Assembly: GCA_028693165.1 (NCBI GenBank)
Contig: JAQUVX010000021.1
Coordinates: 1-64,000, forward strand
DNA from: Lachnospiraceae bacterium
GTDB taxonomy: Bacteria > Bacillota > Clostridia > Lachnospirales > Lachnospiraceae
DNA: 64,000 nt
Direction: 5' to 3'
Below, piece by piece: positions 1-64,000 of the stretch. The first letter of the stretch is position 1, and every line of letters begins with the position of its first letter. The notes below the pieces were generated by a model, which ran no database searches, was not told the origin of the DNA, and saw nothing but the letters and a program-made list of their open reading frames with translations. Position numbers and translations under genes: made by a program.

Positions 1-207
1 TGCCCTGATAGCCCTGACCTGCCGGACGGTTGCCCTGATAGCCCTGGCCTGCCGGACGGTTGCCCTGATAGCCCTGACCTGCCGGACGGTTGCCCTGATA
101 GCCCTGACCCTGCGGACGGTTGCCCTGATAGCCCTGACCCTGCGGACGGTTGCCCTGATAGCCCTGACCCTGCGGACGGTTGCCCTGATAGCCCTGGCCC
201 TGCGGAC
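1..207 (-). repeat. Seven tandem 30-bp repeats inside infB
   Basis: Seven consecutive 30-bp units (1-30, 31-60, and so on) each begin TGCCCTGATAGCCCTG on the plus strand and differ at one to three bases. In the infB frame each encodes a ten-residue unit GQGYQGNRP followed by Q or A. The array reaches the window edge and probably continues. It is an in-frame coding minisatellite in the disordered IF-2 linker, not a CRISPR, because there are no spacers. Confidence 0.95.
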
Positions 208-730
208 GTGCCTGCTGAGTCGGTGCGGTATTCTGTGCTGCCGGAGTGCCCTGCGCTGCCGGTGCGGTGTTCGCCTGCTGCGGTACACTCTGTGCTGCCT
301 GTGGTCTTGCCGCCGGTGCGGCCTGCTGCGGTGCGGATGCACCCTGTGCTGCCGGTGCGGTGTTCGCCTGCTGCGGTGCCTGTGGCCTTGCCGCCGGTGC
401 TGTCTGCTGCGGTCTCTGCTGCTGCGGACGCTGCTGTGGAGGTCTCTGCTGGGAATTCTGCGGACGATAAACCGCCGCGATCTTCTTCTTCGGTGCCTCT
501 CCTGCTGCTGCCGGTGCATCCTCATGCTTTGCTGCCGGTGCCGCTTCTGTATGTTTCGGTGCTGCTGCCGGCTTTACTGCCGGTTCTGTGGAAACGTGCT
601 TTACCATCTTAATCTGATCCTCCGATACGTTGGAAGAGTGTGTTTTTACATTCTGATTTTCTTTCTGCAATATGTCCAGTACCTCTTTACTTGTCTTTCC
701 GAGCTCTTTCGCCAGTTCACTTACTCTCAT
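1..730 (-). CDS. infB: Translation initiation factor IF-2, N-terminal part (runs off the left edge)
   Basis: IF-2 brings initiator tRNA to the ribosome. Only the first 243 codons are in the window. The start MRVSELAKELGKTSKEVLDI is the classic IF2_N helical domain, and ATG at 730 has AGGAGGT-like sequence (GGAGGT) upstream. An Ala/Pro/Gln/Lys-rich linker follows, then tandem decapeptides of the type GQGYQGNRPQ up to the edge. The GTPase domains lie outside the window. The gene overlaps the end of ylxQ by 14 bp and is the last member seen of the rimP-nusA operon. The identity is secure from the N-domain and the gene order. Confidence 0.93.
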   Translation of the reverse strand, partial: MRVSELAKELGKTSKEVLDILQKENQNVKTHSSNVSEDQIKMVKHVSTEPAVKPAAAPKHTEAAPAAKHEDAPAAAGEAPKKKIAAVYRPQNSQQRPPQQRPQQQRPQQTAPAARPQAPQQANTAPAAQGASAPQQAAPAARPQAAQSVPQQANTAPAAQGTPAAQNTAPTQQARPQGQGYQGNRPQGQGYQGNRPQGQGYQGNRPQGQGYQGNRPAGQGYQGNRPAGQGYQGNRPAGQGYQG

Positions 731-1052
731 ACTCACTACCTCCGATTATATTCATTTGTTTCACGATTGCATTGGCGAGTCCGGCATCCACCACAGCCAG
801 GGAGACACGCATCTCCTTGCCCATGGCATGACCCAGTTCGTCTTTTCCACCAAAGTAACAGATTGGGACCTTATAGTAAGTACACATATTGGTAAACATC
901 TTTTTCGTATTATCCGATGCGTCCTCCGCGATAATGACCAGATGAGCCTTGCCATCCTTTACCGCATTCTCGGTCGAAAACTCTCCGCTCACCGTCTTTC
1001 TCGCCTTCGTCGAAAGGCCGATCAAATTCAGGATTTTCTGCTTATTCTCCAA
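717..1052 (-). CDS. ylxQ: YlxQ, L7Ae-family ribosomal/RNA-binding protein
   Basis: Small L7Ae/L30e-fold protein of 111 residues, the usual size for YlxQ, encoded between ylxR and infB as in other Firmicutes. Family features are the N-terminal LIGLSTKARK stretch and the later VVDAGLANAIVKQM. There is no ATG in the right place. The best start is TTG at 1052, preceded by AAGGAG about ten bases upstream, inside the end of ylxR (11-bp overlap). Extending upstream would add about 50 non-conserved residues. Translation is probably coupled to ylxR, and the end overlaps infB. Confidence 0.88.
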   Translation of the reverse strand: MENKQKILNLIGLSTKARKTVSGEFSTENAVKDGKAHLVIIAEDASDNTKKMFTNMCTYYKVPICYFGGKDELGHAMGKEMRVSLAVVDAGLANAIVKQMNIIGGSEYESK

Positions 1053-1314
1053 GCTGTTCCATCTCCTTTTCCAGAGTCTCATACACGTCTTTTGGAATAG
1101 CCATCTTAAAGGAGCGTTCCAGACCTCTGCTCTTGATCGCTTTCTTGAGACAATCCATGGAAGGGCAAACATAAGCGCCGCGTCCGTTCTTTCTGCCGGT
1201 AGCATCCAGCACGAATTCTCCCTCCGGTGTCTTCAATATGCGCATCATCTCTTTTTTGTTCTTCATCTCACCGCAGCCAATACACTGCCGCTGTGGAAAT
1301 TTTTTGGTAGTCAC
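1042..1314 (-). CDS. ylxR: YlxR family RNA-binding protein (RNase P modulator RnpM)
   Basis: 90-residue DUF448 protein. It carries the conserved RQCIGCGEMKNKKEM start motif and the GRKNGRGAYVCPSMDCL segment typical of YlxR. YlxR of Bacillus binds RNA and has been linked to RNase P control, giving the name RnpM. It is the third gene of the rimP-nusA-ylxR-ylxQ-infB operon and overlaps ylxQ. The four cysteines of the two CxxC-like pairs are present. Confidence 0.93.
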   Translation of the reverse strand: MTTKKFPQRQCIGCGEMKNKKEMMRILKTPEGEFVLDATGRKNGRGAYVCPSMDCLKKAIKSRGLERSFKMAIPKDVYETLEKEMEQLGE

Positions 1315-1351
1315 CAGTCACTCACATCCTATCTGTTCATTGGTTCATGTT

Positions 1352-2515
1352 TTATGCTTCTTCGCCGGATAAATCGGTCGGGTAGTCCTCCTGTGGTGCG
1401 GAGATTTCAAAATCAGCCGGAAGCTCGTCATAAACGCCTTCCTCCTGATAGTCGATGCCCATCTTCTCGAACAGGCCCTGTTCTCTTGCCTGGGTCTCGC
1501 TCTTGATGTCGATCTTGTAGCCGGTCAGTCTTGCTGCCAGTCTTGCATTCTGACCCTCTTTACCGATGGCCAGAGACAGCTGATAATCCGGAACGATGAC
1601 CTGCGCCTCGCGCGCGTCCTCATCTGCAACCACGCAGATGACCTTCGCCGGGCTCAGTGCATTCTCGATCAGGAATGCAGGGTTGTCATCCCAGATGATG
1701 ATGTCGATCTTTTCCCCACGCAGTTCGTTGACAATGGAATTCACGCGTGCGCCGTTCATACCGACACATGCGCCTACCGGGTCAACATTCGCGTCGTTGG
1801 ACCATACCGCAATCTTGGTACGGGAGCCGGCTTCTCTTGCGATTGCCTTGATCTCCACAATGCCCTCTTTCACCTCGGTCACTTCTTCTTCAAACAGACG
1901 CTTCACCAGATCCGGGTGGGTTCTGGATACGGAGATACGTGGTCCCTTCGGAGCATCCTTGACTTCCAGCACATAAACCTTGACGCGCTCGGTCGGTTTG
2001 AATACCTCGCCCTTCACCTGCTCTGCTTCATTCAAAATGGCGTCCACCTTACCCAGGTTGATGCTGACATTCTTGCCCAGATAACGCTGCACAATACCTG
2101 TCACCAGATCCTTCTCTTTGCGGTACCACTCGTTGAACTGCATGTTGCGCTCTTCCTCGCGGATCTTCTGCAGGATGACGTTCTTTGCGTTCTGCGTTGC
2201 GATACGGCCAAAGGACTTCGACTCGATCGGGTTCTGCACCAGATCACCGATATCGTACTTCGGGTCCTTCATCTTCGCTTCGGCCAGACTGATCTGCATA
2301 ACCGGATCTTCCACCTCCTCGACAACCTCTTTCTCCGCATAGACAGAGAAATCGCCGGTCTCCGGGTTGATGACCACCTTCACATTGTCAGCCTTGCCAA
2401 AATGGTTCTTGCACGCGGTCAGCAGAGAATTTTCAATGGCTTCCAGCAGTGTTGCCTTGCTGATGTTTTTCTCCTTCTCCAGCAGGTCCAGTGCTTCGAT
2501 TAATTCCTTGTTCAT
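1352..2515 (-). CDS. nusA: Transcription termination/antitermination factor NusA
   Basis: 387-residue NusA, which binds RNA polymerase and nascent RNA to control pausing and termination. The NusA N-terminal domain starts at MNKELIEALDLLEKEKNISK. An S1 domain lies around 135-205 (GIVQRYLGKNVSINLGKVDA), followed by two KH domains with VGACVGMNGARVNSIVNELR and LAIGKEGQNARLAARLTGYK. The short C-terminus without acidic repeats is normal for Firmicutes. The gene sits 22 bp downstream of rimP in one operon. Confidence 0.97.
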   Translation of the reverse strand: MNKELIEALDLLEKEKNISKATLLEAIENSLLTACKNHFGKADNVKVVINPETGDFSVYAEKEVVEEVEDPVMQISLAEAKMKDPKYDIGDLVQNPIESKSFGRIATQNAKNVILQKIREEERNMQFNEWYRKEKDLVTGIVQRYLGKNVSINLGKVDAILNEAEQVKGEVFKPTERVKVYVLEVKDAPKGPRISVSRTHPDLVKRLFEEEVTEVKEGIVEIKAIAREAGSRTKIAVWSNDANVDPVGACVGMNGARVNSIVNELRGEKIDIIIWDDNPAFLIENALSPAKVICVVADEDAREAQVIVPDYQLSLAIGKEGQNARLAARLTGYKIDIKSETQAREQGLFEKMGIDYQEEGVYDELPADFEISAPQEDYPTDLSGEEA

Positions 2516-2537
2516 GATTTATCCTCCTAAAAATCCT

Positions 2538-3005
2538 TTAAAAATCAAATGCCAGACGAATCAGTGCGATCTCCGCCCGTGTAAATACTTCCTCGGTCCC
2601 ATCCTCAAGTACGATGGTCACCGTCTCCTTGTCATACGCTTTCAGAACTCCCGCGAACTCCTTCTGCTTGTTGCGCGCCTTGTAAAGGCGAACCTCCACA
2701 TCGTCTCCGAGACTTCTCGCAAAGTCCTTCTCCTTCTTCAGCGGACGGCCCAGCCCCGGGGAACTGACTTCCATAATGTAGCTGTCCTCGATGAAATCAT
2801 TCTTATCCAGCCATTCGCTCAGCATACGGCTGACCACTTCACAGTCATCCACCGTGATGCCGCCTTCCTTATCGATATAAGCCCGCAGATACCAGTTGCC
2901 GGCCTCCTTCACATATTCCACATCCACCAGTTCAAACTGGCGTTCCTCCAGAATCGGAAGCAGGAACTGTTCGGTCCTCGATTCATAATCTTCTCTTCTT
3001 GTCAT
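2538..3005 (-). CDS. rimP: Ribosome maturation factor RimP
   Basis: 155-residue RimP (YlxS/DUF150), needed for 30S subunit maturation. Diagnostic segments are FELVDVEYVKEAGNWYLRAY, the DCEVVSRMLSEWLD helix and YIMEVSSPGLGRPLKKEKDF. It is the first gene of the operon that continues through infB. The start at 3005 gives the usual RimP length, with a GAGAGGTGATGAC ribosome-site region in front. Confidence 0.96.
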   Translation of the reverse strand: MTRREDYESRTEQFLLPILEERQFELVDVEYVKEAGNWYLRAYIDKEGGITVDDCEVVSRMLSEWLDKNDFIEDSYIMEVSSPGLGRPLKKEKDFARSLGDDVEVRLYKARNKQKEFAGVLKAYDKETVTIVLEDGTEEVFTRAEIALIRLAFDF

Positions 3006-3085
3006 GTCATCACCTCTCTCGCGTCACATTCTGACAATCCGGCAAATCCTCTTCTGATACCGTAATTTGCCCCTGACATAAAAGT

Positions 3086-3110
3086 AAGAGTGGACGTGAA
3101 GCCCACTCTT
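3086..3110 (-). promoter_or_regulatory. Leader hairpin upstream of rimP
   Basis: An 8-bp perfect inverted repeat (AAGAGTGG / CCACTCTT, 9-nt loop) lies in the untranslated leader between the promoter at 3141-3169 and rimP. On the minus strand it is followed by ACTTTTATG, a weak U-tract. It may be an attenuator or an RNA-protein binding hairpin; the role is inferred only from position. Confidence 0.5.
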
Positions 3111-3140
3111 TATTAGTCATACTATCATGTTATCGTATGT

Positions 3141-3169
3141 ATTATAGCACCGGAATATGTGAAATGCAA
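3141..3169 (-). promoter_or_regulatory. Promoter of the rimP-nusA-infB operon
   Basis: On the minus strand a -35 TTGCAT (3169-3164) and a perfect -10 TATAAT (3146-3141) are separated by 17 bp. It is the only strong promoter-like sequence between the MBL gene and rimP and leaves a leader of about 130 nt. Confidence 0.75.
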
Positions 3170-3195
3170 GCCATTTCCTGTAAAAAGTACGTTAT

Positions 3196-4203
3196 TTACA
3201 TGTTTGCACACCAGTAAAGGATGCCATTTCGTTCCGTCCGCTCGATAAATCCCTCCCCGTACAGATATTCCAGACAGGAAAAGGTCTTGATCCAGATCAT
3301 CGTACAGGAAAAGAAATGCCGGTAATCCGGCGGACCGGAACTTCGTCCATAGGCACGCACGCCGACATCGCGGGTCGTCATCCAGGTTCCCTGCTCCTCC
3401 AGCACACGTTTCATAATCGCGCATTTGTCCATATAGCTGAAAATGATCCGGTTGGCCTCCTTCTCGATGTCTTCGATCGGGCCGTAATGCGCCGGGAAAT
3501 AATGGCAGTCCTTATACTTATGCTTCATCTGATCCAGCGTTTCCAGATAGCTTTTCAGCATTCCCAGGTTTTTCTGCTGACTCCCCACGTTCGGAACGAT
3601 GCCGACTAGCATCTGGTCTCCGCAGAAAAGCAGCCGCTTCGCCGGCTCGTAAAGCCCGCACTGCCCATAGGTGTGCCCCTTCAGCGAGATCACCTCAAAA
3701 TGGAATTCTCCATATTCGAGTATCGTGCCCGGCGGTGCCGGAATAAAATCAAAATCCTTCTGCGGCCCCAGCTCCCGGTAAGCGCGTGATGTATAATCCA
3801 TGACGGCGCGGTAAACCTCCGGCGTGTCGCTCTCCGTCACCCCGACCGTGCGCAGGCTCTCCACCCGCGTCTGCTCATCCGACAGATAGCAGTGCAGCAG
3901 ATCCGTGCGCCGCCGCACCTCCTCCGGATTCATGAAGACCCGTGCGCCGCGCGCCGCCAGCGTCGCCACCAGCCCGGTATGGTCCGGATGATCATGGGTG
4001 ATAAAGATATCCAAATTCTCACAGGATATCTCCAGATCCTTTAACATCCGGTCGACAAACTCCAGATCCTGCTCACAGCGCGTCGAAGTATCCACCATCA
4101 GGCTGCGTCCCGGCTGCTTCACCACCAAAAGGTTGCGGGGAATCGAATGCTGTCCCGGATATTTGATTGTCTGCTGAAATACGTTCTGGCAAAGTTCTTC
4201 CAT
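3196..4203 (-). CDS. MBL-fold metallohydrolase
   Basis: 335-residue metallo-beta-lactamase-fold hydrolase. The metal motif THDHPDHTG is at about residues 109-117, with later ligands in GHTYGQCGLY, CGDQ and FPAHYG. The C-terminal 60 residues are extra and look like a small helical or winged domain, as in other LACTB2/glyoxalase-II-like proteins of Clostridia. No signal peptide is seen, so it is cytoplasmic. The substrate cannot be read from the sequence. It is transcribed alone from the promoter at 4230-4258, convergent with nothing and divergent from the ABC ATPase gene. Confidence 0.85.
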   Translation of the reverse strand: MEELCQNVFQQTIKYPGQHSIPRNLLVVKQPGRSLMVDTSTRCEQDLEFVDRMLKDLEISCENLDIFITHDHPDHTGLVATLAARGARVFMNPEEVRRRTDLLHCYLSDEQTRVESLRTVGVTESDTPEVYRAVMDYTSRAYRELGPQKDFDFIPAPPGTILEYGEFHFEVISLKGHTYGQCGLYEPAKRLLFCGDQMLVGIVPNVGSQQKNLGMLKSYLETLDQMKHKYKDCHYFPAHYGPIEDIEKEANRIIFSYMDKCAIMKRVLEEQGTWMTTRDVGVRAYGRSSGPPDYRHFFSCTMIWIKTFSCLEYLYGEGFIERTERNGILYWCANM

Positions 4204-4229
4204 AAATGTCCCCTTTTCTCCTGACCTCT

Positions 4230-4258
4230 ATTGTAGAGATTTCCCAGATAATTGTCAA
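4230..4258 (-). promoter_or_regulatory. Promoter of the MBL hydrolase gene
   Basis: On the minus strand a perfect -35 TTGACA (4258-4253), a 17-bp spacer and a -10 TACAAT (4235-4230) lie 27 bp upstream of the start codon. Confidence 0.8.
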
Positions 4259-4319
4259 ATGATTTCCGGAACGAAAATCAGCGCCGATCCGTCAGGTACA
4301 TCCGCCCGCTTCCAATCAT

Positions 4320-4338
4320 AGGTTATTATATGTAACCT
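4320..4338. promoter_or_regulatory. Palindrome upstream of the ABC ATPase gene
   Basis: AGGTTA-TTATATG-TAACCT, six-base arms with a 7-bp A/T centre, ends just before the ribosome site (AGGAGG) of the ATPase gene. It overlaps a likely -10 region and could be an operator. The binding protein is unknown. Confidence 0.4.
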
Positions 4339-4354
4339 GTTAGGAGGTCCGTCC

Positions 4355-5119
4355 ATGAAACCCAAACTTGAGGCACGTGGGGTCAGCTATTCTTATCATT
4401 CTATGGAAGGTGAAACCCCGGCCCTTTCCAATATATCCTTTACCGTTATGACCGGAGAATTTCTTGCTGTTGTCGGACCATCCGGCTGCGGAAAATCCAC
4501 CCTGCTCTCCCTGCTCTCCGGGCTTCTGCTTCCGGAAGAAGGCATGATTCTCATCGACGGTGTTCCCATCCGCGAATCCGGCGCAAGCATCGGCTACATG
4601 CTGCAGCGCGACCACCTCTTTGAGTGGAGAACGATCTACGGAAACGTCTCCCTCGGACTCGAAATCCAGAAAAAGCTGGACGCCGACGCAAAGGCCGGTC
4701 TTTCCGAAATGCTGCAAACCTACGGTCTTTCCGGCTTTGAGGCCGCCCGCCCTTCTGAACTGTCCGGCGGCATGCGCCAGCGCGCCGCCCTGATTCGCAC
4801 ACTGGCTCTCGAACCGGATCTTCTGCTTTTAGACGAGCCCTTCTCCGCCCTGGATTATCAGACCCGGCTCACCGTCTGCGACGACATCAGCAGCATCATC
4901 CGCAGCACCGGCAAAACAGCAATCCTGATTACCCACGATCTGTCGGAGGCCATCAGCGCCGCCGACCGCATCCTCGTCCTCTCCTCCCGCCCCGGCACGG
5001 TCAAAGCTGCCTACCCGATTCACTTTGAACCGCAGTTTGACAGCCCCCTCAAGCGCCGGAACGCACCGGAATTTCCGCTATATTTTAATGAGGTGTGGGA
5101 GGCACTGCAGGGGGAATAA
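4355..5119 (+). CDS. ABC transporter ATP-binding protein, nitrate/sulfonate/taurine (SsuB/TauB) type
   Basis: 254-residue ATPase of a substrate importer. The Walker A is GPSGCGKSTLL, the Q-loop is in MLQRDHLFEW, the signature is LSGGMRQRAALIRTLALEPD, the Walker B is LLLLDEPFSALD and the switch is TH. Sequence style and length fit the SsuB/TauB/NrtD group, which pairs with SsuC-type permeases and periplasmic lipoproteins. No partner genes are adjacent. The only SsuC-type permease in the window is the split gene at 17.0 and 50.9-51.7 kb, so this ATPase may be an orphan. The start has AGGAGG seven bases upstream. It is followed by repeat R1. Confidence 0.88.
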   Translation: MKPKLEARGVSYSYHSMEGETPALSNISFTVMTGEFLAVVGPSGCGKSTLLSLLSGLLLPEEGMILIDGVPIRESGASIGYMLQRDHLFEWRTIYGNVSLGLEIQKKLDADAKAGLSEMLQTYGLSGFEAARPSELSGGMRQRAALIRTLALEPDLLLLDEPFSALDYQTRLTVCDDISSIIRSTGKTAILITHDLSEAISAADRILVLSSRPGTVKAAYPIHFEPQFDSPLKRRNAPEFPLYFNEVWEALQGE

Positions 5120-5160
5120 AATCCGTATAAATAACGAACTTATTTTACAGCCCCCTTCTA

Positions 5161-5410
5161 TTTCATTTTTGGATCATTTTGCCGACTGGATATGCACTGT
5201 CGCCCAACCGACGCCCAAGCGCCACTCTTTTGGTAATTAAGAAGAAAATCAAGCCGCAATTACCAAAAGCTTACCCAAATCAAGCTAAAAACCCATAGGA
5301 AATCCACAGTTTTGGTAGCCGGATGCCATTATGGCGCCCAGCTACCAAAAATATGATGAAATTTTGGTAGCTGGGCCTAAATACGGAGGAAAATTACCAA
5401 AAAGGCCGAT
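5161..5410 (+). repeat. Structured non-coding repeat, copy R1 (three tandem hairpins)
   Basis: The stretch between the ATPase and the esterase (5120-5615) has no convincing gene. 5161-5410 matches the reverse complement of 50624-50917 along its length, by eye roughly three quarters identical with one gap. It contains three hairpins bounded by TTTTGGTA and TACCAAAA. They are at 5228-5268 (TTTTGGTAATT / AATTACCAAAA), 5310-5350 (TTTTGGTAGC / GCTACCAAAA) and 5362-5402. The flank starts TTTCATTTTTGGATCATTTT and GGATATGCA. No open frame is shared, so this is an RNA-like or non-autonomous mobile element. The remaining 5411-5615 holds nothing I recognise. Confidence 0.8.
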
Positions 5411-5615
5411 GAAAGGACGATATTTGACCGAAAAACAGATGGAATTTTGTAATTGACGATGTGAAATTGCGGAAATCACCAAAAGGGTAATGGTCGCAGT
5501 ATAGAGCGGCGACGCAGGTATCCGGCAGTTCCGGGGAGAAAAGCGGGTGCGGAGTGATTCGGATGGTGTGAAAGAATAGAGGGCGAAACATAATGGCGCA
5601 CCTTCCGCGCTTTTC

Positions 5616-6743
5616 TCACTTCAGCTTCTTATCTGCAAAATCCAAAAACTGTATCCAATCATACATGTCCATGTCGTGATTACCGGTAGTCAGATGATAC
5701 CCCATACATCCTTCATGCAGCGGATGTTCCGGTTTCGGTGGTTCTGTTTTTGTAATCCCCTGTTTTCCCAAAAGCCGGTATACCGGCGCTGCCTGCACAA
5801 GACTTTCAAACTGCCCCTGCGGATCTGCCCATTTATCAAAGGTTCTTGAGGTTGTATAGAGCAGGCGCGGCGCAATCAGACTCAGCAGCATATGCTGATC
5901 CATCGGCATATCCTCTTCGTGACCCGCATACCGCTGATAGTTTTTGCAGAACCAATACGGAAATCTTCCCGTAATATCCGCAATGCACTCACCATGGGAC
6001 TGCCTTGCCAGCGCATCACCGGAATTACCTGCACAGCTGCTGACCGCCATAGCAAACCGTTCATCCTGTGCCGCCGTCCACATGGCCGTCTTCCCACCTC
6101 TCGAATGGCCGACCACAGCTACCTTATGCGCATCAATGAGCGGCTCCTGCTCAAAATAATCCATCATTTTGCTTGCCCCCCAGGACCAGGCACTCAAAGT
6201 CCCCCATGTATCATCCGGACGGTTGTTCACGTATTCCGGAAACAGCTTATGTACGCCAGTCGTAAACCCCTCATCATAATCTGCAGCAATATTCTGCGTC
6301 AGGATCACAGCGGCCGCATATCCTTTCGAAACGATCATTTCAGCAGGCCAGAACGGGCTTAAGAAATGTCTGGCCGGGTCCCCGTCCCGGATCCCGCGAT
6401 TGCAGATCGTCAAAAAGCAGGGAACCGGCTTTGCTGCATCTGCTGGAATAAACACCACACCAGTAAAGCTAAAATGAATTCCATTTCGCACTGCGGTGAT
6501 TTCCACCGTGTTTCGAATTGCCTGAAAATCCATCGTGTTCTTATCGCAACGGCTGTCAACCACACGGATGTCAACTGCCACATCAGACATGTCCGGCATA
6601 CATCCATATTCTTCTTCACAAAATAGACCAAGAATCTCCGGCCTGCGCTTTTTATACCATGTTTCTGCATCTTCTACCGGTGTTCCGTCCAGACACGTAA
6701 ACACATTCGGAAGCCTTCTTCCGCACTCTTTTGCTCGATCCAT
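5616..6743 (-). CDS. CE15-like glucuronoyl/acetylxylan esterase family alpha/beta hydrolase
   Basis: 375-residue alpha/beta hydrolase. The nucleophile motif is VGHSRGGKTAMW with DERF following, the pattern of bacterial CE15 (glucuronoyl esterase) relatives. A late histidine is available in TTGNHDMDMYDW. There is no signal peptide, so it would act on imported, already shortened substrate. It is the last gene of a minus-strand cluster with an AraC-type response regulator (adjacent, one base apart), sensor kinase and sugar ABC importer, which suggests uptake of uronate-bearing hemicellulose fragments. The exact ester substrate is inference. Confidence 0.75.
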   Translation of the reverse strand: MDRAKECGRRLPNVFTCLDGTPVEDAETWYKKRRPEILGLFCEEEYGCMPDMSDVAVDIRVVDSRCDKNTMDFQAIRNTVEITAVRNGIHFSFTGVVFIPADAAKPVPCFLTICNRGIRDGDPARHFLSPFWPAEMIVSKGYAAAVILTQNIAADYDEGFTTGVHKLFPEYVNNRPDDTWGTLSAWSWGASKMMDYFEQEPLIDAHKVAVVGHSRGGKTAMWTAAQDERFAMAVSSCAGNSGDALARQSHGECIADITGRFPYWFCKNYQRYAGHEEDMPMDQHMLLSLIAPRLLYTTSRTFDKWADPQGQFESLVQAAPVYRLLGKQGITKTEPPKPEHPLHEGCMGYHLTTGNHDMDMYDWIQFLDFADKKLK

Positions 6744-7544
6744 TTACTCCCTGCCTCCTAATTCTTTTTCTGTTTTTCTGCTTTGTTTTTCATCACTCGG
6801 AGAATAACCATAAATCTTTTTAAATACCTGAAAAAAATATGCATAATCATGATATCCCAACATATTTGCCACCTCATATACCCGATGTTTGGGATTTCGA
6901 AGAAGAGCTCTTGCCTTACACATCTTCGCCAATGTCGCGTAACTGGAAAATCCGATTCCAGTTTCCCGCTTAAAACATTTGCTTAGATGAGAACCGGACA
7001 CAGAAAGTTCCTGTCCCATCTGGGATAGGGAAATATTATCTCCCATGTGATTATCGATGTATCGAATTGCGCTCTGTACCATATAGGAATATTCCGGAAG
7101 TTTTTCCCGCACCGCTGCCAGCTGCATTTCCTGTTCTCCAAACGGTACGTCGGCCTTTCCGACGCGGGGAATCGACGCGATAACCTTCTTCAACGCGCTC
7201 TCCAATTCCTGCACCATGACGGGCTTAGATAAGAAATCCGACACGCCAAGGCGAATGGCCTGCCTCGCGTACTCAAATTCATTGTAGCCGGAAATCACGA
7301 TAAACCGACTCGTTTCACCTGCATTCCGACTTAGCATCTCCTGAATCATTTCCAAGCCATTATACCCTGGCATACGAATGTCAGTAATCACAATATCGGG
7401 TTTTTCATTTGTCAGCAGCTTCAGTCCATCAATTCCATTAAACGCAGTTCCAATGACTTGACATCCAAGCAGTTCCCAGTCCGTCGACTCTACAATCGCC
7501 TGTACGGCAATGCGATTATCATCAATCACTGCCACTGTATACAT
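6744..7544 (-). CDS. YesN-type response regulator (REC + AraC DNA-binding domain)
   Basis: 266-residue regulator. The N-terminal receiver has the phosphoacceptor in IVITDIRMPG and the conserved Lys in SKPV. The C-terminal AraC/XylS double HTH runs from about residue 155 (AIRYIDNHMGDNISLSQMGQ to YFFQVFKKIYGYSPSDEK). It pairs with the sensor kinase immediately upstream (7-bp gap) and most likely activates the ABC importer and esterase genes around it. Confidence 0.92.
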   Translation of the reverse strand: MYTVAVIDDNRIAVQAIVESTDWELLGCQVIGTAFNGIDGLKLLTNEKPDIVITDIRMPGYNGLEMIQEMLSRNAGETSRFIVISGYNEFEYARQAIRLGVSDFLSKPVMVQELESALKKVIASIPRVGKADVPFGEQEMQLAAVREKLPEYSYMVQSAIRYIDNHMGDNISLSQMGQELSVSGSHLSKCFKRETGIGFSSYATLAKMCKARALLRNPKHRVYEVANMLGYHDYAYFFQVFKKIYGYSPSDEKQSRKTEKELGGRE

Positions 7545-7551
7545 TTCTGAT

Positions 7552-9321
7552 TCACCCCCCAGCTGCTTCTTCCTCCTGATACATGGGAATGTTTACTGTA
7601 ACTTCTGTATAAACACCTTCTTCTGACTGAATCTCCAAACCATACTCTGTGCCATAAAGCATCTGAAGCCGCTCCTGAACATTGTTAAGGCCCACTCTCG
7701 GTTTTCCGTCTCTCTGATACTGAAAAGTTCTCAGTTCCTGTAACTGCTTTGCTGGAATTCCTGCACCGTTATCCCGAATATGGACTTTCAGTTTCTCCCC
7801 CTCCGCTTCAACTGCAATCGCAATCGTACACAGTTCGATCTTATTTTCTATTCCATGTATCAGGGAATTCTCCACGATCGGCTGAAGAATAAACGTCGGA
7901 ACCGGAATCTGTCCATATTTTTCGTCCATATCCAGTTGAATCTGAAGACGGTCCTCATAGATTCCCTGATAGAGCACCAGATAATTTTCAATGTAATTCA
8001 TTTCTTCCTCAAGCGGAGAAAACGTCTGCCTGCGCTCCAGATTTCTTCGGAAAAAGTTGGCCAAACGACACACCATCTCACTGATCTTGTAATCATGATG
8101 AATCTGTGCAATCCCATTGATAGACTGCAGCACATTGTACAGAAAATGTGGATTTACCTGAGACTGCAAAACATCATACCTTGCCTGCAAAAGTCTGTAA
8201 TGACTGCTTTGACGCTGCTTCTCATCTTCGCCGACCTGCTCCAAAAGCTGTGCGATTCTCACAGACATCTCCTGCACCTGTTCCGAGATCAAGCCGATCT
8301 CGTCCCCGCCGGAAATCTTTTCCACAGAGGTAAAATCCCCGCCGGAAATCCGATTGATCTGCCGTAATACAGCATTGATATTCTTCGCGGTCTTGCCAAG
8401 TGTCAGGACAAAAAAGGCACAGACAAAGATCAGTGCACCCACCCCAAGCAGTACCGTGCGCTTAAATATTCCGTAAAAGCGCCGGTTCTTCTCCATCAGA
8501 TCGATGTAATTGACCAGGCTCATCTTGCGATAATCAATGTTCCGCTGCAGGCAGACATATCCGCTATCTAACTTTTGATTACCAATATAACGAATTGGGT
8601 TTAACTGTTTTCCCTGCGGATTCGTCGCGTAAATTGGCATACTCTGATAATCATACAGAACAAAATCTCCCACCTTTTGAAGCTGAACTCCCTCAAACAC
8701 CGGACTCAAAATCTGATTTTCCACTTCTGCGATAAAATATCCACAAAATTTCATAGTGTTCGGATTGAAGATTGCCCGCAGGAAAAACAGAGACTCTCCG
8801 TTCCCGTGTGTCCATACACCCACCCCATAGTTTGAGCGTACTGCCTCATGATTATTCTGCAAAATCGAAATTACGGTTGCGGAATCCATATTCAGACGCT
8901 TAGCTTTGCTGTTGAAAATCACGTCATCATTCAAGTTCACAATGCTGGCCCAACTGACATTCTTACTGACCGCATACCAGTCCTCCAATGCATTGGTCAG
9001 ACGGATATACTGCAGCGCCTCCTCCTGACTCCCGGGAACACAGGCATTAGACCGCTCTAACGCATCGCTGAATCGGCTCGCAATATCTCGCACATTGAAA
9101 TTTCGCTGCTCCACATTTTTGATGGTAGACTCAATATTTTTGCAGATCTGATCCGTCAGCACCTCTGAATTCTCTGTAAATTCCGCTTCCTGATATTCAA
9201 AACTGTAGCGATACAGCGCCACAATCGCAATCAAAAATATCATACTGACTGCTACCATGAGTACCGCAACCCGAAAAAAGATTGATTGTCTGATTTGTAC
9301 TTTTTTTGTTCTGTCATCCAT
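7552..9321 (-). CDS. YesM-type sensor histidine kinase
   Basis: 589-residue membrane kinase. TM1 is at about residues 14-37, followed by a long extracellular sensor region and TM2 at about 290-312. A HAMP linker (INRISGGDFTSVEKISGGDE), the His_kinase domain with phosphoacceptor in QSQVNPHFLYNVLQSI and a HATPase_c domain (N box VENSLIHG, G box DNGAGIP) follow. It is encoded between the importer permeases and its cognate AraC-type regulator, so it probably senses the sugar or the loaded binding protein. Confidence 0.93.
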   Translation of the reverse strand: MDDRTKKVQIRQSIFFRVAVLMVAVSMIFLIAIVALYRYSFEYQEAEFTENSEVLTDQICKNIESTIKNVEQRNFNVRDIASRFSDALERSNACVPGSQEEALQYIRLTNALEDWYAVSKNVSWASIVNLNDDVIFNSKAKRLNMDSATVISILQNNHEAVRSNYGVGVWTHGNGESLFFLRAIFNPNTMKFCGYFIAEVENQILSPVFEGVQLQKVGDFVLYDYQSMPIYATNPQGKQLNPIRYIGNQKLDSGYVCLQRNIDYRKMSLVNYIDLMEKNRRFYGIFKRTVLLGVGALIFVCAFFVLTLGKTAKNINAVLRQINRISGGDFTSVEKISGGDEIGLISEQVQEMSVRIAQLLEQVGEDEKQRQSSHYRLLQARYDVLQSQVNPHFLYNVLQSINGIAQIHHDYKISEMVCRLANFFRRNLERRQTFSPLEEEMNYIENYLVLYQGIYEDRLQIQLDMDEKYGQIPVPTFILQPIVENSLIHGIENKIELCTIAIAVEAEGEKLKVHIRDNGAGIPAKQLQELRTFQYQRDGKPRVGLNNVQERLQMLYGTEYGLEIQSEEGVYTEVTVNIPMYQEEEAAGG

Positions 9322-9327
9322 GTATTC

Positions 9328-10161
9328 TTATCCCTTTACACCGCCAGCCGTAATACCACTGATGATATACTTTTGCAGGGAAAAATACAAGATCAAAATC
9401 GGCACCATGGACATCATAAACAGGGCAAATGCCAATCCCAACTCAATGCTGTTCTCACCAAAGAAAAAATACTGGGTCAGCGGAACCGTCCGCACTGCTT
9501 TTTTCTGCAGCAGCGTCAGAGACATCTGGAAATCATTCCATACGTTCAACGCATTCAGCACCACTGAAGTGAAAACAATCGGCTTCATCAGTGGAAATAC
9601 AATTCTCCAAAACACGCCGTAGACACTGGCTCCGTCGATCGCCGCCGCCTCTTCCAGTTCCCTTGGAATACTCTTGACAAATCCAGAGATTAAAAGCACG
9701 GTAAACGCAATCTGAAAGCCAACCTTTACCATGACAAAGCCACGCAATGTATTTAACAGGCCCCACCTGCTCATATCCACGTAAAGTGGGGTCATGATAG
9801 ACTGAAACGGGATAATCATGGCACCCAAAAACGCATAATAAATCATATTATAGAAACGATTGTTTTTGCGTGCAATCATGTAAGCAGCCATACTGCAAAT
9901 GATGGTAATGATCACGACTGCGCTGGTGGTTGTGATAAAACTGTTCTTGACAGCCAGCCAGAAATTCGAAACCTCAATTGCCCTGGTAAAGTTGTCCCAG
10001 TGAATGACCTTCGGCCAGGCCAGGCGATTGCTGACAAGCTCCGGTTTTGACTTAACCGAGTAGATCACCGCAATGTAAAACGGGCTGATAACCAGAAGCA
10101 CCACGGTTATTTTCAAGAACAGCGTCAAAGCGGCCAATGCTTTTTTCTTTTGCGTATTCAT
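9328..10161 (-). CDS. Carbohydrate ABC transporter permease, MalG type
   Basis: 277-residue inner-membrane permease with six TM segments and the EAA loop ELEEAAAIDGASVYGVFWRI. The C-terminal tail GITAGGVKG is typical of MalG/LacG-type CUT1 permeases. It directly abuts the MalF-type gene with no intergenic base. No ATPase is encoded in the cluster, as is usual for CUT1 systems served by a shared MsmK-like ATPase. Confidence 0.93.
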   Translation of the reverse strand: MNTQKKKALAALTLFLKITVVLLVISPFYIAVIYSVKSKPELVSNRLAWPKVIHWDNFTRAIEVSNFWLAVKNSFITTTSAVVIITIICSMAAYMIARKNNRFYNMIYYAFLGAMIIPFQSIMTPLYVDMSRWGLLNTLRGFVMVKVGFQIAFTVLLISGFVKSIPRELEEAAAIDGASVYGVFWRIVFPLMKPIVFTSVVLNALNVWNDFQMSLTLLQKKAVRTVPLTQYFFFGENSIELGLAFALFMMSMVPILILYFSLQKYIISGITAGGVKG

Positions 10162-11016
10162 CTACAATTCCACCTCCCTTGCTCTCAATGTGTGGGATAA
10201 TGTGGTACTCAAAATGAAGATCGCAATTGTAAAGACCACCGCGATCGCCTGCCCATAGCCTGCGCGAAAATAGGTGAACAGATTGTTATAGATCAGCATT
10301 GCAACCGTCTCCGAAGCTCTTCCAGGTCCTCCGGCTGTGGCTGCCATCGGATAGTCAAACACCTTCATGCCCCACGCCAGAAGCAATGTGAAATTTGTCG
10401 TAATCGCCGGTGCAATCATAGGAAGTGTAATCTTAAAAAACTGCTGCAGCTTCGTGCAGCCCTCCATCGCTGCCGCCTCATAATAATCCTTTGACACTCC
10501 CTGAATTGCCGCAATGTACACAACCATACAATAACCAGAATCCCTCCACACCGAGATCGCAGCCAGTCCAAACATAACCCAGACGGTACTGCCCAGTGGG
10601 CTTGGAACGCCAAACATCCCATAAAACACGTCGCTGAATACGTATCTCCAGATATAGGAAGAAAGTACCAGACTCAGGCAGTAAGGGATAAAAATACAGG
10701 TTCTGAAAACACTGTTGATTTTTGTCGCTTTCGAGATCATGACCGCAAACAGCAGTCCCAACAGATTAGAAAACAGCATGGTAAGAATCGTGAAAATGAT
10801 AGTATTTTTTGTTGCATTGATGACGTTTGCATCTTTAAAAATACGAATATAATTTGAAAATCCCACAAAAACACGATTGGGACTCATACCATCCCATTTC
10901 GTAAACGACATGGGAAATCCCTGAATAAATGGATAAACCACGAATACAAGGAACAGGATGAGCGCCGGCAATATAAACGTAAATTCCTGCAGTTTCTTTT
11001 TCGTTTTTGAATTCAT
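10162..11016 (-). CDS. Carbohydrate ABC transporter permease, MalF type
   Basis: 284-residue permease with six TM segments and the EAA motif YYEAAAMEGCTKLQQFFKIT. The start at 11016 (MNSKTKKKLQEFTF) is chosen because GGAGG lies five bases upstream; an in-frame ATG further upstream has no ribosome site. It forms the CUT1 channel with the MalG-type partner downstream. Confidence 0.92.
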   Translation of the reverse strand: MNSKTKKKLQEFTFILPALILFLVFVVYPFIQGFPMSFTKWDGMSPNRVFVGFSNYIRIFKDANVINATKNTIIFTILTMLFSNLLGLLFAVMISKATKINSVFRTCIFIPYCLSLVLSSYIWRYVFSDVFYGMFGVPSPLGSTVWVMFGLAAISVWRDSGYCMVVYIAAIQGVSKDYYEAAAMEGCTKLQQFFKITLPMIAPAITTNFTLLLAWGMKVFDYPMAATAGGPGRASETVAMLIYNNLFTYFRAGYGQAIAVVFTIAIFILSTTLSHTLRAREVEL

Positions 11017-11140
11017 TGCTACCTCCATGGCGGGTTCCGCATAGAAGGCAGGGAAAGACATTTTTCAACGTTGTCTCCACCCTGCCCTCTGTTATTCCGC
11101 CCTTTTGTTGTATATCCTTTATACTCTGCTGAAAATACCC

Positions 11141-12487
11141 CTAGCGAATGGAAGCGATCTCGTCATCAATTTCTTTAATCAAAGCATCCACATCTCTATC
11201 ACTGTCGTCCAGGGTTACGAAATACTGCAATTTGGTGCGGAATGCAGTCGAGAACTCAGAGGTGTAATCCGGTACCAGGCTCTTGGATACGATCTTATCG
11301 GTATCAATATAGGACTTGATTTCTTTGATAAACTCATCTGCATTGTCTGTTGATACTGTCACATTGCTGGACATCAGCTTCGCGGTATCCATCCAGATTT
11401 TAGAACATTCCTCACTTGCAAATGTATTTAAGAGTTCCATAACCTCGTCCTTGTGTTCGGTGGCACTGGATACGATAAAGGAATCATCGATCCCAACCCA
11501 CAGCTTGTTGTCCTCTGGATTGTTGGACCACGGAGTCGGGAACATCCCGAATTCTCCGTCCGGTGCTGCTGCCAGCACATCGCCCATCAGCCAACCACCG
11601 TTGATGTACATCGGGCGTTTTCCTGCTGCAAAATCCTGAATACCCTGGGTCTGATCCACTGCGGTATCGCCAGCATCTTTGTAGGATGCCATCTTGGAGA
11701 ACATATCAAAGGCTTCTTTTACAGTTTCATTGCCGGTCAGTTCTGCTGTGCCATTTTGAGAATCCATCCAAATCTGCTCATTGCCGGTTGCAACGGCCAT
11801 ACTGGTAAAGTAAGAATCCAGTTCATGGAATACACCGTGGATAAAGTTATACGGATGAATCATGGGGTAAGTTTCTTTTCCCATGAAGGTATCACATATC
11901 TGGAAGAATTCATCCTTCGTCGTCGGAACCTCCACACCAGCATCGGCAAACATCTTCTTGTTGTAGAACGTTGCCTTTACCTGTGCATCAATAGGAAAAC
12001 CATACACACCGCCGTTGATCGTACATTCATCCTTCAGAATCGGCAGCACATTCTCCATGCATTTCTCATTTGCCAGATCCATGAAATATCCGGCTTCGAT
12101 AAATTCAGTCAGGTTTTGTGGCTTTCCAAACATGATATCTGGTGCCTCGCCTGCTGCGATATAGTTTTTGTAGGTCGGAATATAGGAGGAGGATGCCACA
12201 GCCTCCACATCAACCTTGATATTTGGGTGTTCCTTCTCAAATAAGGCAATCATCGCATCCAAACCATCCCGCTTTGTCTGCTCGCCCATGTAATGAACCA
12301 TGCGAATTGTAACCTGCTCTCCGGAAGCCGCCTCCGTGGACTCCGCTACACTCTCTGCCGCTGCACCTGTGTCCGCCATCGCAACAGTGGTCTCAACTGA
12401 CTTTCCGGATGAACAGGCAGTCAAACTTCCTACCATTGCAACCGCCATGGTCATCGCCGTCATGGATTTCAAAAACGTTTTCTTCAT
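11141..12487 (-). CDS. Extracellular sugar-binding lipoprotein of the ABC importer
   Basis: 448-residue family-1 solute-binding protein. The lipoprotein signal peptide ends in the lipobox LTAC at about residue 25. A Ser/Glu/Ala-rich linker follows, then the binding domain (VRMVHYMGEQT-like start, NGGWLMGD, FIVSSATEHKDEVMELLNTF). It is the first gene of the importer operon, with AAGGAGG before the ATG. It probably binds an oligosaccharide; the class cannot be fixed from sequence. Confidence 0.93.
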   Translation of the reverse strand: MKKTFLKSMTAMTMAVAMVGSLTACSSGKSVETTVAMADTGAAAESVAESTEAASGEQVTIRMVHYMGEQTKRDGLDAMIALFEKEHPNIKVDVEAVASSSYIPTYKNYIAAGEAPDIMFGKPQNLTEFIEAGYFMDLANEKCMENVLPILKDECTINGGVYGFPIDAQVKATFYNKKMFADAGVEVPTTKDEFFQICDTFMGKETYPMIHPYNFIHGVFHELDSYFTSMAVATGNEQIWMDSQNGTAELTGNETVKEAFDMFSKMASYKDAGDTAVDQTQGIQDFAAGKRPMYINGGWLMGDVLAAAPDGEFGMFPTPWSNNPEDNKLWVGIDDSFIVSSATEHKDEVMELLNTFASEECSKIWMDTAKLMSSNVTVSTDNADEFIKEIKSYIDTDKIVSKSLVPDYTSEFSTAFRTKLQYFVTLDDSDRDVDALIKEIDDEIASIR

Positions 12488-12718
12488 ATTCTTTCCTCCT
12501 TGAGCATTTGTAAAATCTATGTATAAACCTATTTTATCAAGATAATGAGGTGATTTATATTGGAATTTTTTGATAAATCATTATATATTTCGATATTTTC
12601 TGTGTACATGCGTCAAATTTTGATTTGGCAGATTGTAAATCCCATATCAAAATTCCGATTTTCCGAGAAATCTTCTTTGATACATCTATCTGCAAAACAA
12701 AAATATAAAACCAAAAAA

Positions 12719-12744
12719 GGAGTTAGGGTTTACACCCTAACTCC
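12719..12744 (-). terminator. Rho-independent terminator after cstA
   Basis: Near-perfect hairpin GGAGTTAGGGT / ACCCTAACTCC with a 4-nt loop is followed on the minus strand by TTTTTTGG. It closes the cstA transcript and insulates the sugar importer operon. The rest of 12490-12763 is A/T-rich with no gene. Confidence 0.9.
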
Positions 12745-12763
12745 GATTTGTCTGCAAACCAAT

Positions 12764-14215
12764 TTACAATTTATCCGTTTTCGAAAAATCAACATCAAAT
12801 GCCTCTTCCCCGGCATGCTTTCCCTTCCCCATAACACAAGTAAAAATAAAGGTTCCAAGGCAAAGCACTGCAAACAGGATACCCACCGGATAAGCAATGG
12901 CTGTGGAAAGCCGGAAGCCTTCACTTGCCATCAGGATATAGGTACAGGATACCGCTGACATAAAGGTGGCCGGTAAAGCAGTGATCCAGTAAAGACGTTT
13001 TCTCCTATACAGATAGACACTGGCTGACCAGAGAGCAATCATAGCAAGAGTCTGATTACTCCAGGAAAAATATCTCCACACGGCCTGTACATCCATCTGC
13101 GTGAGAATTGCTCCCACACCCAACAGAGGAATCGTTAAAAGCAATCGGTTTTTGATCGGCTTCTGGTCAATCCCAAACCAGTCGGCCAAAGTCAGCCGTG
13201 CACTCCGGTATGCAGTATCCGCCGAAGAGATGGGGCAGGCGATAACGCCGATCATGGCGATAACCGCACCCGCACCGCCTAGGGTGGTGAAGCAGATTTC
13301 GTATACTACATTGGACTGTCCGCCAGCCAGTGCTTCCACCAGGCCACCGGTACCGTTGTAGAAAGCAACGCCCGCCGCTGCCCAGATCAAAGCGATGATG
13401 CCTTCGGAAACCATGGCACCATAGAATACACTGCGTCCCTTTTTCTCGCTGGTCATGCAGCGTGCCATCAAAGGAGACTGTGTTGCATGGAAGCCGGAAA
13501 TCGCACCACAAGCTACAGATATAAACATAATCGGCCAGATAGGAGTTCCCTTTGGATGCAAATTCTGCAATGTAATCTCCGGAATCGTATAGTCCCCAAG
13601 CACGATGGCACCACCAACGCCAAGAGCCATGACGATCAGGCAGATACCGAAAATCGGATAAATCTTTCCGATTACCTTGTCAATAGGAACAAAGGTTGCG
13701 ATAAAGTAATAAATCAATACCACCATTAACCAAAATTTTGCATCCAGCATCTGAGGCGTCAGCATCGCCAGAAGATTGGCCGGACCAGTAGAAAAGGTAA
13801 CACCAACCAATACCAGAAGCACCACGGAAAACACGCGCATGACCTGCTTCATGCCGTTTCCAAGATACATACCAGTCAACTCGGAAACACTGGCTCCTTT
13901 GTGGCGCATGGACATCATCCCTACCATATAGTCATGGACTCCGCCGCCCAGGATTGTTCCAAAGGTAATCCAGAGGAATACGGACGGCCCCCAGGCTGCA
14001 CCTGCAAGTGCACCAAAGATAGGTCCAAGTCCTGCTATATTCAATAGCTGAATCAGAAAGATACGGGCAGTGCCCATGGGAACATAGTCAGTTCCATCTT
14101 CCATGGCGGTGGCTGGAGTGACACGATCATCAGGTCCAAACACCTTCTCCGCAAATTTCCCATAGAAGAAATAGCCCACAATCAATAAAATAATACAGCT
14201 GAAGAAACTAATCAT
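12764..14215 (-). CDS. cstA: CstA-family carbon starvation / pyruvate-type transporter
   Basis: 483-residue polytopic membrane protein of the CstA family (PF02554). It has GPDDRVTPA near the N-terminus, HDYMVGMMSMRHKGAS, GLGPIFGALAG and SGFHATQSPLMARC. CstA proteins carry peptides or pyruvate. It lies directly downstream of a LytS/LytR-type pair, the arrangement of pyruvate-sensing systems (BtsSR with BtsT in Escherichia coli), so pyruvate or a related carboxylate is a reasonable guess. A -10-like TATAAT without a good -35 precedes it, consistent with activator dependence. Confidence 0.88.
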   Translation of the reverse strand: MISFFSCIILLIVGYFFYGKFAEKVFGPDDRVTPATAMEDGTDYVPMGTARIFLIQLLNIAGLGPIFGALAGAAWGPSVFLWITFGTILGGGVHDYMVGMMSMRHKGASVSELTGMYLGNGMKQVMRVFSVVLLVLVGVTFSTGPANLLAMLTPQMLDAKFWLMVVLIYYFIATFVPIDKVIGKIYPIFGICLIVMALGVGGAIVLGDYTIPEITLQNLHPKGTPIWPIMFISVACGAISGFHATQSPLMARCMTSEKKGRSVFYGAMVSEGIIALIWAAAGVAFYNGTGGLVEALAGGQSNVVYEICFTTLGGAGAVIAMIGVIACPISSADTAYRSARLTLADWFGIDQKPIKNRLLLTIPLLGVGAILTQMDVQAVWRYFSWSNQTLAMIALWSASVYLYRRKRLYWITALPATFMSAVSCTYILMASEGFRLSTAIAYPVGILFAVLCLGTFIFTCVMGKGKHAGEEAFDVDFSKTDKL

Positions 14216-14375
14216 ACAACAATACCCTCCTTGTTATTTTTTGTACAACCCCTTTATTCAATATAATTATACAAAAATAGGAGCAAAAGGAAATAGTTTT
14301 TGTATGAAAAGCACAAAGCAATGCGCAAACAGTCAGATTTGTGCATTAAAAGGACCGGATAATTTCAGAGAATAT

Positions 14376-15164
14376 TTATACGATGTTTAAAATTTGCCGA
14401 AGAGCCTTTACCTTGTCCCGCCCAACCGGAAGAATCTCTTTTTCAAAGCCCTGCATACGGAGCGCCAGACTGTTATTGGCCCAGGGAAACAGTTCTGCTA
14501 TAGCGGCCGGATTAACCAGGTAGCTTTTGTGAATTCGAAAAAATCCAAAGGACTCCAGCCGCCGCTCCCATTCGCCCAGCAGCTGGTTTTCCAGATAATC
14601 GCCTGTTTTGCTGTGCACGATACAGCCCCGTCCAGAGGTTTCGATATAGGCGATATCCTCCACATCCAGCAAAACGGTTTTCCGGTTCGTATTGATGGCA
14701 ATCCGGCCGGAAGATGAATGAGACGTCCTGGGGCGCACAGTATGTTCGGCATCCGCCGTCCCATTTCGAAAAAAAGCCTTCCTTTCCAGCTCGGAAATAC
14801 ATTTTTCAATCACCAGCTTCAGCCGATCGGGGTCAAATGGTTTTAATATGTAATTAGAAACCCCCAGTTCAAAAGCTTTTACTGCATACTCCGAATAGGC
14901 TGTGGCAAATACAATCCTGGCCTCCGGCATCATACCGGCGGCGGCCGCGGCCAGGGTGGTACCTTCCATATCATTTAAATTGATATCCAGAAAGATGATG
15001 TCAAAGGTGTGGGAAGCCAGCAATTTCAGGGCAGATACCCCACTATCGGCCTCCATGATCTCAGCTTCCGGCAGGATATCCAGAATCTGATGTTTCAGTT
15101 CGCTGCGGGCTGGTCGTTCATCATCTACCACCGCAATCCGTATCGCTTGTGTCTTTGTTTCCAC
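14376..15164 (-). CDS. LytTR-family response regulator
   Basis: 262-residue regulator. The receiver domain has its phosphoacceptor in FDIIFLDINLND and LKPFD carries the conserved Lys. A C-terminal LytTR DNA-binding domain follows (INTNRKTVLLDVEDIAYIET, FFRIHKSYLVNPAAI). Encoded three bases after its sensor kinase, it most likely activates cstA, the next gene downstream. Confidence 0.92.
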   Translation of the reverse strand: METKTQAIRIAVVDDERPARSELKHQILDILPEAEIMEADSGVSALKLLASHTFDIIFLDINLNDMEGTTLAAAAAGMMPEARIVFATAYSEYAVKAFELGVSNYILKPFDPDRLKLVIEKCISELERKAFFRNGTADAEHTVRPRTSHSSSGRIAINTNRKTVLLDVEDIAYIETSGRGCIVHSKTGDYLENQLLGEWERRLESFGFFRIHKSYLVNPAAIAELFPWANNSLALRMQGFEKEILPVGRDKVKALRQILNIV

Positions 15165-15167
15165 AGG

Positions 15168-16886
15168 TTAATCCTCCGTTATATCTTCTGTCAAAGAGTT
15201 TGCAATTTCCATAGCAGGAATCAGAAACGATATATCAGTCCCCTGGCAAGAAGTAGTGATGGTTAAACCACCCGTATCCCCATAGAGGCTGACAAGGCGT
15301 TTGTGAACATTGGACAGACCAAAGCACTTCTCGTTTTCCTTACCAGAATAAAGCCGTTGTATCACCTCTTCCCGTATTCCAGTTCCCTGGTCCGCTACAT
15401 GGATACGGATGCCATCACTCCCCTCCTCTGCGTAAATCCTCACATGACAAAGCCCATATCGATCTGCGCCATGTGACACCGCATTTTCCACCAGGGGCTG
15501 AAGGATGAAGGCCGGAACCATGCAGTTTATACCTTCGGGGATCTGGATTTCCACCTTGAGTTTCTCCTCAAACCTGGCCTGCTCCAGTTCCAGATAATTT
15601 CTGACATGATAAAGCTCTGTATGCAAGCCAATGGTAAAACGGTCATTTTCCAGTGTCTGTCTATAATAAGTGGCCAGTACACGCAAAAGCTCCCTCGCCC
15701 GATCTGGGTCTTCCCGGCAGACACAGGCAATGGTATTTAATGCATTGTATAGGAAATGTGGGTTCACCTGGGACTGCAATGCCCGAAATTCCGCTTTTTT
15801 ACGCAAACGTTTCTGATACTCTAAATCTGACAATCTCAACTGGGTAGAAAAAAGGCTGGCTAAATCACCCATAAAACTAATATTGGCGTTTGGGGAATGC
15901 CACTGTCGTTTTACAATCAGTACCAGACAGCCCATGGAATTGTCAAGCTCAATCAACGGAGCGGCAATGATTACATGGTTTTTCAAAATTCCATAAAGAG
16001 GGTCCTCTTTTTTATTGGAGGTATCGGAAACCACTTGTTTTGATTTCATGGCATCAAAAGCTGGCCGGGGCGGCTCCGTCATCTGGAACAAATCCGACTC
16101 TTTTGAAAGAGCACGGAGTGCCAGAACCTGATGGGTGTCCGTAATCATGACACAGGAACATTTGATGGATTGGAACATCGTCTCCACAGCCGCTTCCATG
16201 TCTTCTCTGCTTTGAAGTCCCCGTTTTAAGTGAGGGAGACATTGCTCCACAATCTGAAGTGACAGCCGTATCTTTCCGGCTGCTTCGCTGTCTTCTTCCA
16301 TAAATACGATGTTAAAGGTTCCGATAAATGCCACCATCCCCACAGAATTCAGCAAAATCATGGGTTTGGCAATGATTTTCACCAGAGCCAGTGCATCTGC
16401 ATACGGCCTGGCAATCAACAGGATGATGAGCATCTGACATACTTCAGCGATTACAGTCAATGCAAAAATACTAAAGTTGTCCCATTTGCCGCGACGGAAG
16501 TATCTGGAAAACACCGCTCCCAGCATACCTTCCACGATCGTAGACAGGGCACAGGACACCGAGGTAAAGCCACCGACGTCAAACAGATAGCGGTGAGTTC
16601 CAGCAATGATTGCAGCCCCCATGCCTACAGAAGGACCTCCTAAAAGACCGGCGGCGATGACACCAATTACCCGGGTATTGACAATAGCCCCCTGAACTCC
16701 AGAGCCCGTATAGGTAGACAGGATGCTGACCAGACCAAAAATAGCCGCCAGACAGAAACGACTCCACAGGGAATTGTTTTCGTCCAGCAGCATACGCCGA
16801 ACAACCGGTACCTTGGTCAGCATAGTAGCTACCAGTACGAGCAGACCAATATTTAAAATCAAGCTTGTAAATATGTTATCAGGCAT
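15168..16886 (-). CDS. LytS-type sensor histidine kinase
   Basis: 572-residue kinase with an N-terminal 5TM-5TMR_LYT sensor module (about residues 1-190, GPSVGMGAAIIAGTHRYLF). A GAF-like region follows, then the His_kinase domain with LQSQVNPHFLYNALNTIA and HATPase_c (VENAVSHG, DQGTGI). This is the BtsS/LytS architecture. The start at 16886 has AGAGGAG ahead. With the LytTR regulator and CstA transporter it forms a likely carboxylate-sensing unit. Confidence 0.92.
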   Translation of the reverse strand: MPDNIFTSLILNIGLLVLVATMLTKVPVVRRMLLDENNSLWSRFCLAAIFGLVSILSTYTGSGVQGAIVNTRVIGVIAAGLLGGPSVGMGAAIIAGTHRYLFDVGGFTSVSCALSTIVEGMLGAVFSRYFRRGKWDNFSIFALTVIAEVCQMLIILLIARPYADALALVKIIAKPMILLNSVGMVAFIGTFNIVFMEEDSEAAGKIRLSLQIVEQCLPHLKRGLQSREDMEAAVETMFQSIKCSCVMITDTHQVLALRALSKESDLFQMTEPPRPAFDAMKSKQVVSDTSNKKEDPLYGILKNHVIIAAPLIELDNSMGCLVLIVKRQWHSPNANISFMGDLASLFSTQLRLSDLEYQKRLRKKAEFRALQSQVNPHFLYNALNTIACVCREDPDRARELLRVLATYYRQTLENDRFTIGLHTELYHVRNYLELEQARFEEKLKVEIQIPEGINCMVPAFILQPLVENAVSHGADRYGLCHVRIYAEEGSDGIRIHVADQGTGIREEVIQRLYSGKENEKCFGLSNVHKRLVSLYGDTGGLTITTSCQGTDISFLIPAMEIANSLTEDITED

Positions 16887-16916
16887 TCACATTCTCCTCT
16901 TATAAGCCATTAATTT

Positions 16917-16945
16917 ACTATACTCTTTTTATCGGTTTCCGTCTA
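16917..16945 (-). promoter_or_regulatory. Promoter of the lytS-like/lytR-like pair
   Basis: On the minus strand -35 TAGACG (16945-16940) and -10 TATAGT (16922-16917) are separated by 17 bp, 30 bp upstream of the kinase start. Confidence 0.6.
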
Positions 16946-16980
16946 CTTTTAAATAGAAATTTCATTATGTGACCATTAAA

Positions 16981-17020
16981 AAAGGAGGTACACATTCCAT
17001 CCCGAATGCATCCCCCCTTT
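16981..17020 (-). terminator. Rho-independent terminator after the permease C-terminal fragment
   Basis: On the minus strand AAAGGGGGGATGCATTC pairs imperfectly with GAATGTGTACCTCCTTT and is followed by TTTAATGG. It lies 14 bp beyond the stop of the split permease fragment, so it is probably the original terminator of the permease gene; it now also serves manA. Confidence 0.8.
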
Positions 17021-17033
17021 CCACGCACTTCCG

Positions 17034-17135
17034 TCACCCGCAGATCCGCCGTTCCAGCGCCGCAATCCCCCGGTACATCCCGGCTGAAATGATGCAGAGA
17101 ATCACGATGCTCATCATAACCAGATCGAGTTTAAA
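17034..17135 (-). pseudogene. C-terminal fragment of the split SsuC-type ABC permease
   Basis: Minus-strand reading from 17132 gives KLDLVMMSIVILCIISAG, then MYRGIAALERRICG and a stop at 17036-17034. This is the exact kind of ending (last TM helix plus LERR tail) that SsuC/YtlD-type permeases have after the G(S/T)QVF segment. The N-terminal 240 codons, ending GYLIIYGSQVF, are at 50983-51702 on the same strand. TTTA is shared at both junctions. The fragment has no start of its own and follows the manA stop by 15 bases. It is evidence for an insertion of about 33.8 kb, read directly from sequence. Confidence 0.85.
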
Positions 17136-17150
17136 GAGGTGTGCCCCTGT

Positions 17151-18296
17151 TTAGAGAAAATCGCATAGGCCGGGAGAAGGTGCCAAATGGCCGCCCGAGA
17201 ACTGTAGCACCCTCAGCTTCTCTCCAGCCTTTGCCTGTATTTGCACATCTTCTGCCTGTGCAGACACAAAAATCGGATCCCCCTTTTCAAGGTTCATTCT
17301 GCCGTTGCTCCAGGATAATTGTCCGCTGCCCTCCAGCACATAGAGACCGTAAAAACAGTCGGCTGTGCTTAACGAGAGTTCATCCTGCGGCGCGATTTCA
17401 CACAATGTAAAATACCGGCACTCCGGGGCACCAATCAGCTGGCGAATCCCCGGCCGCAGCGTCCGCGGCTCAATCCACCATCTTTTCCTGGCTTCCTCAC
17501 GGCTCACGCCATCGTAATGGAAGCAGTCAAACATCCGATCGAACCCAAGTCCCTGATGACACATCCGGTCATCAATCGTCAGACCAGCGGGAGTTGTGCG
17601 CTCAATCCGAATCGTGTAATCGGTCGGCTCCTGTATCTCCACCAGGAAACATCCTGCCCCAATTGCATGAGGCACGCCGCCCTGAATCAGGATTGTCTCA
17701 CCCGGCTGCACGGCAAAGCGATGCATGAGAGAAAGCATCTCCGGAATATCCTGCCGGTCAAATGCAGATTTCCACCGTTCTCTTGTGATTCCGGGCTGAA
17801 ATCCAATGTAAATGCACGGCTCCTGACCGTCTACCTGCCGGCCTCCCAGGATATGCCAGCATTCCGTCTTTCCATATTCTGACTGAAAAAGTGCCTTCGC
17901 CGTCTCGCGGTCCGGATGCACCTGCACCGTCAGGCGCTCCGCCGCATCAATCAGCTTGACCAGCACGCCGGTATCTGCCTTCCCGGTATCCCGAAAACAG
18001 GCTCCCAGACAGGCTTCGGGACACGCCTCAATGTACTCCTTCAGCAGTCTGCCCCCAGCATCACCGACAATCCGTGACATCCCCTCCATTTCAAATTCTT
18101 CCCTTCCGGCATTTCGGGCTGCCGTCAGAGACATAATCCACTCTTCGGGAAAATGCCCATCCATCGCAGGCTCCACGCCGTGAAACTGATCCAGCATCCG
18201 CCCTCCCAGATACGTGCGCCATGCACGCGGATGATCCAATCGGAGCGGACGAATCACCTGACCAAGGCTGTTCTCCTGTCTGTTTTCTGCCTCCAT
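17151..18296 (-). CDS. manA: Class I mannose-6-phosphate isomerase
   Basis: 381-residue type I phosphomannose isomerase, interconverting mannose 6-phosphate and fructose 6-phosphate. Zinc-site elements are LTVQVHPD, GKTECWHILGG and GGVPHAIGAGCFLVEIQEP followed by TDYTIR; a C-terminal cupin follows. It is the last gene of the TRAP-transporter operon and its stop lies about 18 bp from the island junction. The context suggests that the TRAP substrate feeds into hexose phosphates, which is inference. Confidence 0.9.
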   Translation of the reverse strand: MEAENRQENSLGQVIRPLRLDHPRAWRTYLGGRMLDQFHGVEPAMDGHFPEEWIMSLTAARNAGREEFEMEGMSRIVGDAGGRLLKEYIEACPEACLGACFRDTGKADTGVLVKLIDAAERLTVQVHPDRETAKALFQSEYGKTECWHILGGRQVDGQEPCIYIGFQPGITRERWKSAFDRQDIPEMLSLMHRFAVQPGETILIQGGVPHAIGAGCFLVEIQEPTDYTIRIERTTPAGLTIDDRMCHQGLGFDRMFDCFHYDGVSREEARKRWWIEPRTLRPGIRQLIGAPECRYFTLCEIAPQDELSLSTADCFYGLYVLEGSGQLSWSNGRMNLEKGDPIFVSAQAEDVQIQAKAGEKLRVLQFSGGHLAPSPGLCDFL

Positions 18297-18376
18297 ACCA
18301 CTTCCTCCTCCGTTCTATCCTGCCTGCTTTATCCTGCCTGCTCTATCCTTCCTGCTTCTATTTCCCGGTGTTTTCA

Positions 18377-19408
18377 TCATCTCATATTCTGAATCTCGTT
18401 GATCAGCTCCATATACTCACTGCCATATTTTTCATATACCCCCTGCACAGCCGCTCTCCATTCCCCCGGATTCTCAAGCTCTGTGATGGTTACTCCGACC
18501 TCTGCAAGCTTCTGGTAGGACTCCCTTTCCGACTGCTCAATCTTCCTGCGGTTTTCCGCCTCCGTATCCCGGGCCGCCTGAAGGATCACTGCGCGTTCGT
18601 CCTCCGTCAGATGATCCCAGGTAATCTCACTCATCAGCAGGACACTCGGCGCATGAATATGACCATCCTTGACCAGATAGGGGGCAACCTCATAGAATTT
18701 GTTGGAATAATAGCTGTTTACCGGATTTCCCGCCCCGGTTATGGTACCAGATTCCAGAAGCGTATAGACCTCCGAATAAGCAGTTGGCGAGGGTACCGCC
18801 CCCAGCGCCGTAATCGTGTCAATCATGACCTGGGAGGACATAATCCGAATCCGTTTTCCTTCCATATCCGACAGCCTCGTGACCGGCCCGTCCGAAGTAA
18901 AGAAATTTCTTGCGCCCTCGTCCAGATAGCACAGACCCAGAATCTCTGTGCCGGATTTTTGAAGATTATCCAGAAGGGTTCTCCCAAGCTCACTGTCACA
19001 TACCTTCCAGAAATGCTCCTGATTTCGGAAGATATAGGGCAATGCAAGTACGGAAAGTTCAGGGCTTTGAAATTCTGCCAGGGAAACCGCATTACCCCGG
19101 TACAGATCCAGCGCTCCCATCTGCAGCTCCTGATAACATTTGGAATCATCGCCAATCTGGGAAGGACAGATATCAACCTCGATGTGTCCGCCGCTTAACT
19201 CCTTGACCCGTTCCGCAAAATAATTGGCCGTATCAACCATAAAATAGCCTTCCGGGTTCACCTCTCCATAGCGCAGAATGATGGTTTCACTCCCTGCCAT
19301 GCCTGCCCCATCGGCCTTTCGTTTTCCACATCCGACTGCCGCCACCAACATTCCGCCCATCAAAAGCATCATTCCGGTCAGCCGTATATATCCCCATCTT
19401 TTCTTCAT
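18377..19408 (-). CDS. TRAP transporter solute-binding lipoprotein, DctP family (first of two)
   Basis: 343-residue DctP-type receptor with a lipobox at VAAVGC (about residue 27). Typical segments are YFAERVKELSGGHIEVDICP, YRGNAVSLAEF, LEGKRIRIM-like MEGKRIRIMSS and GAVPSPTAYSEVYTLLESGT. Class-conserved Arg is in that MEGKRIRI stretch. It is encoded after DctM, a second receptor besides the one at 21278-22342, so one membrane complex may be served by two receptors. Confidence 0.9.
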   Translation of the reverse strand: MKKRWGYIRLTGMMLLMGGMLVAAVGCGKRKADGAGMAGSETIILRYGEVNPEGYFMVDTANYFAERVKELSGGHIEVDICPSQIGDDSKCYQELQMGALDLYRGNAVSLAEFQSPELSVLALPYIFRNQEHFWKVCDSELGRTLLDNLQKSGTEILGLCYLDEGARNFFTSDGPVTRLSDMEGKRIRIMSSQVMIDTITALGAVPSPTAYSEVYTLLESGTITGAGNPVNSYYSNKFYEVAPYLVKDGHIHAPSVLLMSEITWDHLTEDERAVILQAARDTEAENRRKIEQSERESYQKLAEVGVTITELENPGEWRAAVQGVYEKYGSEYMELINEIQNMR

Positions 19409-19478
19409 ATAAATCTCTCCATATCTACGGATAAGGCTGCCCCACCAAAAATGGAAGGACAGCCTTTTTGTAATTTAC

Positions 19479-20765
19479 TTATGCAGCTACGCCGTACACC
19501 ATGTTCGGCAGCCACAGAACAGCCTGTGGAAAGAATACCATAAACACTACTACGAGTGCAACTGCAAGATAAAATGGCCAGCCATATTTAACGGTCTCTT
19601 CAATCGGACATTTCATAATATCCGAAACCGTATAAAGCGCAGTACCTACAGGTGGTGTCATAACACCGAAGGTTACGCAGGTCATCATGATCATACCAAA
19701 CACAACCGGGTCCACGCCAACGCTCTGCATAACCGGCAGAAGGATCGGGGTCAGGATCAATGCGATAACGGTGGTCTCCATGAACATACCGCAGAACAGC
19801 AGGAACATGATCACCAGGATCAGCAGGATCGTCGAGTTACTGGTAATGCCAACCAGAACCGATGCAATGCTGGTGGTCAGATTGTCAAACACAACGCCAT
19901 ATCCGAAGATACCGGAGAACGCCAGAATAATCGTGATTACCGTTACATCCTTGACGCTGTCCTGCAAGGTCTCCAGGAATTTCGTCCAGCTCAGTTCCTT
20001 GTAGATAAACATACCTACCACCAGTGCGTACACGCATGCAAATGCACCGGACTCGGACGGGCTCATGATACCGAAACGGATCAGCACAATCAGCATGATT
20101 GGGAAAATCAGTGCCCAGATACTGTCAATCGCGGCCTTTGCAATCTCACCAAAGCTTGCCCTCTGTGCATGCTCCGGTTTATATCCGTAATGCTTTGCAC
20201 TCCAGGAGGTTGCACACATCAGGAATACACACATCAGGACACCCGGCACCCAGCCTGCCATAAACAAGCGGCCGATGGAAACCTCGCCGACCGTGCCGTA
20301 GATAATCAGTCCCATACTCGGCGGAATGGTAGCTACAATCAAACCGGACAGTCCGTTGATTGCCGCAGACCAGCCACGCTTGTAGCCCAGACGGTTCATC
20401 TCCGGTCCCAGAATACGGCATTCCATCGCCGCATCGGCTACTGCGGAGCCAGATACGCCTCCCATCAGGGTAGACAGTACGCAGGATACCTGTCCGATAT
20501 TGCCATACATATGGCCGGTACAGATATTCGCCAGATTCATCAGCCGCTTCGTAATACCGGTACTGTTCATCAGATTACCTGCCAGAATGAACAGCGGAAT
20601 CGCCAGCATCGTAAAGCCCTGTGTGGTAGAGATTGATTTCTGTACCAGTACGGACATCGGCAGAGCACGAATCAGGAAGAAGGAAAGTCCGGAAAGTCCG
20701 ATGGAAAATGCCACCGGCATACCCAAGATCAGGAAAACCAGGAAAATTATAATTGAATATCCCAT
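19479..20765 (-). CDS. dctM: TRAP transporter large permease, DctM
   Basis: 428-residue polytopic protein with about 12 TM segments, containing GGVSGSAVADAAMECRILGP, the DctM hallmark, and TPPVGTALYTVSDI near the C-terminus. It couples Na+ or H+ flow to uptake. The ATG overlaps the dctQ stop in a TAATG arrangement, so translation is coupled. Confidence 0.95.
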   Translation of the reverse strand: MGYSIIIFLVFLILGMPVAFSIGLSGLSFFLIRALPMSVLVQKSISTTQGFTMLAIPLFILAGNLMNSTGITKRLMNLANICTGHMYGNIGQVSCVLSTLMGGVSGSAVADAAMECRILGPEMNRLGYKRGWSAAINGLSGLIVATIPPSMGLIIYGTVGEVSIGRLFMAGWVPGVLMCVFLMCATSWSAKHYGYKPEHAQRASFGEIAKAAIDSIWALIFPIMLIVLIRFGIMSPSESGAFACVYALVVGMFIYKELSWTKFLETLQDSVKDVTVITIILAFSGIFGYGVVFDNLTTSIASVLVGITSNSTILLILVIMFLLFCGMFMETTVIALILTPILLPVMQSVGVDPVVFGMIMMTCVTFGVMTPPVGTALYTVSDIMKCPIEETVKYGWPFYLAVALVVVFMVFFPQAVLWLPNMVYGVAA

Positions 20766-21250
20766 TATTTACTCTCCTTTCCCGAAGTGTTCTTAGACTT
20801 GATTGTGTTTACCAGATTGACTGCTGTCGAAACAATCATACAAAGCGCTCCGACCGGAACCGCCGCAGTTACCCACGCATAGCTGATATGCAGCGTATTA
20901 ATCTGACGCTGATAGCCGGTCTGCACCATGACAACTCCGTAGACAACCAGTACCATCAGAAACCCGATAATAATCAGCTGAAACAAAATATTCAACGCTT
21001 TCTGAATGCTTGGAGGAAACTTTTTCTGAAGCAGGTCGATGCCAATCAGTCCGGTCGTTCTCACTGCCAGATCGCTTCCCAGGAATACCAGCCAGGCGAA
21101 TGCCACCAGAGCGGCATCCTGTGCCCAGTTCAACGGATGCTTAAAGGTCCGGAACATAGCTGCTGCAAATACCAGTACCATGATACCTGCAAGCAACGAG
21201 CTTGCAAGTATCTTTTCGCACCAGCAGAATTTCTCATAAAACTTCTTCAT
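20765..21250 (-). CDS. dctQ: TRAP transporter small permease, DctQ
   Basis: 161-residue protein with four TM segments and the DctQ pattern (WAQDAALVAFAWLVFLGSDL, AVRTTGLIGIDLL). It scaffolds the DctM channel. It overlaps dctM by one base and follows the binding-protein gene by 27 bp. Confidence 0.93.
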   Translation of the reverse strand: MKKFYEKFCWCEKILASSLLAGIMVLVFAAAMFRTFKHPLNWAQDAALVAFAWLVFLGSDLAVRTTGLIGIDLLQKKFPPSIQKALNILFQLIIIGFLMVLVVYGVVMVQTGYQRQINTLHISYAWVTAAVPVGALCMIVSTAVNLVNTIKSKNTSGKESK

Positions 21251-21277
21251 TGTGCTCCTCCATGTGGAAAATTCTGT

Positions 21278-22342
21278 TTAGTTCAGTCCTGCTTCCTCAT
21301 AAATCTGCTTGCGCAGCTCGGTCCAGCCAAGCTTGTCATATGCAGATTCTGCCGCAGCCTTGAATGCATCCTTATCGACTTCCACAATTTCCATACCATT
21401 ATCTGTCAGGGTCTTCTCCAGATCCGTCTGTGCCGCGATGATTTCCTGTGCATTGTCGTATGCGCACTGATAGAAGTCATCTAATACAACCTGCTTGTAT
21501 TCCTCAGGAATACCCTGGAACCATTTCTCACCTGCGATCAGGCAGTTGAACAGGTTGATGTGCTCTGTCTTGCTTACATATTCACATACCTCGTAAATAT
21601 GCGAAGAAACTGCTGAGGTGTTCTGCACTTCACAGCCGTCGATTGCTTTGGTCTGAATGCTGTTGTAAACCTCGGACCAGGCAACGTTGTATGGGGTTGC
21701 GCCCAGAGCGGTAATGGAATAGTTGTAAGGATCAGCTCCCGGAGTCCGGATTACCTGTCCCTTTAAATCCTCTGGCTTGGTAGCCGCTTTATGTGTCATG
21801 AAGGAACGTGCGCCATCGTAGTAGTTGAAGCACAGGACACGGATTCCCTGACCTGCCAGTTCATCTGTCCAGTTCTTGAAGGTATCGGTTCCGATCACCT
21901 TCAGACCGTCCTCATAATTATCTACAAAATATGCCATGTTGAAGATTCCGATATCCTTTACATAGCTGGACATACGGCCTGCATCAGTCAGAACTGCAAC
22001 GCCTACGCCTGACAGTGCCTGATCAATCATATCTTCCTCAGCGCCCAGCTGGCTGGACGGATAGATGGTTACTTTCACAGCGCCGTTGGTATCCTCTGCA
22101 ACCTTATCTGCTGCTGCCTTCAGACCCTGGTAGATCATGGAAGTATCTGTCTGGGTTGTAGAAATCTTCAGCTCATAAGTCTTTCCGTCGGCCGGTGCGG
22201 CCGGTGCGGCTGCCTCTGCTGCCTTCTCGGTTGCTGCCGGAGCTGCACTTGCTGCCGGTGCTGCACTTCCTGAGGAACAGCCGGTTACTCCTGCTGCCAT
22301 AACTGCTGCCATACACATTGCTACTAACTGTCTCTTTTTCAT
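21278..22342 (-). CDS. dctP: TRAP transporter solute-binding lipoprotein, DctP family (second)
   Basis: 354-residue DctP receptor. The signal ends in the lipobox GVTGC (about residue 22), followed by an Ala-rich linker. Binding-domain segments include VKVTIYPSSQLGAEEDMIDQ, LKGQVIRTPGADPYNYSITA and LGATPYNVAWSEVYNSIQTK. First gene of the dctP-dctQ-dctM-dctP-manA operon, downstream of the promoter at 22404-22432. Confidence 0.94.
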   Translation of the reverse strand: MKKRQLVAMCMAAVMAAGVTGCSSGSAAPAASAAPAATEKAAEAAAPAAPADGKTYELKISTTQTDTSMIYQGLKAAADKVAEDTNGAVKVTIYPSSQLGAEEDMIDQALSGVGVAVLTDAGRMSSYVKDIGIFNMAYFVDNYEDGLKVIGTDTFKNWTDELAGQGIRVLCFNYYDGARSFMTHKAATKPEDLKGQVIRTPGADPYNYSITALGATPYNVAWSEVYNSIQTKAIDGCEVQNTSAVSSHIYEVCEYVSKTEHINLFNCLIAGEKWFQGIPEEYKQVVLDDFYQCAYDNAQEIIAAQTDLEKTLTDNGMEIVEVDKDAFKAAAESAYDKLGWTELRKQIYEEAGLN

Positions 22343-22403
22343 GTTTCTTTCCCTCCTGTTTTTACTTCACCTTTTGGTTCATAACCTGCGTTATGCTGAA
22401 ATC

Positions 22404-22432
22404 ATTATAAAATTTTTATAAAATTTGGTAAA
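22404..22432 (-). promoter_or_regulatory. Promoter of the TRAP operon
   Basis: On the minus strand -35 TTTACC (22432-22427) and -10 TATAAT (22409-22404) with 17-bp spacing. Two copies of TGAACCAAAA flank it, possible regulator half-sites for the adjacent AraC-type response regulator. Confidence 0.6.
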
Positions 22433-22465
22433 GGTAATATCAAACACGGATAAGGAAATTTTGGT

Positions 22466-24034
22466 TCAATCTTTTGGCAGCGCCATCGACTGCATGGTAC
22501 AGAATTCTTTGGGAGATACACCCTCCTTCTTTTTAAAGCACTTCCCGAAATAATTGGGGTCCGAAAATCCCACCTGATACGCGATTTCCGTAATGCTTTC
22601 TCCTCCGGCACGCATCATTTCCCTGGCCCGTTCCAGACGATAATTCGTCAAGTATTCTGTAAACGAAATCTGGCACTGATTCTTAAAACACTTGCTTAAA
22701 TATCCCGCACTGATATTCAATGCCTCCGATACATTCTGCAGACTCAATGCCTCACCAAAATGCTTTTCTATGTACTCCTTGGCCCCACGTACCACCAGCG
22801 TGTTGCTGTTGATGAGTGAGCCCTTGATATTCTGCATGAGAAAGCTGATTATTTCCAGAAGGAAGCTCTCTTCCTCCTCTTGTGCTCCGCTCCACTGCGC
22901 AAATCGCTCAAAAAGAGCGACCGCATCCTTTGTACGGATTCTCATTTCCGGGATTCGGTTAATCTTTCGGATAATGCTCAAAAAGGTACGACGCAGATTC
23001 TGCCGGATAAAAGATTCAGATCCCCCTGACGCCTCGGCGAACAACGCCATAATCTGTTTCAGCCAGTATATACTCTGTTCTTCGTTCTTCCCTGCCACAT
23101 AAAAGCAGACCTTGTCCTCCATATCGCAAAACCGTCTCGTCAGCTCCATATTGGCCTGCAGCCTCTGCCTGGTCTGGATATCAGAAAATTCCAGAATATA
23201 ATTTAACGCCTCCTGATAAGCTGTTTTCATATTGTCACAGCCCTCATAGATTCCGCTGACGCCGCAGTAAACGGTGGTCTTGCCGAATTCCTTCAGATAG
23301 TTCCTCGCCTTGCGGATGCAGGCATTGATATCGTTGAATACGGAATCATTTTCCGCAAATACATAAACCACAATCTGCCGAAACAGGTAACTGATGATGA
23401 CATGCGTCTTGTCCAGGTAGAAAATGCCCCTGATGATATCATAACCGGTCGTCCCCATTTCCAAAATACTGTCATTATACAAGGTAATGCATTTAAAGCT
23501 GTTGTCATGGGCACCCCACATCATGACCTCTTTCAAAAGGACCGTGCCATGCTTTCGCTCCAGAGCTGCATCCCAAACCAGATCTTTGTCCATATCTTCA
23601 TAGAAATCAAAGGTTTCCTCACTATGCTCCAAAAGCTCATAATCATTCCTTGCGCTGGCTCCCATTGAAGCAATCACTTTATCAAGCGTCTCCACCAGCT
23701 CTTCATCCAGATAAGGCTTAACCAGAAAATCCTTAACCCCCGCCTTCATGGCCTGCTTCGCATAAGAGAACTCTCCGTATGCAGAGATGATCACAAGCTG
23801 AAGCTCAGGATTCCTTCTCATAAGCTGAGCCGCCGCCTCCAGACCATCCAGCCGCGGCATCCGAATATCGAGAAGAATAATATCCGGTTTGCATTCCTCC
23901 GCCACTTCCAGAACCTCTGCCCCATCCTTGGCCATGTAAACTACCTGCAGCAGATTTTTGTAGCGCTCTGAAATAATCTTGTTCAAATAGTCTCTCTCGT
24001 ATTGCTCATCATCTGCAATCATTACTTTAATCAT
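22466..24034 (-). CDS. YesN-type response regulator (REC + long linker + AraC domain)
   Basis: 522-residue regulator. The receiver starts MIKVMIADDEQYERDYL with phosphoacceptor in IILLDIRMPR. A middle region of about 270 residues resembles the degenerate cyclase-like linker of long YesN proteins. The C-terminal AraC HTH pair ends YFGKCFKKKEGVSPKEFC. The start at 24034 is preferred over upstream in-frame ATGs because only it gives the canonical receiver start. It overlaps the kinase gene by 8 bp and lies upstream of the TRAP operon, its probable target. Confidence 0.9.
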   Translation of the reverse strand: MIKVMIADDEQYERDYLNKIISERYKNLLQVVYMAKDGAEVLEVAEECKPDIILLDIRMPRLDGLEAAAQLMRRNPELQLVIISAYGEFSYAKQAMKAGVKDFLVKPYLDEELVETLDKVIASMGASARNDYELLEHSEETFDFYEDMDKDLVWDAALERKHGTVLLKEVMMWGAHDNSFKCITLYNDSILEMGTTGYDIIRGIFYLDKTHVIISYLFRQIVVYVFAENDSVFNDINACIRKARNYLKEFGKTTVYCGVSGIYEGCDNMKTAYQEALNYILEFSDIQTRQRLQANMELTRRFCDMEDKVCFYVAGKNEEQSIYWLKQIMALFAEASGGSESFIRQNLRRTFLSIIRKINRIPEMRIRTKDAVALFERFAQWSGAQEEEESFLLEIISFLMQNIKGSLINSNTLVVRGAKEYIEKHFGEALSLQNVSEALNISAGYLSKCFKNQCQISFTEYLTNYRLERAREMMRAGGESITEIAYQVGFSDPNYFGKCFKKKEGVSPKEFCTMQSMALPKD

Positions 24035-25475
24035 ATGCAGTTCCCATCTCCTTGTATAAAAACAGTGTGATTTTTGTTCCGCCTTCCCCGCTGTCAATCG
24101 TAACCACATCATCCCGATGATAACGCAGGCGCAGGCGCTCGATTACATTATACAGACCGATGCTTCTGGTCTGCACGTGCTGCTTCAGATTGTCCAGGAT
24201 CTCCGCCGGCATCCCGGTTCCGTTGTCGGTTACCATGACCTCGATACAGCTGGCCTTCTCGATAATAGAAATACTTACCTTTCCATCCTTTACGGTGTTT
24301 TTCAGTCCATGCTGAATCGCATTTTCAATCAATGGCTGAATGATCAGGGGCGGCACTTCAATCTCATCATCCATATAAGATTTGCGGATGTCCAGCTGGA
24401 ACGCAATCCGTCCCTTGCAGTGCACGCGCTGGATATAGAGATAGGACTCCAACAGCTCGATCTCGTCATCAATGGGCACCGAGGTGGAGCGAATTTCAAT
24501 ACTGCTTCGCAGAATTTTAGAAATGGATTTGATCAGCTGGATGGAAATCTCCTTATCATCCAGCTGGATACTGCGCATAACCAGACTCAGTGTATTGAAC
24601 AGAAAATGAGGATTGATCTGCATCTGCAATTCCTTCATCTTAGACTCAGCCAGACGGCGTTCCTGCCGCTCATTTTCCAGCACCTGCTCGGCCAGACGCT
24701 CCCGAATTTCAAAATTCTTATTGATTTCCTGAATCATATCATGAATGGTGTGCTTCATCTCATTAAACGTACGGATGACAAAATTCATCTCCACATACGG
24801 CGTATCCGCAATGTCTTCCGTATCAAAGTTCTGATCCTTGATTTCCTGCGCCGCCACGGTCAGTTTTTCCACTGACTTCAGCATATCGCGATAAATCGCG
24901 GTATTAATAAAAAAGCTGAAAAAGCCCATGACCAGCAGTGCGATATTTACCACCGTCGTAAGGGTTCGCAGATTTCCTGAATACGAAGAAAAAACCCCGG
25001 AAATATATTCCAGATAATAGGAATTTAACAGATTCATATTGCCATCAATCAAAAGATCCAGATTTTCAATATAAGCCGTGCCGCCCTGATCCGTCGGAAT
25101 CGCCGGATCCATGTAAGCCAGAATCTTGTCCTGCCGATGCTCCAGCATCTGATGCACGATGCGATATATCATCGTACAGTCACGATCCCGCTGCATCGCC
25201 TCATAAAGACCGTCCAGAATGGAAATGGTTTTCTCGCTTGCCTTCTCATACTGATTCTTGTTTTCCGTCTCATGCTGCTTCATATAGAGGTGGAAATACG
25301 TTTTTGAGTCATTATAAGAGACCGCCATGTCATTGACAAGGCGGTACTCATCTAAAAGCTCTGTATAATTTCGGATAAAATTGCCTGTAACAAACGCGTT
25401 AAATGCTACAAACAAAGCAAGACACAGCCCAAACAGCAGGTAGTTTCGTTTGATTTCCGTATTGATTCTTCTCAT
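24027..25475 (-). CDS. YesM-type sensor histidine kinase
   Basis: 482-residue kinase with TM1 at about 12-33, an extracellular four-helix-like region, TM2 at about 172-192, and a His_kinase domain with MQINPHFLFNTLSLVMRSIQ. HATPase_c follows with VENAIQHG and DNGTGMP. It is cotranscribed with the response regulator (overlap) and lies 17 bp downstream of the pseudopilin gene. It presumably reports on TRAP substrate availability. Confidence 0.92.
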   Translation of the reverse strand: MRRINTEIKRNYLLFGLCLALFVAFNAFVTGNFIRNYTELLDEYRLVNDMAVSYNDSKTYFHLYMKQHETENKNQYEKASEKTISILDGLYEAMQRDRDCTMIYRIVHQMLEHRQDKILAYMDPAIPTDQGGTAYIENLDLLIDGNMNLLNSYYLEYISGVFSSYSGNLRTLTTVVNIALLVMGFFSFFINTAIYRDMLKSVEKLTVAAQEIKDQNFDTEDIADTPYVEMNFVIRTFNEMKHTIHDMIQEINKNFEIRERLAEQVLENERQERRLAESKMKELQMQINPHFLFNTLSLVMRSIQLDDKEISIQLIKSISKILRSSIEIRSTSVPIDDEIELLESYLYIQRVHCKGRIAFQLDIRKSYMDDEIEVPPLIIQPLIENAIQHGLKNTVKDGKVSISIIEKASCIEVMVTDNGTGMPAEILDNLKQHVQTRSIGLYNVIERLRLRYHRDDVVTIDSGEGGTKITLFLYKEMGTAYD

Positions 25476-25492
25476 TGCGGTCTTAAGTTCCT

Positions 25493-26476
25493 TTATATTT
25501 TACTCCACCCGTCTTTAACTATGGAATCATTTAACCATTCACTCTTAAATCCATCATCTCTGGCAGAACCCTGGTCGCTGATCCAGATTGTATTAACTGA
25601 GTTACCACCGGGATTCATTTTCACGTAATAATTATTATCATAATAAATGATACAAGCCAGCGCCGCCCCTTTTTTATCCTTATTATTCCCTACATCCGCA
25701 ACCATCATCGTCTTTCCCTCAGCAGTAACAATGGGTTTCCATACGGCCTCATCCAACTTTGTCTGAAAACCGTTCCACGCTTCATCACTTAACTTGTGAC
25801 TTGTACCGTCCGTAGCCTTTTTTAATTTATCCTTAAGCTCCTCTTTCTCTGCTTCCGTCAATACCGGGAATTTGTCACCCAGCTTTTCAAAAAAATACTG
25901 CTGCAATGCTTGGCCGATAGTATTATCCTTACCAGTAGGCTTCAACTTGTCCGTTACCGTTCCCTCTTCCCCTAACAACCCATCCTTCTTCATCAATTCT
26001 TCCAACTTATCCTTATAGGATGGTGCTGAATTAAGTTTTCTGTCTGCATCGCTTTCAATGCGGTAAACCGGCTGATGAGCTCTGTCGTAAATTACGACAA
26101 TCCCTTTTGCTGTGGTATATTTCAAACCCGTTACCGTCACACTCTCATCCAGCTCGATTGGGTTACTAATCTTCCCATCGGTCGCCGCAGTCTTCATGAT
26201 CGCCTCTACTGTTCCCTCCTCATTCATGATATCGTTCATGCTCCCATTTGGGTTTTTCGCATACTCTTCCGCTGCCTGTCCCTGTGCTGCCATCACCACG
26301 CTCCGGCATTCCAGAATCGCATCCTGATTCTTTGCCTTGCGAATCCAGCCCGTCAGCACCGGCACCATAATCGCTATCAGAATCCCCAATATTACCAGCA
26401 CAACAATCAGCTCTACCAGGGTAAAGCCCTTCTGACTCTTTTTAGACCTTCCATTTGCCTTTTCATCCCACATCAT
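25493..26476 (-). CDS. Type IV pilin-like (pseudopilin) protein
   Basis: About 327 residues. It has the prepilin-peptidase motif KKSQKG/FTLVELIVVL with Glu at +5 and the hydrophobic helix ILGILIAIMVPVLTGWI, then a large soluble domain rich in Lys/Glu that I do not recognise. The start at 26476 is chosen from GGAG six bases upstream. No prepilin peptidase, ATPase or other pilin gene is nearby. Its stop overlaps the ribosome-site region of the sensor kinase gene, which suggests coupling to the kinase-regulator-TRAP unit. Its function is unknown. Confidence 0.8.
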   Translation of the reverse strand: MMWDEKANGRSKKSQKGFTLVELIVVLVILGILIAIMVPVLTGWIRKAKNQDAILECRSVVMAAQGQAAEEYAKNPNGSMNDIMNEEGTVEAIMKTAATDGKISNPIELDESVTVTGLKYTTAKGIVVIYDRAHQPVYRIESDADRKLNSAPSYKDKLEELMKKDGLLGEEGTVTDKLKPTGKDNTIGQALQQYFFEKLGDKFPVLTEAEKEELKDKLKKATDGTSHKLSDEAWNGFQTKLDEAVWKPIVTAEGKTMMVADVGNNKDKKGAALACIIYYDNNYYVKMNPGGNSVNTIWISDQGSARDDGFKSEWLNDSIVKDGWSKI

Positions 26477-26547
26477 AGGTATCTCCATATTCTGCATTAA
26501 CGCTTCTGTACAAAACTCATTTCCCCCAACGTTATGTCTCTGACCCC

Positions 26548-26576
26548 ATTATACTGAACATTCTGGTTATTTTCAA
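26548..26576 (-). promoter_or_regulatory. Promoter of the pseudopilin-kinase-regulator unit
   Basis: On the minus strand -35 TTGAAA (26576-26571), 17-bp spacer and a perfect -10 TATAAT (26553-26548). Confidence 0.75.
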
Positions 26577-26598
26577 TGTTTTAAGGGAAAAGATTGTA

Positions 26599-26661
26599 TT
26601 GACAAGCGGAACATTATCTGTTACAGTTACAATATCAAATGTAACCAAATCGATTACAGAT
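26599..26661 (+). promoter_or_regulatory. Promoter and nested inverted repeats of the HypR-rhodanese-RclA operon
   Basis: Plus strand -35 TTGACA (26599-26604), 17-bp spacer, -10 TACAGT (26622-26627). Two nested inverted repeats cover the -10 and the start region: inner GTTACA / TGTAAC (26626-26645) and outer ATCTGT / ACAGAT (26616-26661). The position fits an operator for the Rrf2-family repressor of the operon; that link is inference. Confidence 0.65.
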
Positions 26662-26678
26662 AGAAAGAAGGTAGATAA

Positions 26679-27092
26679 ATGAAATTATTCGTTACCATGT
26701 TTGGAATCATGTTTTTCCTCAGTGCCTGTCAGGCTCCGCCACGAGCCAAAGCACAGACGCCAGAGACTACGCCGATCGCTGAGTACCGCAAGCTTACCCC
26801 GGAGGAGGCTTTTGAAATGATGAGCGCCCAGGAAACCACGATCGTTGACGTCCGCACCGAGGCTGAATATCAGGAAGGACACATTGAAAATGCGATTTTA
26901 GTCCCTAACGAGAGCATCGGCGAAACGCCTCCCGAGGCACTGCCGGACAAGGATGCCACGCTGCTTGTCTACTGCCGCAGCGGACGCCGCAGCAAGGAGG
27001 CCAGCGAAAAGCTTTTAGCACTCGGCTATCAGAACGTTTACGACTTCGGTGGTATCACGGATTGGCCTTATGATGTTGTGAAAGGATCGTGA
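26679..27092 (+). CDS. Rhodanese-like domain lipoprotein
   Basis: 137-residue single rhodanese domain behind a lipoprotein signal (FFLSAC, Cys at about 17), so it is anchored outside the membrane. The active-site loop is YCRSGRRS with the catalytic Cys, and the DVRTEAEYQEGHI element is intact, so it is probably a sulfurtransferase or persulfide handler. First gene of a three-gene operon with an Rrf2 regulator and an RclA-like reductase. A role in thiol or sulfane-sulfur repair under oxidant stress is inferred from context. Confidence 0.9.
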   Translation: MKLFVTMFGIMFFLSACQAPPRAKAQTPETTPIAEYRKLTPEEAFEMMSAQETTIVDVRTEAEYQEGHIENAILVPNESIGETPPEALPDKDATLLVYCRSGRRSKEASEKLLALGYQNVYDFGGITDWPYDVVKGS

Positions 27093-27099
27093 GGAAACT

Positions 27100-27522
27100 A
27101 TGAACAGTATATTCAGCGTTGCAGTCCACGCGCTGGTTTATCTCAACCATAAGAACTGTATTTTAACCAGTGATGAGCTTTCCGAAAACATCTGCACCAA
27201 TCCGGCGCGTGTGCGCAAGGTGATGACCAGTTTAAAAAAGGCCGGCTTCGTGGAGACCAGGGCCGGTCATGTAGGCGGATACCGTTTTTGTGCGGATGCA
27301 GACACGCTCACGCTGGCGCAGGTGGCAGACGCTATGGACATTCATTTTGTGGAAGCCGCCTGGCGCAGCGGTGATGTCGACATGGAATGCCTTGTGGCCT
27401 CTGGCATGGCCGATCTTATGGATTCGATTTATTTGCAGCTTGATGGGCTCTGCCGGGAGCGCTTACAGGGGATCACCATCGCTGATCTCGACCGGAAAAT
27501 CTTTGAAACCATTCCATATTAG
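27100..27522 (+). CDS. hypR: Rrf2-family transcriptional regulator, HypR-like
   Basis: 140-residue Rrf2 winged-helix protein (HTH around residues 23-60, NPARVRKVMTSLKKAGFVET, GGYRF wing). It lacks the clustered cysteines of IscR/NsrR but has Cys32 and Cys97. These positions correspond closely to the Cys33 and Cys99 that Staphylococcus aureus HypR uses to sense hypochlorous acid. As with HypR, it sits next to an RclA/MerA-type flavoprotein gene. The symbol is given from residue positions and context, not a search. Gap to the rhodanese gene 7 bp, to the reductase 15 bp. Confidence 0.75.
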   Translation: MNSIFSVAVHALVYLNHKNCILTSDELSENICTNPARVRKVMTSLKKAGFVETRAGHVGGYRFCADADTLTLAQVADAMDIHFVEAAWRSGDVDMECLVASGMADLMDSIYLQLDGLCRERLQGITIADLDRKIFETIPY

Positions 27523-27537
27523 AAAGAGAGGTATATT

Positions 27538-28890
27538 ATGAACTACGATACAATTATTCTCGGTTTTGGAAAAGCAGGAAAGACACTGGCCGCCACACTG
27601 GCCAAGCAGGGCAAAGCTGTAGCACTTATCGAAAAATCAAGCGGTATGTACGGCGGAACCTGTATCAATGTAGGCTGCATTCCCTCCAAATCACTGATCA
27701 CCAGTGCCGCCGAAGCGGCACTGCATCCTGACGATTCCTTTGAGCAGAAAGCTTCCCGCTATGCTGCTGCCATCGTGGAAAAGCAGCGCGTAACCAGCAT
27801 GATGAGGGCCAAAAACTATAAAAAGCTCGATGATCTTTCAGAAGTAACCATCTATGATGGATTAGGCCGTTTTCAATCTCCTACCGAGGTTGAGGTGCTG
27901 CTTACCGATGGCAGAACCGAACTGCTGACCGCAAAAAACATCTACATCAATACCGGGTCTGAGCTGATCCCTCTTCCGATTCCCGACATAGACAACAACC
28001 CCAAGGTGTACACCAGTGAGACCCTGATGGAGGAGAGCCGGCTGCCACAGCGCCTGGTTCTGATTGGAGCCGGCTACATCGGCATGGAATTCGCTTCTCT
28101 CTATGCAAACTTTGGTTCACAGGTAACCGTCCTTCAGAATGGAGACAGTTTTTTGCCAAGAGAGGACCGGGATGTGGCAGATGAGATTCGCGCCATTCAG
28201 GAACGCAGAGGCGTACGTTTCCTGCTGGGTGCCCAGACCCTGCGCATCGAAGACGGAACCGTTGTCTATACTCTCCATGGAGAAGAACAGACGCTGGAAG
28301 CGGATGCCATATTGATTGCAACCGGCCGCAAGCCCAACACGGCGGCTTTGCAGGTCGAGCGGGCAGGCGTAGAGCTGACACCACGCGGCGCTGTGCTGAC
28401 CGATGACCTTCTTCGCACTACAGCTCCAAACATCTGGGCTCTGGGCGATGTCAACGGCGGACCGCAGTTTACCTTCGTTTCTCTGGACGATTACCGCATT
28501 GTTCTTTCCCAACTCACAGGAGGAAGCTATAACCGCGCTTCCCGTGCAAACGTTCCTTACAGCGTGTTTATGGATACCCCGCTTGGGCGCGTGGGGCTGA
28601 CGGAGAAAGAAGCCACCGAGCAGAATATACCGATTCGCGTCCTCAAGCTGCCCACCGCCGCCGTGCCAAAAGCACAGGTACTGCGCAAGACCGACGGATT
28701 TTTAAAGGCGATTGTCCATGCAGAGACAGGGAAAATTCTGGGTGCGGCACTGCTTTGCCCGGAGTCCTATGAGCTGATCAATACGATCAAGCTGGCGATG
28801 GATCTGGATGCTGACGCGGCACACCTGCGTGACATGATCTATACCCATCCCACGATGACAGAAGCATTTAATGAGCTCTTTGCTCTGTAA
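27538..28890 (+). CDS. rclA: RclA/MerA-like flavoprotein disulfide reductase (probable hypothiocyanous acid reductase)
   Basis: 450-residue FAD/NAD(P)H pyridine-nucleotide disulfide oxidoreductase. The FAD motif is LGFGKAGKTLA and the redox pair Cys42-Cys47 is in GGTCINVGCIPSK. The NAD motif is GAGYIGMEFASLYANFGSQV, followed by ALGDVNGGPQFTFVSLDDYR and the C-terminal YTHPTMTEAFNELF. These strings match the RclA subgroup closely, more than dihydrolipoamide or mercuric reductases. RclA-type enzymes reduce HOSCN and protect gut bacteria from host peroxidase products. Family membership is firm from motifs; the exact substrate is inference. Confidence 0.87.
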   Translation: MNYDTIILGFGKAGKTLAATLAKQGKAVALIEKSSGMYGGTCINVGCIPSKSLITSAAEAALHPDDSFEQKASRYAAAIVEKQRVTSMMRAKNYKKLDDLSEVTIYDGLGRFQSPTEVEVLLTDGRTELLTAKNIYINTGSELIPLPIPDIDNNPKVYTSETLMEESRLPQRLVLIGAGYIGMEFASLYANFGSQVTVLQNGDSFLPREDRDVADEIRAIQERRGVRFLLGAQTLRIEDGTVVYTLHGEEQTLEADAILIATGRKPNTAALQVERAGVELTPRGAVLTDDLLRTTAPNIWALGDVNGGPQFTFVSLDDYRIVLSQLTGGSYNRASRANVPYSVFMDTPLGRVGLTEKEATEQNIPIRVLKLPTAAVPKAQVLRKTDGFLKAIVHAETGKILGAALLCPESYELINTIKLAMDLDADAAHLRDMIYTHPTMTEAFNELFAL

Positions 28891-28900
28891 TAAAACAAAA

Positions 28901-28944
28901 GCCCCAGCCGCATCCCTCTTTGGCAGGATGCAGCTGGGCTTTTT
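28901..28944 (+). terminator. Terminator after rclA (likely bidirectional)
   Basis: Stem GCCCCAGCCGCATCC / GGATGCAGCTGGGC with a 10-nt loop (one mismatch) is followed by TTTTTG on the plus strand. On the minus strand the hairpin is followed by TTTTGTTTTA, so it may also end the hybrid kinase transcript. Confidence 0.85.
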
Positions 28945-28970
28945 GTCTATACAGGACAATCATTCTCTCA

Positions 28971-31900
28971 TCATTGGGACGATTCGGCCGTTTCCTTGCT
29001 GTAAATAAAGTCATACAGCGTTTGATACAAAACCTGCGGTTCGATCGGCTTGGCAAGATGCGCATTCATACCTGCCGCCTTTGATTTTTGAACATCCTCG
29101 TCGAAGGCATTTGCAGTCATGGCAATAATCGGAATGGTCTTTGCATCCTCTTTTCGCCAGCGGCGAATATTATAGGCGGCCTGCAGCCCATCCATATCCG
29201 GCATACGGATGTCCATCAGGACGGCATCATAATATCCCACCGGTGTGCTTGTAAACATTTCCAGGGCACGCAGACCGTTTTCCGCATGCTCCACCAGAAA
29301 GCCTCTGCACGTCAGCAGTCTTGTCGCCACCTCTACGTTCATCGGATGATCCTCTGCAAGCAGGATCCGTTTGCCGTCAAACCGGAAATCGTCTGTAATC
29401 AAGGTCTCTTTTTCAACCTGTCTGCCCAATGCTTTTTCAAAAGCAGAAATCAGGGAGGATTTAAACATCGGCTTGCTCATAAGGAGGTTGACCCCGGCCA
29501 GCTTTGCCTCGTGTTCAATATTTTCCCAGTCATAGGCAGTCATAATGATAATGGTGACGTCCGGCCCTACAATCTTCCTGATCTGGCGGGCCGTTTCAAT
29601 GCCGTCCATCTCCGGCATTTTCCAGTCTACCAGAACAAAATCATAATATTGCCCGGATGACCACTTTTGCTGAACCCTGTCTACTGCTTTTTTGCCGCTG
29701 TCCACCCATTCCGCCGTGACGCCAATTTCCTCCATGGTGATGACTGCGTGCTCGCAAACAATGACATCATCGTCTACCACCAGGGCTTTCAGCTGTTCAA
29801 AATGATAATGCTGTCGATTCAAATATCTGGTTTTCGATTCTTCGGTGATCCCCAGATTGACATCCACGGTAAACTCCGAGCCGGAGCCTACGATACTGCG
29901 CACATCAATGCGTCCATTCATCATGGATACCAGATTATGGCAGATGGCAAGCCCCAGTCCGGTTCCGCCATACATGGCGGTGGTGCCGGAACTCTCCTGC
30001 GCAAAGGGGTCAAACAGATGCGGAATAAACTCTTCCGAAATACCGCACCCGGTATCATTGATGACAAAACGAACGGTGGCACTGTTCTTATCCTTTTTGA
30101 TCTGTCTGGCACTAAAGGTAACCTTCCCGTGCGGCGGCGTGAACTTGATGGCGTTGGATATGATATTGATGATGACCTGCTGCAGCTTCATGGCATCACC
30201 GATATAATAATCCTCCACACTTGTATCAACAATATTCTCATAGTCGATATCCTTTGCCTTCGCCTGCGTGCAGCAAATGGAGTTAATGCCGCCCAGAAAT
30301 TCTTCAAATGGGATTTTTTCATTTTTCAGCAGTATTTTCCCGCTCTCAATTCGGCTCATATCTAAAATGTCATTGATCAGGGAAAGCAAAAATCTGGAGG
30401 AAATGCCTATTTTGGCGATGCAGTCCTGTGTCTGCGTGTCATCCCCAATCGACTGGGACGCAATCGCCGCCATGCCAATGATGGCATTCATCGGTGTCCG
30501 GATTTCGTGGCTCATGCGGGAAAGGAAGTCACTTTTCGCACTGTTGGCCTGCTGGGCCGCCAGCAGCGCAGCCTCCAGCGTATTCTGCTGCTGCGTCTGC
30601 TGCTCCATCAGGTCGGTAATATCGGTACGTGTGCACACAACCTGACCGGCGGCTTCATCCAGATATGCATACTGCAGCCTTTTTTTGCGAATGCTGTGAT
30701 TGTTGTCATACACTTCGTAAACGGTAGAGAAAATCCGCTGCGTCTCCAGATTTTTTTTGATTCCCTCCGGCAGCATGTCCGCAATAGAGCGTTCCACATC
30801 CTGCTCGACAACCACTTCGCGATTGATGTGATAGAGGGATTTTGTATACTCGGTACTCTCTGTTTTCAGTGCATCTTCACAGTGCTCGTCTCCAAGATAC
30901 AGATAAAACGTGTCACTTTTCAAATCAATATAGGCAATATAATCATACTCTAACGATGTCACTGCCTTGATGATGCTGTCTTTGGTCCTCTCCTCATTGA
31001 TGTCATAGGTGTACATAAACGACATCACATCGCCGCTCTCCGGGTTCTGGTAAGACTTTACCGTCGTGTTTACCCAGATGACACTGCCGCTGTGCGTCTT
31101 ACGCCGGTAATCCATGCCAAAGCTGGTTTCTCCGTCTGCAAACGCCTTCAAAATCCGCTCACGATTCAGAAGCTGGCGGAGTTTCTCCTGCTCCTGCGGC
31201 TCAAGACCGGTGGCGGCAAGCTGTCCACTTCCCAGATCATAGGGCATATGATCTGCGGAAATGCTGATATAGGGCTTCGCAATATAGCTTTCTATGCTAT
31301 TCTGTGTAATATTGGAGCGTACCTTGGCGAGCAGATTCTCGCTCTTTGTTGCCTCGCTGTACGCAATTTCCTCCTTGAATTTGCGCTCCATCTCTTTCGC
31401 CGCATTGATATCAATCGCACAGCCAATGGCGCTGACCGGTTTTCCATCCACAAATATGGTGGTATAGGTGCAGCGTTTCCACTGGAGTTCTTTGTTTACA
31501 TCAACATAACAGATATCTGCCGAAGCACTCTTTTCCCCGCGATCCACTGCTGCGTGCAGTCTGCGATAGGCCGGGATGCTTTCCCCGTAGATAAAGCCTG
31601 CCTGAATTGCCGATTCCGGAAAATTCTCCTGAACCTTGGCCGCACCAAACTTCTCCATTGCATTGGACTGCTGAATGCTTCGTTTTTTGATGATATCGTA
31701 TTCCCAAATATAAAAATTAGAGTTGGCAAGTGCAATATCCAGTTTTTTCCGGCTGATTTGCTGCGCAAGGCTGGTTTGTTCGGAAATATCCGTGATCAAA
31801 CAGCCACAATAGCCATAGCTGAGCTGATAACACTGAACTTGAATATACCGGTCAATTTCAGGACTGTACTCGGAAATCCTGATCAGTTTTCCTTCAATCG

Positions 31901-32135
31901 CCGTGTCGTTGTAAAAGCTCAGCCACTTGCTGTCGGCATTTTCAAATGTGTCATGAAAACTTTTTCCCAGCAACTCTTCCTTTTTGTGCGTTCCAAGCTG
32001 GACAAGCGCTTCGTTCACGTATTCAAATACAAAGTCATAGGCCTGACCGGTTTCGTCCATCAGTATTTTGATGACACAAAAAGCACAGGGGCTTTCATCA
32101 TAAACCTCTTTTATTGCGTTCAGTTTCGCATTCAT
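28971..32135 (-). CDS. Soluble PAS-containing hybrid sensor histidine kinase with two receiver domains
   Basis: 1054 residues with no TM segment seen, so cytoplasmic. Order: PAS-like domain (about 1-125, VNEALVQLGTHKKEELLGKS), several more PAS/PAC-type repeats to about 550, HisKA with FLSRMSHEIRTPMNAIIGMA, HATPase_c, REC1 with VLVDWKMPEMDG and REC2 with AVLMDIRMPDMDG near the C-terminus. The start at 32135 has AGGAGG ten bases upstream; the longer frame has none. It follows the binding-protein/5'-nucleotidase lipoprotein gene and has a sister kinase on the other side of it. Confidence 0.88.
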   Translation of the reverse strand: MNAKLNAIKEVYDESPCAFCVIKILMDETGQAYDFVFEYVNEALVQLGTHKKEELLGKSFHDTFENADSKWLSFYNDTAIEGKLIRISEYSPEIDRYIQVQCYQLSYGYCGCLITDISEQTSLAQQISRKKLDIALANSNFYIWEYDIIKKRSIQQSNAMEKFGAAKVQENFPESAIQAGFIYGESIPAYRRLHAAVDRGEKSASADICYVDVNKELQWKRCTYTTIFVDGKPVSAIGCAIDINAAKEMERKFKEEIAYSEATKSENLLAKVRSNITQNSIESYIAKPYISISADHMPYDLGSGQLAATGLEPQEQEKLRQLLNRERILKAFADGETSFGMDYRRKTHSGSVIWVNTTVKSYQNPESGDVMSFMYTYDINEERTKDSIIKAVTSLEYDYIAYIDLKSDTFYLYLGDEHCEDALKTESTEYTKSLYHINREVVVEQDVERSIADMLPEGIKKNLETQRIFSTVYEVYDNNHSIRKKRLQYAYLDEAAGQVVCTRTDITDLMEQQTQQQNTLEAALLAAQQANSAKSDFLSRMSHEIRTPMNAIIGMAAIASQSIGDDTQTQDCIAKIGISSRFLLSLINDILDMSRIESGKILLKNEKIPFEEFLGGINSICCTQAKAKDIDYENIVDTSVEDYYIGDAMKLQQVIINIISNAIKFTPPHGKVTFSARQIKKDKNSATVRFVINDTGCGISEEFIPHLFDPFAQESSGTTAMYGGTGLGLAICHNLVSMMNGRIDVRSIVGSGSEFTVDVNLGITEESKTRYLNRQHYHFEQLKALVVDDDVIVCEHAVITMEEIGVTAEWVDSGKKAVDRVQQKWSSGQYYDFVLVDWKMPEMDGIETARQIRKIVGPDVTIIIMTAYDWENIEHEAKLAGVNLLMSKPMFKSSLISAFEKALGRQVEKETLITDDFRFDGKRILLAEDHPMNVEVATRLLTCRGFLVEHAENGLRALEMFTSTPVGYYDAVLMDIRMPDMDGLQAAYNIRRWRKEDAKTIPIIAMTANAFDEDVQKSKAAGMNAHLAKPIEPQVLYQTLYDFIYSKETAESSQ

Positions 32136-32176
32136 TTGGTTGTTTCCTCCTGTTTCTTCTGCTTCGTGAGCCTTTT

Positions 32177-34087
32177 TTAATTCCACTGCAGCTCGATACG
32201 ACCGTCTCTGGCCGGGGTAATGACTTGATCCGCTTTTAATTTTTCGGTTAATAATTCATCAAAGGTACCCTCATAGGTTTCAAGAACCTCTGTGATGTAA
32301 GCCTCATGAACCGTTTGATCCCAGAAAGCTACCATGTACTCCCTCTTCTCATCAATCGGGCTTCCATCTGCCAATGTCACCGACAGGATTTTTTCGCCCG
32401 GAACATTCCACGGAGCGACCTTGCATTTCAGTCCTGAAAAAGCATAGATGCAGTCTGCATCCTTTTCTATGCCGCCATAAGGATGATTCAGTACCTCCAG
32501 AAGCTGGCTGCCGGTCATTTTGACCTTGACCAATTGCGAATGATTGGCCAGGGAACGGGGCCGTAGCGTCTCCACGTTGGCATTCGTCAAATCGCCTTTG
32601 AATATACGCATCAGATTGCCGCGTTCTGCAACATTGTTCAGCACAAGCGCAACATCTGCTCCTGTCTTTTCGCGGAACAGATCCGCAAAATAATGGGAGG
32701 TTTCTAAAATGGTGAAATCTTCGCCCGCGGTTGCTATGACCTCCTCTTGGATGTCTGTTTTGCCGTTCAGCGCTGCCGTATGCGCCGCATCCATGTGTTT
32801 CATAGCTTCTGACGCCGTAAGCTCTCCTTTTAAGATAGAAATCATATCTGCACGCATCAACTTCAGAGGCAGGTAATCCGACGGCATCTCTTTGTTTTTG
32901 AACGTAAAAGCAGTAAACATGTGGCCGCTGTCTCTGGCTTTCCTTAGTTCCTCCGGCAAGGACTCGCTGCTCTCTGAGGAATCTGCCACACTGCTGATCA
33001 TAACTGCCTTATTGATGTAAACATTTTGTGCCTCGGGCGTGCTGATATAGGCAAGGAAACGCTGCGTGGCTTCGCGTTCCTTTTCTGTACGTTCTTTCAC
33101 CGGCAAACACACCGAATAGCTCAGGTTCTGGGTTAAATATCCATCTCTCCCGACCGTGGTGGGAAACGGCATAAACTCAAATTCATACTGACTGCTGTCC
33201 ATCTTTCTGTGCAGGACATAGTTCATCATCACGATTTTGCCGTCCAGATATTCCTCTGCTCTGGTCGTTCCACTGTAGTCAAAGTATTCTTCCTTCATAA
33301 TGCCTGCATCAATGAACCGCTGATACAAATCATAGAACGGCTGCATGTGGCTTTCAAAGGTAGCTGTGCCTGCCAGAAACTCATTGTACCATGCACGGTT
33401 TTCCAGCCCTGCAAAAAGCTCGGTATAAGTAAATGCCTGCAGGGCAGCAAGGAATTCCTTTTCATATTTTGCATTGGGGTTCCAGGCCTGCACGGTTCCA
33501 TTCGTGTCCTTGTCAATCTGCTGGCAGAGAGCAATGAACTCATCCATGGTCCGCGGGACTTCCCAGCCATACGCTTCAAACAGCGTCTTATTGTAATACA
33601 ATCCATCTATGCTGGCCGGACCGGGCAGGGTATAAATCCTGCCATCTACCTCCATGTTGTTCAGGGCTTCGATTTCGTACCTGCTGATCACTTCGTTCGA
33701 GGTAATGTCCTCAAAATAATCCTCAACCTCGATCTCTTCATTTAATCTTGCGCCCAGGAACATCACATCAGGACGATAACCGTACTTAAGCCAGTCCAGA
33801 TACGGCATGGCAGTACCATTTCCTGCGGTAATATCCAGGTCGACGACTTGAATATCCGGATTAGCTTCCATAAAGGTCTTACACAGGAGGTCAAGTTCCA
33901 CATTCCCTGCCCGGCCCACCGTGATGGTGGTTTTCCCCGGATCAATTCTTTCATAGGTGAAAATTTCGTTCTCCGAAATTCCCAGACCTGTTTTGTCCTT
34001 TGTGTCTCCCGCACCGGAACAGCCTGCCAAAAGGCCGGCCATCAGAGCGAAACCCAACCGTATCAAGCATGATCGTTTCATCTGCAT
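32177..34087 (-). CDS. Fusion lipoprotein: family-1 solute-binding protein + 5'-nucleotidase C-terminal domain
   Basis: 636 residues. The lipoprotein signal ends at LLAGC (about residue 23). Residues about 50-430 are an ABC-type extracellular binding protein (GPASIDGLYYNKTLFEAYGW, FLAYISTPEAQNVYINKAVM). Residues about 480-630 match a 5'-nucleotidase C-terminal domain (LNNVAERGNLMRIFKGDLT, VKVKMTGSQLLEVLNHP). The catalytic metallophosphoesterase half of real 5'-nucleotidases is absent, so the domain probably binds a nucleotide or nucleoside rather than hydrolysing it. No permease gene is adjacent. It lies 11 bp after one hybrid kinase gene and just before another, pointing to a sensory rather than transport role. 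Confidence 0.83.
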   Translation of the reverse strand: MQMKRSCLIRLGFALMAGLLAGCSGAGDTKDKTGLGISENEIFTYERIDPGKTTITVGRAGNVELDLLCKTFMEANPDIQVVDLDITAGNGTAMPYLDWLKYGYRPDVMFLGARLNEEIEVEDYFEDITSNEVISRYEIEALNNMEVDGRIYTLPGPASIDGLYYNKTLFEAYGWEVPRTMDEFIALCQQIDKDTNGTVQAWNPNAKYEKEFLAALQAFTYTELFAGLENRAWYNEFLAGTATFESHMQPFYDLYQRFIDAGIMKEEYFDYSGTTRAEEYLDGKIVMMNYVLHRKMDSSQYEFEFMPFPTTVGRDGYLTQNLSYSVCLPVKERTEKEREATQRFLAYISTPEAQNVYINKAVMISSVADSSESSESLPEELRKARDSGHMFTAFTFKNKEMPSDYLPLKLMRADMISILKGELTASEAMKHMDAAHTAALNGKTDIQEEVIATAGEDFTILETSHYFADLFREKTGADVALVLNNVAERGNLMRIFKGDLTNANVETLRPRSLANHSQLVKVKMTGSQLLEVLNHPYGGIEKDADCIYAFSGLKCKVAPWNVPGEKILSVTLADGSPIDEKREYMVAFWDQTVHEAYITEVLETYEGTFDELLTEKLKADQVITPARDGRIELQWN

Positions 34088-34098
34088 TCTCCTCTGGT

Positions 34099-36642
34099 TT
34101 ATAATACTTTTCGTGTTTCACTGATTAGATTCTGCATCACAATCGGCTTCGCAATATGGCCATTCATCTCTGCGGCACGCGCTTTTTCCACGTCCTCCGC
34201 GAAAACATTGGCCGTCATGGCGATAATGGGAATCGTCTGCGCCTGCACATGGTCACTCGCCCGGATTGCCGCCGCGGCCTCATAGCCAGTCATAACCGGC
34301 ATCTGAATGTCCATGTAAATAATGTCATAATATCCGACCGGGGAAGAAAGGAATTTCGTTACGCCCTCGTCTCCATCCGCTGCAACCTCTACGGTAAATC
34401 CAATTTTTTGCAGGATTTTGCAGGCAATGGCCTGGTTGATCTTGTGATCCTCACATAGCAGTGCATGTTTTCCGTCAAACGAGATATTCTGCTGCTCCGG
34501 CGGTATGGTCTGCACCGTACTTGAATGGAAATCCCGCTCAAAGAAAAGCTCCACCGTAAAGGTACTGCCCTTATTCAGCTCACTGCTACAGGTAAGCCGG
34601 CCGCCCAGCGCTGTGACATAGCTTTTGCAGATGGAAAGCCCCAGCCCGCTGCCTTCAATCTTCTTTATGGCGGCAGCGTCCGCACGGATAAACGGTTCAA
34701 ATATATGCTCCATATTTTCTGCGGAAATCCCGATGCCGTTATCGGCAATCTCAAACCGCAGGGAAATCATCTCTGATTTCAGAGATGGCAGCTCCCTTGC
34801 CGTAAAGCGGACGGTTCCATGCTCCGGTGTAAACTTCACCGCATTATTCAGAAGATTGATCAGCACCTGGGAAAGCTTAAGCTTATCGCCCAGGAGGTTG
34901 CAATTTTTAAGCCCATCATAGTCTACACGAAATTCCAGATGCTTTGCCATGCACAGGGGCGCAATAATTTCGCACACATCATGCAGACATTTTTTCATGT
35001 CAAATGGCTTTTGGTCAATGAACATCTGGCCGCTTTCGATTCGGCTCACATCCAGAATGTCGTTAATCAGGCGCAACAGATGGTCGGCGGAATCCTGAAT
35101 GGTGTTCAGATATTCAAGCTGTGCCGTCTTATCATCCATGGCCTCAATGGCAAAGTTCGTCATATTGACAATGGCATTCATCGGGGTACGGATATCGTGG
35201 GACATATTAGAAAGGAAACGCGTTTTAGCGCCATTGGCACTGTCTGCCATTGCAAGCGCGTTTTTCAGGGTTTCCTCTCGCTCACGCTCCTGCGTGATAT
35301 CCTGAGCCATCGCAATAAATTCATTTTTATCACCCTCGACCGGATAAATGCGCATGACAAAATGACGGACCGCTCCGCCATCGGAATAAGGTATAAAGGA
35401 ACTGCAAAATTCCGTTTGTCCGTCCCAGCCCCCCAGTTCTTCATTGATTTGGCGAATTGCCGACGTTCCTTCCTCTGCGTGACTTTTGAGCTGATACCCC
35501 TGCCCATGATGAATAATCTGAAAAGAAGTATCACCAATAATCTGTCCTGCATTGGAAGAAATATAGAGCGGTGCTTCCTTCTCCGCAGAAAGCAGTGCAA
35601 ACGCATTCCGCGTATTTGTCACAAGCAAATCAAGCATCCGGTCTCTGGCCGTCAGCGCAAGGTCAAATTTCTTCTGGCGCGTTTTATAGACGAATACAAA
35701 GGCAACGATACCGCACACTAAAAACACTCCTATAATCGAAAAACTCAGAAACACAATATAGGAAGAAAATTCATTGGTAGCTTTATTTGCAATCTCCTCC
35801 GGCACCATATAAAACAGCCGCCAGACGCCACTGTCGGTACGAATCGGTGTCGTAACCACATATTCGCTGCTCTGCTCATTCTCAAGCAAAAAGGTGTATG
35901 CATCCTTATCCGGCAATTCTCCATCATAAACAAAATCCTTCTGATTCAGACAACGAATCGTTTTACCGTCAAACAGGGAAAATGCATTGTACAGATTGGG
36001 CGCACCCGTCGTCGTAAGCTGGCTGATCTTCGAGCCGTTGCATTGCGTCAGAAAAACACAGGACGTTCCATCAAAGGAAGACAGCCCCATATTGTCAATA
36101 AACGTATCCAAATCCTGCACCACCGATAAGGCAACAATTCTGGAATCATTGAGCGTAACGTCCGTTTCAATGGGAATCGTATAGGTAACCGTCGAGCGCA
36201 CAATGTTCATATACCTGCCGAACTTTTCCGCATTGTATACGAGTTCCGAAACAACATCATTGTTCTTCATATCCCCATCCGCGCTGATCGAAAATCCATT
36301 CTCGGTATACACATAGATGTCGGATATGTTCCAGATATCCCGTTCCGTCTGCAAAAGCTCCATCAGTCTGTCGCTGTCCTCCGGCGAATAGGTCTTCATA
36401 CCGTTTGAGATGCTTTTTGCAACCTTCCAGTCACTTTTAATTTTTTCTTCCACATAAATTTTGATTTGTGCGCTAATCTCAGCCAGATGACTGGCACTTT
36501 CGGATATAATATTGTCCTTGTATTTTCCAATAAAATTGCCAAACAAAACAATCATTGTGACAAAACACGCCATCAAGATACAAAGCAGAGAAAAAATGGC
36601 TTTGTTTTCTTTTATAATCAACTTTTTTATTTGAAAGCACAT
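34099..36642 (-). CDS. Membrane hybrid sensor histidine kinase with Cache-type sensor and one receiver
   Basis: About 847 residues. TM1 is at about 14-36, an extracellular dCache-like region runs to about 305, and TM2 is at about 310-335. A degenerate PAS, HisKA (FLSNMSHDIRTPMNAIVNMT) and HATPase_c (DNGIGISAENMEHIFEPF) follow. The C-terminal REC has IIYMDIQMPVMTG. The start at 36642 (MCFQIKKLII) is tentative; longer in-frame starts add 18 residues of non-family sequence. First gene of a kinase / fusion lipoprotein / kinase operon, downstream of nothing on the same strand but the recombinase. Confidence 0.87.
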   Translation of the reverse strand: MCFQIKKLIIKENKAIFSLLCILMACFVTMIVLFGNFIGKYKDNIISESASHLAEISAQIKIYVEEKIKSDWKVAKSISNGMKTYSPEDSDRLMELLQTERDIWNISDIYVYTENGFSISADGDMKNNDVVSELVYNAEKFGRYMNIVRSTVTYTIPIETDVTLNDSRIVALSVVQDLDTFIDNMGLSSFDGTSCVFLTQCNGSKISQLTTTGAPNLYNAFSLFDGKTIRCLNQKDFVYDGELPDKDAYTFLLENEQSSEYVVTTPIRTDSGVWRLFYMVPEEIANKATNEFSSYIVFLSFSIIGVFLVCGIVAFVFVYKTRQKKFDLALTARDRMLDLLVTNTRNAFALLSAEKEAPLYISSNAGQIIGDTSFQIIHHGQGYQLKSHAEEGTSAIRQINEELGGWDGQTEFCSSFIPYSDGGAVRHFVMRIYPVEGDKNEFIAMAQDITQEREREETLKNALAMADSANGAKTRFLSNMSHDIRTPMNAIVNMTNFAIEAMDDKTAQLEYLNTIQDSADHLLRLINDILDVSRIESGQMFIDQKPFDMKKCLHDVCEIIAPLCMAKHLEFRVDYDGLKNCNLLGDKLKLSQVLINLLNNAVKFTPEHGTVRFTARELPSLKSEMISLRFEIADNGIGISAENMEHIFEPFIRADAAAIKKIEGSGLGLSICKSYVTALGGRLTCSSELNKGSTFTVELFFERDFHSSTVQTIPPEQQNISFDGKHALLCEDHKINQAIACKILQKIGFTVEVAADGDEGVTKFLSSPVGYYDIIYMDIQMPVMTGYEAAAAIRASDHVQAQTIPIIAMTANVFAEDVEKARAAEMNGHIAKPIVMQNLISETRKVL

Positions 36643-36782
36643 CCTTTCTCTCTCGTATAACCGCCGAACTGACTTTCCCTGGCCGCTGCACCGCAAAAGC
36701 CCATTCCCGATATGATATCATAGATCTAGTATACCTTAAAAATATAAAATTTCAACAACAAACGACATCCTTTCATGGGATC

Positions 36783-38579
36783 TTAACCTGACTCCGTCAC
36801 CTCCCAATAGCTATGCGCGCCCCGTGCCTGATACCTGATCCGCCCCTGATCCTTCAAGTCCTGCAATCTTCTTCTGGTATAATAAATGGTTAGGCCAAGC
36901 TCCTCCGCCAGCCTTTTAGCTGATAATTCCGGCGAGGCCTGTAGCGTCTCGCATATTTTTTCATTCACTGCCGCTTTGCCGCTTTGGGTATAAGTCGGGA
37001 AATGGTAGTCTGCCCTTATTCGGTGTAAATTGAACGCATCAAACTGAATTTCCAAATATCCGGGATACACAGCGATCTTTTCCATGTTCCTCAGCATGCC
37101 AAGTGCCGCCGCCTCCCGGACACCTCCTTTGTCAAGCCGGTCTCTGATCTGCTCGATTCTCTGTTCCTGATCCCCGATCTGTTCCCCCTGTGGCTCCTGT
37201 GCATCCTGTTGCTTCATCGCTGCTTTCTTCTGCCGCAGCAGCGCAAGCTGACCGTCCAGCTTTTCACTCATCCGCTGATAATCACCGTTGCTCACCACGC
37301 CGGACAGCAGTTTCTCGATCAGAATATCCTTCTGCTTCCAAAGCTTCTGTTCTTCTTTGAGAATCGCTTTCCTCGGACTGCTGTGATCTGCTTTTTGCAG
37401 CACCAATCTGAGAATCTGAATGGCCTGCTCTGCAATGTCCTTGTCCTGCACCGCTTCCTCCTGAAAATACCGGCTGCAAGCACCCTTGACCACCTGGAAC
37501 AGCTTCTGCTCGTTCAGATGAACGTTGTCACAACCTTCCTCAGATCCGCTTCTCCCATAGGCAACATAGCGTTTACAGGACCATTCCACGACATCATTTC
37601 CGCGCACATCATGTCTTATGCGCTTATAATAGGGCGATCCGCAAAGGCCGCAGAACAGGATTCCGCTGAATGAATATCCATGTTCTTTTTTTACAGGCCC
37701 TTTTTGATCGCTGGTATTCTTAGTTTCCTTCTTTGCTCGCAGATCCATCGCATGATTTGCCCGCGTCCACAGCTCCTCGCTCACCGTCGCCGGCACCATG
37801 TTCTTATGCACGATCCACTCATGTTCCGGATTCCGGATCGTTTTCTTCGTGGTGAAATCATAATGAACCCGGTTCATTACCACCGTTCCCATATTAATCG
37901 GATTCCGTATGATCCTGCGAATCGCGGCATCCTCAAATCGCTTTCCTCTCTGGTTTGTGATTCCCTGTTCAAACAGCGCATTGGCAATCCTGCGGCTTCC
38001 CAGCCCGTCAGCCGCATATTCATACATCCGCCGCTTTACCGCTGCCTCTGCTGCCTCAAGCCGCACCGGTTTTCCGCGCTCTACGATAAAACCATATGCA
38101 TTCTGCGGAAGAATGACCGCAGTTCCCTTTGTCTGCCTTCGCCGGTGTGCCAAATTCAGTTTCTTGGAAAGCTCTCTGCTGTAATCCTCTGCCAAAATCG
38201 CCTTAATTCCCGTAATCAGTGCGTCATCCGGCGTATAAAATTTATGTTCGATATACATATACAGCCGCTTGTTGTTTTCAAGCATCCGGTTCAGGAACCC
38301 ATACCAGTCCGCCGTATTGCGCATCAGCCGATCCTGACTCTTGATCACGATGATATCGAATTTATCTGTCTCCAGATCCTCAAAAAGCCGCAGGTATTCC
38401 TTACGGCCTTTTGTTGTCGTACCACTTTTGGATTCGATATACTGGTCTGCCAGATCCCAGCCCTGCGCCTCCACACATTCCACGGATTCCTGCACCTGCA
38501 TCTCAAGTGCATTTTTCTGCGCCTCCTCCTCCGTACTGCACCGGTTGTAGGTCACCGCCCGTTCACGCAGAGGCATCAT
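36783..38579 (-). CDS. Large serine recombinase (site-specific integrase/resolvase family)
   Basis: 598 residues. The resolvase domain has the catalytic Ser in YNRCSTEEEAQ (about residue 15), with IVIKSQDRLMRN downstream. The recombinase domain is around 160-260, and a zinc ribbon follows with CGLCGSPYYKR, WSCKRY and GCDNVHL. A coiled coil (KEEQKLWKQKDILIEKLL) and a C-terminal winged-helix-like segment (RRRLQDLKDQGRIRYQARGA) complete it. All key residues are present, so it may be active. The ATG at 38579 has AAGG upstream and overlaps the small upstream gene by 17 bp. It lies inside the block that splits the ABC permease, though not at either end. Confidence 0.92.
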   Translation of the reverse strand: MMPLRERAVTYNRCSTEEEAQKNALEMQVQESVECVEAQGWDLADQYIESKSGTTTKGRKEYLRLFEDLETDKFDIIVIKSQDRLMRNTADWYGFLNRMLENNKRLYMYIEHKFYTPDDALITGIKAILAEDYSRELSKKLNLAHRRRQTKGTAVILPQNAYGFIVERGKPVRLEAAEAAVKRRMYEYAADGLGSRRIANALFEQGITNQRGKRFEDAAIRRIIRNPINMGTVVMNRVHYDFTTKKTIRNPEHEWIVHKNMVPATVSEELWTRANHAMDLRAKKETKNTSDQKGPVKKEHGYSFSGILFCGLCGSPYYKRIRHDVRGNDVVEWSCKRYVAYGRSGSEEGCDNVHLNEQKLFQVVKGACSRYFQEEAVQDKDIAEQAIQILRLVLQKADHSSPRKAILKEEQKLWKQKDILIEKLLSGVVSNGDYQRMSEKLDGQLALLRQKKAAMKQQDAQEPQGEQIGDQEQRIEQIRDRLDKGGVREAAALGMLRNMEKIAVYPGYLEIQFDAFNLHRIRADYHFPTYTQSGKAAVNEKICETLQASPELSAKRLAEELGLTIYYTRRRLQDLKDQGRIRYQARGAHSYWEVTESG

Positions 38580-38745
38580 CGATCTGCCTTCTTTCACCCA
38601 TCAAATTTCCACGCATGAATTTCTTCGCCTGAATTTTTTCATCCAGCGTTATGAGACCTTCCCTTTGAAGAAATTCAAATACCCCCTCCAGCGTCTCTTT
38701 CTGCCTGTTTTTCATAAGCATGGAATTTTCTTTTTCGCCAGACAA
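38563..38745 (-). CDS. Small protein encoded upstream of the serine recombinase
   Basis: Up to 60 residues, charged, no TM. The segment EGLITLDEKIQAKKFMRG resembles short helical SHOCT-like modules. The start is uncertain: TTG at 38745 or internal ATGs, none with a strong ribosome site. It overlaps the recombinase start, so it is probably cotranscribed. It could be an accessory or directionality factor, but the sequence does not prove this. Confidence 0.55.
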   Translation of the reverse strand: MSGEKENSMLMKNRQKETLEGVFEFLQREGLITLDEKIQAKKFMRGNLMGERRQIDDASA

Positions 38746-38810
38746 TCAATCAGTTCCTTTTGCTTTTGTAATAAGTTATGCCTGTCGGGATGCTTTCCTG
38801 CTTGATTTTG

Positions 38811-38848
38811 CAAAAGCAGCCGCTGCTTTTGGGCAGTGGCTGCTTTTG
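38811..38848. repeat. Nested palindromes next to the recombinase gene
   Basis: CAAAAGCAGC, one base, GCTGCTTTTG forms a perfect 10-bp-arm palindrome (38811-38831). A third copy GGCTGCTTTTG follows at 38838-38848. It may be a terminator for the decayed ATPase gene or a recombinase or regulator site. Confidence 0.55.
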
Positions 38849-38858
38849 GGGAAATGAT

Positions 38859-39278
38859 TTATTTGTGAGTTTTGGTGGTGTATGGGAACCGGCTTCCCAC
38901 CGCATAAATCGGAATGGAATCAAAACGGCTGCCTGCTCCTCCGGTGGATCGGGCCACATCTTTAGAAACCGTCACACTGTCAAAAATGACATTGGCGATA
39001 CCGCAGTCAGAGAAATATGCTCTGCGGTTGCTGATCGTATCTCCAACCTCCCCATTATTATACAGATCACAATATCCGATGATTCCGGAATAAAGCAGCC
39101 ACGAAGCCGCCCGCACCTGAATCTCATCGATAATCAGAATCGCATCTTCGAATCCAGACTCGTCCCGAACAAGATTGACATAGACTTCCGGATCATAATT
39201 CTAATATGCAAACTTGCACACCTCATGTGTCTTGCCCTCCTGCCTTAATTCCCTGCATATGTCATCACCTTTTTCCAT
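38859..39278 (-). pseudogene. Decayed AAA/DUF4143-type ATPase gene
   Basis: Reading the minus strand from ATG 39278 gives MEKGDDICRELRQEGKTH, then an in-frame TAG, then NYDPEVYVNLVRDESGF and a Walker B-like ILIIDEIQ. This jumps straight into late-domain sequence (WLLYSGIIGYCDLYNNGEV, RRAYFSDCGIAN). The usual middle of these ATPases is missing and no Walker A is present, so it is an internally deleted remnant with a stop codon. Such ATPases are often found on mobile or toxin-antitoxin-like loci; here it adjoins the recombinase. Confidence 0.7.
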
Positions 39279-39344
39279 CAAAATGTGTTCCCTGCTAGTA
39301 TTATATGTTATCCTTTCTATAACTACAAGAAAGAAACACTCATA

Positions 39345-41780
39345 TCAGACTCCAGTTTTCGCACTCCTATTCCCAGCCAAAACTGGCAAAGTGGAACCAC
39401 CGTAAGGCATCACAATCACCCTGGCCCCACGCCCCATCTCCTTTACAGCCGCGTCATATGCCTCCTGCACATGGTCAAAAGACTCCATGAAAATATTGCG
39501 TACCAGTTTCTTGTCAATTCCCGATACCAGAAATATCCTGGCCCGCTTTAACGCCCTTGCAAAGGAAGCAGCCTTGTGTCCACCAATCTGGAAATCTCTC
39601 TGTATCCGTTCCAGTATGCTGTCCAGGTCCTTTGCCTCCAGCATCCACTGCTCAAACACGGTTCCCCCCAATCCTTCCGGACACGCGCCTGTCAGGATGA
39701 TAATGCCTCCCGGACGTACTGCCTGCTCCGCGTTAGCCAGGGCCTTCTGGGTCTGATACAGATTCAGGTCCTTTGGTGCCCCGCCCTGGGAGACGATCAC
39801 GATATCTGCCAACTCATTGATTTCCATACGGTAAAACCCATCCAGGAACCTGCATCCCTGTCTGTGAGCCTCTCTCAACTCTCCTGCCACCGCATAAATA
39901 ACATTTTTATGCTCGTCCAGAACCACATTCAAAAGAAAATCCGCACCGCATATGGCGGCCGCCTCTTCCAGATCCTCCCGCACTGGATTTCCTTCAAGGC
40001 TTCCTGCCTTTGCCATTGGGTGAATCATCCTGCTGTGGTTTTTCTGAATAGCCTGCATGGTGGAAACCCCTGGCATGATTGCCTTTGCACCGCCGGAATA
40101 ACCAGCAAAGAAATGGTACTCTATATTACCCAGACATATTCTCAGATCAGCATGAACCACCTTATCCGCTATGTCCACCGGTGTCCCGGCCTTTGTCTCT
40201 CCCATATGAATAAAGCCGCATTCGGATGAATCTATACATCTGTATGTATTGTAAACCTCATCTCCCACCAGATGCCGCATCTCCTCCGGCGTATGTCTCC
40301 TGTGGGTACCCATCGCGAACACCACAGTGACATGGGATCGGCTGACCCCGGCCTTTTCCAGCCGTTTCAGTACATGGGGAAGCACTCTCCATGAGGGCAT
40401 GGGACGTGTAATATCACTCGTAATAATGACTACATCCTTTTTCCCCAATGCCAGTTTTTCAAGCCGCTCTGTACCTATAGGTGAATCCAGCGCCTGTTCA
40501 ATAATATCCTTCTCCGGCGCACACATCTCATTTTTATGAGGGATCAGGGTATGGGCAATGACGTCTCTGGGAATCTTTACTTTTTCCGTGCCGGTACCAT
40601 AACCAAGCTCTATCTCCTCCATTGCCCGGTGCCGCAGTTCATACACATCGTTGATCGTTACCAGCCCTGTTTTCTCCACATCCTGTGCAGTTCTTCTGCA
40701 GATCGCCCACTGACTGTAAGCCAGCATAAAGGCAGCCGCGCCCTTCTGCTCATCTGAAACAACTGCCTCTCCCAGATAATAAGTCGTGCTGCCATCCCGT
40801 TCCGGCCGGTCAGCCGGTCCCAGACCTGCGCCTGCGCAGGTTCCCTCCAGGTGAAGGCAGCCGTTTCTGATCTTCAGCTTCTGTGTCTCCAATGCCATCA
40901 TGATGAGATCCGCCCGGTGGACTGTCTCCTTGTTAAATATTCCCATTTTATATCCCTTATAAATGGAATACGCCACCATGGCAGAGGCGGAAGTCTCCAG
41001 ATAATTGCCAGGTTCCTTTTTCAGAAGCGTCAGTTGGAAGAACAGACCGCTTTCCTGATCCTGATACCGAAGCATTCCTTCCATGGCTTCCTTCCATAAA
41101 CCAGTCAGGTACTGCCATCCCTCTGTATCCCTTGGCAATATGGTACAGCAGTCCGCCAATGCCATCAGATACCAGCCCTCTGCCCTTGACCAGAAATTAG
41201 GGGAACGTCCCGTCTCTGGGTCAGCCCAGAACTGGCATTTTCCCTCATCATATGCGTGGATATACAGGCCGGTTGATTCATCATACAGGTACCTTCTCGC
41301 ATTTTCGAACTGCTTTACAACGTCTGCGCAGTTCTTCTTGCCCCCCAACTCCATTTCATACTGAAGGTAAAAGGGTGCCGCCATATAAAGACCGTCCAGC
41401 CAGATCTGACGGGGATATATCTTCTTATGCCAGAAACTTCCAGATTCTGTCCTTGGCTGATGCCGCAGCTGTTCCATAAGCTGCTCCGCGGCCAGGCAGT
41501 ACTTCTCCTGCCCTGTCTCTCGGTACAGAAAAAGCAGGCCACGGCCGGACGGAATCTTATCCAGACTATACTCCTCCTGGTCATACCACCGTATCCTGCC
41601 GTCAGCACATATGTAGCGATCCAGGAACACCCTGAGAGCCTCCGCATAGCGTTTCCTGCCCGTAGCCTCATACATGGCCTCCAGGGCAGTGAGGATGCAG
41701 CCGTCCTCATAGTTCCAGAACTTCCGGTCCAGTTTCATAAACTCTTCGGTGTACTGTCTGATATACGCTTCAGCTGTCAT
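39345..41780 (-). CDS. Fusion protein: GH105-type unsaturated uronyl hydrolase + LarA-type nickel racemase/epimerase
   Basis: 811 residues in one frame. Residues about 1-370 are a GH88/GH105 (YteR-like) alpha/alpha-barrel hydrolase (WYDQEEYSLDKIPSGRGLLF, catalytic Asp in IWLDGLYMAAPF, SPNFWSRAEGWYLMALAD). From Met387 a complete LarA-like protein (DUF2088) begins, MEEIELGYGTGTEKVKIP. It keeps the residues known from lactate racemase: His in GTHRRHT, His and Lys in YHFFAGYSGGAKAIMPG, His in KNHS. There is no ribosome site before codon 387, so a true fusion is likely. Its start overlaps leuD by 11 bp. It is the last gene of the GntR-controlled operon. A LarA domain implies need for the nickel-pincer cofactor made by LarBCE, not encoded here. 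Confidence 0.85.
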   Translation of the reverse strand: MTAEAYIRQYTEEFMKLDRKFWNYEDGCILTALEAMYEATGRKRYAEALRVFLDRYICADGRIRWYDQEEYSLDKIPSGRGLLFLYRETGQEKYCLAAEQLMEQLRHQPRTESGSFWHKKIYPRQIWLDGLYMAAPFYLQYEMELGGKKNCADVVKQFENARRYLYDESTGLYIHAYDEGKCQFWADPETGRSPNFWSRAEGWYLMALADCCTILPRDTEGWQYLTGLWKEAMEGMLRYQDQESGLFFQLTLLKKEPGNYLETSASAMVAYSIYKGYKMGIFNKETVHRADLIMMALETQKLKIRNGCLHLEGTCAGAGLGPADRPERDGSTTYYLGEAVVSDEQKGAAAFMLAYSQWAICRRTAQDVEKTGLVTINDVYELRHRAMEEIELGYGTGTEKVKIPRDVIAHTLIPHKNEMCAPEKDIIEQALDSPIGTERLEKLALGKKDVVIITSDITRPMPSWRVLPHVLKRLEKAGVSRSHVTVVFAMGTHRRHTPEEMRHLVGDEVYNTYRCIDSSECGFIHMGETKAGTPVDIADKVVHADLRICLGNIEYHFFAGYSGGAKAIMPGVSTMQAIQKNHSRMIHPMAKAGSLEGNPVREDLEEAAAICGADFLLNVVLDEHKNVIYAVAGELREAHRQGCRFLDGFYRMEINELADIVIVSQGGAPKDLNLYQTQKALANAEQAVRPGGIIILTGACPEGLGGTVFEQWMLEAKDLDSILERIQRDFQIGGHKAASFARALKRARIFLVSGIDKKLVRNIFMESFDHVQEAYDAAVKEMGRGARVIVMPYGGSTLPVLAGNRSAKTGV

Positions 41781-42285
41781 GGTCCTCCTCTTTCATCCGT
41801 CTGATAAACAAGGGCTTGATGCCTCCCGCTTCCAGAATAGACATTGCATATTCCCCGATTGTTTCACACTGGTAGTGTTCCCCCGTATCCAGGTTTTTGA
41901 GTTCCCCTGTTCTCATATTGATTTCCAAATTCTGACCGCTCTTTACCATTCCTCCAATGCCTCTGCACACCAGCAGAGGAAGTCCCAGATTAATGGCATT
42001 GCGATAAAAAATCCTTGCAAAGGATTCGGCTACCACAGCTCCCACTCCCATATTAAACAGGGCAATAGCTGCATGCTCCCTGCTGGATCCGCACCCAAAA
42101 TTAGTACCTGCCACAATGATTCCGCCCTTTGGAAAATCCCCTGCAATTCCTTCATCCACACCCTCCAGGCAGTGGCTTCCGATTTCCTCCGGATTGGTAA
42201 GAGCCAGATAACGGCCTGGATAAATCTGATCTGTGTCAATGTTTTTTCCAAGAACCAGAGCCTGGCCTGTAAATTCTTCCTTCAT
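41770..42285 (-). CDS. LeuD-like small subunit of an aconitase-family hydro-lyase
   Basis: 171 residues, usual LeuD size. It has LGKNIDTDQIYPGRYL at the start and GTNFGCGSSREHAAIAL in the swivel domain. The start at 42285 (MKEEFTGQ) fits family length. It forms the small subunit of a 3-isopropylmalate dehydratase-like enzyme with the LeuC-like protein upstream. No leuA or leuB is near, and the genes lie in a uronide operon, so a sugar-acid-derived substrate is more likely than leucine synthesis. Confidence 0.85.
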   Translation of the reverse strand: MKEEFTGQALVLGKNIDTDQIYPGRYLALTNPEEIGSHCLEGVDEGIAGDFPKGGIIVAGTNFGCGSSREHAAIALFNMGVGAVVAESFARIFYRNAINLGLPLLVCRGIGGMVKSGQNLEINMRTGELKNLDTGEHYQCETIGEYAMSILEAGGIKPLFIRRMKEEDHDS

Positions 42286-42289
42286 TTTC

Positions 42290-43588
42290 TCACTTCCCTT
42301 TCCCAGATGCTTCTGTTTTCCGTACATCCGAATCTCCTGAATTTTCGCAGGACGGGTCTGTCAGATACCCAGTCCATGCAGACATAGCTACGGTAGCCGG
42401 CGACGCCAGATATATACCGGAATCTCTGCTCCCCATCCTTCCCGGAAAATTCCGGTTTGAGGTTGTGACGCACACCTCTCCAGCGGCCAGGACCCCCTGG
42501 TGTGCGCTGAGACAGGGGCCACATCCAGGCGCGGATATGGTAGCCCCCGCGTCTATGAGCGTATCCAGGTATCCGTTTACGATACATTTCTTAAATACTT
42601 CAGCAGATGCCGGAATCACCACCATTCGGACATGAGAAGCGATTTTCCGCCCCTTAAGGATGCGGGCCGCTTCCCCTATATCCTCCACGCGTCCGCCGGT
42701 ACAGGCTCCCACAAATGCCTGATCGATACGGACCCTGCCGGCCTGTGCCACTGTGCCCACATTGTCCACACTGGAGGGCATGGAAACCTGAGGCTCCAGT
42801 CCGCTTATATCAAAAACATAGGTTTCCTCATATTCAAAATCACTGTCTGTGTGTTCCACCGTAAATGGGTGACTGCTCCGTCCTGCCACATAATCCAGAA
42901 CCGCCTGGTTTGGTTCCATGTAAGCTGTCTTTGCACCCATTTCCACCGCCATGTTGCAGAGCACCATGCGTCCAGCCACATCCAGTTGTTCCACATAGGT
43001 TCCGGTGAACTCGATCGCCTTATACACTGCCCCGTCCGCCTTCATTTTCCCTATGATGTACAAAATCACATCTTTGGGAAGCACATGACTTCCTGGTATA
43101 CCTTTCAGATGTATCCGTATGATTTCCGGCACCCTGAACCAGAGTTTTCCGGTTATCAGAACTGTAGCCATATCCGTGGCCCCAATGCCTGTTCCCAGGC
43201 ATCCGAATGCGCCATGGGTAGTGGTATGAGAATCGGTTGCCACCAGAATCATACCAGGATATACCAGGCCGGCCTCAGGCATGACCTGATGGCATATTCC
43301 TGCATTGATGTCAAAATGATAGGTAAGTCCCTGTTCTTCCCTGAACAGGCGCATCTCCCTGTGGTTCTGGGATGCCTCAATGGTGGGGGAAGGTGCATAG
43401 TGGTCAAATACAAAGGCCGCCTTCTCCCTGTCCCATATCTTCTTCCCTCCCATCTCCCGGAAGGAATAAATGGTCTGGAGATACAAATCGTTAATCTCCG
43501 CAAAATCAATGTCAGCCGTTATGATTTCCCCGCTTACTACCCGGTCACGACCGCTGTGCCTTGCCAATATCTTCTCTATCGCATGCAT
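42290..43588 (-). CDS. LeuC-like large subunit of an aconitase-family hydro-lyase
   Basis: 432 residues with the 4Fe-4S ligands in VGACTGGR and APGCGPCLSAHQG, and ATDSHTTTHGAFGCLGTGIG in the catalytic domain. The class is 3-isopropylmalate / homoaconitate / dimethylmalate dehydratase type. It would move a hydroxyl between adjacent carbons of a 2-hydroxy acid by dehydration and rehydration. It sits between the enolase-superfamily enzyme (19-bp gap) and leuD (4-bp gap). Confidence 0.87.
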   Translation of the reverse strand: MHAIEKILARHSGRDRVVSGEIITADIDFAEINDLYLQTIYSFREMGGKKIWDREKAAFVFDHYAPSPTIEASQNHREMRLFREEQGLTYHFDINAGICHQVMPEAGLVYPGMILVATDSHTTTHGAFGCLGTGIGATDMATVLITGKLWFRVPEIIRIHLKGIPGSHVLPKDVILYIIGKMKADGAVYKAIEFTGTYVEQLDVAGRMVLCNMAVEMGAKTAYMEPNQAVLDYVAGRSSHPFTVEHTDSDFEYEETYVFDISGLEPQVSMPSSVDNVGTVAQAGRVRIDQAFVGACTGGRVEDIGEAARILKGRKIASHVRMVVIPASAEVFKKCIVNGYLDTLIDAGATISAPGCGPCLSAHQGVLAAGEVCVTTSNRNFPGRMGSRDSGIYLASPATVAMSAWTGYLTDPSCENSGDSDVRKTEASGKGK

Positions 43589-43607
43589 ATCTTTTTCTCC
43601 TGTCTAC

Positions 43608-44702
43608 TTATATGATTCTGAATCTGTCCAATACGCGGTAATCCGGTTCAAAACCAATTCCTGGACGTTCCGGAGCCGGCAGCCTTCCCTCCCTGTCTGT
43701 TTCCAGTGAATGATTGAACGCATGATGCCACACCTCATCGTATGCCGGAGGATAGTATTCAATATAGGACACGTTCCCCACTGCTGCTCCAAGGGAAACA
43801 TTGATGGTCTGATCCCCGTGAGGTGCCAGCTCCAGACAGTGGGCCTGGGACAAGGCTGCTGTTTTTAGGAACTCCGTGACACCGCCCATAAGGAAGGGTG
43901 CCGGGTTTAAGACTGGAATTGCCCCGGTATCAATCAGCTCCTTGAAGCCCCATTTTGTGTATTCATTCTCACCAGCCGCCAGGGGAATCACCGTCTTTTC
44001 CGCCAACTTTTTCATCCCATCGTAATCATGGGGCGCCACCGGTTCCTCCAGGCAGTAGATATCATATTCCTCTACCTGTCTGGCAAACTGGGCTGCCCTA
44101 TGGCTGGAGTATGCACAGTTGGCATCTAGCATGAGCAACGCCTTGGGGCCTATTGCTTCCCTCACAGCCCCTACCCTGACAGCGTCTTCACGAATGCTAA
44201 GAGCCCCCACCTTCATCTTGACACCAGAAACCCCCTGTTTCATATAGCCTTCCATCTCCCTCTGGAGATCAGCCAGTCCTTTTCCTGGTTCATAATATCC
44301 TCCGGCAATATAAACAGGCACACTCCTTCTGTATTCCCCCAAAAGCCGGTAGAGCGGCAGTTCCAGGGACTTGGCCTTAATATCCCAAAGGGCCATGTCA
44401 ATACCGCTGATTGTTCTGGTGCTGATTCCCTTACGCCCCGTAAGCTTAGGCACATAAAGCCTGTCCCAGAGCCACTCCGTACGCATGGGATCTTGTCCAA
44501 TTAACCGTTCCCTCAGCTCATCTGCCATCATAAACGGATTCATGCCCAGTACAGGCCCTGAAAGGCCATATCCCGTAATTCCCTGGTCTGTTTCCACTGT
44601 GATGACCGCAAGACCGCAGTGAGTATAGGTATGCATTCCATTGGTGATGGGACGGCTTTTCTCCCATCTGAAATATTCCTGCCTTACATCTGTTATCTTC
44701 AT
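43608..44702 (-). CDS. Enolase-superfamily enzyme, mandelate racemase subgroup (probable acid-sugar dehydratase/epimerase)
   Basis: 364 residues. The capping domain runs from MKITDVRQEYF. The barrel has the KxK general base VKMKVGA, metal ligands in LMLDANCAY, YCLEEPVAP and AAGENEYTKW, and the His in LELAPHGDQ. This is the MR-subgroup pattern of sugar-acid dehydratases. The start at 44702 is chosen from AAAGGA upstream; an upstream in-frame ATG adds 16 odd residues. In an operon with GH4, GH105, LarA and LeuCD it is the likely first dehydration step of a hexonate or uronate derivative. Confidence 0.85.
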   Translation of the reverse strand: MKITDVRQEYFRWEKSRPITNGMHTYTHCGLAVITVETDQGITGYGLSGPVLGMNPFMMADELRERLIGQDPMRTEWLWDRLYVPKLTGRKGISTRTISGIDMALWDIKAKSLELPLYRLLGEYRRSVPVYIAGGYYEPGKGLADLQREMEGYMKQGVSGVKMKVGALSIREDAVRVGAVREAIGPKALLMLDANCAYSSHRAAQFARQVEEYDIYCLEEPVAPHDYDGMKKLAEKTVIPLAAGENEYTKWGFKELIDTGAIPVLNPAPFLMGGVTEFLKTAALSQAHCLELAPHGDQTINVSLGAAVGNVSYIEYYPPAYDEVWHHAFNHSLETDREGRLPAPERPGIGFEPDYRVLDRFRII

Positions 44703-44773
44703 AATATGATGTCCTTTATAAAGAGGAATGCCGCAAAATGCATATCCCATTCTGCGGCATTCCCTTCCTGACT

Positions 44774-46177
44774 TTATCTGGCAGTTGCTGTCTCTATTTC
44801 GCGGTTGATTCCATCAATCAGCATATCCGCGCAGGCAGAAGCGTCCTCTTCGCCATAGCTCAAAGACTGGATTGCCAGGGTATACACGCCGTCAGGTGCT
44901 TTCAACGCAGCCCGCTCTGTGAATATATCCAGCTTAAAAGCAGACCATGCCATCAGTTTCTCATTCATTTCAGCTACCAGGCTTCCCTCCGTCTCAACAT
45001 ATTTAACTGCATTCTTGTTGCACGGGATGCCGCGGCTGTCCCCCAGGATGACTGCTCCTTCTTCGTCTCCAAACAGGAACTGTATAAGAGCTGCTGCCTC
45101 CGCAGGATGCTCAGACGTGGATGTAATTGCAATTACCTGTGATGCCTTGATCGGACCACCATGATATTCTCCCATATTAATCATGTCACCTACCACAACT
45201 TCGCCTTCTGTCACCGCATCCACATACTTAGCAATATTGGTATCCCAGCACATAGCACCGCCGTAATGACCGTTAATCCAGCTCTCGCTTGTCTCCAAAA
45301 GCTCAGAGGTTCCTTCTCCGGCCAGCTTCTCGGAATTAGGGATAACATGCCTGTCTTCCAGTTTCTTGATGAAATCCAGACCTTCTGCGATTTCTTCCTT
45401 GGAATACTGAAGCGTATTGTCTTTAATCCAATCTCTGCCGTATTTACACTGGAGATAATAAGTCATCAGATGTATCTTCACGTAATCCGCGCAGGCAAAG
45501 GGATAATAGGATCCATCCTCATAAGCCGCGAATTTTTCCCCTGCCTCATACAGTTCGTCCAGAGTGGTGGGTATCTTTGCCCCGACCTTATCATAGGTTG
45601 TCTTGTTCCATATAAAACCGCGGCCCGTATTGGCGATAGGAAGAGCCTGCAGCGCTCCGTTCACCGTGTAAAATGCCTTGTCGGAATCATCGTAATTGGA
45701 CAGGTCAATGATATTGGAAACCTTGTTCAGATCATAAAAGGTATCTCCGTTAGGGGAATAGGCAAAAACCCAATCCATGTTTAACTGTATCACATCCGCT
45801 GCGGATCCCGCATTGAGAGCCAGGGATATCTTCTCCTCATGTCCGCTAAACGCCTCGTACTCCGCTTCCACCGTTATGTTAGGATACTTTTTTTCAAATG
45901 CCTCGATGGCCTTAAGGGTTTTCTCATGGCGGGAATCTCCTCCCCACCAGTTGAAACGCAGGGTAATGAGATCTGTAGTATTTACCTCCATATCAACAGA
46001 AGCTGCTGCCTCTGTACCAGCACCAGATGCCTCCGTGCCCCCTGCTTCATTTGTATCCTGGGTCGCTGCCGGAGCGGCTGTGGTCTCTTTTGACTGTGTA
46101 GGCATACATCCCGCCAGAGACCCCGCCAGAGTACCTGCCAAAATCAGACTTACCAGTTGTTTTCCTCGTTTTTTCAT
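44774..46177 (-). CDS. Extracellular sugar-binding lipoprotein (uronide operon)
   Basis: 467-residue family-1 binding protein. The signal peptide ends in SLAGC (lipobox, about residue 23), followed by a Thr/Ala/Glu-rich linker. The body shows LRFNWWGGDSRHEKTLKAIE and DVIQLNMDWVFAYSPNG. It is the substrate receptor for the permease pair upstream; given the GH4 and GH105 enzymes, a galacturonide or rhamnogalacturonide fragment is likely. Confidence 0.92.
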   Translation of the reverse strand: MKKRGKQLVSLILAGTLAGSLAGCMPTQSKETTAAPAATQDTNEAGGTEASGAGTEAAASVDMEVNTTDLITLRFNWWGGDSRHEKTLKAIEAFEKKYPNITVEAEYEAFSGHEEKISLALNAGSAADVIQLNMDWVFAYSPNGDTFYDLNKVSNIIDLSNYDDSDKAFYTVNGALQALPIANTGRGFIWNKTTYDKVGAKIPTTLDELYEAGEKFAAYEDGSYYPFACADYVKIHLMTYYLQCKYGRDWIKDNTLQYSKEEIAEGLDFIKKLEDRHVIPNSEKLAGEGTSELLETSESWINGHYGGAMCWDTNIAKYVDAVTEGEVVVGDMINMGEYHGGPIKASQVIAITSTSEHPAEAAALIQFLFGDEEGAVILGDSRGIPCNKNAVKYVETEGSLVAEMNEKLMAWSAFKLDIFTERAALKAPDGVYTLAIQSLSYGEEDASACADMLIDGINREIETATAR

Positions 46178-46212
46178 GTGTAACCTCCCTTTATAATTTT
46201 ATTTGTTTTTCT

Positions 46213-47061
46213 TTACCCCTTTACTCCACCTGCGGCAATCCCATCTACAAACGAATCCTGCGCCATAAAAAATACGGCCAGAGACGGGATAATTGCCAGC
46301 AGCGACATTGCCAGAATCCGGTTCCAGTCAAATCCGGTCTCTGTATCCATGGACATTCTTAAAAATATGGATACCGGATATTTGCGCACCGAATTAATGT
46401 AAATCAACGGTCCCATGAAATCATTGGACGCCCACATAAACTGGAACAGGGCGCATGATACGATGGACGGCTTTAGCATGGGAACAATCACGTACCATAG
46501 TCTCTCAACTACATTACACCCGTCAATCTCCGCTGCTTCTTCCAGTTCCTTGGGAATGCCTCTTAAAAATTGTATCAGCATATACACAAAAAACGTATCT
46601 CCTCCCAGCATGGAAGGAATCACAATAGGCAGATAGGAATTCAGCCACCCCACCTCGTTAAACAGGATATACTGAGGTACATTTAAGACCACCTGAGGCA
46701 AAAACAGCGTTGAGAGCAGTAGCGCAAAAAGCAGATTCTTTCCGACAAACCGGAACCTGGCAAATCCATAGGATGTAATTACCGCGGATATAACGGTGAA
46801 TACTACTTTCGGCAGTACGAACTTGTATGTATTCCCCATGAAGTGCAGCAGGTTCATGCCCTCGTAACCCTTAAACCCATTTCTGTATCCGTCCAGTGTG
46901 GGGGCCATGGGAATGATTCCTGCACTGGAAAACAGCTCGGAATTTGTCTTAAAAGACGCCCCGATCATCCAGCACAGGGGATATATCATCACGATTCCCA
47001 GGCCAATCAGCAGGAGATACCGCAAAAACAGGTTAAGACGTGCTTTTTCTTTTCTGTTCAT
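46213..47061 (-). CDS. Carbohydrate ABC transporter permease, MalG type (uronide operon)
   Basis: 282-residue permease with six TM segments, EAA loop ELEEAAEIDGCNVVERLWYV and the tail VDGIAAGGVKG. The start at 47061 (MNRKEKARLNLF) is five bases after the MalF-type stop and has GGAGG-like sequence in front. CUT1 class; no ATPase is encoded locally. Confidence 0.92.
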   Translation of the reverse strand: MNRKEKARLNLFLRYLLLIGLGIVMIYPLCWMIGASFKTNSELFSSAGIIPMAPTLDGYRNGFKGYEGMNLLHFMGNTYKFVLPKVVFTVISAVITSYGFARFRFVGKNLLFALLLSTLFLPQVVLNVPQYILFNEVGWLNSYLPIVIPSMLGGDTFFVYMLIQFLRGIPKELEEAAEIDGCNVVERLWYVIVPMLKPSIVSCALFQFMWASNDFMGPLIYINSVRKYPVSIFLRMSMDTETGFDWNRILAMSLLAIIPSLAVFFMAQDSFVDGIAAGGVKG

Positions 47062-47066
47062 ATGCC

Positions 47067-47963
47067 CTACCTCCCATCCTCGTCTGCATAATAAACCCAA
47101 TACTTCTGGCTGATAAATGCCACCGCCGTAAAGGTCATGATTACCAGGAAAAGCAGCCATGCAATGGCGCTGGCCTGTCCCATCTCATTTCTCTTAAAGG
47201 CTTCGTTATAGACCAGAAGTGAGACCAGCGTAGTGGAACGCAGCGGACCTCCCTGTGTCACAATGAAGGGTCCATTAAACTCCTGGAATTTATGGCACAG
47301 CTGGGTCACGAAATTATAGAAAATAACAGGCGTGATCAACGGGACCGTGATTCGAAGGAACTGCTTCCATTTTCCCGCGCCGTCAATGGCCGCCGCCTCG
47401 TAAAGGTCTCCCTGCACCCCCTTCAGGGCCGCTAAAAAGATGACCATGGGAGAACCAAACTGCCACACTCTTAAAAGCACAATTACAAAGAACGCTCCAT
47501 CGGGATTACCCAGCCAGTTAAAAGCCGGAATTCCCAAAGCCCCAAGCATGATGTTCACAAGGCCCTCTGTCTTGAACAGGAATTTCCACAAAACTGCAAT
47601 GGATACAGACCCGCCCAGTATGGAGGGAATGTAATAAATGGTCCTGAAAAAGTTAAGTCCCTTGATCTTATCGTTGAGTATATAAGCAATAAACAGGGCG
47701 AACATAAGCTCCAATGGCACGGTTAAAAACGCGTACTTAAAGGTCTGTATGAATGCCTTTACAATCAGCTTATCCCCAAGGATATACTTGTAATTTTCCA
47801 GTCCGGTAAAGGATGCTGTCTTGAACAGATTATAGGAATGGAAACTGTAAATGAAGGAGGCTATAAAGGGATATAGCTTAAATGCCAGCAATCCCACCAG
47901 CCAGGGCATAACAAAGGCCAGGCCTATATTGCGTTTCCAAAATCCTTTCTTCTTTTTCTTCAT
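47067..47963 (-). CDS. Carbohydrate ABC transporter permease, MalF type (uronide operon)
   Basis: 298-residue permease starting MKKKKKGFWKRNIGLAF, six TM segments, EAA loop YEAAAIDGAGKWKQFLRITV. It is paired with the MalG-type gene and encoded 17 bp after GH4. Confidence 0.92.
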   Translation of the reverse strand: MKKKKKGFWKRNIGLAFVMPWLVGLLAFKLYPFIASFIYSFHSYNLFKTASFTGLENYKYILGDKLIVKAFIQTFKYAFLTVPLELMFALFIAYILNDKIKGLNFFRTIYYIPSILGGSVSIAVLWKFLFKTEGLVNIMLGALGIPAFNWLGNPDGAFFVIVLLRVWQFGSPMVIFLAALKGVQGDLYEAAAIDGAGKWKQFLRITVPLITPVIFYNFVTQLCHKFQEFNGPFIVTQGGPLRSTTLVSLLVYNEAFKRNEMGQASAIAWLLFLVIMTFTAVAFISQKYWVYYADEDGR

Positions 47964-47980
47964 TCTTTTCCCCCATACGT

Positions 47981-49381
47981 TTATTTCCAGCCGGCCGGAA
48001 GGTAACGTTCTGTATTGCGAATCATATCATCTGCCAGTTTTCTTATCGCTTCCTCGTCCTTGCACTTGTACCATACCAGAGGATCATTCATGAACGCCTT
48101 CACCACGAGGTTCCGGTCATATGCATCTGCTGCCTCCAGTATGTATCCGTGGTTCTGTACATGAGGAAGTATCAGTTCCCTTATTGGTTCCGGTAGGGAG
48201 CCGGCCGCCACTGCCTTAATGCTGTCACGGGAGAATATGGCATTTGTCTCCACCACAGCCTCCTTTGGAAGATTTGCAATCTGCAGGAAGCTGTTTGGCA
48301 TATTGACATTACTCACCATCCGGTCCAGTCCCACCAGGGCTTTTATCTGCTGTACTCCTTCTTCTCCAGATGGAAGGATATCCATCTGCTCATCACCTTC
48401 AATAAGACGTTTTCTCCTTGCCAGACGTTCCTTCATTTGGCTGATTCTGAAATCCACAGTAGTCAGCCCGAACTTCCATGACTTGACTGTCTCCGGATCA
48501 TTGAGATAGATGTTTCCTGGCATGAATTCTGCCAGATGACGATCTCCCGCTGCTGCAATCAGACCGTAACGGTTAAACAAATCAAATTTCACCCTGTGTC
48601 GGCAGTTAAAGGTGGATTTTTCCCATGGACGCTCGGGATCGTCATAGCCCTCCTCAAAATGTGTCCCGATATATCTCTTATAAATCGGAAACAGATCCGC
48701 TCCCTCATAGGATGCAGCGTCAAACCATGTAAAATGGTTGATTCCCAATACATTGACATGGATATCCCGACGGTCAATCGCGCCTGTGCCCAGTTCGCTT
48801 GACGCAATTGCTGCCAGCACCTTCTGTGTGCCGAACACCTCATGACAGCAGCCAAAGGCCCTGATTTCCGGGAATGTCTTGTAAAGACTGGCCACACATA
48901 AGCTCATGGGATTGGTGTAGCTGATGACCCATGCAAGGGGACATGACTCCTTGATCGCCAGTGCAATCTCCTCGTACATTGGCAGAGTGCGCAGGGCGCG
49001 AACCATACCGCCTGGTCCTGCCGTATCCCCCACCGACTGGTAGATTCCCAGCCGTTCCGGCAGATGCACATCCGATCGCATCTCCTCAAAGGTAGCGGGC
49101 AGAATGGAGATTACCACAAAGTCAGCGCCCTCTAATGCCTCTTTTAAGGTGTATGCCACCTTGTAATCCCACTGTCCTTTGGCCTCTTTTCTTCCCTTTA
49201 GCTGGTTGCCGATGATCTGGTTCTCCTCAGCTGCCTTGGCATCAATATCATAGAGCCAGACCGTCCCGTCCAGCGCAGGTTCCAGGGCCAGATCCGCCAT
49301 CAGCTTCCATGCCCATGCTTTGGATCCGCCTCCTATGTAAGCCATCTTGATATCTGATACATGATGATTGGTCCACTTCAT
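47981..49381 (-). CDS. GH4 family NAD-dependent glycosidase, probable alpha-galacturonidase (LplD-like)
   Basis: 466 residues. The Rossmann start is KMAYIGGGSKAWAWKLMADL, the metal Cys is in GCCHEVF and the metal His in VLGINHFTWF. The GTVWLYDID strand and the CHEV rather than CHSV motif place it with LplD-type alpha-galacturonidases. GH4 enzymes use NAD+ and Mn2+ in a redox-elimination mechanism in the cytoplasm. The start at 49381 is set by AGGAGG eight bases upstream. First gene of the operon controlled from 49481-49501. Confidence 0.85.
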   Translation of the reverse strand: MKWTNHHVSDIKMAYIGGGSKAWAWKLMADLALEPALDGTVWLYDIDAKAAEENQIIGNQLKGRKEAKGQWDYKVAYTLKEALEGADFVVISILPATFEEMRSDVHLPERLGIYQSVGDTAGPGGMVRALRTLPMYEEIALAIKESCPLAWVISYTNPMSLCVASLYKTFPEIRAFGCCHEVFGTQKVLAAIASSELGTGAIDRRDIHVNVLGINHFTWFDAASYEGADLFPIYKRYIGTHFEEGYDDPERPWEKSTFNCRHRVKFDLFNRYGLIAAAGDRHLAEFMPGNIYLNDPETVKSWKFGLTTVDFRISQMKERLARRKRLIEGDEQMDILPSGEEGVQQIKALVGLDRMVSNVNMPNSFLQIANLPKEAVVETNAIFSRDSIKAVAAGSLPEPIRELILPHVQNHGYILEAADAYDRNLVVKAFMNDPLVWYKCKDEEAIRKLADDMIRNTERYLPAGWK

Positions 49382-49480
49382 TCCCATATCCTCCTTTGTT
49401 ACGAGCATTTGACAGCCGTATTCCGGCAGTCTGCATGCGATACATGTTACTCTCTGCCATTTAGCAAAGCCGCGCTTTGA

Positions 49481-49501
49481 ATATCGTATATCGTATACGA
49501 T
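49481..49501. promoter_or_regulatory. GntR-type operator between GH4 operon and regulator gene
   Basis: A perfect 12-bp palindrome ATCGTATACGAT (49490-49501) overlaps a second half-copy TATCGTATA (49482-49490). It resembles the TNGTATACNA operators of FadR/UxuR-type GntR regulators, and the divergently encoded GntR gene follows. It lies about 100 bp upstream of GH4, downstream of weak -35/-10-like sequence (TTGAAA, 17 bp, TAAAAC on the minus strand). The rest of 49382-49680 is A/T-rich. Confidence 0.75.
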
Positions 49502-49620
49502 TTAATGTAGTTTTATCATACTCTTGATAATATTTCAATTACTTTTGTGCATTATTTTAATATTTAGCTATTATTACTAATTTTTATGTGCACTTTTCCA
49601 TCTATCTTCACAACAAAGTT

Positions 49621-49649
49621 TTGACTCTTTTCACTTTATATGCTAAAAT
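49621..49649 (+). promoter_or_regulatory. Promoter of the GntR regulator gene
   Basis: -35 TTGACT (49621-49626), 17-bp spacer, -10 TAAAAT (49644-49649), about 30 bp before the start codon. Confidence 0.75.
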
Positions 49650-49680
49650 AACCTTATTCTAAGAAAAGCGGGTGAAACAA

Positions 49681-50340
49681 ATGAAAAAGCTGGATTCGCT
49701 GGAAATAATGCCCACGCGCATCCGAATCGCATCCATTCTTCGCAAGGCGATTTTGTCAGGTGAGTTTAAAGAAGGGGAAGAATTATCCCTTACAGACATA
49801 GCCAATAACCTGGGTGTCAGCAGGACGCCGGTCCGTGAAGCATTTCAGATTCTCTCCTCTGAAAATCTGATTTTGCTGAGAATGAATAAAGGGGCGATTG
49901 TAAAAGGAATCACCACCAAAACAATCCGTGAGCATTTCGAAATGAGATCTTTGTTAGAAGGTGAAGCCGCTGTCAGGGCCACCCTGAGACATTTGGACGT
50001 ATCGGAACTGATGGAATCGCAGATCCACATAGAAAGCCTGGGAGAAAATTTCTCGAATGAGGAGTATCAGGCCTACAATCAGAACCTCCATACTTCCATA
50101 TGGAAGGCCGCGGACAACAGTAAGATGTATTCCACTCTTTCCTCACTGTGGAATGGAAGTTCCTTTGGAAAAACCGTCTCAGCCAAGGATCATCAACTTC
50201 TCTCCATCAGAGAACACAGGAATATTCTCGAATACATCCAGTCCTGCAATCCCTATCTGGTACGCAAGGAAGTGGAGCACCACATTGAAAGAAGCATGAA
50301 CAATATCATTGACAGCTTCTCCTTAAAAGAAAATAAGTAA
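49681..50340 (+). CDS. GntR family (FadR/FCD) transcriptional regulator
   Basis: 219 residues from ATG 49681; a GTG three codons upstream is also possible. The winged helix spans about 10-70 (LSLTDIANNLGVSRTPVREA, FQIL), with a helical FCD ligand domain to the end (EMRSLLEGEAAVRATL, NQNLHTSIWKAADNSKM). FCD regulators bind sugar acids or other carboxylates and usually repress. Divergent from the uronide operon, with a matching palindrome between them, so it almost surely controls that operon. Confidence 0.9.
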   Translation: MKKLDSLEIMPTRIRIASILRKAILSGEFKEGEELSLTDIANNLGVSRTPVREAFQILSSENLILLRMNKGAIVKGITTKTIREHFEMRSLLEGEAAVRATLRHLDVSELMESQIHIESLGENFSNEEYQAYNQNLHTSIWKAADNSKMYSTLSSLWNGSSFGKTVSAKDHQLLSIREHRNILEYIQSCNPYLVRKEVEHHIERSMNNIIDSFSLKENK

Positions 50341-50352
50341 AAAAAGAGTCAA

Positions 50353-50400
50353 AAGAACCGAACCACAGCACATCTGCTGCTGGTCCGGTTCTTGCTTTTT
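50353..50400 (+). terminator. Terminator of the GntR gene
   Basis: A stem of AAGAACCG..CAGCA with TGCTG..CGGTTCTT (a few mismatches) around a CATC loop is followed by GCTTTTTGC. The sequence between it and the R2 copy (50401-50560) contains no gene that I can see. Confidence 0.8.
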
Positions 50401-50560
50401 GCAAAATTAATTATCTGTTCTTCCTGATCAAGCTTAACAAGGATATATTTCATGTTATTCAGCTTCATATGATACGTTATCTCGTGTCACGGTCAGATAC
50501 TTGATGGATGGTGCTATATGGTCTCTATCTGTGATAATTTTCGTTAGCATCTTTCACTTG

Positions 50561-50601
50561 TTTGGGTAATTGCTGATCAGTAACTCAAAGAATTGCCCAA
50601 A
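50561..50601. repeat. Extra inverted repeat adjoining R2
   Basis: TTTGGGTAATT and AATTGCCCAAA, 11-bp arms with one mismatch and a 19-nt loop, resemble the outer hairpin arms of the R2 element and may be a fourth, diverged hairpin of it. Confidence 0.5.
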
Positions 50602-50623
50602 CATAGGCGCATTAACCGTGATA

Positions 50624-50917
50624 AATCGGCCCTTTTGGTAATTTTTCTTCCAATTCAGACCCCGCTACCAAAATTTTATCATATTTTTGGTAGCTGAGGG
50701 TCACAATGGCATCCGGCTACCAAAAACCTGGATTTCATATGGATTTCTGGCTTGATTTTGGGGTGTTTTTGGTAATTAGGGTTTGATTTTCTTTATAATT
50801 ACCAAACGAGGCCAGGTTGGCCCGCAATTGAGCAACAATTGGTTCGCAATTAGGCGGCGATTGGGCGGCGGTTAGGCGGCTATGCATATCCATACAGTAA
50901 AATTGTCCAAAATGAAA
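50624..50917 (-). repeat. Structured non-coding repeat, copy R2 (three tandem hairpins, inverted relative to R1)
   Basis: Same architecture as 5161-5410 but on the other strand. Hairpins bounded by TTTTGGTA/TACCAAAA are at 50633-50673, 50685-50725 and 50767-50806. Shared flanks are GGATATGCA, AACCG.CGCCCAA.CGCC and TTACCAAAA.GGCCGAT. R2 has about 50 bp extra before the first hairpin. The hairpin arms are the best-conserved parts while loops drift, which suggests selection on structure or ends. It begins within a few bases of the stop codon of the truncated permease. Confidence 0.8.
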
Positions 50918-50919
50918 AA

Positions 50920-51702
50920 TCACAGCCCCCTGCTCCTCCACTCGTCCACCATACCCAATCCTCTCCAAAGCAGTACACAGCTAAACACCTGGCTCCCATA
51001 GATAATCAGGTATCCCAGCCCCTGCTGCGCTGCCAGGAACTCACCGATGATCACGCCCACCAGGCAGAGGCCGACGTTGACCTTCATATTGCTGACGATG
51101 AGCGGCACGGAGCCGGGCAAAAGCACCTTGGTCAGCACATCCTTCCGGCTGCCGCCCAGTGAGTAAATCAGCTTGATCTTATCGGGATCCATGTTGGAAA
51201 ATCCGTTGTGCAGGGTCAGAATTGAACCGAAGACTGCCACGGAAACAGCCGCCACCACGATCGTGCGCATATGGTTGCCCAGCCAGACGATCAGCACCGG
51301 GGCCAGCGCAGATTTGGGCAGGCTGTTTAACATGACCAGATAGGGTTCCAGGATCTCCGAGGCACTGCGGCTTGACCACAGCAGCACCGCCGCCAGAAGC
51401 CCCAGCACCACCACCAGGCCGAAGCTGACCAGCGTCTCGAAAAGTGTGATCCCGATATGGATGAAAATGCTCCGATCCGTCACCATATCCCGAAAACAGA
51501 AGAAAACTCTGGACGGAGAGCTGAAGATGAAATCGTCGATCCATCCCAGTCTTGTACAGAGTTCCCATATTGCAAGCAGCAGCACCAACAGCATGATCCG
51601 GCAGACTGCTACTTTTCTCTTATGAAATTGTTCCTGCTCGATATATCCCCGCTGAGCCTCCGAGATCGAAAGCTCCCGGTTCTCTTTTTTCTTTTTTTTC
51701 AT
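50920..51702 (-). pseudogene. SsuC-type ABC transporter permease, N-terminal part of a split gene
   Basis: Codons 1-240 are a normal nitrate/sulfonate/taurine-type permease (TM near 32-52, FSSPSRVFFCFRDMV, EAA-like region KIKLIYSLGGSRKDVLTKVL, GEFLAAQQGLGYLIIYGSQVF). After the Phe codon at 50985-50983 the sequence turns into 20 unrelated residues (SCVLLWRG..EWRSRGL) and a stop. The true last 32 codons are at 17132-17034. The protein would lack its last TM helix, so it is probably inactive. Its natural partners may include the ATPase at 4355-5119. Upstream on the same strand is yitT. Confidence 0.82.
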
Positions 51703-51806
51703 AAATACCGTCCTGTCACAGTACCCTTTTTACTATGGTATGCGGCTCCTGCTGCTGATGCACCATCAGCTCACCGCTTCTGTTACAGGCAAAGTCTGTT
51801 TGAATT

Positions 51807-52676
51807 CTAATTTGTCAAAAATCCCTTTCCGATAATCTCACTGGAATTGGAAATCAGCATAAAGGCCTTCGGGTCCACCTGCCGGATGTAGTTGCGCAGC
51901 TTGACCGCCTGCCCGCGCTTCATCATCGTCATGATCACGGTCTTCTCGTGGTGGGAGAATGCCCCCTGCGCCTCGTAGACCGTAGCGCTTCGGTTCAGCT
52001 CGTGGATGATGTATTCGCAGATCGGATCCGGGTTATCACAGATGATATTGAAGCATTTGCACATGTTGATGTTCTCAATGACACCGTCAATCACGAGGGA
52101 TTTCGCAATAAGACCCAGGCTGGAATACAGTCCCGTCGTCGGTCCGATGACAAAAAATGCCAGCACCACGGAAGCGACGTCCACCAGAAGCAGCGCCGTG
52201 CCGATATTCATACTGGTGTGCTTGCGCAGGATCATGGCGATAATGTCCGTGCCGCCGCTGGATGCGCCGATATTGAACAGGATCGCGGAACCTACCGCCG
52301 GAAGAAAGATCGCAAAGACCAGCTCCAGCATCGGCTCATAGGTCATCGGGGAGTACATCGGATAGACCCGCTCCAAAAAGGACAGGGCAAAGGACATTAA
52401 CATACTGGCATACACCGTCTTAATTCCCACATCGGTTCCCAGAAAGAGGAAGCCCAGCACCAGCAGTCCCGTATTCACCACAAACGTGAAATCACTGGCC
52501 GTCCAGTTGGTAACCTTACTGACGATCGTGGAAAAACCGGTTACACCACCAAACGCAAAGTTATTCGGAAACTTAAAAAAATAGATACCAACCACCATGA
52601 TCAGAATACTGATCGTAATCAAACCATACTCCGCTGCCTTTCGCAAAGTAGGATTTTGAATCTCTGCTGTAGCCAT
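51807..52676 (-). CDS. YitT family membrane protein (DUF161 + DUF2179)
   Basis: 289 residues with five or six TM segments (AFGGVTGFSTIVSKVTNWTA, LFNIGASSGGTDIIAMIL) and a C-terminal cytoplasmic DUF2179 domain (KTVIMTMMKRGQAVKLRNYI, RQVDPKAF). The start at 52676 has GGGAGGAGAA directly upstream; an earlier in-frame ATG lacks one. The family is widespread in Firmicutes; its transport role is not settled. Confidence 0.93.
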   Translation of the reverse strand: MATAEIQNPTLRKAAEYGLITISILIMVVGIYFFKFPNNFAFGGVTGFSTIVSKVTNWTASDFTFVVNTGLLVLGFLFLGTDVGIKTVYASMLMSFALSFLERVYPMYSPMTYEPMLELVFAIFLPAVGSAILFNIGASSGGTDIIAMILRKHTSMNIGTALLLVDVASVVLAFFVIGPTTGLYSSLGLIAKSLVIDGVIENINMCKCFNIICDNPDPICEYIIHELNRSATVYEAQGAFSHHEKTVIMTMMKRGQAVKLRNYIRQVDPKAFMLISNSSEIIGKGFLTN

Positions 52677-52795
52677 TTCTCCTCCCAAAAGGCGTACAAA
52701 AGGCACAAACAAAACCAGCTATGGTATCTTGTCTGTGTAGCTGTGTAACACCTTTGTTACTCACTATGATAATTTTATGCTGCTGTGTAAAACAA

Positions 52796-52824
52796 TGACT
52801 GGCAGAATCATCTCCTGCCAGTCA
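52796..52824 (-). terminator. Terminator after the GATase-like hydrolase gene
   Basis: TGACTGGCAG / CTGCCAGTCA, a perfect 10-bp stem with a 9-nt loop, is followed on the minus strand by TTGTTTTAC. Confidence 0.85.
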
Positions 52825-52881
52825 GAATATACCGCTTCCTCTGTCAAAACACAAACACTATTCTTGTTGGAAATGCCACAG

Positions 52882-53604
52882 TCAAAGCATTGTGGAACAA
52901 GCCTCTGCAAACGAACGGAACAATTTCCTGCTGTTCTCGTCCACCTTCCAGGAAAATTCCGGATGCCACTGTGTCGCCACAACAAACCGTTTATCCGGCA
53001 TTCGCACCGCCTCGACCAGTCCGTCTTCCGACACGGCCAGCGCTTCCAGCCCCGGTGCCAGCGTCCAAATCGCCTGATGGTGATAGCTGTTGACCGCAAG
53101 CTCTTCCACCCCCAGCAGCTCCGAAAGCCAGGAATCCTGTCTTACCGTCACCGTATGAATCGCGCGGTCATAAGGCGGATGCATGTGATGCTCCACCGTG
53201 CTCTCATGCTGGCTCGGCAGATCCTGGTACAGCGTCCCTCCCAGATATACGTTGAGATACTGGAGACCACGGCAAATCCCAAGCACCGGCTTATCCGCGC
53301 GCAGTGCCTTGTCCAGCACCAGCCGTTCCATCCGGTCCCGCTCTCCGCAGGGAGCTCCGCAAAATTCGCTGGCCGCTTCCCCGTAAAGTGCCGGGTCTAC
53401 ATCGTGTCCTCCGGTCAGTAAAAATCCATCCAACCCATCCACAAGCTGCGCAATCACATCTTCATTCGCGGTCAGCGGCAGCATGACCGGTATCGCTCCT
53501 GCCGCCTCCAGCCCGGTCATGTAGCCAGGCAGCATCCAATAGCTTTCCCTGTTTTCATCAACCAGCGGTATCAGGCCGATCATCGGCATCTTTTTTCTGC
53601 TCAC
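52882..53604 (-). CDS. Class I glutamine-amidotransferase-like gamma-glutamyl hydrolase (PuuD-like)
   Basis: 240 residues of the peptidase C26 / gamma-glutamyl-GABA hydrolase group. GFLLTGGHDVDPALYGE comes first, the nucleophile Cys is in GICRGLQYLNV, and the His-Glu pair is in ATQWHPEF. A GTG start at 53604 is preferred because AGGAGG lies nine bases upstream; ATG codons on both sides lack spacing. The gene starts inside the 3' end of the phosphoesterase gene (47-bp overlap), so translation is probably coupled. The exact gamma-glutamyl substrate is unknown. Confidence 0.88.
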   Translation of the reverse strand: MSRKKMPMIGLIPLVDENRESYWMLPGYMTGLEAAGAIPVMLPLTANEDVIAQLVDGLDGFLLTGGHDVDPALYGEAASEFCGAPCGERDRMERLVLDKALRADKPVLGICRGLQYLNVYLGGTLYQDLPSQHESTVEHHMHPPYDRAIHTVTVRQDSWLSELLGVEELAVNSYHHQAIWTLAPGLEALAVSEDGLVEAVRMPDKRFVVATQWHPEFSWKVDENSRKLFRSFAEACSTML

Positions 53605-55252
53605 CTGTCTCATCCTCCTGTGTCTCATGTTCCTGTGTCTCATCGTTCCAGTGATATTCCCAGTCATGTTGATCCTTGACCACATCCTTGATCATCGCCT
53701 GCATCTGCGCCGTATAAATCCCCTTCGGGGCCACCCGCTCCCATACCTTATAGATGGAAGCCGTCTGCAGCCGGTCGCGGCTCATCGCATTGCCTGCACA
53801 ATAATCATAATATAAATCCGCATAAAGCTCCGCCATCCGCTCTCCCAGCTCCAGTGGAACCAGTTCGATCTTCTTACTGATCTGTCCCCGTATCACGTTT
53901 TTGAGGAAATGCTCGGACCATGTGTCAAACTTCAAAAGCTCCGGATTCTCACTTCCCCGGGCTGCGGCGTAGGCTGCCACATCCACCGAACGGGTCTCAA
54001 ATTTCATGCCGCCATCCAGATTCCAGGACAGCCATCCATATTGATTCGGTGCTATGGAATAGGGGCTGAGGACAATCTCGCTGATGTTGTAATCCGCCCC
54101 GCCAAGTCCCGGCGCCGGCTGGTATCGCTTGATCCGCTGGGCATGAAGATGTCCGCTGATGTAAAGCGGTGTCTGATATTTCTCCAAAAGCTCCCGCACG
54201 GTTTCTCCATTTTCCAGCGTGCACTGCGTTGTGTAAAGACGGCTCTCCGAAAGCAGATTGTGATGCGCGATCGGAAGGATCTGAATCCCGTGTTCGCCTG
54301 CCAGCTTCAGGTGCGCCTCCAGCCATGCAAGCGTCTCCGGCTTCAATCTCCCCTCAACGTGATTGCGGTCCTCGTACTGACACGAATCCAGCATCAGCAG
54401 CCAGTGAGTGGCATCCAGCGGATACATATAGCTTAAGGACGCCGGATCCCGGCTGGGTGACTGATCATAGCCGAATTCATGGTACAGCTCCAGAAAATCT
54501 TCTCCGCTCTCCAGATATTCGGCTTCCGTCCGCTTCGTGCCAAAATACGTCGCGGCATCCTTGTTGTTGATATCGTGATTTCCAGGTATCACAACCACCT
54601 GCACGCCGGCTTCCTGCAGGTTATGTAGCTTCTCTGCGAGATATACGTGATTCTCCCGCTCTCCGTTCAGGGTAATGTCACCGCTCAGCACCAGCGCCGT
54701 CGGCTTCTGTTCCAATGCCTCCGTCAGCAGCGCGTCGATCATCTCATCGCTGTACTGACTGGCCTTTCCGTCATCGCCCTCCAACATCTTCTGAAATGCG
54801 GTCCCGTCATCATGGGTGGTGCGGCTCATATAATGCAGATCCGATGCCAGCATAATCCTGGGCGGATCATAGGGCTTTTCCGGCTCTGCTTCCAGATCTC
54901 CGGCGGCCTCTCGCTGCCCTCTGTCCGTCCACGCTCTGTCGGTCTTGCTCCTGCCATATTTTCTGCCGTATTTCCTTCCATTTTTCCCGTCGGAAGCGGA
55001 TTCCTGTGTCTGTCCGTCCTGTCCGCCGTCTTCCGAATCCGCTTCGTTCGCCCGGCTTTCCTCGTCTCCTGCGGTTTCCCAATCCGCATTGGACGGCGTT
55101 TCTATCTGTGTTTCCTCTATAATTGCTGTGCTGCCCGTCGGCTCCCTGTCTGGATGCTTCGGTGTCAGAACCCCCAACAGGTACACGATACCGAAACATG
55201 CCAGAAGCAGAAGCAACTGCAGCAGCACAATGATCACTCTTTTTATTTTCAT
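53558..55252 (-). CDS. Membrane-anchored calcineurin-like metallophosphoesterase
   Basis: 564 residues. An N-terminal TM anchor (VIIVLLQLLLLLACFGIVYL) is followed by a low-complexity Glu/Asp/Arg/Gly-rich linker to about 130. The phosphoesterase domain has MLASDLHYMSR, ALVLSGDITLNGER, VIPGNHDINNKD and ISGHLHAQR. The C-terminal 150 residues end in a Glu/Asp/Lys-rich tail. It probably acts on the outer face of the membrane; the substrate is unknown. Confidence 0.88.
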   Translation of the reverse strand: MKIKRVIIVLLQLLLLLACFGIVYLLGVLTPKHPDREPTGSTAIIEETQIETPSNADWETAGDEESRANEADSEDGGQDGQTQESASDGKNGRKYGRKYGRSKTDRAWTDRGQREAAGDLEAEPEKPYDPPRIMLASDLHYMSRTTHDDGTAFQKMLEGDDGKASQYSDEMIDALLTEALEQKPTALVLSGDITLNGERENHVYLAEKLHNLQEAGVQVVVIPGNHDINNKDAATYFGTKRTEAEYLESGEDFLELYHEFGYDQSPSRDPASLSYMYPLDATHWLLMLDSCQYEDRNHVEGRLKPETLAWLEAHLKLAGEHGIQILPIAHHNLLSESRLYTTQCTLENGETVRELLEKYQTPLYISGHLHAQRIKRYQPAPGLGGADYNISEIVLSPYSIAPNQYGWLSWNLDGGMKFETRSVDVAAYAAARGSENPELLKFDTWSEHFLKNVIRGQISKKIELVPLELGERMAELYADLYYDYCAGNAMSRDRLQTASIYKVWERVAPKGIYTAQMQAMIKDVVKDQHDWEYHWNDETQEHETQEDETGEQKKDADDRPDTAG

Positions 55253-55319
55253 ATTCTGTCATTCCTTCTGTCGTTCGCCATCATAGCATACTTTGCGGCA
55301 AAAGGGAAGACACTCTTTT

Positions 55320-56609
55320 TTATTCGATATCGTTGACGCAAATCGCACCGTACGGGCGGATGCTCATGCGGTATGCACTTCCCTCACCCAACGCTTTTTC
55401 AATATAAGCAATGTATTCTTCCACAATCTCATCCGGCAGCATTGCCATAATCACGCCTGCAAATCCACCGCCATGTACGCGGCAGGCGCCTTTTTGCTTC
55501 TCGGCAATGAAAAGCTCCGTCAGTGCCAGCGCGATGGAAATTCCCTGCTCCTGGAAATCCGAATTGGTGTAGCAGTTTTGCAGCCACTTCCAGGAAGAAT
55601 TGCCCGACGCCGTGATATTGTACAGGAAATCCTGAAAACGGCCGTCCTTCAGTGCAGCCACTTCCGCTTCCACCCGCTTGTTCTCCTCGAAGAAATGCAG
55701 GGCGCGCATCACAGAACGGTCCCCGGCATAAGCACGTACCTCTTTCAGCTGTGCCAGCACCTGCTCCTCGTCCAGCTCCGCGCAGACCTCCTTGCCAAAG
55801 AACTGCGCCACCTTCTTCATCTCAAATGGAATCGAAGAATAATCCTCGCTCAGATCTGCATGGCCGCGGCCTGTCTGCACGATGATCAGACTGTGCTTCT
55901 GAGAGGCAAAATCGAAATCAATCTGCTCCACCACCGGCGCTGTCGGCTCCAGAAAATCGATGGTAATCAGTCCGCCCACCGCACAGGCCATCTGGTCCAG
56001 AAGTCCCGATGCCTTGTCCCAATATACATTCTCGGAATATTTTCCGATGTGCGCGTAAGCCACCGTATCCATCCGGCCTTCATTGAAAAATTTATTGAGC
56101 ATGGAACAGAGCAGCATCTCAAACGAAGCCGAAGAGCTGACTCCTGCGGAACTGATCACGTTGCTTGTAATGTAGGCATCAAATCCGCCGATCTCATAAC
56201 CTGAATCCTGAAATCCCTTCAAAAGTCCCTTTACCAGATCGATGGTTCCGGATTTCTTCTCGCTGGGTTCTAAGCTGTTCAAATCAATCGTGAACTTCTG
56301 ATGGAAGGTCTCGCTGACAATATTTACCAGGGAAGACTGATTCACCGCCGCAATGCCGACGCAGTCCAGGTTGATGCTTCCTGCCAGCACCTTTCCGTGG
56401 TTGTGGTCCGTATGGTTGCCGCTGATCTCGGTCCGGCCCGGAGAACTGAACATCATGATCTCCTGATCCCCGAAGGTATCTCTGAATTTCTGTACCATGT
56501 CGCTGTAGCGGGCAATATTCTCTTCCACCTTGTCTGCCCCGTACAACACCTCCATCAGATGCTTCATCTTTTCTGATCCCAATACCTGCAACGTTTCTGC
56601 TGATTTCAT
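55320..56609 (-). CDS. galK: Galactokinase
   Basis: 429 residues, GHMP kinase family. The galactokinase signature is GRTEISGNHTDHNHGKVLAG, the ATP loop is VISSAGVSSSASFE and the third motif is HGGGFAGVIMAML. It phosphorylates galactose at C1 for the Leloir pathway. It is slightly longer than the E. coli enzyme (382) because of an N-terminal extension of about 40 residues, common in this group. No galT or galE is adjacent. Confidence 0.95.
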   Translation of the reverse strand: MKSAETLQVLGSEKMKHLMEVLYGADKVEENIARYSDMVQKFRDTFGDQEIMMFSSPGRTEISGNHTDHNHGKVLAGSINLDCVGIAAVNQSSLVNIVSETFHQKFTIDLNSLEPSEKKSGTIDLVKGLLKGFQDSGYEIGGFDAYITSNVISSAGVSSSASFEMLLCSMLNKFFNEGRMDTVAYAHIGKYSENVYWDKASGLLDQMACAVGGLITIDFLEPTAPVVEQIDFDFASQKHSLIIVQTGRGHADLSEDYSSIPFEMKKVAQFFGKEVCAELDEEQVLAQLKEVRAYAGDRSVMRALHFFEENKRVEAEVAALKDGRFQDFLYNITASGNSSWKWLQNCYTNSDFQEQGISIALALTELFIAEKQKGACRVHGGGFAGVIMAMLPDEIVEEYIAYIEKALGEGSAYRMSIRPYGAICVNDIE

Positions 56610-56754
56610 GTCTTACCCCTCCACATTCGTCTAAGTCCTTGTTGTAAACTTCCCCGGCCCTTTCAGGCACTAATAAAAGTATAGCACAGACCATGTTTTT
56701 CGGACAATACAATATTCTTCTGTTTTGTTATGTTTTATTGTTCTTATGGGTGGT

Positions 56755-56783
56755 TTGACAGTTTTTTTCGGATGTGCTAAGAT
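56755..56783 (+). promoter_or_regulatory. Promoter of the radical SAM gene
   Basis: Plus strand -35 TTGACA (56755-56760), 17-bp spacer, -10 TAAGAT (56778-56783), 22 bp before the start codon at 56806. Confidence 0.8.
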
Positions 56784-56805
56784 GGGGCAAACACGGAGGG
56801 TCGCT

Positions 56806-57798
56806 ATGAACTGGAACGGAAAACCATACCATACTCTCGACTATGAGATGAAACAGCGCTTTGGCACAAAAGTATATAAGATCGCACTGGACGGCGGCAT
56901 GACCTGCCCCAACCGTGATGGCCATCTGGACACGCGGGGCTGCATCTTTTGCAGTGCCGGGGGCTCCGGGGATTTTGCTGTGCCGCAGACCTTAAGCCCG
57001 GCGCAGACTATTTCCGCCACAACTTTAATCGCAGACTCGGTAACGGCGCAGATCGACCAGGCCATCGAGCGCATCCAGCATAAGATGGGCCGCAGTCCCG
57101 GTGCCTACATCGCCTATTTTCAGTCCTACACCAACACCTACGCGCCGCTTCCCTATCTGCGGGAATTGTTTACCGCCGCACTCTCCCATCCCCAGATCCG
57201 GGTGCTTTCCATCGCCACGCGGCCCGACTGCCTCCCGGATGAAGTGCTGGAGCTCTGCGCGGAATTAAATCAGATCAAGCCGGTCTGGCTGGAGCTTGGA
57301 TTGCAGACGATCCACCCACAGACCTCCGCATTCATCCGCCGCGGCTATGACCTCGCCTGCTTTTCCGATGCGTTAAAACGCCTGCGCGCCCGCGGGCTCG
57401 AAGCCATCGTCCACGTCATCCTCGGACTTCCGGGAGAAGACCGCAGGGAGATGCTTCAAACAGTCTCCTGGCTGGCCGGCCAGGATATTCAGGGGATCAA
57501 GCTTCAGCTGCTCCACGTACTGCGCGGGACGGATCTGGCCCGGATTTACGAGGAGGAGCCATTTCCGGTCATGTCCATGGACGCGTATCTGGATCTGGTT
57601 TTAGACTGTATCGCACTTCTTCCGCCGGAGCTGGTCATACACCGCATTACCGGCGACGGGCCAAAATCGCTGCTGATCGCCCCGCTCTGGAGCGCAAATA
57701 AGCGCCTGGTGCTCAATTCGCTCACCAGACGCTTTCAGGAACGTGGCATTTCTCAGGGCTGTGCCTGGGCCGGAACCACACGGCCATCGGATTCGTAA
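56806..57798 (+). CDS. TIGR01212 family radical SAM protein (YtqA-like)
   Basis: 330 residues. It starts MNWNGKPYHTLDYEMKQRFG, the family hallmark. The cluster motif is CPNRDG..GCIFCSAGGSGDF, with the first Cys about ten residues ahead of the CxxC pair. Later conserved segments are YFQSYTNTYAP, WLELGLQTIHPQTSAFIRRG and HVILGLPGEDR. The start at 56806 has GGAGGG upstream. The reaction is not established. The 3' end overlaps the convergent capA-like gene by 46 bp. Confidence 0.93.
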   Translation: MNWNGKPYHTLDYEMKQRFGTKVYKIALDGGMTCPNRDGHLDTRGCIFCSAGGSGDFAVPQTLSPAQTISATTLIADSVTAQIDQAIERIQHKMGRSPGAYIAYFQSYTNTYAPLPYLRELFTAALSHPQIRVLSIATRPDCLPDEVLELCAELNQIKPVWLELGLQTIHPQTSAFIRRGYDLACFSDALKRLRARGLEAIVHVILGLPGEDRREMLQTVSWLAGQDIQGIKLQLLHVLRGTDLARIYEEEPFPVMSMDAYLDLVLDCIALLPPELVIHRITGDGPKSLLIAPLWSANKRLVLNSLTRRFQERGISQGCAWAGTTRPSDS

Positions 57799-58949
57799 TG
57801 CACATCAAAGGAGATGCTTGCCAGATACTGATAGAACTCCTGTAGCTTCACCGCGTCCGTGAGGGTGCGCGTGTAGCCTGCACCGGAGGTTCCCGGAACC
57901 ACACGAAGTGCCGCTGTCCCCTGATCCAGTGTAACCTGCAAAAGCATGGTTTTTGGGATCGTACTTCCGAACACGAAGTTTCCAAGGCTGTATACGATCG
58001 GTTTTCCCTTGTAATATTCGATTCCCTGCAGGACGTGGGGATGACTCCCGATCACAAGATCTGCGCCCGCATCGATGCACTGCTGTCCCAGCGTCCGCTG
58101 GTAATCCTGCGGCTGTTCGTCCCGCTCAATTCCCCAATGCACAAACACAACCACATAATCTTCTGTCTGGCGGAGCGCCTTGATCTTCGCCAATAAATGC
58201 GTGGCATCATAGGCTGCCAGCATTCCGGCATGATTCTTTCCGGCTGCCCAGCCCGCTTCCGGTATGACCCGCGTTGCACCGAGGATTGCGATCCGGCTGC
58301 CCTGTTTCTCAATTTGAATCGGCTGACTGGCCGCCTCCAGATTCGCACCCGCTCCGGTATGCAAAATCCCCGCTCCATCCAGTGTCGTACAGGAATCTAA
58401 AAGTGCGTCCTCGCCAAAATCCAACGCATGGTTGTTCGCCAGGGAGGCTCCGTCGATCCCCATCTCCTGAAACATAGAAACCTTCTCCGTCGGCAGCCGG
58501 AAGGTGTATTCCTTATCCGCCGCCTGCACGCCCCGGTCACTGAACGGAAATTCCTCATTCACCATGAAGAAATCCGCACCGCCGATCGCCTGCCGGTAGC
58601 CTTCATCCAGAACACCGGCAATCCCGCCCGCCTTCTCATAGGCATTCAGGACATGGCTTGACAGCAGCACATCGCCTCCAAACAGCAGCTCCACCGGCTG
58701 CGGCGCGGTCGGAGGTGCGGTCGGCTCCATCGGCTCTGCGGGCTGTGTTTCCGGCTCTTGATCTGCTGCCGTGGTCATCTCCTGCTCAATCAAAATACCG
58801 GAGTCCTCCACAGACACTCCGGTATCTTCCAGATGGATATCCGCCGATGTCTCCAGTTCAATTCGCTCATAATCCTGGCTTTGACATCCCGCCAGCAGTC
58901 CCGCTGCCAGCACCACCGCTAACATCCATGTATGGTTGTATTTCCTCAT
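57753..58949 (-). CDS. CapA family lipoprotein (PGA_cap metallophosphatase fold)
   Basis: 398 residues. The signal peptide ends in LLAGC (Cys at about 22), followed by a Glu/Thr/Pro-rich linker and then the CapA domain (LLFGGDVLLSSHV, SLANNHALDFGEDALLDS, HWGIERDEQPQDYQ, VIGSHPHVLQG). This fold is linked to poly-gamma-glutamate capsule handling, but isolated homologues are often of unknown role, and no capBC genes are here. Convergent overlap with the radical SAM gene; 31 bp after degV. Confidence 0.92.
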   Translation of the reverse strand: MRKYNHTWMLAVVLAAGLLAGCQSQDYERIELETSADIHLEDTGVSVEDSGILIEQEMTTAADQEPETQPAEPMEPTAPPTAPQPVELLFGGDVLLSSHVLNAYEKAGGIAGVLDEGYRQAIGGADFFMVNEEFPFSDRGVQAADKEYTFRLPTEKVSMFQEMGIDGASLANNHALDFGEDALLDSCTTLDGAGILHTGAGANLEAASQPIQIEKQGSRIAILGATRVIPEAGWAAGKNHAGMLAAYDATHLLAKIKALRQTEDYVVVFVHWGIERDEQPQDYQRTLGQQCIDAGADLVIGSHPHVLQGIEYYKGKPIVYSLGNFVFGSTIPKTMLLQVTLDQGTAALRVVPGTSGAGYTRTLTDAVKLQEFYQYLASISFDVHYESDGRVVPAQAQP

Positions 58950-58980
58950 CTGATTCCTATTCCTTTTCTTCCTGACTGCT

Positions 58981-59820
58981 CTAACCGACTACCAGCACAA
59001 TCCCGCCGTCTCCGGCGTACACGGTAGCCACACCGGCCGTCTCTGTCGTCACGATCTCGCGAAATGCTGCCCGCCGCTCCAGCTCTTCTTTGACAAACTG
59101 TGCACGATCCGGGCAGTTGCAGTGTGCAATCACAACGCGCTTCGTCGTCGTATCTTTCCCCTGGCGAACCGCAATCTCACACATCTTCGCAAAGGCCTTG
59201 CTGACACCGCGCGCCTGATCCAGTTTGAGAATCACGCCCTGCTCGGCTCCCATGACCGGTTTGATATTCAATGCCGTGGCAAAAAATGCCTGTAACCCGG
59301 TCAGTCGGCCATTCTTGCGAAGCGGCTCCAGCGAATCGATGACAAAATAGGTTTTCTGCGCATTCCGCAACGCCAATACCCGTCTGGAAACCTCCTCGAA
59401 GCTGAGTCCCTCTTCTTCCCACTCACCAATGGACAACGCCAGGTTCAATTCTCCCGAGGAGGCCGACTCCGAATCAATAACCAGAATATTCTTCGGGCCA
59501 AATTCTTCTTCATATAAGCTCTTGCCAAGGACAGCGCTGTTGTAAGTGCCGCTCAAGTGACTGGAAAGCGTGATCACATACACATTTTCCGCGTCACAGG
59601 CATATGCTTCTTTAAATGCTTCCGGGGACGGACAGGCCGTCTTAGGGCAATTCGGGCTCGCCTTCACCCGTCCGATAAAGGCTTTCTGATCAAATGTCTC
59701 ATCATCCACCACCATGACATCATCTACCTGCAGGGTCAGGGGTACCATCTGATACCGCGGGTTCGCTTTCAGTTCTTTTGTCAAATCCAGGCAGCTGTCA
59801 CCAATAATTTTGTAGCTCAT
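58981..59820 (-). CDS. DegV family fatty-acid-binding protein
   Basis: 279 residues. It begins MSYKIIGDSCLDLT and has KTACPSPEAFKEAY, the SSHLSGTYNSA fatty-acid-contact motif and RKNGRLTGLQAF. DegV/FakB proteins present fatty acids to the FakA kinase. It is transcribed from the promoter at 59872-59899, upstream of the capA-like gene. Confidence 0.94.
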   Translation of the reverse strand: MSYKIIGDSCLDLTKELKANPRYQMVPLTLQVDDVMVVDDETFDQKAFIGRVKASPNCPKTACPSPEAFKEAYACDAENVYVITLSSHLSGTYNSAVLGKSLYEEEFGPKNILVIDSESASSGELNLALSIGEWEEEGLSFEEVSRRVLALRNAQKTYFVIDSLEPLRKNGRLTGLQAFFATALNIKPVMGAEQGVILKLDQARGVSKAFAKMCEIAVRQGKDTTTKRVVIAHCNCPDRAQFVKEELERRAAFREIVTTETAGVATVYAGDGGIVLVVG

Positions 59821-59871
59821 GTTGTCCCTCCGAAATATCGTCTCCGCTAAACGTAGTTTTTATTACTACTT

Positions 59872-59899
59872 ATTATAGCATATATTTCGGAGAATTCAA
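59872..59899 (-). promoter_or_regulatory. Promoter of the DegV gene
   Basis: On the minus strand -35 TTGAAT (59899-59894), 16-bp spacer and a perfect -10 TATAAT (59877-59872). Confidence 0.75.
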
Positions 59900-59910
59900 T
59901 ATGCGATTGG

Positions 59911-60152
59911 AGGGGGAGGGCCAAATAATACGCGGTTTCAAAAAGGTCGGGCACGTTTGCGGGGTTGCGAATCCTAGATGTTCTAAAACCGCAGGGATTT
60001 GCTAAAGGCGTCAGGAAAAATCAAAACTCGCTTCGCTCAGACATCTTGATTTTTCCTGACAACGCAAATTCCTGCGGTCTAAGAACTTCTACGGCTTCTG
60101 CAAATGCAAATGTGCCCGACCTTTTTGAAACGGCTGGGTATTGGCCCCCATA
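59911..60152. repeat. About 240-bp imperfect palindrome (MITE-like element)
   Basis: Long nested inverted repeat. Outer arms are GGTTTCAAAAAGGTCGGGCAC (59934 onward; reverse match ending near 60131). Middle arms are ACCGCAGG.ATTTGC with GCAAATTCCTGCGGT. Inner arms are GTCAGGAAAAATCAA (60010-60024) and TTGATTTTTCCTGAC (60046-60060) around a 21-nt centre. Weaker pairing continues outward to GGGCCAA and TTGGCCCCC. It fills the gap between degV and the purine permease and encodes nothing convincing. It looks like a non-autonomous palindromic insertion that could fold into one long hairpin. Confidence 0.8.
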
Positions 60153-60192
60153 CGTTAAAAATCAAAAGCAAATCTTCTGGTCTATGATAAAT

Positions 60193-61566
60193 TTATAATA
60201 AAATATATTTTAGTATAAACAGGAGTGCTAAGATGTACATCAAAGGGCTGATGTGTTTTTGTTTGGCTTTGCCGGCGGCGGTGTTGATGACGACGTAGGA
60301 GATCACGCCGAGGGCGATGCCTTCGGAGATGCTGTACATGAAGGGCATGGCGATCATGGCAATGTAGGCCGGGATGGTCTCGGTGAAATCGGTGAAGTCA
60401 AGCTTTGTGACGGAGGTTACCATCAGAAAGCCTACGACAACCAGCGCCGGTGCGGTGGCAAAGGACGGGATGGCAAGGAAGATCGGGGACAAAAACAGCG
60501 CCAGCCCGAACAGGATCGCTGCTACCACGCCGGTCAGGCCGGTACGGCCGCCTTCTGCAACACCGGATGCGCTCTCCACAAACGTCGTGGTGGTCGAAGT
60601 ACCAAGAACCGCACCTGCCGCAGTTCCGATGGCATCTGCCAGCAGTGCGCCTTTGATATGCGGCAGCTTGCCGTCTTTGTCCAGCATGTCTGCCTTGGAG
60701 GCAACGCCGATCAGCGTCCCCAGGGTATCAAACAGATCCACAAATAAAAATGCGAAAATGACGACAAAGAAGTCCAGGGACAGCATGCCATTAAAGTCCA
60801 GATGCAGGAAGGTCGGTGCCAGACTCGGGATGCCAAAGCCCTTCGTGAAATCCGGCAGCATACTGTACATGCCGACCTCCGGATTGACCTGATACAGACC
60901 GGTCAGCTGGCACACAATACCCAGAAGCCAGGTGATCAGAATGCCCCAGAGGATATTGCCTTTTACGTTTTTTACGACGAGGATTCCTGTGATCAGGATT
61001 CCCAAAAGTGCCAGAACCACCGTGATTCCCTCGCTGCCAAACAGACCGTCGGCCACGGAACCCTTGAAGGAATACATGGACACCAGCGTCGCACTTCCGA
61101 CCACGATTCTTGCATTCTGCAAGCCGATAAACGCGATGAACAGTCCGATACCTACAGAAATCGCATGTTTTAAGTTCATCGGAATTGCATTGAAGATGGC
61201 TTCCCGCACGTTGCCCATGGAAAGCAGGATAAAAATGATGCCTTCCGCAAAAACAGCCGCCAGCGCCATCTGCCAGCTATAACCCATTTGTATTACAACG
61301 GTATAAGCAAAATAAGCGTTGGTCCCCATGCCTGGTGCAAGCACGAACGGGTAGTTGGAAAATGCTGCCATCATCAGGGTTGCAATGACGGCGGCCAGCG
61401 CCGTGGCCGTAAACACCGCGCCGCTGTCCATTCCGGCCTCACTTAAGATACTTGGATTGACCGCCAGAATATATGCCATCGTCATAAACGTGGTGATTCC
61501 GGCCATGACCTCTGTCTTTACATCCGTGTGATTCTCTTTCAAATGAAACAGCTTCTCAAGACTCAT
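60193..61566 (-). CDS. NCS2/AzgA-type purine (adenine/guanine/hypoxanthine) permease
   Basis: 457 residues with 12-14 TM segments, starting MSLEKLFHLKENHTDVKTEV. AGITTFMTMAYILAVNPSIL, GMGTNAYFAYTV, SGVAEGGRTGLTGVVAA and GTSTTTTFVESASG are signatures of the AzgA/PbuG branch. It takes up nucleobases with protons. It lies 29 bp after htpG and could be cotranscribed; no purine riboswitch is visible in that gap. Confidence 0.94.
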   Translation of the reverse strand: MSLEKLFHLKENHTDVKTEVMAGITTFMTMAYILAVNPSILSEAGMDSGAVFTATALAAVIATLMMAAFSNYPFVLAPGMGTNAYFAYTVVIQMGYSWQMALAAVFAEGIIFILLSMGNVREAIFNAIPMNLKHAISVGIGLFIAFIGLQNARIVVGSATLVSMYSFKGSVADGLFGSEGITVVLALLGILITGILVVKNVKGNILWGILITWLLGIVCQLTGLYQVNPEVGMYSMLPDFTKGFGIPSLAPTFLHLDFNGMLSLDFFVVIFAFLFVDLFDTLGTLIGVASKADMLDKDGKLPHIKGALLADAIGTAAGAVLGTSTTTTFVESASGVAEGGRTGLTGVVAAILFGLALFLSPIFLAIPSFATAPALVVVGFLMVTSVTKLDFTDFTETIPAYIAMIAMPFMYSISEGIALGVISYVVINTAAGKAKQKHISPLMYILALLFILKYILL

Positions 61567-61595
61567 ATGGGGACCTCAATCTGTTCTTTTTTTAT

Positions 61596-63599
61596 TTACT
61601 CCGCCAGCATCAGCATGATCTCATTGCTTCTGGCGATGAAATCGGTCATTCGTTCCGGGCTTAAGCTTCCGTGACTTAACAGCGCCAGGTCATAGAGCTG
61701 CTGACAGATCTTGCCTGTGTTCTCTCCGTCGCCGTGCGCAAGCACGTACTGCACCAGCTTGTTGTTGGCATTTAAGATCAGGGTCTCACCCATGCTGCCA
61801 AACATGGACGGATCCATGCCGTACATATTATACTGCTTCATCATGTCCTGCATACGCCGGCTTTCCTCTGCCACGGTCAGCATCGAGGAGATCTGGTCAT
61901 TCTTTAACTTCTCTACCTTTACTTCCAGCTTATCGTTGTTCAGTTCCTTCTTAAAGAGCTCGGTCAGGGTATCGGTCGTCTTCTTAAACTCCTCGTCGTC
62001 CTCCTTCACCTCTTCCTTGAAGGTATCGTTTAAATCCGCATCGATGCGCAGGAACTTCAGTCCCTCGTTCTTCTGCTCCAGATGTCCGATGAACGGGCTG
62101 TCGATGGTATGCGGCAGAATCACTGCATCCAGCTTCTCCGCGCGGAACATGTTGATATACTGGCTCTGCTCCTTCTCGTCGGTCACATAGAAGATCGTGT
62201 TCTCATGCTTCTCCTTGTTCTCCTCCAGGCAGTCCTTCAGTGTCAGGTACTTGCCGTCCAGGTTCTTGAACAGGATGTAGTCATTCATCTTCTCGGCGAA
62301 TTTCTCGTCCTTCAGGCAGCCATATTTGATGAACGGAGCGATGTCGTCCCAGTATTTCTCATAGGTCTCACGGTCGGTCTTGCACATACCGCTCAACTTG
62401 TCCGCAACCTTCTTGGTGATGTAATCCGAGATCTTCTTGACAAAGCCGTCGTTCTGCAGCGCACTTCTTGATACGTTCAGCGGCAGATCCGGGCAGTCGA
62501 TGGCACCCTTTAAGAGCATCAAAAATTCCGGAATCACTTCCTTGATATTGTCCGCGATGAACACCTGATTGTTGTACAGCTTGATGGTTCCCTCGATGGA
62601 ATCATACTCGGTGTTGATCTTCGGGAAGTAGAGAATTCCCTTTAAGTTAAACGGATAGTCCATGTTCAGATGAATCCAGAACAACGGCTCCTTGTAGTCC
62701 ATAAATACTTTGCGGTAGAATGCGCGGTACTCGTCCTCGGTGCACTCGTTCGGATGCTTGTTCCACAGCGGAGTCACATCGTTCAGGGCTACCGGGCGTT
62801 TCAGGATCTTGTAGCGTTCTTTGGACGGCTCAATCTCCACCGTCTCTTTCTCACCGTTCTCATTCTCCTTCTCCTCGGTCTTGGCAGGCTCCACCACGGT
62901 CTCCACGATGGTGTCCTTGTCCGTCAGGTCTTCCTTGTCGATGGTCTCGTACTCCGGCTCGGCCTTGGCGTTGTTGAGATAGATCGGAACCGGCATAAAG
63001 GAACAGTATTTGTCCAGAACCTCTTTCGCACGGTATTCGTTGGAAAATTCATAGCTGTCTTCGTTCAGATACAGGGTGATGGTGGTTCCCTGCTCGGCCT
63101 TGTCGCCCTCCTTCATATCGAAGGTCAGACCGCCTTCAGACTCCCAGTGCACCGGCGTGCTGCCCTCTTTGAAGGAGCGGGTGTCGATGACGACTTTGTC
63201 TGCCACCATGAAGGCCGAATAGAAGCCCAGACCGAAATGACCGATGATCTGATCCTCATTCGCTTTATCCTTGTACTTCTCAAGGAAATCGGCTGCCCCG
63301 GAGAATGCGATCTGGTTGATGTACTCCTCAACCTCAGCCTCTGTCATACCCAGGCCGTTATCCGTCACCTGGATGGTCTTGTCATCCGGGTTGACCGTAA
63401 CCTGAATCTTGTATTCCAGATCCTCCGGTCTGCTGTACTCGCCCATCAGCTCCAGCTTCTTTAACTTCGTAATGGCATCACATCCGTTGGATACCAGCTC
63501 CCGGTAGAAAATATCATGGTCAGAATACAGCCACTTCTTGATAATCGGGAAAATGTTCTCACTGTTAATCGATAAGTTACCTGTTCTGCTGCTCATCAT
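61596..63599 (-). CDS. htpG: Chaperone protein HtpG (Hsp90)
   Basis: 667 residues, full length. GHKL ATPase motifs are ELVSNGCDAITKLKKL, VTDNGLGMTEAEVEEYINQI and IGHFGLGFYSAFMVAD, with SRSALQNDGFVKKISDYI in the middle domain. A charged linker (EKENENGEKETVEIEPSKE) separates N and middle domains. ATG at 63599 has GAGGAG five bases upstream; the next codon is also ATG. It is transcribed from 63662-63690 with a CIRCE-like element just upstream. Confidence 0.97.
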   Translation of the reverse strand: MMSSRTGNLSINSENIFPIIKKWLYSDHDIFYRELVSNGCDAITKLKKLELMGEYSRPEDLEYKIQVTVNPDDKTIQVTDNGLGMTEAEVEEYINQIAFSGAADFLEKYKDKANEDQIIGHFGLGFYSAFMVADKVVIDTRSFKEGSTPVHWESEGGLTFDMKEGDKAEQGTTITLYLNEDSYEFSNEYRAKEVLDKYCSFMPVPIYLNNAKAEPEYETIDKEDLTDKDTIVETVVEPAKTEEKENENGEKETVEIEPSKERYKILKRPVALNDVTPLWNKHPNECTEDEYRAFYRKVFMDYKEPLFWIHLNMDYPFNLKGILYFPKINTEYDSIEGTIKLYNNQVFIADNIKEVIPEFLMLLKGAIDCPDLPLNVSRSALQNDGFVKKISDYITKKVADKLSGMCKTDRETYEKYWDDIAPFIKYGCLKDEKFAEKMNDYILFKNLDGKYLTLKDCLEENKEKHENTIFYVTDEKEQSQYINMFRAEKLDAVILPHTIDSPFIGHLEQKNEGLKFLRIDADLNDTFKEEVKEDDEEFKKTTDTLTELFKKELNNDKLEVKVEKLKNDQISSMLTVAEESRRMQDMMKQYNMYGMDPSMFGSMGETLILNANNKLVQYVLAHGDGENTGKICQQLYDLALLSHGSLSPERMTDFIARSNEIMLMLAE

Positions 63600-63661
63600 T
63601 ATCACTCCTCATTTCGTTAGAATCGTTTCCCGGCAACAACGCTTGGGAAACTCTAATGCAT

Positions 63662-63690
63662 ATTTTAATACGCCCCATCCAAAATGTCAA
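63662..63690 (-). promoter_or_regulatory. Promoter of htpG
   Basis: On the minus strand a perfect -35 TTGACA (63690-63685), 17-bp spacer and -10 TAAAAT (63667-63662). Confidence 0.85.
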
Positions 63691-63697
63691 CAAAAAA

Positions 63698-63724
63698 CTA
63701 GCACTCATTTGAGATGAGTGCTAG
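63698..63724. promoter_or_regulatory. CIRCE-like HrcA operator, also a terminator-shaped hairpin
   Basis: CTAGCACTC, nine bases, GAGTGCTAG matches the CIRCE consensus TTAGCACTC-N9-GAGTGCTAA in 16 of 18 positions and spacing. It lies 7 bp upstream of the htpG -35. Read on the minus strand the same hairpin (11-bp stem) is followed by TTTTTTG, so it could also end the upstream PTS transcript. Both readings are seen in sequence; HrcA control is inference from the consensus. Confidence 0.8.
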
Positions 63725-63757
63725 TAAATTTATTTCAGTCGCAATTTTCCCCTGATC

Positions 63758-64000
63758 TTAATTTGCTTTTTTGATGAGTTCTATAAAGTCCAGCGCCTCG
63801 TCCGTCGGCACCATCTGGGCTGTCACGATGACGCCCTGGTCTGCCAGATACAGGAAATCTGCAATGTCTGTTTCCGAGACACTGACTGCCTTTTTGAGCA
63901 TACGAGTATCCTGCTTGCCGCCCATATTTCCCACGTTCACGCGCTCCATATGGAATCCATGATCATACAGTCCGCGGATCGTCTTCGGACTCTTCGCCAC
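63758..64000 (-). CDS. PTS system mannose/fructose/sorbose-family IIB component, C-terminal part
   Basis: The last 80 residues of a IIB-Man protein, running off the right edge. RVNVGNMGGKQDTRMLKKAV and VTAQMVPTDEALDF are typical of the C-terminal half of this family (ManX/LevE/AgaV). The phospho-His region is outside the window. It is followed by the hairpin at 63698-63724. Confidence 0.88.
   Translation of the reverse strand: MAKSPKTIRGLYDHGFHMERVNVGNMGGKQDTRMLKKAVSVSETDIADFLYLADQGVIVTAQMVPTDEALDFIELIKKAN

Follow-up and report, generated by a model that had tools for sequence, protein, structure and literature searches.

Which substrate is served by an operon that joins pectin-type glycoside hydrolases to a nickel-dependent acid racemase, an aconitase-family enzyme and an enolase-superfamily enzyme? 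Such an operon lies in the window, the whole 64,000-nt stretch of DNA analyzed here. The first-pass annotation had described nine genes with these enzymes, and the coordinates and family matches confirm this content, as follows.

47981..49408, minus strand: GH4, LplD-type alpha-galacturonidase (Pfam PF02056/PF11975; best PDB match LplD, 3fef)
47067..47963, minus strand: CUT1 permease 1 (PF00528)
46213..47160, minus strand: CUT1 permease 2 (PF00528)
44774..46177, minus strand: solute-binding protein (SBP_bac_8/SBP_bac_1)
43608..44702, minus strand: enolase-superfamily enzyme of the MR fold (ORF as listed begins at 44750)
42290..43588, minus strand: LeuC-like aconitase-family large subunit (TIGR02086; 4nqy)
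41770..42327, minus strand: LeuD-like small subunit (TIGR02087)
39345..41780, minus strand: GH105-LarA fusion (GH105 at residues ~1-363, linker 365-385, LarAH6-type LarA at ~387-804)
49672..50340, plus strand: GntR/FCD regulator (PF00392, PF07729)
49480..49503, no strand: operator palindrome AATATCGTATATCGTATACGATTT
49397..49449, minus strand: structured leader RNA, 5' UTR of GH4
39365..50515, no strand: block common to the loci L032 and L033 (blastn)

Eight genes form a packed operon, with gaps of at most 35 nt and some overlaps, which opposes the GntR gene across the palindrome. No importer ATPase was found among the eight operon proteins by domain search. Likely starts are 49387 for GH4, with AAAGGAGG ahead of it, 47061 for permease 2, from its start context, and 42285 for the LeuD-like subunit. 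For the enolase-superfamily enzyme, the predicted model and its relatives make a start at 44702 more likely than 44750; residues 1-13 counted from 44750 have pLDDT below 50, and relatives start at the position equivalent to 44702.

The GH4 protein matches LplD (3fef) with the E-value 1.5e-137. It has the GH4 family match and the NAD/metal motifs, and CCHE and GINHFTW, which we take to be the motif residues defining the GH4 alpha-galacturonidase (LplD) subgroup, are kept as in the 8 relatives compared. The GH105 domain scores 270.9 bits against PF07470, and alignment to 4wu0 shows 9/9 YteR-type active-site residues (Y24, D74, H118, W127, D129, M133, H175, and both Trp of FWSRAEGW); it looks like an unsaturated-galacturonide hydrolase, as predicted from these residues. 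In YteR they are Tyr41, Asp88, His132, Trp141, Asp143, Met147, His189, Trp211, and Trp217, according to PMC4528949. Permeases 1 and 2 are 64.2% and 68.5% identical to those at a GH105 locus of the same genome (C13). Judged by sequence, GH4, GH105, and the importer look like parts for pectin fragments, and the LplD match, the GH105 residues, and the permease kinship support the earlier proposal of a catabolic operon switched by GntR, with entry of a galacturonide, possibly unsaturated. The lplABCD and yteR genes of Bacillus subtilis are rhamnogalacturonan-type uptake genes, and to our knowledge such systems are without LarA, LeuCD, or an enolase-superfamily enzyme. LplD-type GH4, YteR-type GH105, and the CUT1 importer are shared with them and with the GH105 CA_C0359 of C. 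acetobutylicum (PMC4528949), whereas GH105 is unfused there and fused in this operon.

The GH105-LarA fusion is real. An independent isolate (L032, strain 1001271st1_H5) encodes it as an ORF of 808 aa, which rules out an assembly error, and its predicted structure has two confident domains. Pairwise dN/dS indicates purifying selection on both halves, with synonymous sites saturated in the comparison to L034. A nickel-dependent racemase of acids fused to a hydrolase of pectin fragments is a rare arrangement: it was found in three genomes (the window, L032, and L033), and the L033 copy is stopped inside the LarA half. Among 72,556 plasmid records, 57 match part of the fusion and none covers 80% of it.

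The LarA domain scores 546.3 bits against the LarAH6 malate-racemase model NF052593 of NCBIfam (cut-off 500), and far below the cut-offs of the hexonate-type models (24.2 of 500 and 66.8 of 740). The cofactor residues R74, K181, and H197, both catalytic His, and K351 of Mar2, as listed in PMC7583248, are all kept. The domain thus shares the LarAH6 model, these residues, and HK of GGHK with the LarAH6/MAR2 malate racemase of Thermoanaerobacterium thermosaccharolyticum (PMC7583248 and PMC11770544). It differs from MAR2 in being fused to GH105, in standing beside LeuCD, and in the loop, which is HFF here and HYK in Mar2, or HYF. Tyr172 of the Mar2 loop is replaced by Phe in all three fusions and by Trp in L154, and is kept in 14/14 other LarAH6 proteins. 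In a tree of 17 LarA rows with a midpoint root only, the LarA of L154 and those of the fusions split off together (support 95/97). L154 is a second operon joining LarA and LeuCD to CUT1 permeases, here with a GH106-like protein. Another difference from MAR2 concerns the cofactor genes: the assembly containing the window (94.3% complete) gave no LarC match and no LarE above its cut-off, and LarA may therefore be without its cofactor in that genome. LarC and LarE are both present in the two genomes with the same operon (G655 and G656), and strain 1001271st1_H5 (L032) has both; among 13 genomes with other LarAH6 proteins, LarC is found in 9 and LarE over the cut-off in 7.

These scores bear on the route suggested by the first-pass annotation, in which uronate or unsaturated uronate is broken down with the three acid enzymes in place of the usual hexuronate steps. 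The pectin-like GH4, GH105, and importer are consistent with it, as are the sugar-acid epimerases that the LarA superfamily includes (PMC11770544) and the sugar-acid cycloisomerases among the closest structures of the enolase-superfamily enzyme. Nevertheless, this route is unlikely, as LarA passes the malate-racemase model and falls far under the hexonate-type ones, and at other loci LeuCD and GntR stand apart from uronide genes. UxaC, encoded twice elsewhere in the genome, also counts against it and leaves the reading of an absent hexuronate route unsupported. Uronide entry is retained from that proposal; its acid steps are not favored, given the LarA score and the dicarboxylate-like neighbors of LeuCD.

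The LeuC-like and LeuD-like subunits score 517.5 and 173.4 bits against TIGR02086 and TIGR02087 (cut-offs 410.15 and 108.95), and stay under the leucine-pathway equivalog cut-offs (447.1 against 610.65 for TIGR02083 and 157.3 against 245.85 for TIGR02084). The LeuC-like subunit matches the structure 4nqy (E-value 2.9e-117). The two-subunit architecture and the subfamily cut-offs are common to isopropylmalate/citramalate isomerase (4nqy, 3vba), whereas LeuCD here is operonic with sugar genes and under the LeuC/LeuD equivalog cut-offs. The same genome has two further LeuC homologues with one LeuD (C23). The LeuD-like loop YLAL resembles the loop YLAM of the leucine-type LeuD of the same genome, and thus does not separate substrates. 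Maleate hydratase was dropped as a candidate function, the literature search having given nothing decisive.

Related LeuCD genes were found in seven other genomes. Six of these loci were readable or partly readable, all without GH4 or GH105, and L155 was unreadable by ORF picking. Malic enzyme and 2HCT transporters stand beside LeuCD in two of the seven (L153 and L157), a GntP permease in one (L156), and relatives of the GntR regulator in three (L152, 62%; L156, 53%; L157, 50%). These neighbors and the LarAH6 score suggest that the acid module is directed at dicarboxylates. Citramalate was considered together with malic enzyme and 2HCT, and dropped.

The modules also occur apart. LeuCD or LarA was seen in none of the nine GH4 neighborhoods examined (13 fetched), L152, L153, L156, and L157 have LeuCD without GH4 or GH105, and L034 has the GH4 side only. 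This distribution would suit a mosaic operon, in which a module for pectin fragments and an independent one for malate-type hydroxy acids share one regulator, both nutrients coming from plant food with no chemical link. Such a mosaic is a reasonable but rather doubtful account, since purifying selection on both halves of the fusion argues for a shared path and L154 provides another operon in which a sugar importer goes with LarA and LeuCD.

L034 retains only GH4, the importer, and the enolase-superfamily enzyme, which indicates that this enzyme belongs with the GH4 substrate; LeuCD, LarA, and, in the fetched stretch, GH105 are missing. The KxK motif of the MR subgroup (K178-M-K180) and the three metal ligands are kept, and K178, D209, E235, E261, and the dyad His (H311) are invariant in alignment A1; the four archaeal rows shown have His in place of K180. 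The His-Asp dyad is not intact: across 19 rows, the Asp column has Ala in 4 (the window, L032, L033, and L034a), Asp in 12, Asn in 1, and Ser in 2. The former label of an MR-subgroup dehydratase is unproven, the dyad Asp being Ala. Structural neighbors include aldarate enzymes and sugar-acid cycloisomerases, in a fold comparison that covers only the families in its list and does not tell the substrate. Fold, KxK, metal ligands, and His are shared with L-talarate/galactarate dehydratase and with galactarolactone or 3,6-anhydrogalactonate cycloisomerase of the MR subgroup; the enzyme differs from these by its ~30% identity, its scores below every listed NCBIfam cut-off, and the dyad Ala. Argininosuccinate-lyase-family genes adjoin its relatives in L035 and L036, which raised iminodisuccinate/EDDS-type succinyl compounds as substrates; the operon has no such lyase and they were rejected.

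Enolase-superfamily enzymes abstract a proton adjacent to a carboxylate, often with beta-elimination. With this chemistry, the ring-opening cycloisomerases among the near structures, and a dyad whose alteration marks a changed reaction, the enzyme might dehydrate a non-reducing-end galacturonosyl residue (H5, 4-OH) inside the cell, giving a 4,5-unsaturated uronoside to be opened by GH105 and thus a lyase-free substrate supply. This is very improbable: L034 has GH4 and the enzyme with no GH105 in the fetched stretch, saturated GalA is already removed by GH4, and we know of no precedent.

The GntR regulator has both the wHTH and the FCD domain (Pfam) and thus belongs to the FCD subfamily. The palindromic control region of the first-pass annotation is present; judged within the window alone it is not above chance level. 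Its exact 14-mer ATATCGTATACGAT has a single occurrence in the 3.6-Mb genome and is found again in the GntR intergenic regions of L032, L033, L156, and L157; L152 has a degenerate copy. The 14-mer is absent from L153, L154, L155, and L158, four loci at which no GntR relative was seen. As a marker of a wider regulon the palindrome was rejected; in this genome the exact site is only at the operon, with four further one-mismatch places versus two control hits, and no wider regulon is claimed. GntR would bind the palindrome and sense the freed acid as its inducer.

A second layer of control may be supplied by the leader RNA ahead of GH4, in which a GUA/AA internal loop separates two helices. Its covariation, 0.508 over 5 related copies, was reached by 0/500 shuffles. 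Its own model recovers it, as a training row, and the RNA is in tandem in both relatives. An Rfam search gave no match, and it is a separate candidate for an unknown class of regulatory RNA.

The block shared with L032 and L033 has 85-89% DNA identity to these two genomes and ends abruptly on both sides; by blastn, identity is 85-90% over 39365-50393 and 79-80% over the final 130 bp. The nine-gene cluster in this Clostridia-like genome was apparently transferred horizontally, in a direction that we infer. Its parts are of known kinds and their combination looks new, in line with the first-pass view that the set is not a recognized pathway: a limited search of the open-access literature found neither the same gene combination nor a paper treating GH105, LarA, enolase, and isopropylmalate together.

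The reading favored here, tentatively and at well under even confidence, is that a galacturonoside with a dicarboxylic hydroxy acid as its aglycone (of the malate type, or galactarate as in oxidized oligogalacturonides) is split and that the acid then enters central metabolism. The galacturonoside, saturated or 4,5-unsaturated, would enter through the CUT1 importer; GalA would be removed by GH4, or unsaturated GalA by the GH105 domain, and GalA would go to UxaC encoded elsewhere. The fused LarA domain would invert a malate-type diacid at its C2 hydroxyl, LeuCD would move, remove, or add a hydroxyl of the freed acid, and the enolase-superfamily enzyme would take the proton from the carbon adjacent to a carboxylate and either eliminate at the beta position or epimerize, before the acid joins metabolism at the level of malate/oxaloacetate. 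Natural candidates may be galacturonosyl-galactarate, from the oxidized oligogalacturonides of plants, or a galacturonoside with malate, tartrate, or an alkylmalate as the acid. Plants make galactarate-ended oligogalacturonides (PMC7773757). Aceric acid and Dha, both of rhamnogalacturonan II, are further possible candidates.

Cleavage of such a galacturonoside is favored because of the LplD-nearest GH4, the complete GH105 residue set, the importer related to that of a GH105 locus, the LarAH6 score, LeuCD beside GntR relatives (L152, L156, L157), the exact operator (L156, L157), LeuCD beside malic enzyme and 2HCT (L153, L157), the L154 operon and tree, the Phe/Trp loop change, the aldarate neighbors, and the content of L034. 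Against it stand the LarC/LarE result, the dyad Ala, LeuCD and LarA missing from L034, malic enzyme and 2HCT at only 2/7 LeuCD loci, the YLAL loop, a fusion in three genomes with one copy stopped, and the carbon number, as LarAH6 is known on C4 diacids and galactarate is C6. We know of no precedent for a galacturonoside of a hydroxydiacid feeding such genes, and a strict search of the open-access literature found nothing on a galacturonide-malate link.

In a further-reaching and decidedly speculative form, the operon would encode a bacterial pathway dedicated to galacturonosyl hydroxydiacids, such as the oxidized oligogalacturonides that plants use to silence their damage signals. The terminal diacid would be freed by GH4/GH105 and consumed by the LarA-LeuCD-enolase-superfamily set, part of which is fused to the hydrolase, and GntR and the new, often tandem leader RNA, which may sense the acid, would be the switches. 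If true, a physical enzyme fusion would name the pathway, nickel-pincer racemases, for which the literature examined describes activity on free hydroxy acids, would be tied to glycan-derived acids, and an unrecognized plant acid conjugate would be used by Clostridia.

All nine genes assigned to the cluster by the first-pass annotation were confirmed in the window, with intergenic gaps of 35 nt or less within the operon. Its parts are of known kinds; no description of the gene set, the GH105-LarA fusion, or the leader RNA was found in limited searches of the literature and Rfam. Among 26 loci with a relative of the enolase-superfamily enzyme, all nine genes are present in L032 (Clostridium sp. 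1001271st1 H5) and L033 (a MAG), and L034 carries five (GH4, both CUT1 permeases, the SBP, and the enolase-superfamily enzyme). In the remaining 23, none of the other eight genes was detected at E 1e-8, apart from weak hits for the permeases and GntR in L036. Across 24 genus genomes, the own one included, this enzyme has no relative above 51% beyond its own genome. Relatives of 43-44% at L035:10013-12662 and L036:9992-15735 are accompanied, within importer operons, by proteins of the argininosuccinate lyase family (Lyase_1 and ASL_C2), with which they perhaps form epimerase-lyase pairs for substituted succinates.

Window positions 39365-50393 are 85-86% similar to L032 and 89-90% to L033. Over the final 130 bp of the shared block, to 50515, similarity is 79-80%; at both sides of the block it ends abruptly. 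The flanks are common to L032 and L033 and different from those of the window. In the ABC permease gene at 50920-51702 (minus strand), similarity to the relative at locus L093 is lost at 50978; therefore its 3' end is replaced, probably where the block was inserted. A recombinase borders the other side:

36783-38597, minus strand, serine recombinase of the large type (Resolvase, Recombinase, and zinc ribbon domains), immediately downstream of the block

It has 24 phage-record matches, every one below 60% identity.

The 808-aa GH105-LarA ORF is also found in L032; in L033 the frame is broken by one stop, in the LarA half. In a survey of 200 family and 392 order genomes (partly overlapping sets, with a few best candidates scored per genome), a single match spanning both halves was found only in the own genome. 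AlphaFold predicts two confident domains with a disordered linker (365-385) and a mean pLDDT of 82.6; the pTM is 0.52, and thus the model does not fix their relative placement. In pairwise comparisons with L032 and L033, dN/dS is 0.03-0.13 across the ten segments tested; the GH105 half has values of 0.12-0.13 and the LarA half 0.10.

The palindrome between GH4 and GntR (49480-49503) is by itself no more than expected by chance within the window; the case for an operator rests on its conservation. In the own genome (3.6 Mb), the exact 14-mer ATATCGTATACGAT is found at a single site. The intergenic region next to GntR also has it in L032, L033, and two loci with LeuC relatives, L156 and L157 (two sites in L157). 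The copy in L152 has two mismatches, and none is seen at the corresponding place in L153, L154, L155, and L158. A second element was recognized next to it:

49397-49449, minus strand, structured leader RNA of 53 nt, candidate cis-regulatory, between the operator and GH4; single copy in the window
L032:5183-5329 and L033:5194-5341, tandem leader RNA copies, two each

Across the five copies, 90% of cells are paired. Covariation scores 0.508 versus 0.234 for shuffled alignments, and 0 of 500 shuffles reach the observed score; five pairs are changed on both sides, a number that 54 of 500 shuffles attain. The covariation is not proof because the five rows are related. Folded alone, longer segments of L032b, L033a, and L033b beat shuffles (z -3.0 to -3.6), and the window and L032a copies are not clearly better than shuffles (z -1.3). 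These results are suggestive of a structured element. It has no Rfam match. In 99 of 185 sources, its model recovered the five rows on which it was trained and, at E 0.047, a single weak match, between convergent genes in L166 (= L130). The exact pattern fits no viral contig.

The nearest relative of the GH4 protein is LplD, and the GH105 domain, which keeps each of the nine listed active-site residues, is nearest to YteR-type enzymes. The CUT1 permeases share 64-69% identity with the permeases of another locus in the own genome, which includes a GH105 gene and a GH28-like gene (the latter judged by eye). GH4 relatives (44-65%) were found in 39 of 298 other family genomes; in nine neighbourhoods examined, LeuCD and LarA were never observed and a GH105-like gene once (L161).

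The LarA domain scores over the cut-off of LarAH6, the malate-racemase-type group, and retains GGHK and the cofactor residues. At one loop position the fusion has Phe, versus Tyr in 14 of 14 other LarAH6 proteins and Trp in L154. LeuC relatives (64-70%) occur in 7 of 298 other family genomes (L152-L158; L155 genes were unreadable by ORF picking). Their neighbourhoods include GntR kin in three of seven (L152, L156, L157) and a GntP permease in L156. L153 and L157 each have 2HCT transporters together with malic enzyme, which was assigned by Pfam in L153 and by eye in L157. L158, on a short contig, contains none of these genes, nor CUT1, GH106-like, LarA, or Mem_trans genes. L154 encodes a further operon:

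L154:6833-15797, second operon of the sugar type, with CUT1 permeases, a GH106-like protein of 1064 aa, LarA, a Mem_trans permease, and LeuCD

The GH106-like assignment (Pfam E 8.6e-6) is below the gathering score. In a midpoint-rooted tree of 17 LarA rows, L154 groups with the fusion pair (support 95/97). By the gene content of L154 and the window operon, LarA and LeuCD are therefore joined to two different sugar-importer operons. Standalone LarAH6 genes in L096, L097, L099, and L101 lie 3' of archaeal-type GAPDH-like and phosphoglycerate kinase-like genes (by eye).

The own assembly has no LarC match despite the encoded LarA domain, and only weak LarE matches, all below the cut-off. Both genes are present, near each other, in the L032 and L033 genomes. 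Among genomes with other LarAH6 proteins, LarC is found in 9 of 13 and LarE over the cut-off in 7 of 13; thus, the own genome is not alone in lacking them. LarC and LarE are either in the missing 6% of the assembly, or the transferred LarA is without its cofactor in this genome.

A galacturonoside of a dicarboxylic hydroxy acid is tentatively proposed as the substrate class. Ranked close behind, and somewhat more doubtful, is a mosaic of two co-regulated modules. As for the galacturonoside reading, passages of PMC7773757 describe the oxidation of oligogalacturonides by plants to galactarate-ended forms, so on that account one natural candidate substrate is available. It is conjectured that the operon uses galactarate-ended oligogalacturonides.
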